From a virus, in IMG/VR virus record IMGVR_UViG_3300031227_000548, positions 1 to 20,406 of that record: a stretch of 20,406 bases of DNA; one strand, given 5' to 3'. The notes beneath the pieces were generated by a model, which did not search any database, was not told where the DNA came from, and saw only the letters and a program-made list of their open reading frames with translations. Each line of letters starts with the position of its first letter. Within the stretch, counting starts at the first letter, position 1. Below, in pieces: positions 1 through 20,406 of this stretch. The translations under genes were made by a program, and so were the position numbers.

Positions 1-168
1 AAAGATTACAGGAAGGTTCACCACATGAGCCAACACCGCGACCCGCATTTCCTCAATAAACACCCGGCCAAGGCTGTCCTCAATGTCGTAGGTCTTCCCC
101 CCGATAAACGACTTTAATGTCGTTCCGTTCTCACTGCCCCTCGCATTCTTCAACATTCGGATCTTCAC
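1..168 (-). CDS. Small phage protein, N-terminal part (runs off the left end)
   Basis: The frame is open from a GTG at 168 to the window edge, giving 56 residues. The translation begins VKIRMLKNARGS and continues through GGKTYDIEDSLGRVFIEEM. I chose the GTG because GGAG lies 7 bases upstream; the ATG inside that site is in another frame. It is the next gene downstream in the head-gene series, after the 125-aa virion-type protein. Short proteins of this look (charged start, a 'G..YD...L...F' segment) are common between capsid and head-tail connector genes. I infer a head or connector accessory role but cannot assign a function. The C-terminus is outside the window. Confidence 0.6.
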   Translation of the reverse strand, partial: MKIRMLKNARGSENGTTLKSFIGGKTYDIEDSLGRVFIEEMRVAVLAHVVNLPVIF

Positions 169-193
169 GGTTCATCTCCGTTATGAGGTTAAA

Positions 194-227
194 GGATAGG
201 CCGAGCCACCTTATTCCCGGCCTACCC
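194..227 (-). promoter_or_regulatory. Intergenic hairpin between two late genes
   Basis: TAGGCCG at 197-203 is perfectly complementary to CGGCCTA at 218-224, with a 14-base loop. After one mismatch, two further G-C pairs extend it to 194/227. No U-run follows on the minus strand, so it is a poor intrinsic terminator. It may protect or process the transcript, or be a weak attenuator. It lies 26 bases upstream of the next start codon. Confidence 0.4.
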
Positions 228-243
228 TATCAGCAATGCCTTA

Positions 244-621
244 CTAAACGTGACGCAGAGGCCCGAGCACGTTGGTAACACCAAAGAGGCATGTGTCTGA
301 AGTTACAGTCACATAAGCTCTGGTATACCTGCCCATCGGATTCGGCACATTCAAAGTCTCAACTGCATTAGGCCCTGTAATGGTCGCCGTGTAATCATTC
401 CCGGTTGTTCCGTCATCATCGGTCCATGCACTATTATCATCAGAATACTGCACTTTCGCAACCAGATACCCATCAGTCGCATCATCCCCTAACTCCACAA
501 GAAAGGCTCCAGAATGCCCCGCTGCATGATCCTGAGAAGCACCGGCATCGGTTCCCGTACCAACGGAAACTGGCGGAAGCCCCTGAGCAACAGTGTAATT
601 AGTTCCAAGATCCATTTTCAT
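244..621 (-). CDS. Putative virion (head-associated) protein, 125 aa
   Basis: This 125-residue protein starts MKMDLGTNYT at 621, with AAGGAGA 9 bases upstream. It is rich in G, T, D and V and reads as a beta-sandwich: alternating strands such as GAFLVELGD and YLVAKVQYSDDNSAWTD, then a conserved-looking RYTRAYVTVT strand near residues 98-107. The combination 'vQ.SdD...W...' followed by 'RY.R...TV' is a pattern I associate with phage structural proteins encoded near capsid genes. The gene lies after the capsid and beta-helix genes, so a decoration or minor head role is likely but inferred. There is no signal peptide or membrane segment. A structured leader occupies the gap upstream. Confidence 0.7.
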   Translation of the reverse strand: MKMDLGTNYTVAQGLPPVSVGTGTDAGASQDHAAGHSGAFLVELGDDATDGYLVAKVQYSDDNSAWTDDDGTTGNDYTATITGPNAVETLNVPNPMGRYTRAYVTVTSDTCLFGVTNVLGPLRHV

Positions 622-653
622 GATATTATTCTCCTTTTGTCCCCCGGTTTAAA

Positions 654-713
654 TTTGTGGGAAGGCCACCCGGGAGTTAGTGGCGATTCAGACGTGGAGT
701 CCTATCCCACAAA
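654..713 (-). ncRNA. Structured 5' leader ahead of the 125-aa virion gene
   Basis: TTTGTGGGA (read on the minus strand from 713) pairs perfectly with TCCCACAAA ending at 654, giving a 9-bp outer stem. It encloses a GCCAC/GTGGC stem (665-669 with 680-684) and a small GAC/GTC hairpin. The element ends about 33 bases before the start codon of the virion gene. No U-tract follows it, so it resembles a leader or processing element more than a terminator. No promoter with consensus hexamers is obvious directly upstream. Confidence 0.4.
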
Positions 714-722
714 ATTGTTTAT

Positions 723-881
723 TTAAAAAGCTCCGCCAGCACCCGCCGTAACTGCTCCAGTTGAATCGAGAGCTGTCCAATAGATGTGGAAGATCATTGA
801 TCCAGCATCTATAGCATTTGTCTCGACTGTATAACCAATATCCTGCCCCCCGCCCCTGGTTAATGGTTTAAAATCCTTCTG
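723..881 (-). pseudogene. In-frame 52-codon coding remnant (or readthrough extension) after the beta-helix gene
   Basis: Directly after the TAA of the 676-aa gene the same frame stays open for 52 codons to a TAA at 723-725. It reads QKDFKPLTRGGGQDIGYTVE, later GSMIFHIYWTALDSTGAV, and ends GAGGAF. It looks like protein and resembles the C-terminus of the upstream gene: 'GDITFYVRYMPLSNAAVMTA' compared with 'GSMIFHIYWTALDSTGAVTA'. I see no start codon with a ribosome binding site ahead of it. It is either the 3' remnant of a related gene left by recombination, or a C-terminal extension made by stop readthrough. I favour the remnant. Confidence 0.5.
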
Positions 882-2912
882 TTAGGGAGCCGCTGTCATA
901 ACAGCCGCATTCGATAACGGCATATACCGGACATAAAACGTGATATCTCCGGTTGCAGACGTGGCCACAACAGCCGCGAGTTCCAGCGATCCAATCGGCA
1001 CTACTATGCCGGAATAAGCGGCAAGTCCGATAGCCACCCCATCAGCGTGGGCAATGAGATTGTTAGCAACAACCCCGTCCCACGTTATTAGATTACCAAC
1101 CAGCAACCCATTAACTTCCAGGGCGGTCCCGGTCGTGCCGAATACCGTATCGCCAGCCGGAGAGGTCGGGTCCACATTATAATTGATAAGGCAACTCTTG
1201 CCTTCAATCTGGGTTACGATTATCCCGATTATCTCAATAATCTTGACCGGACCGCCACTAATAACAAATAGGTCCTGGAGACCATTCGTAAGCCCTACCA
1301 GGGCTTTTGAAACGGTCTGTACTGCCTGGGGCTGCATTGCTGCGGTATCGGCCAGGGTATCGGTGGTCTTTACCCCCAAAGCCTCCAGGGAGTCAGTTGA
1401 ATTATCATAGGTTGAAGCGACCGCTGTAGCATCGTCGCCCATGATATAGGCAAAAATAGACTCTTGAGCTACACTTGCGGGATAAGCCGCTGTTCCATCT
1501 GCTGTCTTAACAAGATGGTCTAAGAGATCAGTGACGTTTGCCGCCACAACACGCGCCTCTAAATTAGTATCAGCTACCTGAGTTCCAATAGCTTCCAGGC
1601 TATCGGTTGTATTATTATAGGTTGATGCTGTCGCTGCTGCCCCTGCACACATCATCATGGCAACAATGCTGTCCGTAGTCAGCGGAACAGGGTAAACTTC
1701 CGTCCCGGCAGCCGTATTAATCAAATGATCCAGGTCTTCGGCCTCAAGTGCATCCGTGGCCTCACCTTCGATGGCCGCCAAAGCTGTAGAGTTCCAGCTC
1801 GTGGAATTGGCACTGTTCGGAATCAAATCATACAGGGAAGAGTCGCTCATCTCTGTATCAGTACCAATCTTACCCTGAAGACTATCAGTAGTTGTAGAAT
1901 TTATTGCCCCAATAGTTGCCGGTCCATCTGCCCCCAAAACGACAGGGCCTGAAGTGGAATTAGCAACCGCATCATCATCCCAAAGCACATTAGACATGGT
2001 AAGTGAGCCAGGATCAACCGCCGTACCCTGTGCATCGGTCCGAACCAGAATATCCTTGATAGATCCAAGTGCCGCCGCAGTGAACTCAATACCATGCTCA
2101 CCGTTAGTTAAGTTAGTTATACATCCACCAGAAATCAGCACCTCAAGATCAGCCGTGTCAGACCATATTGCACTGACGGCATATTCTCCGTAGAGATATG
2201 GATCAATCACTCTAAGGTTGTTATTAACCCCATTTCCAGCCTCAAGAAAATGACCAGCCCCAGTAGCATCCGCAGTGAACTGAACTGGACGGATGATAGA
2301 TACCCCATCAGCCCCAGCCGCCAAATCAATCGCATCCACAAATTCAAAGGATGAAGTTGTAGGCTCCGGGAAGTAGGCATCAATCAACTCGAAATTATCT
2401 CCACCAGCTTCCACTGCGATTCCAATGACAACTGCACTGATCCCAGCAAGATACTGACCACCTAAGATCCGGCAATTAGCAGCACCAACAGCAATAGTAC
2501 CATCAGTATCAGTAAAAGTATAAACGGCTTGCGCCCCAAAAGCTCCATGATGGATGATCGTAATTCCTGCCTTATCCAAGTCAAATCCATCAGCGGCGGC
2601 AAAACTCTCTGCATGACCGGCAGCGACCCTAATCAAATCGCCATTACTGGCGGTCGCAAGGTTAATAGCCGCATCCACGGTCAAGGCTGCGTTTGTCCAT
2701 GATGTCCCGGCATCTGTTCCGGTTGCACCAGAATCCACGTACCAAACGTTCCCACTTGTTTCTATTCCAAGTCCTGCTTCAAATACAGGCACATTCATAA
2801 CGGTCAGATCCTGAGTCCTTACCCAGGGCCTATACGCATCAACTCCAAAAGCACTTGTGCTGAAAAACATTACAACCATAAACACAAGCGCGGTCATTCT
2901 TAACTGTTTCAT
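882..2912 (-). CDS. Large beta-helix-like virion protein with an N-terminal signal peptide, 676 aa
   Basis: Residues 1-23 look like a Sec signal peptide: MKQLR, a hydrophobic core ALVFMVVMFF, then STSAFG before VDAYRPW. The start is firm, with AAAGGAG 9 bases upstream. Residues about 55-300 begin with VWYVDSGATGTDAGTSW and run as short G/A/D-rich strands typical of parallel beta-helix phage proteins. Residues about 395-525 hold two copies of a module starting LDHLINTAAGTEVYP and LDHLVKTADGTAAYP, each ending STYxNxTDSLEA(I/L)G. The C-terminal part is beta-rich. The gene directly follows the capsid gene, so I infer a head decoration, spike or fibre-like protein. A secretion signal is odd for a virion protein. 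The function is not established. Confidence 0.7.
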   Translation of the reverse strand: MKQLRMTALVFMVVMFFSTSAFGVDAYRPWVRTQDLTVMNVPVFEAGLGIETSGNVWYVDSGATGTDAGTSWTNAALTVDAAINLATASNGDLIRVAAGHAESFAAADGFDLDKAGITIIHHGAFGAQAVYTFTDTDGTIAVGAANCRILGGQYLAGISAVVIGIAVEAGGDNFELIDAYFPEPTTSSFEFVDAIDLAAGADGVSIIRPVQFTADATGAGHFLEAGNGVNNNLRVIDPYLYGEYAVSAIWSDTADLEVLISGGCITNLTNGEHGIEFTAAALGSIKDILVRTDAQGTAVDPGSLTMSNVLWDDDAVANSTSGPVVLGADGPATIGAINSTTTDSLQGKIGTDTEMSDSSLYDLIPNSANSTSWNSTALAAIEGEATDALEAEDLDHLINTAAGTEVYPVPLTTDSIVAMMMCAGAAATASTYNNTTDSLEAIGTQVADTNLEARVVAANVTDLLDHLVKTADGTAAYPASVAQESIFAYIMGDDATAVASTYDNSTDSLEALGVKTTDTLADTAAMQPQAVQTVSKALVGLTNGLQDLFVISGGPVKIIEIIGIIVTQIEGKSCLINYNVDPTSPAGDTVFGTTGTALEVNGLLVGNLITWDGVVANNLIAHADGVAIGLAAYSGIVVPIGSLELAAVVATSATGDITFYVRYMPLSNAAVMTAAP

Positions 2913-2936
2913 GATTTTTCTCCTTTCGCTTAATGT

Positions 2937-4157
2937 TTACGAAGCGGCTATCTTCACCGGGCAAAATGCCTCATCCAATGTGACCTGACCACCAACTCTC
3001 TTTTTGATCAAGAAGCCTGTCTGGTCATACTCAGCATAACGTTCCACTAATCTCTGGACAGTCACGCCAGCACGGTCGCGGATCTTGTATCCGGCATTGA
3101 AGTCGCCAAACACAATCGGGTAAGCATTGGCTCCGATATCCGCCAGACCTTCTGGGTTCACGATCGGCTTCCCTAACAGCATAGCAGGGCCACCAGCCTG
3201 AACAGCAGGCTCCCATAAATATCGGCCCTCACCATCTTTCAGCTTCCTGATTACACCCTCTGTGGTTGAGTTAAAGGCCCATGTACCGTTCTGACGATAA
3301 ATACCCTTTGGGGTATAAAAGCACTCAATCAGAGCATCGACACCGTTATTGGAGGCATCACTCAAAGCCGCCGTCACACCAGAGGCCACATAAAGAGCCT
3401 GAACCCTGGAGTCAGCCACAACACCCTGTGGGCTGTCATCCCCGGCACCTACTGCAAAAGCGGTATCCTCGGCCTCGGCTAAAGCACGACCAAAAGCATC
3501 GGTCATTTCACCGATAATGTCAGCATCCGAGTCATCAAGCGTGTTATTTGAAATAAGAGTCAAGGCACGACAATCATAGATCGTGATCCTTTCCCCGCCG
3601 GTTGTTAAGTCCTGCTGGGTTACGGCCAAACTCTGACGGCCCCATGCCACACTCGGCTTACTCAATGAACCTAAGACAACCAGATCGCGGCCAGTAGTCC
3701 CTACCTGGCAGACCGGCCTTAAAGCCGCAAGCTCATAAGCGTTCATGATAATGCCACTCTCAAAACTCGGAGGGATTAGAAACCCGCCATCAGCATCAGA
3801 CGTGCCACCTAAAGCCCTGATCTCTTCAGGGGTCATCATTTCCCGTCCGGTCTCACCAGCACCGTACCGCAGAAACTTCACAAAAGCAGACTCACGAAGC
3901 TCGGTTTCCTCATCAACTTCCTCGCCCTTGTCATTCTTAATCTTCGGCCTGTTCATCTTCGTTTCAAGCTCAGTCATCTCAGTTCTGAGGTTGGTTATTT
4001 CCTCGTTTGCCTTTTCAACAATCGCCATTGTCTCGGCAGTTGCTACCCCGCCTCTGGCTTCGGCTTCCCCAATCGCCTTGTCATTATGCTCCTTCAGGGT
4101 CTCAAAAGTTGTTGAGACTTCTTCGTGGAGCTTCTTCAGATCGTCCATTTCAGCCAT
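2937..4157 (-). CDS. Major capsid protein, HK97 fold, 406 aa
   Basis: This is the main shell protein of the phage head. Residues 1 to about 65 are a charged coiled coil (MAEMDDLKKLHEEV onward) matching the delta/scaffold region that the prohead protease removes in HK97-like phages. The mature part begins near SAFVKFLRYG and contains GGTSDADGGFLIPPSF, the hallmark N-arm of the family. It is followed by the E-loop and A-domain region, ending in IVFGDFNAGYKIRDRAGV and a beta-rich tail. I chose ATG 4157 because AGGAG lies 7 bases upstream; a TTG at 4163 would add two residues and fits less well. The protease stop is 2 bases upstream, so the two are translationally coupled. Confidence 0.95.
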   Translation of the reverse strand: MAEMDDLKKLHEEVSTTFETLKEHNDKAIGEAEARGGVATAETMAIVEKANEEITNLRTEMTELETKMNRPKIKNDKGEEVDEETELRESAFVKFLRYGAGETGREMMTPEEIRALGGTSDADGGFLIPPSFESGIIMNAYELAALRPVCQVGTTGRDLVVLGSLSKPSVAWGRQSLAVTQQDLTTGGERITIYDCRALTLISNNTLDDSDADIIGEMTDAFGRALAEAEDTAFAVGAGDDSPQGVVADSRVQALYVASGVTAALSDASNNGVDALIECFYTPKGIYRQNGTWAFNSTTEGVIRKLKDGEGRYLWEPAVQAGGPAMLLGKPIVNPEGLADIGANAYPIVFGDFNAGYKIRDRAGVTVQRLVERYAEYDQTGFLIKKRVGGQVTLDEAFCPVKIAAS

Positions 4158-4159
4158 GA

Positions 4160-5191
4160 TCAATCTCCTTCAAGTGATTCCCGTAGTTTTCTGATTTCTG
4201 AGGTTATAACGGTTGTTTCACTCGGTAGATCCGGCTCCTTGTTTTCAAGTAGACCCTTAAACCGTGCGCGTTCAGCCTCACTAAATCCGCCTTCTCTCAA
4301 TTCGTCGCAAAGTGTTTTCACGGCTTCGCTTCTCTGCTCTTGGTGAGCTGCCTGCACTTCTTCTGACAGCTCGGCCAGTTTATCTCGTTTATCCTGTGGT
4401 AATATCTGTCCCTTTGCCAATATTCTTAATTCATCCATCGTTAAAGAGGTATCCTGTGCAATCGCGGCAAGATCCCCTTTACTGTAGTCATATAAAGCAC
4501 TGACAAGCTCGTTATCCGTGGGGATGGTTCTGGACTCTTGTGCAAGGTACTCTTTCGCCCATGACAGATACGCCTTACTAAAATCCTGTGTTGCAGACCG
4601 GAGAAGCCCCAGATCCGCCCCACCTTCGGCCCACCATATATCATCAAGGGTTCGGTATAGGCTCTCAAGTAACAGCCAGCCACGTTGTCCTAAGAGGCTT
4701 AGATCAACAGTCTCACCAAAGCTCTCAGCCCTGACACTCACAATCTTGGCCTGCTCATTAGCCGGGAAGATTACCGGGGACACTTCCATGCACCGCACTT
4801 CTGAGATTACCCGGACTTCATCCTCGATCTTGTCTTTCAGGACATTGAACCCGAAGCTCATAGCATCCACATCCCCCGCCCTCAGATGAGCAAATGCCTC
4901 ACGGCCCGCATTAGTCTCCATGTTGATCTGGCCTTTGATCCAAGGACCATAGGTGTCCTCACGGCATTCAATGACATGGCCTATCAGATTGTTATGATCC
5001 CAGAGCATCTTGATCTTGTCGCCTCGCTCCTGGAACGTTTTCTTGAAACTCCCAGGCAAAAACGTAGACCTGTACTCATCCACGCTTCCAAATCTCGTCA
5101 AATATGCCTCAAGTATCCCCTCATCAGTGGTGGATCTAATCTCACCGGCTGACCTGACTTCCTTCTCAATTTCCTTTGCAGTGGTTTCCAT
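4160..5191 (-). CDS. Prohead serine protease, HK97 family, with a long C-terminal extension, 343 aa
   Basis: It cleaves the scaffold region of the capsid protein during head maturation. Candidate catalytic residues are His66 in MLWDHNN and Ser112 in DVDAMSFGF, with an acidic partner likely in CMEVSPVIFPANEQ (around Glu136). The protease domain ends near residue 155. A further 190 residues are mostly helical and charged (SLYRTLDDIWWAEGG onward to LRESLEGD), much longer than a minimal family member. The extension could serve as internal scaffold, which is an inference. The gene lies directly ahead of the capsid gene, as in other HK97-like head clusters. Confidence 0.9.
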   Translation of the reverse strand: METTAKEIEKEVRSAGEIRSTTDEGILEAYLTRFGSVDEYRSTFLPGSFKKTFQERGDKIKMLWDHNNLIGHVIECREDTYGPWIKGQINMETNAGREAFAHLRAGDVDAMSFGFNVLKDKIEDEVRVISEVRCMEVSPVIFPANEQAKIVSVRAESFGETVDLSLLGQRGWLLLESLYRTLDDIWWAEGGADLGLLRSATQDFSKAYLSWAKEYLAQESRTIPTDNELVSALYDYSKGDLAAIAQDTSLTMDELRILAKGQILPQDKRDKLAELSEEVQAAHQEQRSEAVKTLCDELREGGFSEAERARFKGLLENKEPDLPSETTVITSEIRKLRESLEGD

Positions 5192-5212
5192 TTGTACCTC
5201 CGGCTGCGTTGA

Positions 5213-5344
5213 TTAACAGTTGCCCTTCCTACCACCAGTTTTAGGGCCGGTTCCTTTTCCACCAGCCACGCCTTTACCACCACCCTGTCCACTCCTTGGT
5301 CCTCTTGCTCCAGATGGAGGTCCTGTTCCACTTCCTCTTGGCAT
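5213..5344 (-). CDS. Glycine-rich small protein, 43 aa
   Basis: ATG at 5344 has GAGGGGGTG 7-8 bases upstream. The product starts MPRGSGTGPPSGARG, continues with GQGGGKGVAGGKGTG and ends GRKGNC. It is about 40% glycine, basic, and has one cysteine at the end. It fills most of the gap between the Mu F-like gene and the protease. The start motif 'MPRG.GTGP' recalls small Gly-rich proteins seen in phages and bacteria, some of which carry a downstream zinc-binding CxxC segment that is absent here. No function can be assigned. A longer frame on the same strand overlaps it (5098-5331) but lacks this ribosome binding site and runs far into the protease gene. Confidence 0.55.
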   Translation of the reverse strand: MPRGSGTGPPSGARGPRSGQGGGKGVAGGKGTGPKTGGRKGNC

Positions 5345-5356
5345 TAGTTCACCCCC

Positions 5357-5428
5357 TCAATTCAAACAAACTTCCCACGTGAACGTATAGAACTCTGCGT
5401 AATACCTGAATATTGTTATCGGTCTCAT
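5357..5428 (-). CDS. Possible 23-aa peptide gene
   Basis: ATG at 5428 starts directly after the Mu F-like stop codon, with GAGGA at a suitable distance inside the end of that gene. It encodes MRPITIFRYYAEFYTFTWEV and three more residues. The next gene's ribosome binding site begins right after its TGA. The tight packing supports translation. The length and lack of a recognisable family keep confidence low. It is aromatic-rich with no clear membrane segment. Confidence 0.3.
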   Translation of the reverse strand: MRPITIFRYYAEFYTFTWEVCLN

Positions 5429-5429
5429 T

Positions 5430-6098
5430 CTATTCCTCGATCGGCAATATCGCTTCAGGGGTCAACTCGCCTTTCCCTCTCAGCTCGAACAGAAGTCCGC
5501 ACCGGCAATTCACACGTTCCGCCGCTGATAACAGGCTGTCCCCGGGATATCGGCCACCATTGCTGAACGTCTTGTCGATATCGACTGCCTGCCCGTTCAA
5601 CTTCTGATGCCTCGGTCTGACATGGGTGTCACCGGCACTGCTCCAAATTTTCGTATCTGCTCCCACGAGTTTTCCTGACAACCACTGCCCTTGACTGGCC
5701 GCCGCACCCGTAACAGTCCGGGCAATCCTTAACGCTCTCGCAGACTCAAATAAGCCCGTATCCATTATAGCCTGTTGAAGCCGTGCCATATTCCAGCCGT
5801 CCTTCACACCCTCTTTCATCTGTTTGTCGATCTTGTCAATAGTGCCATCCTGTATGTCCGTCATTTCTCTCAGGATATCCATCTCACTATCCAATGCCTC
5901 GGCCAGCGGATCAACAGCCTCCCTCTTCTCAACCACCACGTCCCGCCCAAACTCAAGCCCCACGTCAAGGTACACTTGTCTAATAAGATCCACCCAATCG
6001 TCATCAGCCATCGCAATGACACCTTTGATCTGTTTGCCACCGCCGTCCAGCTCACTGAATAGCATTGTCTGTTGGGTGCTGAGTAGATCCTCGACCAT
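5430..6098 (-). CDS. Phage Mu F-like minor head protein, 222 aa (may be made as a -1 frameshift extension of the portal)
   Basis: A minor head morphogenesis protein of the Mu gpF type. The C-terminal half carries the family pattern: ARALRIARTVTGAAASQGQW, then KIWSSAGDTHVRPRHQKLNG, GGRYPGDSLLSAAERVNCRC and a closing strand. ATG at 6098 has AGAAGGA 10 bases upstream, a rather long spacing. The same frame stays open upstream of this ATG through the portal stop to the A9 run at 6183-6191. There it reads TLTEKRASPEKQAERKDEI and AEKDIQPMVED, which looks like genuine helical protein. The natural product may therefore be longer, or fused to the portal. Portal and Mu F-like domains are neighbours or fused in many phages. 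Confidence 0.85.
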   Translation of the reverse strand: MVEDLLSTQQTMLFSELDGGGKQIKGVIAMADDDWVDLIRQVYLDVGLEFGRDVVVEKREAVDPLAEALDSEMDILREMTDIQDGTIDKIDKQMKEGVKDGWNMARLQQAIMDTGLFESARALRIARTVTGAAASQGQWLSGKLVGADTKIWSSAGDTHVRPRHQKLNGQAVDIDKTFSNGGRYPGDSLLSAAERVNCRCGLLFELRGKGELTPEAILPIEE

Positions 6099-6118
6099 AG
6101 GTTGTATGTCCTTCTCTG

Positions 6119-7393
6119 CTATTTCGTCTTTGCGTTCAGCTTGTTTCTCAGGGCTTGCTCGTTTCTCAGTAAGTGTATAGTGTTTTTTTTTATGTCCCTG
6201 TTCTCAGAACCCGCAGCCGATGATACTGTAAAATGGCTCTTATCCCAATCCTCATATTCGTCTACCCCAAAAGAGAATATCCGATTTATCTGCTCGAAAG
6301 GCACGCCCATGTTGAATAGAACCCGCCCTGTGTTCGCTCTGTCATATAATGCCCTTCGCATAGCAGGCACCTGGCTGATATTGTACGCGATCTTCTGGCC
6401 GGGTTTTAGTTCATCTATAAAGCTGTGATTAAAAGCATCGGCCATATCATCTAATAAGGGGATAACCGTTGACACCCAGAAGATAATCTCACTCTCTTTG
6501 AAGTTTGCAAAGGTCGCCCCTTCCATTGCCCCCAGATAAATAACCGGCATTCCAAACGCTATGCAAATCTGTTCACGGTTGAACTTCCTCGACTTAATAA
6601 AATCCATCTCAGCCGGGGTCATGGCAGTCCGGGTGTATTTTGCCTCACTACCCACAATCCCCATACGCCTTGCGTTTTTTGGTCCGGCATATTTCTCATT
6701 CAGCTTTTCAGATATCGCGTCCGCCTGGTCTTGACTTGTGAACTCACGCTTGAAGGATAACACCCCGTCTATCACGCCCCGGTTCTGCATGGCCGCCTTG
6801 TTGAAATCCTCCTGGTCATTGTCCACATCCACGGTCTTGCCAATGGCCTCTAAGGGTGATATGCCCACTAAGGGATTCGCCGGATTAAACAGCTTGAGGT
6901 GTATGATCTCATCAGGCTCAAAGGCTACGTTCTTTGACTTATCAAGCGTATACCCCTTGATCCATTCGTCAACTTCCTTCGCCGGGATAGGTGCGATCCG
7001 GTCTGGTGATATAGGCCATAGCTCCGTAGTCCTACCCCCGCCTTTAACCTTCTTTGCGTATGCGTTCCCGGTTAGCTCCTGCCATGAGACCAGCAATTCA
7101 AACAAGTCCTGCCTGGTTACATGAGGGTTTGGGTATTCAAACAACTTCGTCAGCGGGTCGTTCTCCTGTACCTCACCCTCTTCATTGACCACACCCCAGG
7201 GTACAGACGCCGCCGCCTTCGTTATCAAGTACACCACCCGGTATACAGTCCCGTTCTTTTGAAACCCCTCTTTCGTGGCTTTCGAGATTGTGAACTTCGA
7301 GTAAAGAGGCTGGCCTGTTTTGATCTGCCATATATCAGATACCGCATAATTCCGCTTACTGAACAGGGTCTTTAGTCTTTGGGTTATGGTCAT
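6119..7393 (-). CDS. Portal protein, HK97 family, 424 aa
   Basis: It forms the dodecameric ring at the head vertex through which DNA enters, and docks the terminase. Family features are GTVYRVVYLITKAAASVPWG near residue 50, LTGNAYAKKVK and ELWPISPDRI in the clip/wing region, FEPDEIIHLKLFNP, GISPLEAIGKTV, and the SRKFNREQICIAFGMP helix with its following loop. The start ATG has AAAAGGAACG directly upstream. The gene follows the winged-helix gene by 35 bases. Near the 3' end, codons ATA AAA AAA AAC form an A9 run with a canonical -1 slippery heptamer. The zero-frame tail after it is 20 residues and ends at TAG 6119. Confidence 0.93.
   Translation of the reverse strand: MTITQRLKTLFSKRNYAVSDIWQIKTGQPLYSKFTISKATKEGFQKNGTVYRVVYLITKAAASVPWGVVNEEGEVQENDPLTKLFEYPNPHVTRQDLFELLVSWQELTGNAYAKKVKGGGRTTELWPISPDRIAPIPAKEVDEWIKGYTLDKSKNVAFEPDEIIHLKLFNPANPLVGISPLEAIGKTVDVDNDQEDFNKAAMQNRGVIDGVLSFKREFTSQDQADAISEKLNEKYAGPKNARRMGIVGSEAKYTRTAMTPAEMDFIKSRKFNREQICIAFGMPVIYLGAMEGATFANFKESEIIFWVSTVIPLLDDMADAFNHSFIDELKPGQKIAYNISQVPAMRRALYDRANTGRVLFNMGVPFEQINRIFSFGVDEYEDWDKSHFTVSSAAGSENRDIKKNTIHLLRNEQALRNKLNAKTK
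6182..6188 (-). promoter_or_regulatory. Candidate programmed -1 frameshift site A_AAA_AAC
   Basis: In the portal frame the codons are ATA AAA AAA AAC ACT, so the heptamer A AAA AAC lies in the correct phase, at the 3' end of a run of nine A. An AGGGA about 10 bases from the heptamer could act as the stimulatory internal Shine-Dalgarno known from bacterial dnaX-type sites. After a -1 slip the frame enters the Mu F-like gene without a stop. I see no strong stimulatory hairpin downstream. An alternative is a recent indel in the A-run that split a fused gene. Confidence 0.55.
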
Positions 7394-7428
7394 ATCGTTC
7401 CTTTTGGAGCGTTACGGTTGCTGGCATA

Positions 7429-7773
7429 TTACAATCCCGGTCGCTCTTCTCTAAATAGGGTACGCTTCCATGTGGTCAAATCGTAAACTGCTCTCTTGCC
7501 ATGACTGCCGGGTTTAACCTCTTCGATTATCCCCGCATCTATAAGCTCCTTCAATGCTCGGTAGTATGTCCTCTTGCTAATGCCATACCCTTCAGCATCA
7601 CGTGGGCCAAAAGGCACCTTCTTCTCATCCATTGCATATCCGTTGTCCGCATCAAACATGATGTCCTTCATAGATATAAATAACGTCCGTGCCGGGTAAC
7701 TTAGAAATTTGAATGAATCTGCTCTCCATAAACATCTGTACACCTGCGTAAAAGGCTCTTTCTTCTTTGGCAT
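7429..7773 (-). CDS. Winged-helix protein between terminase and portal, 114 aa
   Basis: I chose ATG 7773 (MPKKKEPFTQVYR) because AGGAGGGG lies 4 bases upstream. A GTG 24 codons earlier would add a proline- and glycine-rich stretch with a poor ribosome binding site. Residues about 60-105 form a winged-helix motif: GPRDAEGYGISKRTYYRALK and ELIDAGIIEEVKPG, then RAVYDLTTW as the wing. This arrangement is found in small phage and plasmid DNA-binding proteins. Its place between the terminase and portal genes suggests a regulator of late genes, or a DNA-binding partner in packaging. Neither can be shown from the sequence. It follows a 349-base gap full of inverted repeats. Confidence 0.65.
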   Translation of the reverse strand: MPKKKEPFTQVYRCLWRADSFKFLSYPARTLFISMKDIMFDADNGYAMDEKKVPFGPRDAEGYGISKRTYYRALKELIDAGIIEEVKPGSHGKRAVYDLTTWKRTLFREERPGL

Positions 7774-8122
7774 CTTCCCCTCCTGATAGGGTACTTGCCA
7801 GGCTGAGGGGGTATCAGGCCCCCCCCAATTACCGGCGCTAACCACCTGGCTTGAATCTTAACTCGTATCCTGTCCCATAATCCCCCTCCCGTGGTTAATA
7901 ACCTGGGGGCATCTTGCGCCCCATGGGGTACACCTACGCCCCCCGTGAACTTAATTTAACATAATCTAACCTTCGAGCTGGTACCAGTGGGGTACCCAGA
8001 TCAGGCCTCTATCTATATCTATTATACAAACTTCATTTTTCACTGTACTTTTGTCCCTGCTAATTTAAACTCGTTGGGTTAGATTGGCTTTAAGTTAAAC
8101 TCTCTCGCCCTATGAGATACTC
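7774..8122 (-). other. 349-base non-coding gap with dense inverted repeats
   Basis: No convincing gene lies here. A GGAGGGGG site precedes ATG 7884, but the frame stops after six codons (MGQDTS). On the minus strand there is a TATAAT at 8021-8026 without a good -35. A GGGGC/GCCCC hairpin lies at 7906-7922 with CCCCATGGGG beside it (7919-7928), and two Asp718/KpnI-type palindromes at 7978-7987 (CTGGTACCAG) and 7990-7997 (GGGTACCC). A long-range inverted repeat is listed separately. The gap may hold a late promoter and structured leader for the head genes. Confidence 0.6.
7948..8096 (-). repeat. Two-block long-range inverted repeat
   Basis: AACTTAA (7948-7954) is complementary to TTAAGTT (8090-8096), and AATCTAACC (7963-7971) to GGTTAGATT (8077-8085), both perfect. 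The blocks are nested in order with an internal loop of 8 and 4 bases and enclose 105 bases. The enclosed part holds the CTGGTACCAG and GGGTACCC palindromes and the TATAAT. It could fold as a large RNA hairpin, or as a DNA site. Confidence 0.45.
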
Positions 8123-9391
8123 TCACGCCACAAACACCTCACCGGCCCCCATTAACTCAGTTATACTCCACACTAAAGCATCGAGTCTATCAGGTGATTT
8201 CGTGGAACTCTCAGGATCATAACTGCACATTTGATCTTCAAGGTGAGCAAAGGAGCCTACATGATGCACCCTGCCTTGCTCATATAACGCTGATACAGGT
8301 TCCGCCCTTAATGCCTTCCCTCTGGTAGCCCGGACTGATCTATAACTAATGTCAGGAGATACCTGCCTAATTACAGCCTCTATGAGATCCCCGCCATTAT
8401 TGGCTTCACCAATCACCCTATCTGCATCCCAGTTGTGGTATGCTTTTGAGACTACCTGAGCCCATTCGTTAGGTGAGAGATGACATGTCCTATCATCCAA
8501 AATATAATACTGATTATCTTGTGATTTCCCTGCAACTACGATACCCGTATCATCGGATGTTTCAGACGCAGTAACCGCAGGATCAACCCCAACGACTATC
8601 CTGGTTAATGTGGGTTGTGCCTTGACTCTGCTGCTCTCAATCATTGCTGATGACCACAAAGCCCCTGGTACATCATTCAGCATCTCAGCATAGAGTTCTT
8701 GCCTTCCAAGTCTGGTTCCTTCATATTTTTTAATTATCTGGTCGAAGAACGCAGGAGCTAAATTATCTTTATTGCTATAGCTGGTTCCTCTGGATATGAC
8801 TGTATTGGCATCTTTGAGTAGGTCTTTTATGATTTGAATTGGTCGTGGAGTTGTGGTGATAACAGCTTGAGGATGATCGCCGAGTCTTAATCCCATTAAT
8901 AGCATGTCCCAGGCTTCAGGATATTTAAAAGCCGCCAATTCATCCACCCAGGCTGCATTATGTTGTGGCCCTCTAAGCCTATCAGGGACATCCCCTGAAT
9001 ACGCAATAGCCTGCGCACCGTTATTCCATGTTACCCGGCGCTTAGATGGTTCGTAGGTCGGCCTGTCCCAAGGTGGACACACTGACATGATCCCTGACTC
9101 ACCTTCGATCATAACATCCCTGGTATCGGCTGCGGTCGGCCCCACAAGTGCAATTCTGTTTTTGCCTTCCTCGACTTGTTTTCTAACCCATTCTGCACCT
9201 GCTCTTGATTTTCCTGCCCCTCTGCCTGCAAGATATAACCAGTATGACCATGAGCCTGACGGTGGCAGTTGTTCTTCTCTGGCTATAATCTCCCACGCAT
9301 ATTGTAATGCTGATTGTTCTGGAGGTGTCAAATTACCATATACGGCTTCTGGCCCTAAATTAGCTATGGATGATTGCAAGAGTGACATCAT
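8123..9391 (-). CDS. terL: Terminase large subunit (packaging ATPase/nuclease), 422 aa
   Basis: It translocates phage DNA into the prohead using ATP and cuts the concatemer. The ATPase domain has Walker A GRGAGKS (56-62) in LYLAGRGAGKSRAG and Walker B with catalytic Glu in AAWVDELAAF (Asp150-Glu151). The RNase H-like nuclease domain starts at IVVGVDPAV (Asp270), with a later acidic pair in PDRLDALVW (Asp401 and Asp404). At 422 residues it matches the shorter TerL branch rather than the 550-aa type. The start ATGATG overlaps the terS stop by 4 bases. The gap after its stop contains the inverted-repeat region. Confidence 0.93.
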   Translation of the reverse strand: MMSLLQSSIANLGPEAVYGNLTPPEQSALQYAWEIIAREEQLPPSGSWSYWLYLAGRGAGKSRAGAEWVRKQVEEGKNRIALVGPTAADTRDVMIEGESGIMSVCPPWDRPTYEPSKRRVTWNNGAQAIAYSGDVPDRLRGPQHNAAWVDELAAFKYPEAWDMLLMGLRLGDHPQAVITTTPRPIQIIKDLLKDANTVISRGTSYSNKDNLAPAFFDQIIKKYEGTRLGRQELYAEMLNDVPGALWSSAMIESSRVKAQPTLTRIVVGVDPAVTASETSDDTGIVVAGKSQDNQYYILDDRTCHLSPNEWAQVVSKAYHNWDADRVIGEANNGGDLIEAVIRQVSPDISYRSVRATRGKALRAEPVSALYEQGRVHHVGSFAHLEDQMCSYDPESSTKSPDRLDALVWSITELMGAGEVFVA

Positions 9392-9786
9392 AGGTTCCCT
9401 GCCATTCTCTTGAATTTATCGAGGAGACATGACATGTCTACTTTGATCGGCTTGTCCTGGTCTCCACCATGTTCGAGCTTGTCTTTCTGCTCCAGATACT
9501 GCTTCCCTAACCAGATCAATAAGGTTTTATCCCCTGATAGAGCCACTTGCATTTGTTTTCTTCTAAGGGACGCCCTGCCTCCTGCTGAGTACTTTTTATA
9601 GTACCCTACGAAACCATCGTGTCCATCTTCTTTTAATTTCTTGTTTAAGTTAATGTAACTTATATCTAAAATGGCTGCGCACTCTTCTCCTGTGGCCTGA
9701 ATTTTACACAACCCTTCGAGTGCTACGTAGTCTATCTGTTTTTGTGGTCTTCCGACCTTTTTTTTCTCCTTAGGTGCTTTGACCAT
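9388..9786 (-). CDS. Terminase small subunit-like DNA-binding protein, 132 aa
   Basis: The start is basic (MVKAPKEKKKVGRPQKQID). A helix-turn-helix-like segment follows: LEGLCKIQATGEECAAILDI and SYINLNKKLKED, typical of small terminase recognition domains. Next comes a YKKYSAGGRASLRRKQMQVA stretch and LIWLGKQYLEQKDKLE, a pattern often seen in phage small terminases of this type. It presumably binds the packaging site and loads the large subunit. Its stop overlaps the terL start by 4 bases. The ribosome binding site is weak (AAAGG). A promoter and a structured leader lie directly upstream. Confidence 0.8.
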   Translation of the reverse strand: MVKAPKEKKKVGRPQKQIDYVALEGLCKIQATGEECAAILDISYINLNKKLKEDGHDGFVGYYKKYSAGGRASLRRKQMQVALSGDKTLLIWLGKQYLEQKDKLEHGGDQDKPIKVDMSCLLDKFKRMAGNL

Positions 9787-9914
9787 GTATTGCCTTTGGG
9801 TGTAACTCCCCGACGCCGGGACTTTTAGTTATATTATTTGTAGCCCCTCACTCAGGCTCTTTTTAAGTATCACCCATTACCGGGGAGCGCTACATATTGT
9901 GTGATTAAAGGCCC
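9787..9914 (-). promoter_or_regulatory. Structured leader ahead of terS (possible attenuator or packaging site)
   Basis: GTAGC/GCTAC (9840-9844 with 9889-9893) can close a stem. CTCCCCG/CGGGGAG (9806-9812 with 9881-9887) is a perfect alternative pairing over a longer range. CCCG-GCGT-CGGG (9808-9820) forms a local hairpin that competes with it. The three cannot all form together, so switching is possible. In many cos-type phages the packaging site lies next to terS, so this gap is also a candidate cos/pac region. No gene is visible in it. Confidence 0.4.
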
Positions 9915-9943
9915 CTTATAACAGATTTCATGGGTAAAGTCAA
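9915..9943 (-). promoter_or_regulatory. Sigma70-type promoter for the packaging/head genes
   Basis: Reading the minus strand: TTGACT (9943-9938), 17-base spacer, TATAAG (9920-9915). Five of six bases match consensus in each hexamer and the spacing is ideal. The start site would be near 9908, about 120 bases ahead of terS. Confidence 0.65.
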
Positions 9944-9965
9944 GGGTTTTCTCACCGATCACTCT

Positions 9966-10214
9966 TCAGATCGCTTCACCCTCATGATTAACGGTACGGC
10001 GTATCCATAATTTCACGAGTCCATCCTTGCGGTCACTACGAGTCGCAAAGCAAGGCCACTGCACTTTGACATAATGCTTCGCCCAGCCTGCCAGCTCTGA
10101 AGCCCACCCGGTCTGGATGTCCATGATCTCTATCCCGGCCTCTTGCATATCCCGGACGGCTAAAGGCCTGTAGCTTAATTTTCTAATGTATGATAGGTCT
10201 CTTAATTGCATCAT
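9966..10214 (-). CDS. Uncharacterised small protein, 82 aa
   Basis: ATG 10214 follows a strong GGGAGGAGGGG site. The product starts MMQLRDLSYIRKLSYRPLAV and contains a tryptophan-rich part (TGWASELAGWAKHYVKVQWP) and a basic tail. It has no signal peptide or clear membrane segment. Its first 32 bases overlap the end of the single-membrane-span gene upstream, so the two are probably co-translated. I recognise no family. It is the last gene before the terminase promoter. Confidence 0.6.
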   Translation of the reverse strand: MMQLRDLSYIRKLSYRPLAVRDMQEAGIEIMDIQTGWASELAGWAKHYVKVQWPCFATRSDRKDGLVKLWIRRTVNHEGEAI

Positions 10215-10350
10215 GATCCCCTCCTCCCTTCCCTGGCCTAAACTTCTCCGGCAAATTCACGAGCAGTCCCCAACCAAGCCCCACCACAAATGCTCCCACT
10301 GCTACCGCGCACCATACGATCCACGTTGGTGTATTTAACAATTCCGTCAT
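10183..10350 (-). CDS. Small single-span membrane protein, 55 aa
   Basis: ATG 10350 (MTELLNTPTW) has GGAGGT about 7 bases upstream. Residues 9-33 are hydrophobic (IVWCAVAVGAFVVGLGWGLL) and form one membrane helix. A short charged tail follows (NLPEKFRPGKGGGDHD). The gene overlaps its neighbours at both ends: ATGA with the gene upstream and 32 bases with the gene downstream. Size and topology would suit a holin-like or antiholin protein, but no endolysin is visible nearby, so this is only a possibility. Confidence 0.55.
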   Translation of the reverse strand: MTELLNTPTWIVWCAVAVGAFVVGLGWGLLVNLPEKFRPGKGGGDHDAIKRPIIH

Positions 10351-10472
10351 TTCTTTACCTCCCACCCTTCCTCATCCATCGACTGCCATACCTTCATCAT
10401 TTCCTTAGCCTGCTTTCTCAATTTGATGAGCTTATCTCGCAACTTTTCCTTCTTTGTCAGTTCAGCTTTCAT
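10347..10472 (-). CDS. Small coiled-coil protein, 41 aa
   Basis: The frame from ATG 10472 encodes MKAELTKKEKLRDKLIKLRK and then QAKEMMKVWQSMDEEGWEVKK. It is highly charged and helical, with heptad-like L/I/M spacing. GAGGT lies about 8 bases upstream, inside the end of the preceding gene. Its TGA overlaps the ATG of the membrane protein (ATGA). Tight overlaps on both sides and clear amphipathic character support a real gene. Function unknown. Confidence 0.55.
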   Translation of the reverse strand: MKAELTKKEKLRDKLIKLRKQAKEMMKVWQSMDEEGWEVKK

Positions 10473-10474
10473 CC

Positions 10475-10894
10475 CTACTTTACCTCAAGCGTGGTCGAAT
10501 CCCCAGTAATGGTATATAGATCATTTCCAGGATTACTAAAAACCCAGCCATTAGTGTTATCATTTCCATTTTTCTTAATCTTCACCTCAAGCTGACACGC
10601 CCCTTCCCCATGTCGAGCCAGGGCTTTCCGGGCAATCTCAGCGGCCTCGGCCTCGTTGACTGCATTGTATTTGACCGTTAGCCGGACCTCATAGGTTGTT
10701 GGTTTTTCTTCTATTTGTTCCTTTGAGACATCCGTTGAAACATCTAAACGAGCCAATTCTTCTGGGGTAAGGCAACCAATAGCATACCCCCGTTCCTGTA
10801 TTCTCAAACATTCCTGATATTCCTTTTCACCCGCCCACGCTGGTACACTCAGGGCAATTACGATTGCCGCTAATGCTACGATCAGTTTTTTCAT
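10475..10894 (-). CDS. Exported protein with signal peptide, 139 aa
   Basis: The N-terminus MKKLIVALAAIVIALSVPAWA is a clear type I signal peptide, with cleavage expected after AWA. The mature part has three cysteines (in YQECLRIQ, IGCLTPEEL and GACQLEVK), so a disulfide is possible. A beta/alpha segment follows (TYEVRLTVKYNAVNEAEAAE and LARHGEGACQLEVKIKK). AAGGAG precedes the ATG. The protein would act in the periplasm or outside the cell. I do not recognise a family. Roles in the envelope, superinfection control or lysis are possible but not shown. Confidence 0.65.
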   Translation of the reverse strand: MKKLIVALAAIVIALSVPAWAGEKEYQECLRIQERGYAIGCLTPEELARLDVSTDVSKEQIEEKPTTYEVRLTVKYNAVNEAEAAEIARKALARHGEGACQLEVKIKKNGNDNTNGWVFSNPGNDLYTITGDSTTLEVK

Positions 10895-10910
10895 TTTCCT
10901 TCTCCTTTCA

Positions 10911-11078
10911 TTATCTTATGACCTCAATCCTCATCTTTTTGCCAGACATCCCCCGCAGGAAAGCCTCGTGAGCTCGCTGTGGTTTCTTTCTATTGTATCC
11001 ATCTTTGGTTTTGGTTAAATCAAATTCCCATTCTTGCTTACGCCCCCATGAATCTCGCCATGTGTATTTTATCCGCAT
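10911..11078 (-). CDS. Uncharacterised basic protein, 55 aa
   Basis: I chose ATG 11078 (MRIKYTWRDSWGRKQEWEFD) because GGAGGAGG lies 7 bases upstream. An upstream extension of 30 codons in the same frame overlaps the previous gene and lacks a site. The product continues LTKTKDGYNRKKPQRAHEAF and ends MRIEVIR. It is basic with a short beta start, and overlaps the previous gene by 10 bases. No family is recognised. Confidence 0.55.
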   Translation of the reverse strand: MRIKYTWRDSWGRKQEWEFDLTKTKDGYNRKKPQRAHEAFLRGMSGKKMRIEVIR

Positions 11079-11302
11079 GATTTGTCCTCCTCCCTCCATG
11101 TCAATACCCCTTTTATATATCGCGCCCTCCGGGGAATGTTGGGATATAATACCCTCAGATACTCCCATAAACGCTCCCCTGATTCAAAGCTCATTCGTTG
11201 CGCTACCGCTATACCATAGTCCGCGATTGTAATGTCACGATGTAGAGCATCAGCTTCTTTTCGTTCAGCCGCTTTCAGTTTGATCGTCTTTTGCTTTGCC
11301 AT
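11069..11302 (-). CDS. Uncharacterised protein, 77 aa
   Basis: ATG 11302 shares its A with the stop of the gene upstream (TAATG), and GGGAG lies just ahead. The product has a lysine-rich helical start (MAKQKTIKLKAAERKEADAL), a helical middle (IADYGIAVAQRMSFESGERL) and a basic end (PNIPRRARYIKGVLTW). It looks soluble and helical. Nothing in it identifies a function. Confidence 0.55.
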   Translation of the reverse strand: MAKQKTIKLKAAERKEADALHRDITIADYGIAVAQRMSFESGERLWEYLRVLYPNIPRRARYIKGVLTWREEDKSCG

Positions 11303-11502
11303 TATTCTCCCTCCGGGCCATGCTCTAAATCATTAGCAAATTGAGCAACAGCAGCGGCCAGATTAAATGCTGATTTCAGCAAGTAGCCTGTGTATTCGTG
11401 CAATGCTATTTCCACGATTCTTTGTGACGCCAATCTTAAAATAATCTCAGCCTCCCCATCCTCAGCTATTGCCTTAGTTATCTTATCGAGTTGTTCTTGC
11501 AT
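11302..11502 (-). CDS. Uncharacterised helical protein, 66 aa
   Basis: ATG 11502 follows the VRR-NUC stop by one base, with GGGGGA at the right distance. The product is almost entirely helical (MQEQLDKITKAIAEDGEAEI, then LKSAFNLAAAVAQFANDLEH) with an acidic end. Its hydrophobic stretch is too short and mixed for a membrane span. The position in a coupled run of small genes supports expression. Function unknown. Confidence 0.55.
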   Translation of the reverse strand: MQEQLDKITKAIAEDGEAEIILRLASQRIVEIALHEYTGYLLKSAFNLAAAVAQFANDLEHGPEGE

Positions 11503-11503
11503 A

Positions 11504-11869
11504 TTATCCCCCTTTCATGATCTGTATAAAACGTTTATAACTTTTCACTATATGGACGCTATGCCCCAAAAACATAAGTTGTCGGTGTAGTTGCTGTTGT
11601 TCCGATCGCAACTTCCCCCCAGCCGCCTTCAATTCGATTAGCTCAACCCGGCCATTATCCATGAAAATGGTTAAATCGGGGAACCCTGCCTTGTTTTTCT
11701 TCTTTGACCAATCGTGAAAGCATATCCAACCGCAGGCATCACAATATTTGATACATTTGGCTTGTAGGACTTTTTCCGGCCCGGCATCAGGCGTGTCGTC
11801 AACCTTCACCCAGTCCCCACGCCGGGCATTAAACTCATCTAATTCGGCTTGGCTCCAATTTAAGCCCAT
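11504..11869 (-). CDS. VRR-NUC family nuclease, 121 aa
   Basis: A compact PD-(D/E)XK-type nuclease. The key pattern is visible: an early Glu (PEKVLQAKCIKYC), then NKAGFPDLTIFMDNG with the catalytic Asp in FPDL, and RVELIELKAAGGKLRSEQQQ with the E-x-K motif. The protein ends HSVHIVKSYKRF, as usual for stand-alone phage VRR-NUC proteins of about this size. Such enzymes are thought to cut branched or structured DNA in replication or recombination. ATG 11869 lies inside the end of the third HNH gene (10-base overlap), with AAAGGGG upstream. Confidence 0.88.
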   Translation of the reverse strand: MGLNWSQAELDEFNARRGDWVKVDDTPDAGPEKVLQAKCIKYCDACGWICFHDWSKKKNKAGFPDLTIFMDNGRVELIELKAAGGKLRSEQQQLHRQLMFLGHSVHIVKSYKRFIQIMKGG

Positions 11870-12675
11870 AAATAATCCCCTTTTGCTATAAAATACTTCA
11901 AAGTTTCCTCTTCTGTAAGCCCTTGCTTAGTTTTTCGACCTTGCCATATCTGCCAAGTGACTTTTAATCTTCTTAACCACTCCATTTTAATCCTTCTTAT
12001 GCCATTAAATTCAATCCAAACATTCGCTCTTGTATTACCGTTTTGCTCTTTCTGCGTAGCCCATTTACAATTATCAGGCTCATAGTTTCCGTTATTATCA
12101 ATTCGTTCAATCGTCAATCCTTTAGGACATCGACCCATATCTTTACGGAAATTCTCATAACTATGCAACCATCTATCGCAAATCACAATCCCTCGACCTC
12201 CATAATCATTGAAGGCGTGACTATTCTTATTCAAACACCTAATTTTCATGTGATGCCACCTTGAATATTCAGCGCTATTGCTTTCTCCATGTGTAGTGCA
12301 AGCATCCATCTTGTAACATCCACAACTCACAGTGTTTCCTGTTTTCAAACTGTTACCATTAACAACCACTGTTTTTCCACAATCACAGCTACATTCCCAT
12401 CGTGGATGTCCTTTGGTAATATTTGGCAATATCCTTTTGATAACAGTAAGTCTCCCAAATTTTTTCCCTCTTAAATCTTTAAAGGATTGATCTATCATGT
12501 AACATCCACAACTTACCGTGCGCCCGGATCTTAAACTGCCACCACTTACAACTCGGGTTACTCCACAATCACACACACACTGCCATTGAATGTTTCCATA
12601 TTTATCGTTTTCACTTCGCTCAATAACAGTCCATCGCCCAAATCGTTTACCCGTCATATCAATAAATTTACTCAT
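11860..12675 (-). CDS. HNH homing-type endonuclease with duplicated Cys-rich N-terminal domain, 271 aa
   Basis: Residues 7-60 and 68-121 are two copies of one domain: an (M/L)xGK(R/K)FGR(W/L)TVI start, a CxCDCG core and a final VSCGCY, likely zinc-binding. The nuclease part follows: CLNKNSHAFNDYGGRGIVIC, then DRWLHSYENFRKDMG, TIERIDNNGNYEPDNCKWAT and QKEQNGN. This is the HNH variant common in free-standing phage endonucleases. The C-terminal 50 residues are basic and helical, probably DNA-binding. I chose ATG 12675, with GGAGGTG 8 bases upstream. The frame is open to 12828, but that part covers the structured leader. Its end overlaps the VRR-NUC start. Confidence 0.87.
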   Translation of the reverse strand: MSKFIDMTGKRFGRWTVIERSENDKYGNIQWQCVCDCGVTRVVSGGSLRSGRTVSCGCYMIDQSFKDLRGKKFGRLTVIKRILPNITKGHPRWECSCDCGKTVVVNGNSLKTGNTVSCGCYKMDACTTHGESNSAEYSRWHHMKIRCLNKNSHAFNDYGGRGIVICDRWLHSYENFRKDMGRCPKGLTIERIDNNGNYEPDNCKWATQKEQNGNTRANVWIEFNGIRRIKMEWLRRLKVTWQIWQGRKTKQGLTEEETLKYFIAKGDYLWA

Positions 12676-12689
12676 AACAAAACACCTCC

Positions 12690-12765
12690 AAAAAAGAAAA
12701 CCCTGAGAGTAGTTGAAGCCGCAAAGGGCTTTTCCCGACCTCACGGCCTGGGAACTCTCAGGGTT
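12690..12765 (-). ncRNA. Three-way-junction leader RNA with U-tract ahead of the third HNH gene
   Basis: P1 is 12 perfect pairs: AACCCTGAGAGT (from 12765) with ACTCTCAGGGTT (to 12699). Inside, P2 is TCCC-A-GGCC-GTGA-GGTC-GGGA (12753 to 12733), capped by a GNRA-type GUGA tetraloop. P3 is AAGCC/GGCTT (12731-12727 with 12720-12716). P1 is followed at once by a T-rich run (12698-12690), as in an intrinsic terminator. The ribosome binding site comes next. It may be a transcription attenuator or a regulatory RNA controlling the endonuclease. It matches no riboswitch class that I can identify by eye. Confidence 0.65.
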
Positions 12766-12799
12766 AATTTCTGGATACTTTGCGTTTTCAACTATAATC

Positions 12800-12828
12800 A
12801 TATTATATTTTTCCTTTTGGAATGTCAA
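12800..12828 (-). promoter_or_regulatory. Sigma70-type promoter for the third HNH gene, with a palindrome in the spacer
   Basis: TTGACA (12828-12823) and TAATAT (12805-12800) are 17 bases apart; a perfect TATAAT (12807-12802) is also present at 15 bases. The spacer holds TTCC-AAAA-GGAA (12822-12811), a 12-base inverted repeat that could be an operator. The start site would be near 12793, about 118 bases ahead of the HNH start codon. Confidence 0.7.
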
Positions 12829-12834
12829 GGGTTA

Positions 12835-13557
12835 TTAAATCCCATCAAGAGCTTTCACAGCCGCTTCAACAGTGTATTGCAAAGCGGCGCCTACATCGTT
12901 GATTTCATTGTCGCGGATTGCCTCTAATATCTCTCGCAGGGCCTTTATCCGGGTCTCGGCCACATCCAGCATGCAATATGGACAGGTCTCATCCTCAATG
13001 TCTGCTATCCAGTTATCGCAATGTTTGCATTGGATTGTTTTAGGCTTTTTAATCTTCTCAGGTTTACCCTTCATCCCCTTCACAACTTCTTCTAATTCCT
13101 GGACGGAGATTTTAGCTCCATCAGCAGCATTCAGGATGTCGTGAGCGCCAACATTTTCTAAACTGCGGACAGCCTCGTAATGAGAGAATCGCAGGTTTTT
13201 ATATACACGAGACTCTGGCAAGAACTTGTCCCGCACCTTCAGCCAGGTTTGTGCTCTGCTTTGAGAAATTATAGGTCTGCCAGCAGAATCCCACGGTATA
13301 TGGTCTGTCCACTCATATCCTGAATTCCTTAATTCAGCCCAAAAATCCGCCCAGTACCATTGCCGTCCTTTGTGGAACTTTGCCAAACCTTCACTAATAC
13401 GCTCTATTAAGTCCTCAGTTAGTCCAATATTAAACACCAATCTGTCTTCCTTGAATTCAACCTCTTTGATCTGTGACAATTCCCCGGTGTCGGGTACTAC
13501 CTGTGTCTCTTCTGTCATATCCCCTCTGCCTTCTTCATTGTGTGCTACTGTGCTCAT
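12835..13557 (-). CDS. Uncharacterised protein with a four-cysteine zinc motif, 240 aa
   Basis: ATG 13557 follows GGGGGGAG and overlaps the previous gene by 4 bases. The N-terminal part is acidic. Residues about 55-140 are helical with tryptophans (FHKGRQWYWADFWAELRNSG, then SRAQTWLKVRDKFLPESR), possibly a DNA-binding or replication-adaptor fold. Near residue 176 a CKHC...CPYC knuckle suggests a zinc ribbon. The C-terminus is helical and ends KALDGI. The position between HNH genes, SSB and VRR-NUC suggests a role in DNA metabolism, but I recognise no family. Confidence 0.65.
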   Translation of the reverse strand: MSTVAHNEEGRGDMTEETQVVPDTGELSQIKEVEFKEDRLVFNIGLTEDLIERISEGLAKFHKGRQWYWADFWAELRNSGYEWTDHIPWDSAGRPIISQSRAQTWLKVRDKFLPESRVYKNLRFSHYEAVRSLENVGAHDILNAADGAKISVQELEEVVKGMKGKPEKIKKPKTIQCKHCDNWIADIEDETCPYCMLDVAETRIKALREILEAIRDNEINDVGAALQYTVEAAVKALDGI

Positions 13558-13802
13558 ATTCTCCCCCCATCCCCACGTCCCTTGGTTAAAATCACTCGGT
13601 CGATTGACGGTGTTCCATCGAAATAACAGAGGTTCTTCTTTGCTTCCTCAAGACTTCCGAAATAATCTTGACAGTATGCGCCAACAGAACTGTTAATCCA
13701 AGCATCTACCCACCACCACCGAAACAGAAAATGGCGTTGTTGAATTACAAACGACTTATGCCCATCTGATGCAGTTCTCTCAACTATTCTTGATGCTTTC
13801 AT
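13554..13802 (-). CDS. Uncharacterised basic, tryptophan-rich protein, 82 aa
   Basis: I chose ATG 13802 (MKASRIVERTASDGHKSFVI) because GGGAGGGA lies just upstream. Upstream in-frame codons overlap the neighbouring gene without a site. The centre reads QRHFLFRWWWVDAWINSSVG, a striking aromatic cluster, followed by GSLEEAKKNLCYFDGT. It looks like a small soluble beta/alpha protein, and the WWW cluster is too short and interrupted for a membrane span. It overlaps the 240-aa gene by 4 bases. Function unknown. Confidence 0.55.
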   Translation of the reverse strand: MKASRIVERTASDGHKSFVIQQRHFLFRWWWVDAWINSSVGAYCQDYFGSLEEAKKNLCYFDGTPSIDRVILTKGRGDGGRI

Positions 13803-13803
13803 C

Positions 13804-14019
13804 TCATCCCTCCCTGGTTTCCCATAACTGCGCCATTTGTTGCACTGACGATCCACCACACCCACCACCGCTCAGATAGTTATTCGCTTTTTGGATTAAA
13901 TCTCTCAATTCTGTTTCCGCTGCATCCCAGGCTAACTCAGCAATCCACTCCATATCAGACTTAGAATAGATGTCGTCTAACTCAACCGCATTGTCTTTCC
14001 ACCAATCTTGAAAAGTCAT
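13804..14019 (-). CDS. Uncharacterised acidic protein, 71 aa
   Basis: ATG 14019 has AGGAGGTG directly upstream and overlaps the previous gene by 4 bases (ATGA). The product is acidic and helical (MTFQDWWKDNAVELDDIYSK, then ELAWDAAETELRDLIQKANN), with a flexible GGGCGGSS linker near the end. Short proteins with the 'WW...A..AW.AA' look are frequent in phage early regions. No function is assignable. Confidence 0.55.
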   Translation of the reverse strand: MTFQDWWKDNAVELDDIYSKSDMEWIAELAWDAAETELRDLIQKANNYLSGGGCGGSSVQQMAQLWETREG

Positions 14020-14333
14020 GACACCTCCTTTACCAAATATTCATCGTGATATTTAATAATCTTAACCAACACCCACCTATCGTCCGGCTCTTTCCCTTCC
14101 TCGTAAGGCGTCTCGGACAGAAACCACTTATCATCCTGAGCCCCATCGTGACACGATCTACAGAGGGGAATACACCAGTAATCGCTGACTTTCATGCCCC
14201 ACCCGCACCCCCCGCCTATTTGTGTGTAGTGGTGAGGATCACATGGAGTCTGACCGCATTTCAAACAGGGCTGCGTCTTTATCCAGTCCTTGTATTTTTT
14301 GTTTCGGGGTGTCTTTGGTTTGGGTATCTGCAT
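14016..14333 (-). CDS. HNH-like CxxC protein of phage recombination/replication clusters, 105 aa
   Basis: The protein starts MQIPKPKTPRNKKYKDWIKT. It then has QPCLKCGQTPCDPHHYTQIG, GCGWGMKVSDYWCIPLCRSC and HDGAQDDKWF. The two CxxC pairs, the DPHH motif and the closing CRSCHD form a beta-beta-metal (HNH-type) nuclease fold, as in small phage proteins related to the DUF968/Ref group. A role in processing recombination intermediates is plausible. The active site looks intact: His in DPHH, a later His in SCHD. It lies 10 bases after SSB. Confidence 0.7.
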   Translation of the reverse strand: MQIPKPKTPRNKKYKDWIKTQPCLKCGQTPCDPHHYTQIGGGCGWGMKVSDYWCIPLCRSCHDGAQDDKWFLSETPYEEGKEPDDRWVLVKIIKYHDEYLVKEVS

Positions 14334-14343
14334 CTGTTATCTC

Positions 14344-14751
14344 CTAAAAGGGTATTTTTCCGCCGTCCTCAGTTGTATCGCCGGGGTTTGTTCCTTCCTG
14401 GCCGCTGTCTTGCTGGTTTGATTCACCCCTACTGCCTAACATCTGCATCTCCTGCATCACCACCTCTGTAGAATACCTCTTAACACCGTCCTTCTCCCAT
14501 GATCTGGTTTGGAGTTTGCCAGACGCAAATACCTGGCTACCCTTTTTTAAATATTCCCCACAAATCTCTGCTAACCGTTTCCAGGCAACAATATTCACAT
14601 ACTCGACACTCTCCTGCTTTACTCCATCTTTATCTTTGTATCTTTCGTTGCAAGCGATTGAAAAGTTACATACTGCCGTCCCATTAGCGAGATACTTAAC
14701 TTCAGGATCACGCGTAAGATTACCAATCCCAATCCACTTATTAACTCCCAT
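14344..14751 (-). CDS. ssb: Single-stranded DNA-binding protein, 135 aa
   Basis: A bacterial-type SSB that coats ssDNA during replication and recombination. The OB-fold core is clear: MGVNKWIGIGNLTRDPEVKY, then NFSIACNERYKD, SVEYVNIVAWKRLAEICGEY, LKKGSQVFASGKLQTRSW and YSTEVVMQEMQML. It has a flexible Q/G/S-rich linker and the acidic tip TEDGGKIPF that binds partner proteins. ATG 14751 has GGGGGA upstream, placed inside the end of the second HNH gene (11-base overlap). Confidence 0.95.
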   Translation of the reverse strand: MGVNKWIGIGNLTRDPEVKYLANGTAVCNFSIACNERYKDKDGVKQESVEYVNIVAWKRLAEICGEYLKKGSQVFASGKLQTRSWEKDGVKRYSTEVVMQEMQMLGSRGESNQQDSGQEGTNPGDTTEDGGKIPF

Positions 14752-15250
14752 CGTTTCTTCCCCCTATCATTCCATAATGTTTCATCCTTGCGCGCAAAGT
14801 ATCTGCACATACTTCCAACGACTTAGCAGCTTCCTTTTTCGTCTTATACCTCCCCAAAGCACTTATGATCGCCTGCCTTGTAACTGACCCCTTCCATTGG
14901 TTGTGTTCCTCTTTTTGGTGAGTTCCCTTTCGGATAAGCCTTAGTTTAACCCTCGTATTTTCTGAAACCGTATGTCCTTTAATGTGTAATCGGCAATGTT
15001 CAGAGCGTAGCGTTAGTTCTAAATTATCAATTCTATTATCACCCCTAATTCTATTACAATGATGAACAATCTCCCCCCCCTCTAACTTCCTTTCGAGATA
15101 ATGCTCCATAATCAAAACATGCTCTTTTATGTAATTATTTGTGCCAATAAGTACATTCCGATATCCATACTGGTCGGTATATCCCCCACCATTCCAGTTT
15201 TGATGGAAACCACCTTCCCTGAAACATCCCACGTTACTTTTATCCAACAT
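14741..15250 (-). CDS. HNH_3-type homing endonuclease with C-terminal helix-turn-helix, 169 aa
   Basis: The start is ATG 15250 (MLDKSNVGCF) with AAGGA 6 bases upstream. The same frame is open to 15334, but that part overlaps the zinc-ribbon gene in another frame. The nuclease core is IKEHVLIMEHYLERKLEGGE, IVHHCNRIRGDNRIDNLELT and RSEHCRLHIKGH: His63-His64, Asn66, then DNR..NLE and two late His. This is typical of free-standing phage endonucleases. Residues about 125-160 (SALGRYKTKKEAAKSLEVCA onward) form a helix-turn-helix that probably directs target binding. Its tail overlaps the SSB start, so it sits as an insert between the zinc-ribbon gene and SSB. Confidence 0.87.
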   Translation of the reverse strand: MLDKSNVGCFREGGFHQNWNGGGYTDQYGYRNVLIGTNNYIKEHVLIMEHYLERKLEGGEIVHHCNRIRGDNRIDNLELTLRSEHCRLHIKGHTVSENTRVKLRLIRKGTHQKEEHNQWKGSVTRQAIISALGRYKTKKEAAKSLEVCADTLRARMKHYGMIGGRNDGS

Positions 15251-15383
15251 TTCTATCCTTTCTTTCTCTGTCCCAATAGGCTGATTTACATTTTGGACAG
15301 ATTCTAATTTCTGGGATTCTTGGATACCATTCATGTCCGCACCTCAAACATTTTAATTTTTTAACATTCGTTTTCATAGTCAT
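15240..15383 (-). CDS. Small zinc-ribbon protein, 47 aa
   Basis: Encoded from ATG 15383 (or ATG 15377, two codons later). It reads MTMKTNVKKL, then KCLRCGHEWYPRIPEIRICP and KCKSAYWDRE. Two CxxC knuckles (C-L-R-C and C-P-K-C) with GHEW between and SAYWD after are the usual form of small phage zinc ribbons. GAGGTG lies 9 bases upstream of the first ATG. It overlaps the second HNH gene by 11 bases. Such proteins are common in phage genomes; their role is unknown. Confidence 0.75.
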   Translation of the reverse strand: MTMKTNVKKLKCLRCGHEWYPRIPEIRICPKCKSAYWDRERKDRNVG

Positions 15384-15412
15384 AGGGTAACACCTCTAAG
15401 TAAGTTTGTCAA
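15384..15412 (-). promoter_or_regulatory. Possible promoter ahead of the zinc-ribbon and second HNH genes
   Basis: TTGACA (15412-15407), 17-base spacer, TACCCT (15389-15384). The -35 is perfect; the -10 keeps only the T, A and final T. The primase stop codon TGA lies inside the -35. The expected start site falls at about the second ATG (15377), so a transcript from here would be nearly leaderless. The GAGGTG site would then serve only longer transcripts. Confidence 0.45.
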
Positions 15413-16314
15413 GCCCTTTTTTTATTTAAATCGTCTAAAAAATCTCCAGGAATATCTGGAATGTATACCTTCGCAATTATTTTATTCTGAATTATCAATC
15501 TGTTCGCTAATGTATAAGCCGCTTTTTGGCCTGAATAATTCCGGTCGTTATCAGCAAATATGACCACTTTTTCTATGGTAGGCGGCGGCTCAAACTTCGC
15601 CATCAACGTTGAACTAACCATACTCCATACCGGTTCATCTGTCATTTGTCGTACTGCCAGCGCCGTCTCAATCCCCTCGGCCACATTCAAAGTCTTGCCT
15701 TCGCATTCAAACAGCCGTATAGCTCCCCCTGTCATTTTTCTTAGTGGTGGCAAAACCTTCTTAGGGTTTTCGATATTCGCTTTCTTAGCATCCGCAGCTA
15801 AAAACGTCCTATGGATTGTAGTGGCTTCACCATCCGGCATAGTATATGTAGCAAGCATAGTTGGCATTTTCGTATGTGTCTCAGGTTCATAACAGGCTGG
15901 ATGAAACCTCAACCTTGCAGATACAACCTTCAGCCCGCGGCCTTTGAGATACTGAGAAACAAGGTCGCCTGCTATTATTGGCTTTGATTCTGTGTATATT
16001 TTTCTCAATACTTCCTTAGACACCTTACTCTCTGACTGTGGTTTAGACACACTTACTGTCCCGATAACTCGCCTAACCGCCTCAACCGCCCCTTTGAAAT
16101 CAACATTCAAGCATTTCATAACAAGAGAAAACCCGTCCCCTGCGCCACAGCCATTACAATAATACGTTCCTCGCCCCTCTTTATTATCAAATCGGTAGCG
16201 GTCGCGGCCACCACAATTAGGACAGGGGCAGTGCTTACCCGAGTCACCGACCTCTATCCCAAGATTTGCTAATATCCCAGGCCACCGTCCAACTGTCTCT
16301 TCTTTAATGTCCAT
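15409..16314 (-). CDS. P4-type primase with zinc ribbon and TOPRIM domain, 301 aa
   Basis: It makes RNA primers for phage DNA replication. The N-terminal zinc ribbon is CPCPNCGGRDRYRF and YYCNGCGAGDG (Cys31, Cys34, Cys53, Cys56), as in P4 alpha primases. The middle carries FHPACYEPETHTKMPTMLAT and the DGEATTIHRTFL region. The TOPRIM domain has NVAEGIETALAV (Glu213) and VVIFADNDRNYSG (Asp255 and Asp257 in the DxD). No helicase domain is fused; the separate helicase gene upstream overlaps it by 11 bases. The zinc-ribbon plus TOPRIM layout matches stand-alone phage and plasmid primases. Confidence 0.9.
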   Translation of the reverse strand: MDIKEETVGRWPGILANLGIEVGDSGKHCPCPNCGGRDRYRFDNKEGRGTYYCNGCGAGDGFSLVMKCLNVDFKGAVEAVRRVIGTVSVSKPQSESKVSKEVLRKIYTESKPIIAGDLVSQYLKGRGLKVVSARLRFHPACYEPETHTKMPTMLATYTMPDGEATTIHRTFLAADAKKANIENPKKVLPPLRKMTGGAIRLFECEGKTLNVAEGIETALAVRQMTDEPVWSMVSSTLMAKFEPPPTIEKVVIFADNDRNYSGQKAAYTLANRLIIQNKIIAKVYIPDIPGDFLDDLNKKRA

Positions 16315-17896
16315 GTTTAGCCTCTAAATGCTCTTGAATTAAGCGTTCAGAGTTTTCACTATCACCCTGATGGGCTTCAGTAGCCTTCTTTTTCTTATAG
16401 GACTTGGCTTTTTTAATCAGGATATGAGTAAGGATGTTTTTAATAGCACCCTCGGGTGTTATCGCAGGGACACCTTTCACGCGTTTATCGTTAGGCCATA
16501 CCCCAAAATAATCTTTGTAAGTGTGTGCAATCCATCCATTCTTATAACCTTTTTTCTCTGCGTGCCATACAAGCGCACCCATTACCAAGCGCTTGTCGAG
16601 CCAGTCCATATTTTTGTTAGTTACTTTTTTTTGCTTCAACTCTTGCAGGTCTGCGTCAACCGTTTCAATTTCCTTCCCGAAACTTTTACATTCTGTACCG
16701 CAATCCGGGCATATGTTAGACCCATAAAAGATTAAACCACACGCTCTACATTGAATGGACTTTTTTGTCACTTCACGTTGAGATTTAATCCATGCCTTTT
16801 TGTTCCCATCCAACGACCATTCAACTTCTTCTTCCAAAAAACCATGTCGTGGTATCAAGCCGGCATGATCAATTAAGATGCAGTCCTTTTTCCTTGGATA
16901 TGGTCGAAGCCCACGGCCTGCCATCTGAACAAAACGTCCATAGGACTTGGTTGGCTTTGCAAGCACCACCGCAGACGCCCATGGAAAATCTGCTCCTTCT
17001 GAGAAAACACCTACATTTGTTACTATCCTTGTATCCCCATTTTCAAACCGAGTGAGGACATCTTTCCTATCGTCAGTAGAGGTATGAGCGTCTACATGCT
17101 CAATACTAATCCCCTTGTTTGTAAAGACCTGTTCTATGTGTTTACTGTGCGCTACATTAGTTGCAAAAATAACAGTCTGCCGATCACCCCCAATACGAAG
17201 CCAATTATCAAGGATATCTCCCACCAACTTAGCCTTATCAACCCTTTCACCTACAACTTTTTGATTGTAATCCCCTGCAACTGTAGGGATGTTAGATAAA
17301 TCAGGGCTATGTTTAGCACCAAAATATCGGGCTGGGACTAAAAACCCTTGAGAAGTCAAATCGGCGATACTGCTACACGTTACAATATCCTCATAAACCT
17401 CACCTAACCCTCGCTGATCCCCGCGCATTGGCGTTGCAGTCAAGCCAATAATAATAGCCTGGTCTTGATATAGGTCTAAAATAGCCTTCCTGGTTGGGGC
17501 TATGGAAGAGTGGCATTCATCGTACACCACTATGTCAGCACTCTGAAACCATGGGTTATATTGACTTTCATCCAGTTTTAGCCGCCTCTCGTATGTCTGC
17601 ACGCTAATGATCTGGATAGGCCTATCAAGGTGACTTTCTTCACCTGCCATTATTAACCCAACGTCACTCCCCATGCCAAAATCAATAAACCTCTCTAATG
17701 CTTGGTAAGCTAATTGCCTGAAATGAACCAAAAAGATGGACTTATTGCCTTTCTCAAGTGCCTTGGATATTATACTCGCCGCAATAATGGTTTTACCTGC
17801 CCCACAGTTAGCTTGAATAATTATCCGCTTGTTCCCAAACCGGATCGAGTCTCTCGCGGCTTCAATTGTTTTAGTCTGATATTCTCTAAGTATCAC
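16304..17896 (-). CDS. RadD-like superfamily 2 DNA helicase, 530 aa
   Basis: An ATP-dependent DNA helicase. Motif I is ANCGAGKT (29-36), motif II DECH (126-129), motif III TATPMRG (153-159) and motif VI QMAGRGLRP (324-332). After the two RecA-like domains there is a four-cysteine zinc knuckle CRAC...CPDC (383-399), as in RadD/YejH-type helicases, then a lysine-rich tail. It probably opens DNA for replication or recombination together with the primase. The start is GTG 17896; its first bases overlap the stop of the AP2-remnant gene (GTGA), with GAGGT about 9 bases upstream. Confidence 0.9.
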   Translation of the reverse strand: MILREYQTKTIEAARDSIRFGNKRIIIQANCGAGKTIIAASIISKALEKGNKSIFLVHFRQLAYQALERFIDFGMGSDVGLIMAGEESHLDRPIQIISVQTYERRLKLDESQYNPWFQSADIVVYDECHSSIAPTRKAILDLYQDQAIIIGLTATPMRGDQRGLGEVYEDIVTCSSIADLTSQGFLVPARYFGAKHSPDLSNIPTVAGDYNQKVVGERVDKAKLVGDILDNWLRIGGDRQTVIFATNVAHSKHIEQVFTNKGISIEHVDAHTSTDDRKDVLTRFENGDTRIVTNVGVFSEGADFPWASAVVLAKPTKSYGRFVQMAGRGLRPYPRKKDCILIDHAGLIPRHGFLEEEVEWSLDGNKKAWIKSQREVTKKSIQCRACGLIFYGSNICPDCGTECKSFGKEIETVDADLQELKQKKVTNKNMDWLDKRLVMGALVWHAEKKGYKNGWIAHTYKDYFGVWPNDKRVKGVPAITPEGAIKNILTHILIKKAKSYKKKKATEAHQGDSENSERLIQEHLEAKHGH

Positions 17897-18102
17897 CAGT
17901 AGGTTACCTCACCCATCTTTCTCGCCTCTGTAGCCTCTTCAATCGTTTTAAAACAACCCAAGTGATAAGTTTTACCTCTCGAATGTATTTGAGAATAATA
18001 ACTATGTGTTTTTTTATCAAATTTTCCCTGTTTATCACGCCCGTGCTCACCTACTATTAACCACCTACCGAATCTTTTTCCCGTCATTTCTATTTTTTCC
18101 AT
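17893..18102 (-). CDS. Shortened homing-endonuclease relative: N-terminal motif joined to an AP2 domain, 69 aa
   Basis: The start is ATG 18102 (MEKIEMTGKRFGRWLIVGEH) with AAAGG upstream. MTGKRFGRW is the same N-terminal motif as in the third HNH protein. After residue 30 it goes directly to SYYSQIHSRGKTYHLGCFKT and IEEATEARKMGEVTYW, which matches the DNA-binding AP2 domain found at the C-terminus of HNH-AP2 endonucleases. The HNH nuclease core is missing, so this looks like an internal deletion product. It may still bind DNA. Its stop overlaps the helicase GTG, and its first 38 bases overlap the ribbon-helix-helix gene. Confidence 0.65.
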   Translation of the reverse strand: MEKIEMTGKRFGRWLIVGEHGRDKQGKFDKKTHSYYSQIHSRGKTYHLGCFKTIEEATEARKMGEVTYW

Positions 18103-18229
18103 CTTCCCTTTCCACCTTTTCAGCCAAGGATTCAATTACGATTTGCTTAAAAGTCTTCCCAGAGTTTATCGCAAGTATCTTAGCCGCCCTCTTTAATTCT
18201 TTTGGGATTTCTACATTAATTATTATCAT
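18065..18229 (-). CDS. Small ribbon-helix-helix DNA-binding protein, 54 aa
   Basis: The frame from ATG 18229 to TAG 18065 encodes MIIINVEIPKELKRAAKILA, then INSGKTFKQIVIESLAEKVE and a basic tail ending KKIR. A strand (INVEIP), a helix (KELKRAAKILAINS) and a second helix (TFKQIVIESLAEKVE) are the ribbon-helix-helix layout of Arc/CopG-type repressors. Its promoter lies so close that the transcript would begin at or near the ATG. It probably controls its own promoter or nearby early genes. It overlaps the AP2 remnant by 38 bases. Confidence 0.65.
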   Translation of the reverse strand: MIIINVEIPKELKRAAKILAINSGKTFKQIVIESLAEKVEREDGKNRNDGKKIR

Positions 18230-18234
18230 AACTT

Positions 18235-18263
18235 CTTATACTCCCTATATTCTCTATTGTCAA
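18235..18263 (-). promoter_or_regulatory. Sigma70-type promoter of the ribbon-helix-helix gene
   Basis: TTGACA (18263-18258), 17-base spacer, TATAAG (18240-18235). Only five bases separate the -10 from ATG 18229, so the expected start site coincides with the start codon and the mRNA would be leaderless. A GGGAG inside the spacer could serve transcripts that come from further upstream. Confidence 0.6.
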
Positions 18264-18292
18264 GCTCTTTTTTTCAATCACGGTTTTCCCCT

Positions 18293-18310
18293 TAGTACAG
18301 TAGTATAGTA
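18293..18310 (-). repeat. Three TAGTA repeats upstream of the ribbon-helix-helix promoter
   Basis: On the plus strand TAGTA occurs at 18293-18297, 18301-18305 and 18306-18310. Short clustered repeats of this kind are typical binding sites for ribbon-helix-helix proteins. The cluster lies about 30 bases upstream of the -35. An operator role is inferred from position only. Confidence 0.35.
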
Positions 18311-18331
18311 TAAAGTTCTTCTTTGGCTAGG

Positions 18332-18721
18332 TCATTGGTTGATTACACGTTCACGTTCACTGTCACTATCACTATCGGCTTTTTTGGGTTCAACTGGGTT
18401 TTTTGGGTTCAACTGGGTTTTTTTAAACCCACTGGGTTTTTTGGGTTCGACTGGGTTTTTCCTCGGCCTTCCACCGTTTTTACCATTCTTTCGATTTCGT
18501 TCAACAACGCTTTGGTATTTTTCGGCAGCACGATCCATCGCTGTTTTTATGCCAATAAAAGCCATGTTTAAAACCGGGTCTGAGATTACTGGATAGAGGG
18601 ATGTCTCTGAATAGTTAAAAATTATTTTAAAAAGTTTACCCGCTTGCTCATCTGACAATGCTTTGATCAATTCTTTTTGGTCATGATACAGCAAGAAACT
18701 GTGCTTACCTGGTATTGCCAT
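18332..18721 (-). CDS. Phage early protein with a repetitive tail (DUF6291-like), 129 aa
   Basis: I chose ATG 18721 (MAIPGKHSFLLYHDQKELIK) because AGGAGA lies 5 bases upstream; a longer frame to 18856 overlaps the HNH gene. Residues 9-80 read FLLYHDQKELIKALSDEQAG, LFKIIFNYSE and FIGIKTAMDRAAEKYQSVVE, then RNRKNGKNGGRPRK. I know this pattern from phage proteins near replication genes whose function is unknown. The C-terminal 37 residues come from a 19-bp DNA repeat and end SDSDSERERVINQ. The tail is charged, proline-rich and probably disordered. The stop of the HNH gene is 1 base upstream. Confidence 0.7.
   Translation of the reverse strand: MAIPGKHSFLLYHDQKELIKALSDEQAGKLFKIIFNYSETSLYPVISDPVLNMAFIGIKTAMDRAAEKYQSVVERNRKNGKNGGRPRKNPVEPKKPSGFKKTQLNPKNPVEPKKADSDSDSERERVINQ
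18380..18455 (-). repeat. Four 19-bp tandem repeats inside a coding region
   Basis: On the plus strand the unit is TTTTTTGGGTTCAACTGGG. Copies lie at 18380-18398, 18399-18417, 18418-18436 (diverged: TAAACCCACT in the middle) and 18437-18455 (one change). Because 19 is not a multiple of three, successive copies are read in shifted frames, giving alternating NPVEPKK, PSGFKK and TQLNPK segments. Gain or loss of one copy would shift the reading frame of the tail. Confidence 0.85.
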
Positions 18722-18722
18722 A

Positions 18723-19277
18723 TTATCTCCTATCCGAAGGCCATGGGTACCTGTTTTCACCCCTAATTCTTTTCCAGCAAATGCCACAAAAATATTGGAT
18801 ACATTTTTCAGGTGACGATACTTTTGTGACTGCTTTCGCCATGGCGTATTCCACATCTTCCACGCTCATCCCTGATAAAAACTGAGGCATTGAAAGGACT
18901 TTGAATTCATCGGTGAATTTCGCACCACGGAACTTTGACGCGTATATTTTTTCTAAATAGTTGGTAGTTCTCTCCCTGTCTAAGCGAAGCATATCGGCCT
19001 GTGTCCTACATGCTTTTTCTTGATATTTTCTTTCTTCCAGGTTGTCTATCTCCGGCAATTTTTCAGATAAAGGCGTGCTTGACTTCCCCCGATTGCAATC
19101 GACACAAGACGTGGTAAGGTTTGACGTTTCGTTCCCACCGCCTTTGGATACAGGTATGATGTGGTCTAATTCAAGGATGGTGTCTGGAGGCCGGTTACCG
19201 CAGTATTGGCAAGTGAAAAGGTCTCTTTTGAAAACTTCAAATTTGGCTTTTTTAGATACTTGCTTCCTTTTTTTCAT
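18723..19277 (-). CDS. HNH endonuclease, 184 aa
   Basis: ATG 19277 has a near-perfect GAGGTGAT site. The basic start MKKRKQVSKKAKFEVFKRD leads into a compact HNH domain: FTCQYCGNRPPDTILELDHI, IPVSKGGGNETSNLTTSCVD and CNRGKSS. Cys23, Cys26, Cys58 and Cys61 bind zinc; His39 in the LDHI motif, Asn53 and Asn62 are the expected active-site residues. Residues about 75-184 are helical (EERKYQEKACRTQADMLRLD, later FLSGMSVEDVEYAMAKAVTK) and end with basic residues, perhaps a DNA-contact domain. It lies between ERF and the repetitive-tail gene, with its own promoter and a long structured leader. Confidence 0.88.
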   Translation of the reverse strand: MKKRKQVSKKAKFEVFKRDLFTCQYCGNRPPDTILELDHIIPVSKGGGNETSNLTTSCVDCNRGKSSTPLSEKLPEIDNLEERKYQEKACRTQADMLRLDRERTTNYLEKIYASKFRGAKFTDEFKVLSMPQFLSGMSVEDVEYAMAKAVTKVSSPEKCIQYFCGICWKRIRGENRYPWPSDRR

Positions 19278-19293
19278 ATCATCACCTCAACAA

Positions 19294-19416
19294 CAAAGAC
19301 CCCCACGCCAGATCACAGCAACCGTCAAGGTATAGCATTGAAGGTCCGGACTTACACCGGAATGTCTGACATGAGGGTCTTTGATTTTGAGATTTAATTT
19401 AATTGGCCTATACCTT
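19294..19416 (-). ncRNA. Structured leader RNA of the first HNH gene, with a possible pseudoknot
   Basis: CAAAGACCCTCATGTCAGA (from 19383) pairs along all 19 positions, counting G-U, with TCTGGCGTGGGGGTCTTTG (to 19294). Inside is the hairpin TCCGG/CCGGA (19361-19357 with 19349-19345). AAGGTATAG upstream of the stem (19416-19408) is exactly complementary to CTATACCTT in its interior (19335-19327), which would make a pseudoknot or an alternative fold. The stem ends 16 bases before the start codon, next to the ribosome binding site. It matches no known RNA class by eye. Confidence 0.65.
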
Positions 19417-19431
19417 TAGTTGCTGATGCCC

Positions 19432-19460
19432 TTTATATCATAGCCAACATAGCTTGTCAA
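19432..19460 (-). promoter_or_regulatory. Strong sigma70-type promoter for the first HNH gene
   Basis: TTGACA (19460-19455), 17-base spacer, TATAAA (19437-19432), immediately after the ERF stop codon. The start site would be near 19425, giving a leader of about 150 bases that contains the structured RNA. Confidence 0.75.
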
Positions 19461-19463
19461 CCC

Positions 19464-20123
19464 TTAATATGGTATTTCTTCTTCTTTTTCCTCTTTTTTC
19501 GGCGTCAGGAAGGTTCTGAACTCAGCTAAGAGCTTGTTGCCGTCAGAGACCTTCTTGATTTTATTGGCATGCTTAAATCCCAGGGTTTCAAGGCCAGAAT
19601 AATAGATAGAATCGTCACCTGTCTTCTTGTTCAGGACACCTTTTGCAGTTGCAAATTTAGTCAGCATATCGGCAAATGGGGCTGGTGGGGTTTCCTTTTT
19701 GGCAGGTTGTTTGATAGGTGTTTTTTTAGGTTCCGGCTTGTCCATACTGTCAGCATCCTTCGTGTCGTCTAACAGGAACATTCCACCGAGGGCGTATTTC
19801 CGGGCATAACTTGAGGTTGCACCTGTAACCTGCGCCTCGTCCATCCCCTTTCGCATCTGTGGCTCCCTGGCATACCCTGTGGTTGTGACAATCTCTGTTA
19901 GTGCTGCATCTAATAGCCGTATTGTGGCTTCAACGTATACTCTGTCGGCTATATTCATTATCTTGTCGGCAATTACCATGCTACATCCATATTTTCCCAG
20001 GATAGGCTTTAGGGCTTCTTGGATATCTTCACATGATCTGTAATTATATTTGCCAAAAGAATTGTATTGGCTCTTGGGCGCTTTTAGTTCTGTCTGGATT
20101 TGCTGTAATACGCTTGTCTCCAT
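19464..20123 (-). CDS. erf: ERF-family single-strand annealing protein, 219 aa
   Basis: It pairs complementary single strands in phage recombination. I chose ATG 20123 (METSVLQQIQTELKAPKSQY) because GGGGGAG lies 5 bases upstream and the ATG shares its A with the upstream stop (TAATG). An extension to 20171 lacks support. Family features are NSFGKYNYRSCEDIQEALKP, YVEATIRLLD, and MDEAQVTGATSSYARKYALG with GMFLLDDTKDADS. The C-terminal third is a lysine/proline linker plus a helical part. It ends EKEEEIPY, which resembles the acidic tip of SSB. Nuclease, ERF and SSB together form a recombination set. Confidence 0.9.
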   Translation of the reverse strand: METSVLQQIQTELKAPKSQYNSFGKYNYRSCEDIQEALKPILGKYGCSMVIADKIMNIADRVYVEATIRLLDAALTEIVTTTGYAREPQMRKGMDEAQVTGATSSYARKYALGGMFLLDDTKDADSMDKPEPKKTPIKQPAKKETPPAPFADMLTKFATAKGVLNKKTGDDSIYYSGLETLGFKHANKIKKVSDGNKLLAEFRTFLTPKKEEKEEEIPY

Positions 20124-20406
20124 TATTCTCCCCCTTTTAATGTGTGATAATATGAACAATAATTTGAACAATCACAGTATGATTCGCAACGTACATTCAC
20201 CCCCGGCCTGACTTCGATTTCTAATGGTTTACTACCCTTTGGTTGTATTCCTTCCTTATCTGCTCTCCATGTCTCAGCTTCTTTCATCGTGTCCAGAACC
20301 CGGCTGGCTTTCTTATTACCTCGTTTGACAACAGCGTATTTCGTAGGCTGCTCCCAGCGTTCCTCAGGGCTACACAGTGGCAAGTCCTCATCTTTTAGGC
20401 TCTCTG
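20123..20406 (-). CDS. Probable RecB/Cas4-like phage nuclease, C-terminal part (runs off the right end)
   Basis: The frame is open from the window edge to TAA 20123, so this is the 3' end of a longer gene. It reads LPLCSPEERWEQPTKYAVVK, RGNKKASRVLDTMKEAETWR, and IEVRPGVNVRCESYCDCSNY followed by CSYYHTLKGGE. The closing cysteine cluster (RCESYC.C..YC) and the 'ERW..P..YAV.K.G...A.RV' segment recall the tails of phage PD-(D/E)XK nucleases of the Cas4/RecB type. The catalytic part is outside the window. Its position directly before ERF fits an exonuclease-annealing pair. A TTG at 20383 is not needed as a start. Confidence 0.6.
   Translation of the reverse strand, partial: ESLKDEDLPLCSPEERWEQPTKYAVVKRGNKKASRVLDTMKEAETWRADKEGIQPKGSKPLEIEVRPGVNVRCESYCDCSNYCSYYHTLKGGE

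Follow-up and report, generated by a model that had tools for sequence, protein, structure and literature searches.

The window analysed here, a phage contig of 20.4 kb from IMG/VR whose main genes are encoded on the minus strand, carries a leader element flanked by a 240-aa gene (12835-13557) and an HNH endonuclease gene. What kind of RNA is this leader, and how might it act on the gene behind it? A sequence-only reading had described a compact folded RNA that ends like a terminator and is set between promoter and start codon, and had suggested an attenuator that reads a ligand, a protein or the phage stage.

The leader and its locus

All parts named in that reading, a 12-bp P1, an 8-bp P2 with a GUGA loop, a 5-bp P3 and a T-rich run, are found on the minus strand where it had placed them (Table 1), and the sequence bears out the overall layout. 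P1 consists of 12 perfect pairs (12765-12754 with 12710-12699), and this stable stem is followed immediately by the U-tract, as in intrinsic terminators and attenuators. The transcript is predicted to start at ~12793, leaving ~27 nt of leader ahead of P1, and the HNH gene starts with ATG at 12675. The promoter is TTGACA-17-TAATAT at 12828-12800. Sigma-70-like matches in the window are no commoner than in shuffled sequence, and the call therefore depends on where the match lies and on its conservation in relatives, which carry TTGAC(A/T)-17/18-TAtnnT at the equivalent position.

Table 1. Features of the leader and its gene in the window.
Feature	Position	Strand	Basis or remark
Sigma-70-like promoter TTGACA-17-TAATAT	12800-12828	-	Position and conservation in relatives
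Leader 5' end AGUUGAA-AA-CGCAAAG (a' and b')	12778-12793	-	Complementary to P3 loop and junction
P1 5' strand AACCCUGAGAGU	12754-12765	-	Sequence, covariation alignment
P2 arm UCCC-A-GGCC[GUGA]GGUC-GGGA	12733-12753	-	8 pairs, one bulged A, GNRA loop
P3 arm AAGCC[CUUUGC]GGCUU	12716-12731	-	5 pairs; loop CUUUGC = b
Junction CAACU (preceding UU included = a)	12711-12715	-	CA[A/U]CU in L127 and L207 copy 1
P1 3' strand ACUCUCAGGGUU	12699-12710	-	Sequence, covariation alignment
Terminator-like U-tract UUCUUUUUU	12690-12698	-	Sequence; kept in place in most members
Shine-Dalgarno GGAGG, abuts U-tract	12685-12689	-	Sequence
HNH endonuclease gene	11860-12675	-	271 aa; PHROG 374 'HNH endonuclease', E 3e-90

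The HNH assignment of the gene is based on its PHROG match; a Pfam search of the 271-aa protein yielded no match. The protein has two N-terminal segments of the FGRW/FGRL type, and its gene is followed by a VRR-NUC-like gene. Since relatives of the window terminase include a Desulfofustis phage, the sequence suggests a host from Desulfobacterota; our host statements are based on this terminase similarity and on the assignment of the metagenome-assembled genome (MAG) L038.

Three further features of the window were seen. The HNH frame is open back across the whole leader (12828-11860, minus strand, 322 codons; NPESSQAVRSGKALCGFNYSQGFLFWRCFVMSK), as it also is in L127 and L212, and an extended HNH protein might be made from read-through transcripts. 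A short ORF at 17893-18135 (minus strand) has an FGRW-type segment and lacks the HNH part, and seems to be either a remnant of the HNH gene or a rearranged relative. Ahead of a 132-aa gene that lies upstream of the terminase, the intergenic region 9796-9906 (minus strand) shares 86% identity with L128 8051-8162, and in L128 a part of this region occurs as a tandem repeat. The region contains GC-rich hairpins, has no Rfam match, and may be a further structured element or a site connected with packaging.

Relatives and conservation of the structure

The viral contig L127, from a sister phage, keeps the orthologous HNH gene and the leader, while the preceding gene differs. Identity to the window is 78.9% over the leader and gene start and about 67% over the rest of the HNH gene and the next gene; hence the leader is conserved more strongly than the HNH gene in this pair. 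P1 pair 3, two P2 pairs and the P3 stem are altered in L127 with the structure retained. The otherwise unrelated phage L207 has only the promoter, leader and start codon in common with the window (70%, E 5e-10), and carries two leader copies, each ahead of a different gene. In the gene behind copy 1 (11291-11650), which has an FGRL-type segment, a TAG interrupts the frame early and the HNH part is missing, although promoter and leader are intact; copy 2 precedes a 31-aa ORF that heads another gene group.

As the sequence-only reading had proposed, we searched with covariance models, and these did find members in Desulfobacterota genomes. Model R2, built solely from the copies of the window, L127 and L207 (copies 1 and 2), found members in 11 of 395 sampled genomes from the phylum of a Desulfobacterales MAG (Desulfobacterota). 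Eleven good members were aligned to give model R3, which found members in 18 of 85 sampled genomes from the class of one of these members, again in Desulfobacterota. Applied to 299 genomes from one proteobacterial group, R3 gave only two short matches, and pattern searches yielded no convincing member in 399 genomes of that group or in 399 genomes of a Bacillota group; the genome sampling was partial throughout. No close DNA relatives were found in the phage and plasmid records searched. Several weaker R2 matches turned out on inspection to be plain hairpins, the inspected proteobacterial R3 match (L241) was a plain terminator hairpin, and L129, L130, L131 and L208 were dismissed as chance pattern matches.

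Folding of the core gives a minimum free energy (MFE) of -36.6 kcal/mol (z -5.3), and none of 200 shuffles is as stable. Since P2 and P3 are merged in the MFE drawing, the three-way junction was decided by sequence comparison. In the 11-member alignment, which was fitted to the covariance model and so leans toward it, 92% of cells pair and changes on both sides occur at 21 of 25 pairs, a result seen in 0 of 500 shuffles. In the four phage copies alone, six pairs are changed on both sides, and their covariation score is likewise reached by none of 500 shuffles. A strict junction descriptor, run over both strands of 832 kb, matched only the window, L127 and L207 copy 1. Because so many pairs change on both sides in comparison with the shuffles, the window element is a genuine, evolutionarily conserved structured RNA. 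The sequence-only reading had listed missing conservation of pairing among the observations that would speak against it; since relatives keep the pairing, that objection falls away.

The arrangement of GGAGG directly after the U-tract recurs in L127, L207, L212, L222, L225, L226 and L237. The U-tract is absent in a few members (L230), and in a few the SD is not adjacent; a possible further member, L034, scoring 27 bits, also lacks the U-tract. The abutting of U-tract and GGAGG in the window, L127 and L207 could be taken to mean that the leader boosts expression, with a stable structure protecting the message and a U-rich stretch before the SD favouring ribosome binding. We consider this very improbable, as the U-tract lies 0-2 nt past P1, like that of a terminator, and is present with a distant SD in L210, L215, L229 and L236.

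Kinship with C4 and c4-2 RNAs

An Rfam search, also proposed in the sequence-only reading, came back empty: the window copy has no match at gathering or at E 10. In particular, neither c4-2 (RF02944, clan CL00128; cut-off 41 bits) nor C4 antisense RNA (RF01695) is matched even at E 10, and the L127 and L207 copies have no c4-2 match at E 10 either. By contrast, L213, L220 and L221 (the last from a sensitive scan) match c4-2 exactly on the element, at 44.6-45.9 bits. Model R2 recovers L213 at 43.5 bits, and since it was built without L213, this ties the window element to sequences above the c4-2 cut-off. Like c4-2, it has a three-stem junction with a GNRA-type P2 loop, P3, and a 3' U-run; unlike in c4-2, P1 is one unbroken helix and an HNH gene lies downstream. 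Judged by these comparisons, the element in the window is related to c4-2 but divergent, and it lies outside Rfam's own c4-2 cut-off.

The C4/c4-2 antisense RNA clan is thus named as the best-fitting class, rather than a riboswitch, and nothing points to the small-molecule ligand that had been considered. No Rfam riboswitch of a known aptamer class matches the element, nor do the HNH-associated HEARO/OMEGA guide RNAs at the window. A hammerhead-like reading of the GAAA junction was rejected, the hammerhead core being absent.

Genes and motifs around the members

The element is not tied to HNH genes. HNH genes of two families lie downstream of it (window and L127; L212 by PHROG), but so do the 31-aa ORF of L207, a BRO-type antirepressor gene in L227, and many small phage-type ORFs of 50-130 aa. 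In L229 and L236 two related 400-aa proteins follow, integrase-like by eye only, and their first 110 aa have no family match. Conversely, the idea that all HNH relatives share one leader was rejected, as most HNH relatives abut or overlap the upstream gene. The HNH leaders of L002, L003, L005, L008, L020, L056, L102 and L007/L104/L119 have their own structures and no match to the models. Upstream of HNH in L007, L104 and L119 there is a distinct shared leader, a GC-rich hairpin followed by CAACC(U)..AGGU, which may mask the SD of these genes.

Several members have an SD and a start codon ahead of the junction. Of the frames through the junction, the one that begins with the first base of P1 is open in 24 members out of 32 and the others in 12-13, and therefore translation may run through the RNA in some leaders.

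Two motifs recur upstream of the element. CCGGGAGGCCAnCCGUnAnUGGCnUUUUU, conserved in L209, L211, L212, L213, L220, L221, L225, L227, L229, L231 and L237, is an SD and start codon heading a short leader ORF that runs through the junction; it can form CGGG/CCCG and GCCA/UGGC pairs, covarying in L209, L212 and L231. The other, CUCUAAACCAyAGgCaAUGACAACA, is found in L222, L224, L228, L232, L233, L234, L236 and L238, and part of it pairs with the P3 loop. In addition, int-alpA RNA (RF02996) is present at L222 1597-1666, directly behind the element, and at L233 2514-2582.

Complementarity of the 5' end to P3

A feature absent from the sequence-only reading is a two-part complementarity between the leader 5' end and the P3 loop with the junction. 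In the window, CUUUGCG-GC-UUCAACU (12726-12711) lies opposite the 5' end (12793-12778) with 7+7 bp; L207 copy 2 has 11+6 bp, and in L127 the pairing is also two-part with quite different letters. Among 31 members, the duplex energies of own pairs sum to -527 kcal/mol, versus -384 (sd 17) with leaders swapped, and permuted leaders equalled the own-pair energy in 0 of 5000 trials, a control that keeps composition and not relatedness. In L215 and L230 the pairing is unconvincing. The complementary 5' end precedes an SD only in members with a leader ORF. Complementarity of the element to the downstream region as an antisense target is not enriched (mean z -0.33). Judged by geometry, the 5' end-P3 helix and P1 would make an H-type pseudoknot with zero intervening bases, at the expense of P3. 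Because the first bases of the element pair with one of its own loops, the leader is probably a built-in brake on the gene behind.

The P3 loop sequence varies freely and tracks its 5' partner. This argues against a ligand- or protein-sensing attenuator, for which the compact junction and GNRA loop before a terminator-like end would speak; with no metabolic theme among the downstream genes and no riboswitch match, we give such a riboswitch-like device hardly any credence.

Another rival reading is an ordinary intrinsic terminator with an elaborate head. Leakage alone would then express the gene, and the 5' end pairing would play no regulatory part. The U-tract directly after P1 in most members is what such a terminator would have. 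An additional family copy found with R3 at L127 4883-4972 fits it too, having its own promoter and U8 and lacking both an SD and a nearby gene start; this copy is possibly a stand-alone small RNA. However, the junction arms, the GNRA loop and the 5'-end complementarity are conserved beyond the needs of a terminator, and a dedicated promoter and SD are retained beside the element, which makes this explanation unlikely.

The bipartite a/b complementarity, the c4-2 matches of relatives and the BRO-type antirepressor of L227 would also suit a classical C4-style antisense RNA acting in trans, mainly on other transcripts such as those of an incoming phage, and conferring immunity. Yet the complement of each RNA is its own 5' end, and the a'b' sequences differ between the two L207 copies. 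We regard this alternative as quite unlikely.

Proposed mechanism and known systems

Building on the observed structure, kinship and complementarity, we infer, with moderate confidence, a promoter-proximal leader of the C4/c4-2 type that would yield a terminated short RNA and a read-through mRNA, gated by the 5' end-P3 pairing. The promoter would mostly give an RNA of ~100 nt with its 3' end at the U-tract, and the HNH gene would be made only from read-through transcripts. Pairing of a'b' with the P3 loop and junction (b and a) would set terminator formation and the openness of the ribosome site. It could occur within one molecule (cis), where it would make a pseudoknot that stacks on P1, or between molecules (trans), with another copy of the short RNA supplying the partner strand. 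A potentially harmful DNA-cutting gene would thereby be held at a low and adjustable level. The missing c4 and c4-2 matches of the window copy at E 10 count against the C4/c4-2 reading, as does the position of the complement 5' of the RNA. So do the members with unconvincing pairing (L215, L230) and the few that have no U-tract (L230) or no SD next to it.

C4 RNAs serve phages in keeping genes repressed; C4 of phages P1 and P7 acts via short a/b complementarities, and in P1 its target lies downstream of the C4 RNA. The window element resembles it as a leader RNA that lies ahead of the gene it would control and may act through short a/b complementarities, and differs from it in having its own 5' end as the complement, HNH in place of icd-ant, and no match to the Rfam model. 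C4 of P1 is a phage RNA cotranscribed ahead of the gene that it controls (PMC8201110). The IsrK RNA of Gifsy-1 is a promoter-driven small RNA with an intrinsic terminator; read-through expresses an antirepressor operon, and IsrK acts in trans on its read-through mRNA (PMC4825925). By layout, i.e. its own promoter, a terminated short RNA, a read-through mRNA and RNA-RNA control, all partly predicted for the window, IsrK may be viewed as the nearest worked case for the proposed mechanism, albeit with an antirepressor operon and a downstream complement rather than an HNH gene and a complement at the 5' end. In leaders of T4-type homing endonucleases, a simple hairpin masks the SD. There, as we would expect in the window, RNA structure limits the expression of a phage DNA endonuclease, whereas the window SD sits after a conserved junction and a U-tract.

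More tentatively, and as a possibility rather than a probability, the element may represent a separate RNA family, as yet undescribed, that belongs to phages and prophages of Desulfobacterota. A 5' end-P3 pseudoknot stacked coaxially on P1 would then serve as a self-contained antisense switch ahead of numerous phage genes, among them those for homing endonucleases.

These results extend the C4 antisense clan, whose known role is the control of antirepressors, to HNH leaders and to mobile elements of Desulfobacterota, in which many copies go undetected by Rfam. The coordinated changes in the two pairing partners, 5' end and P3, provide a precise, testable prediction of how such RNAs may work, and bear on how phages restrain their DNA-cutting genes.
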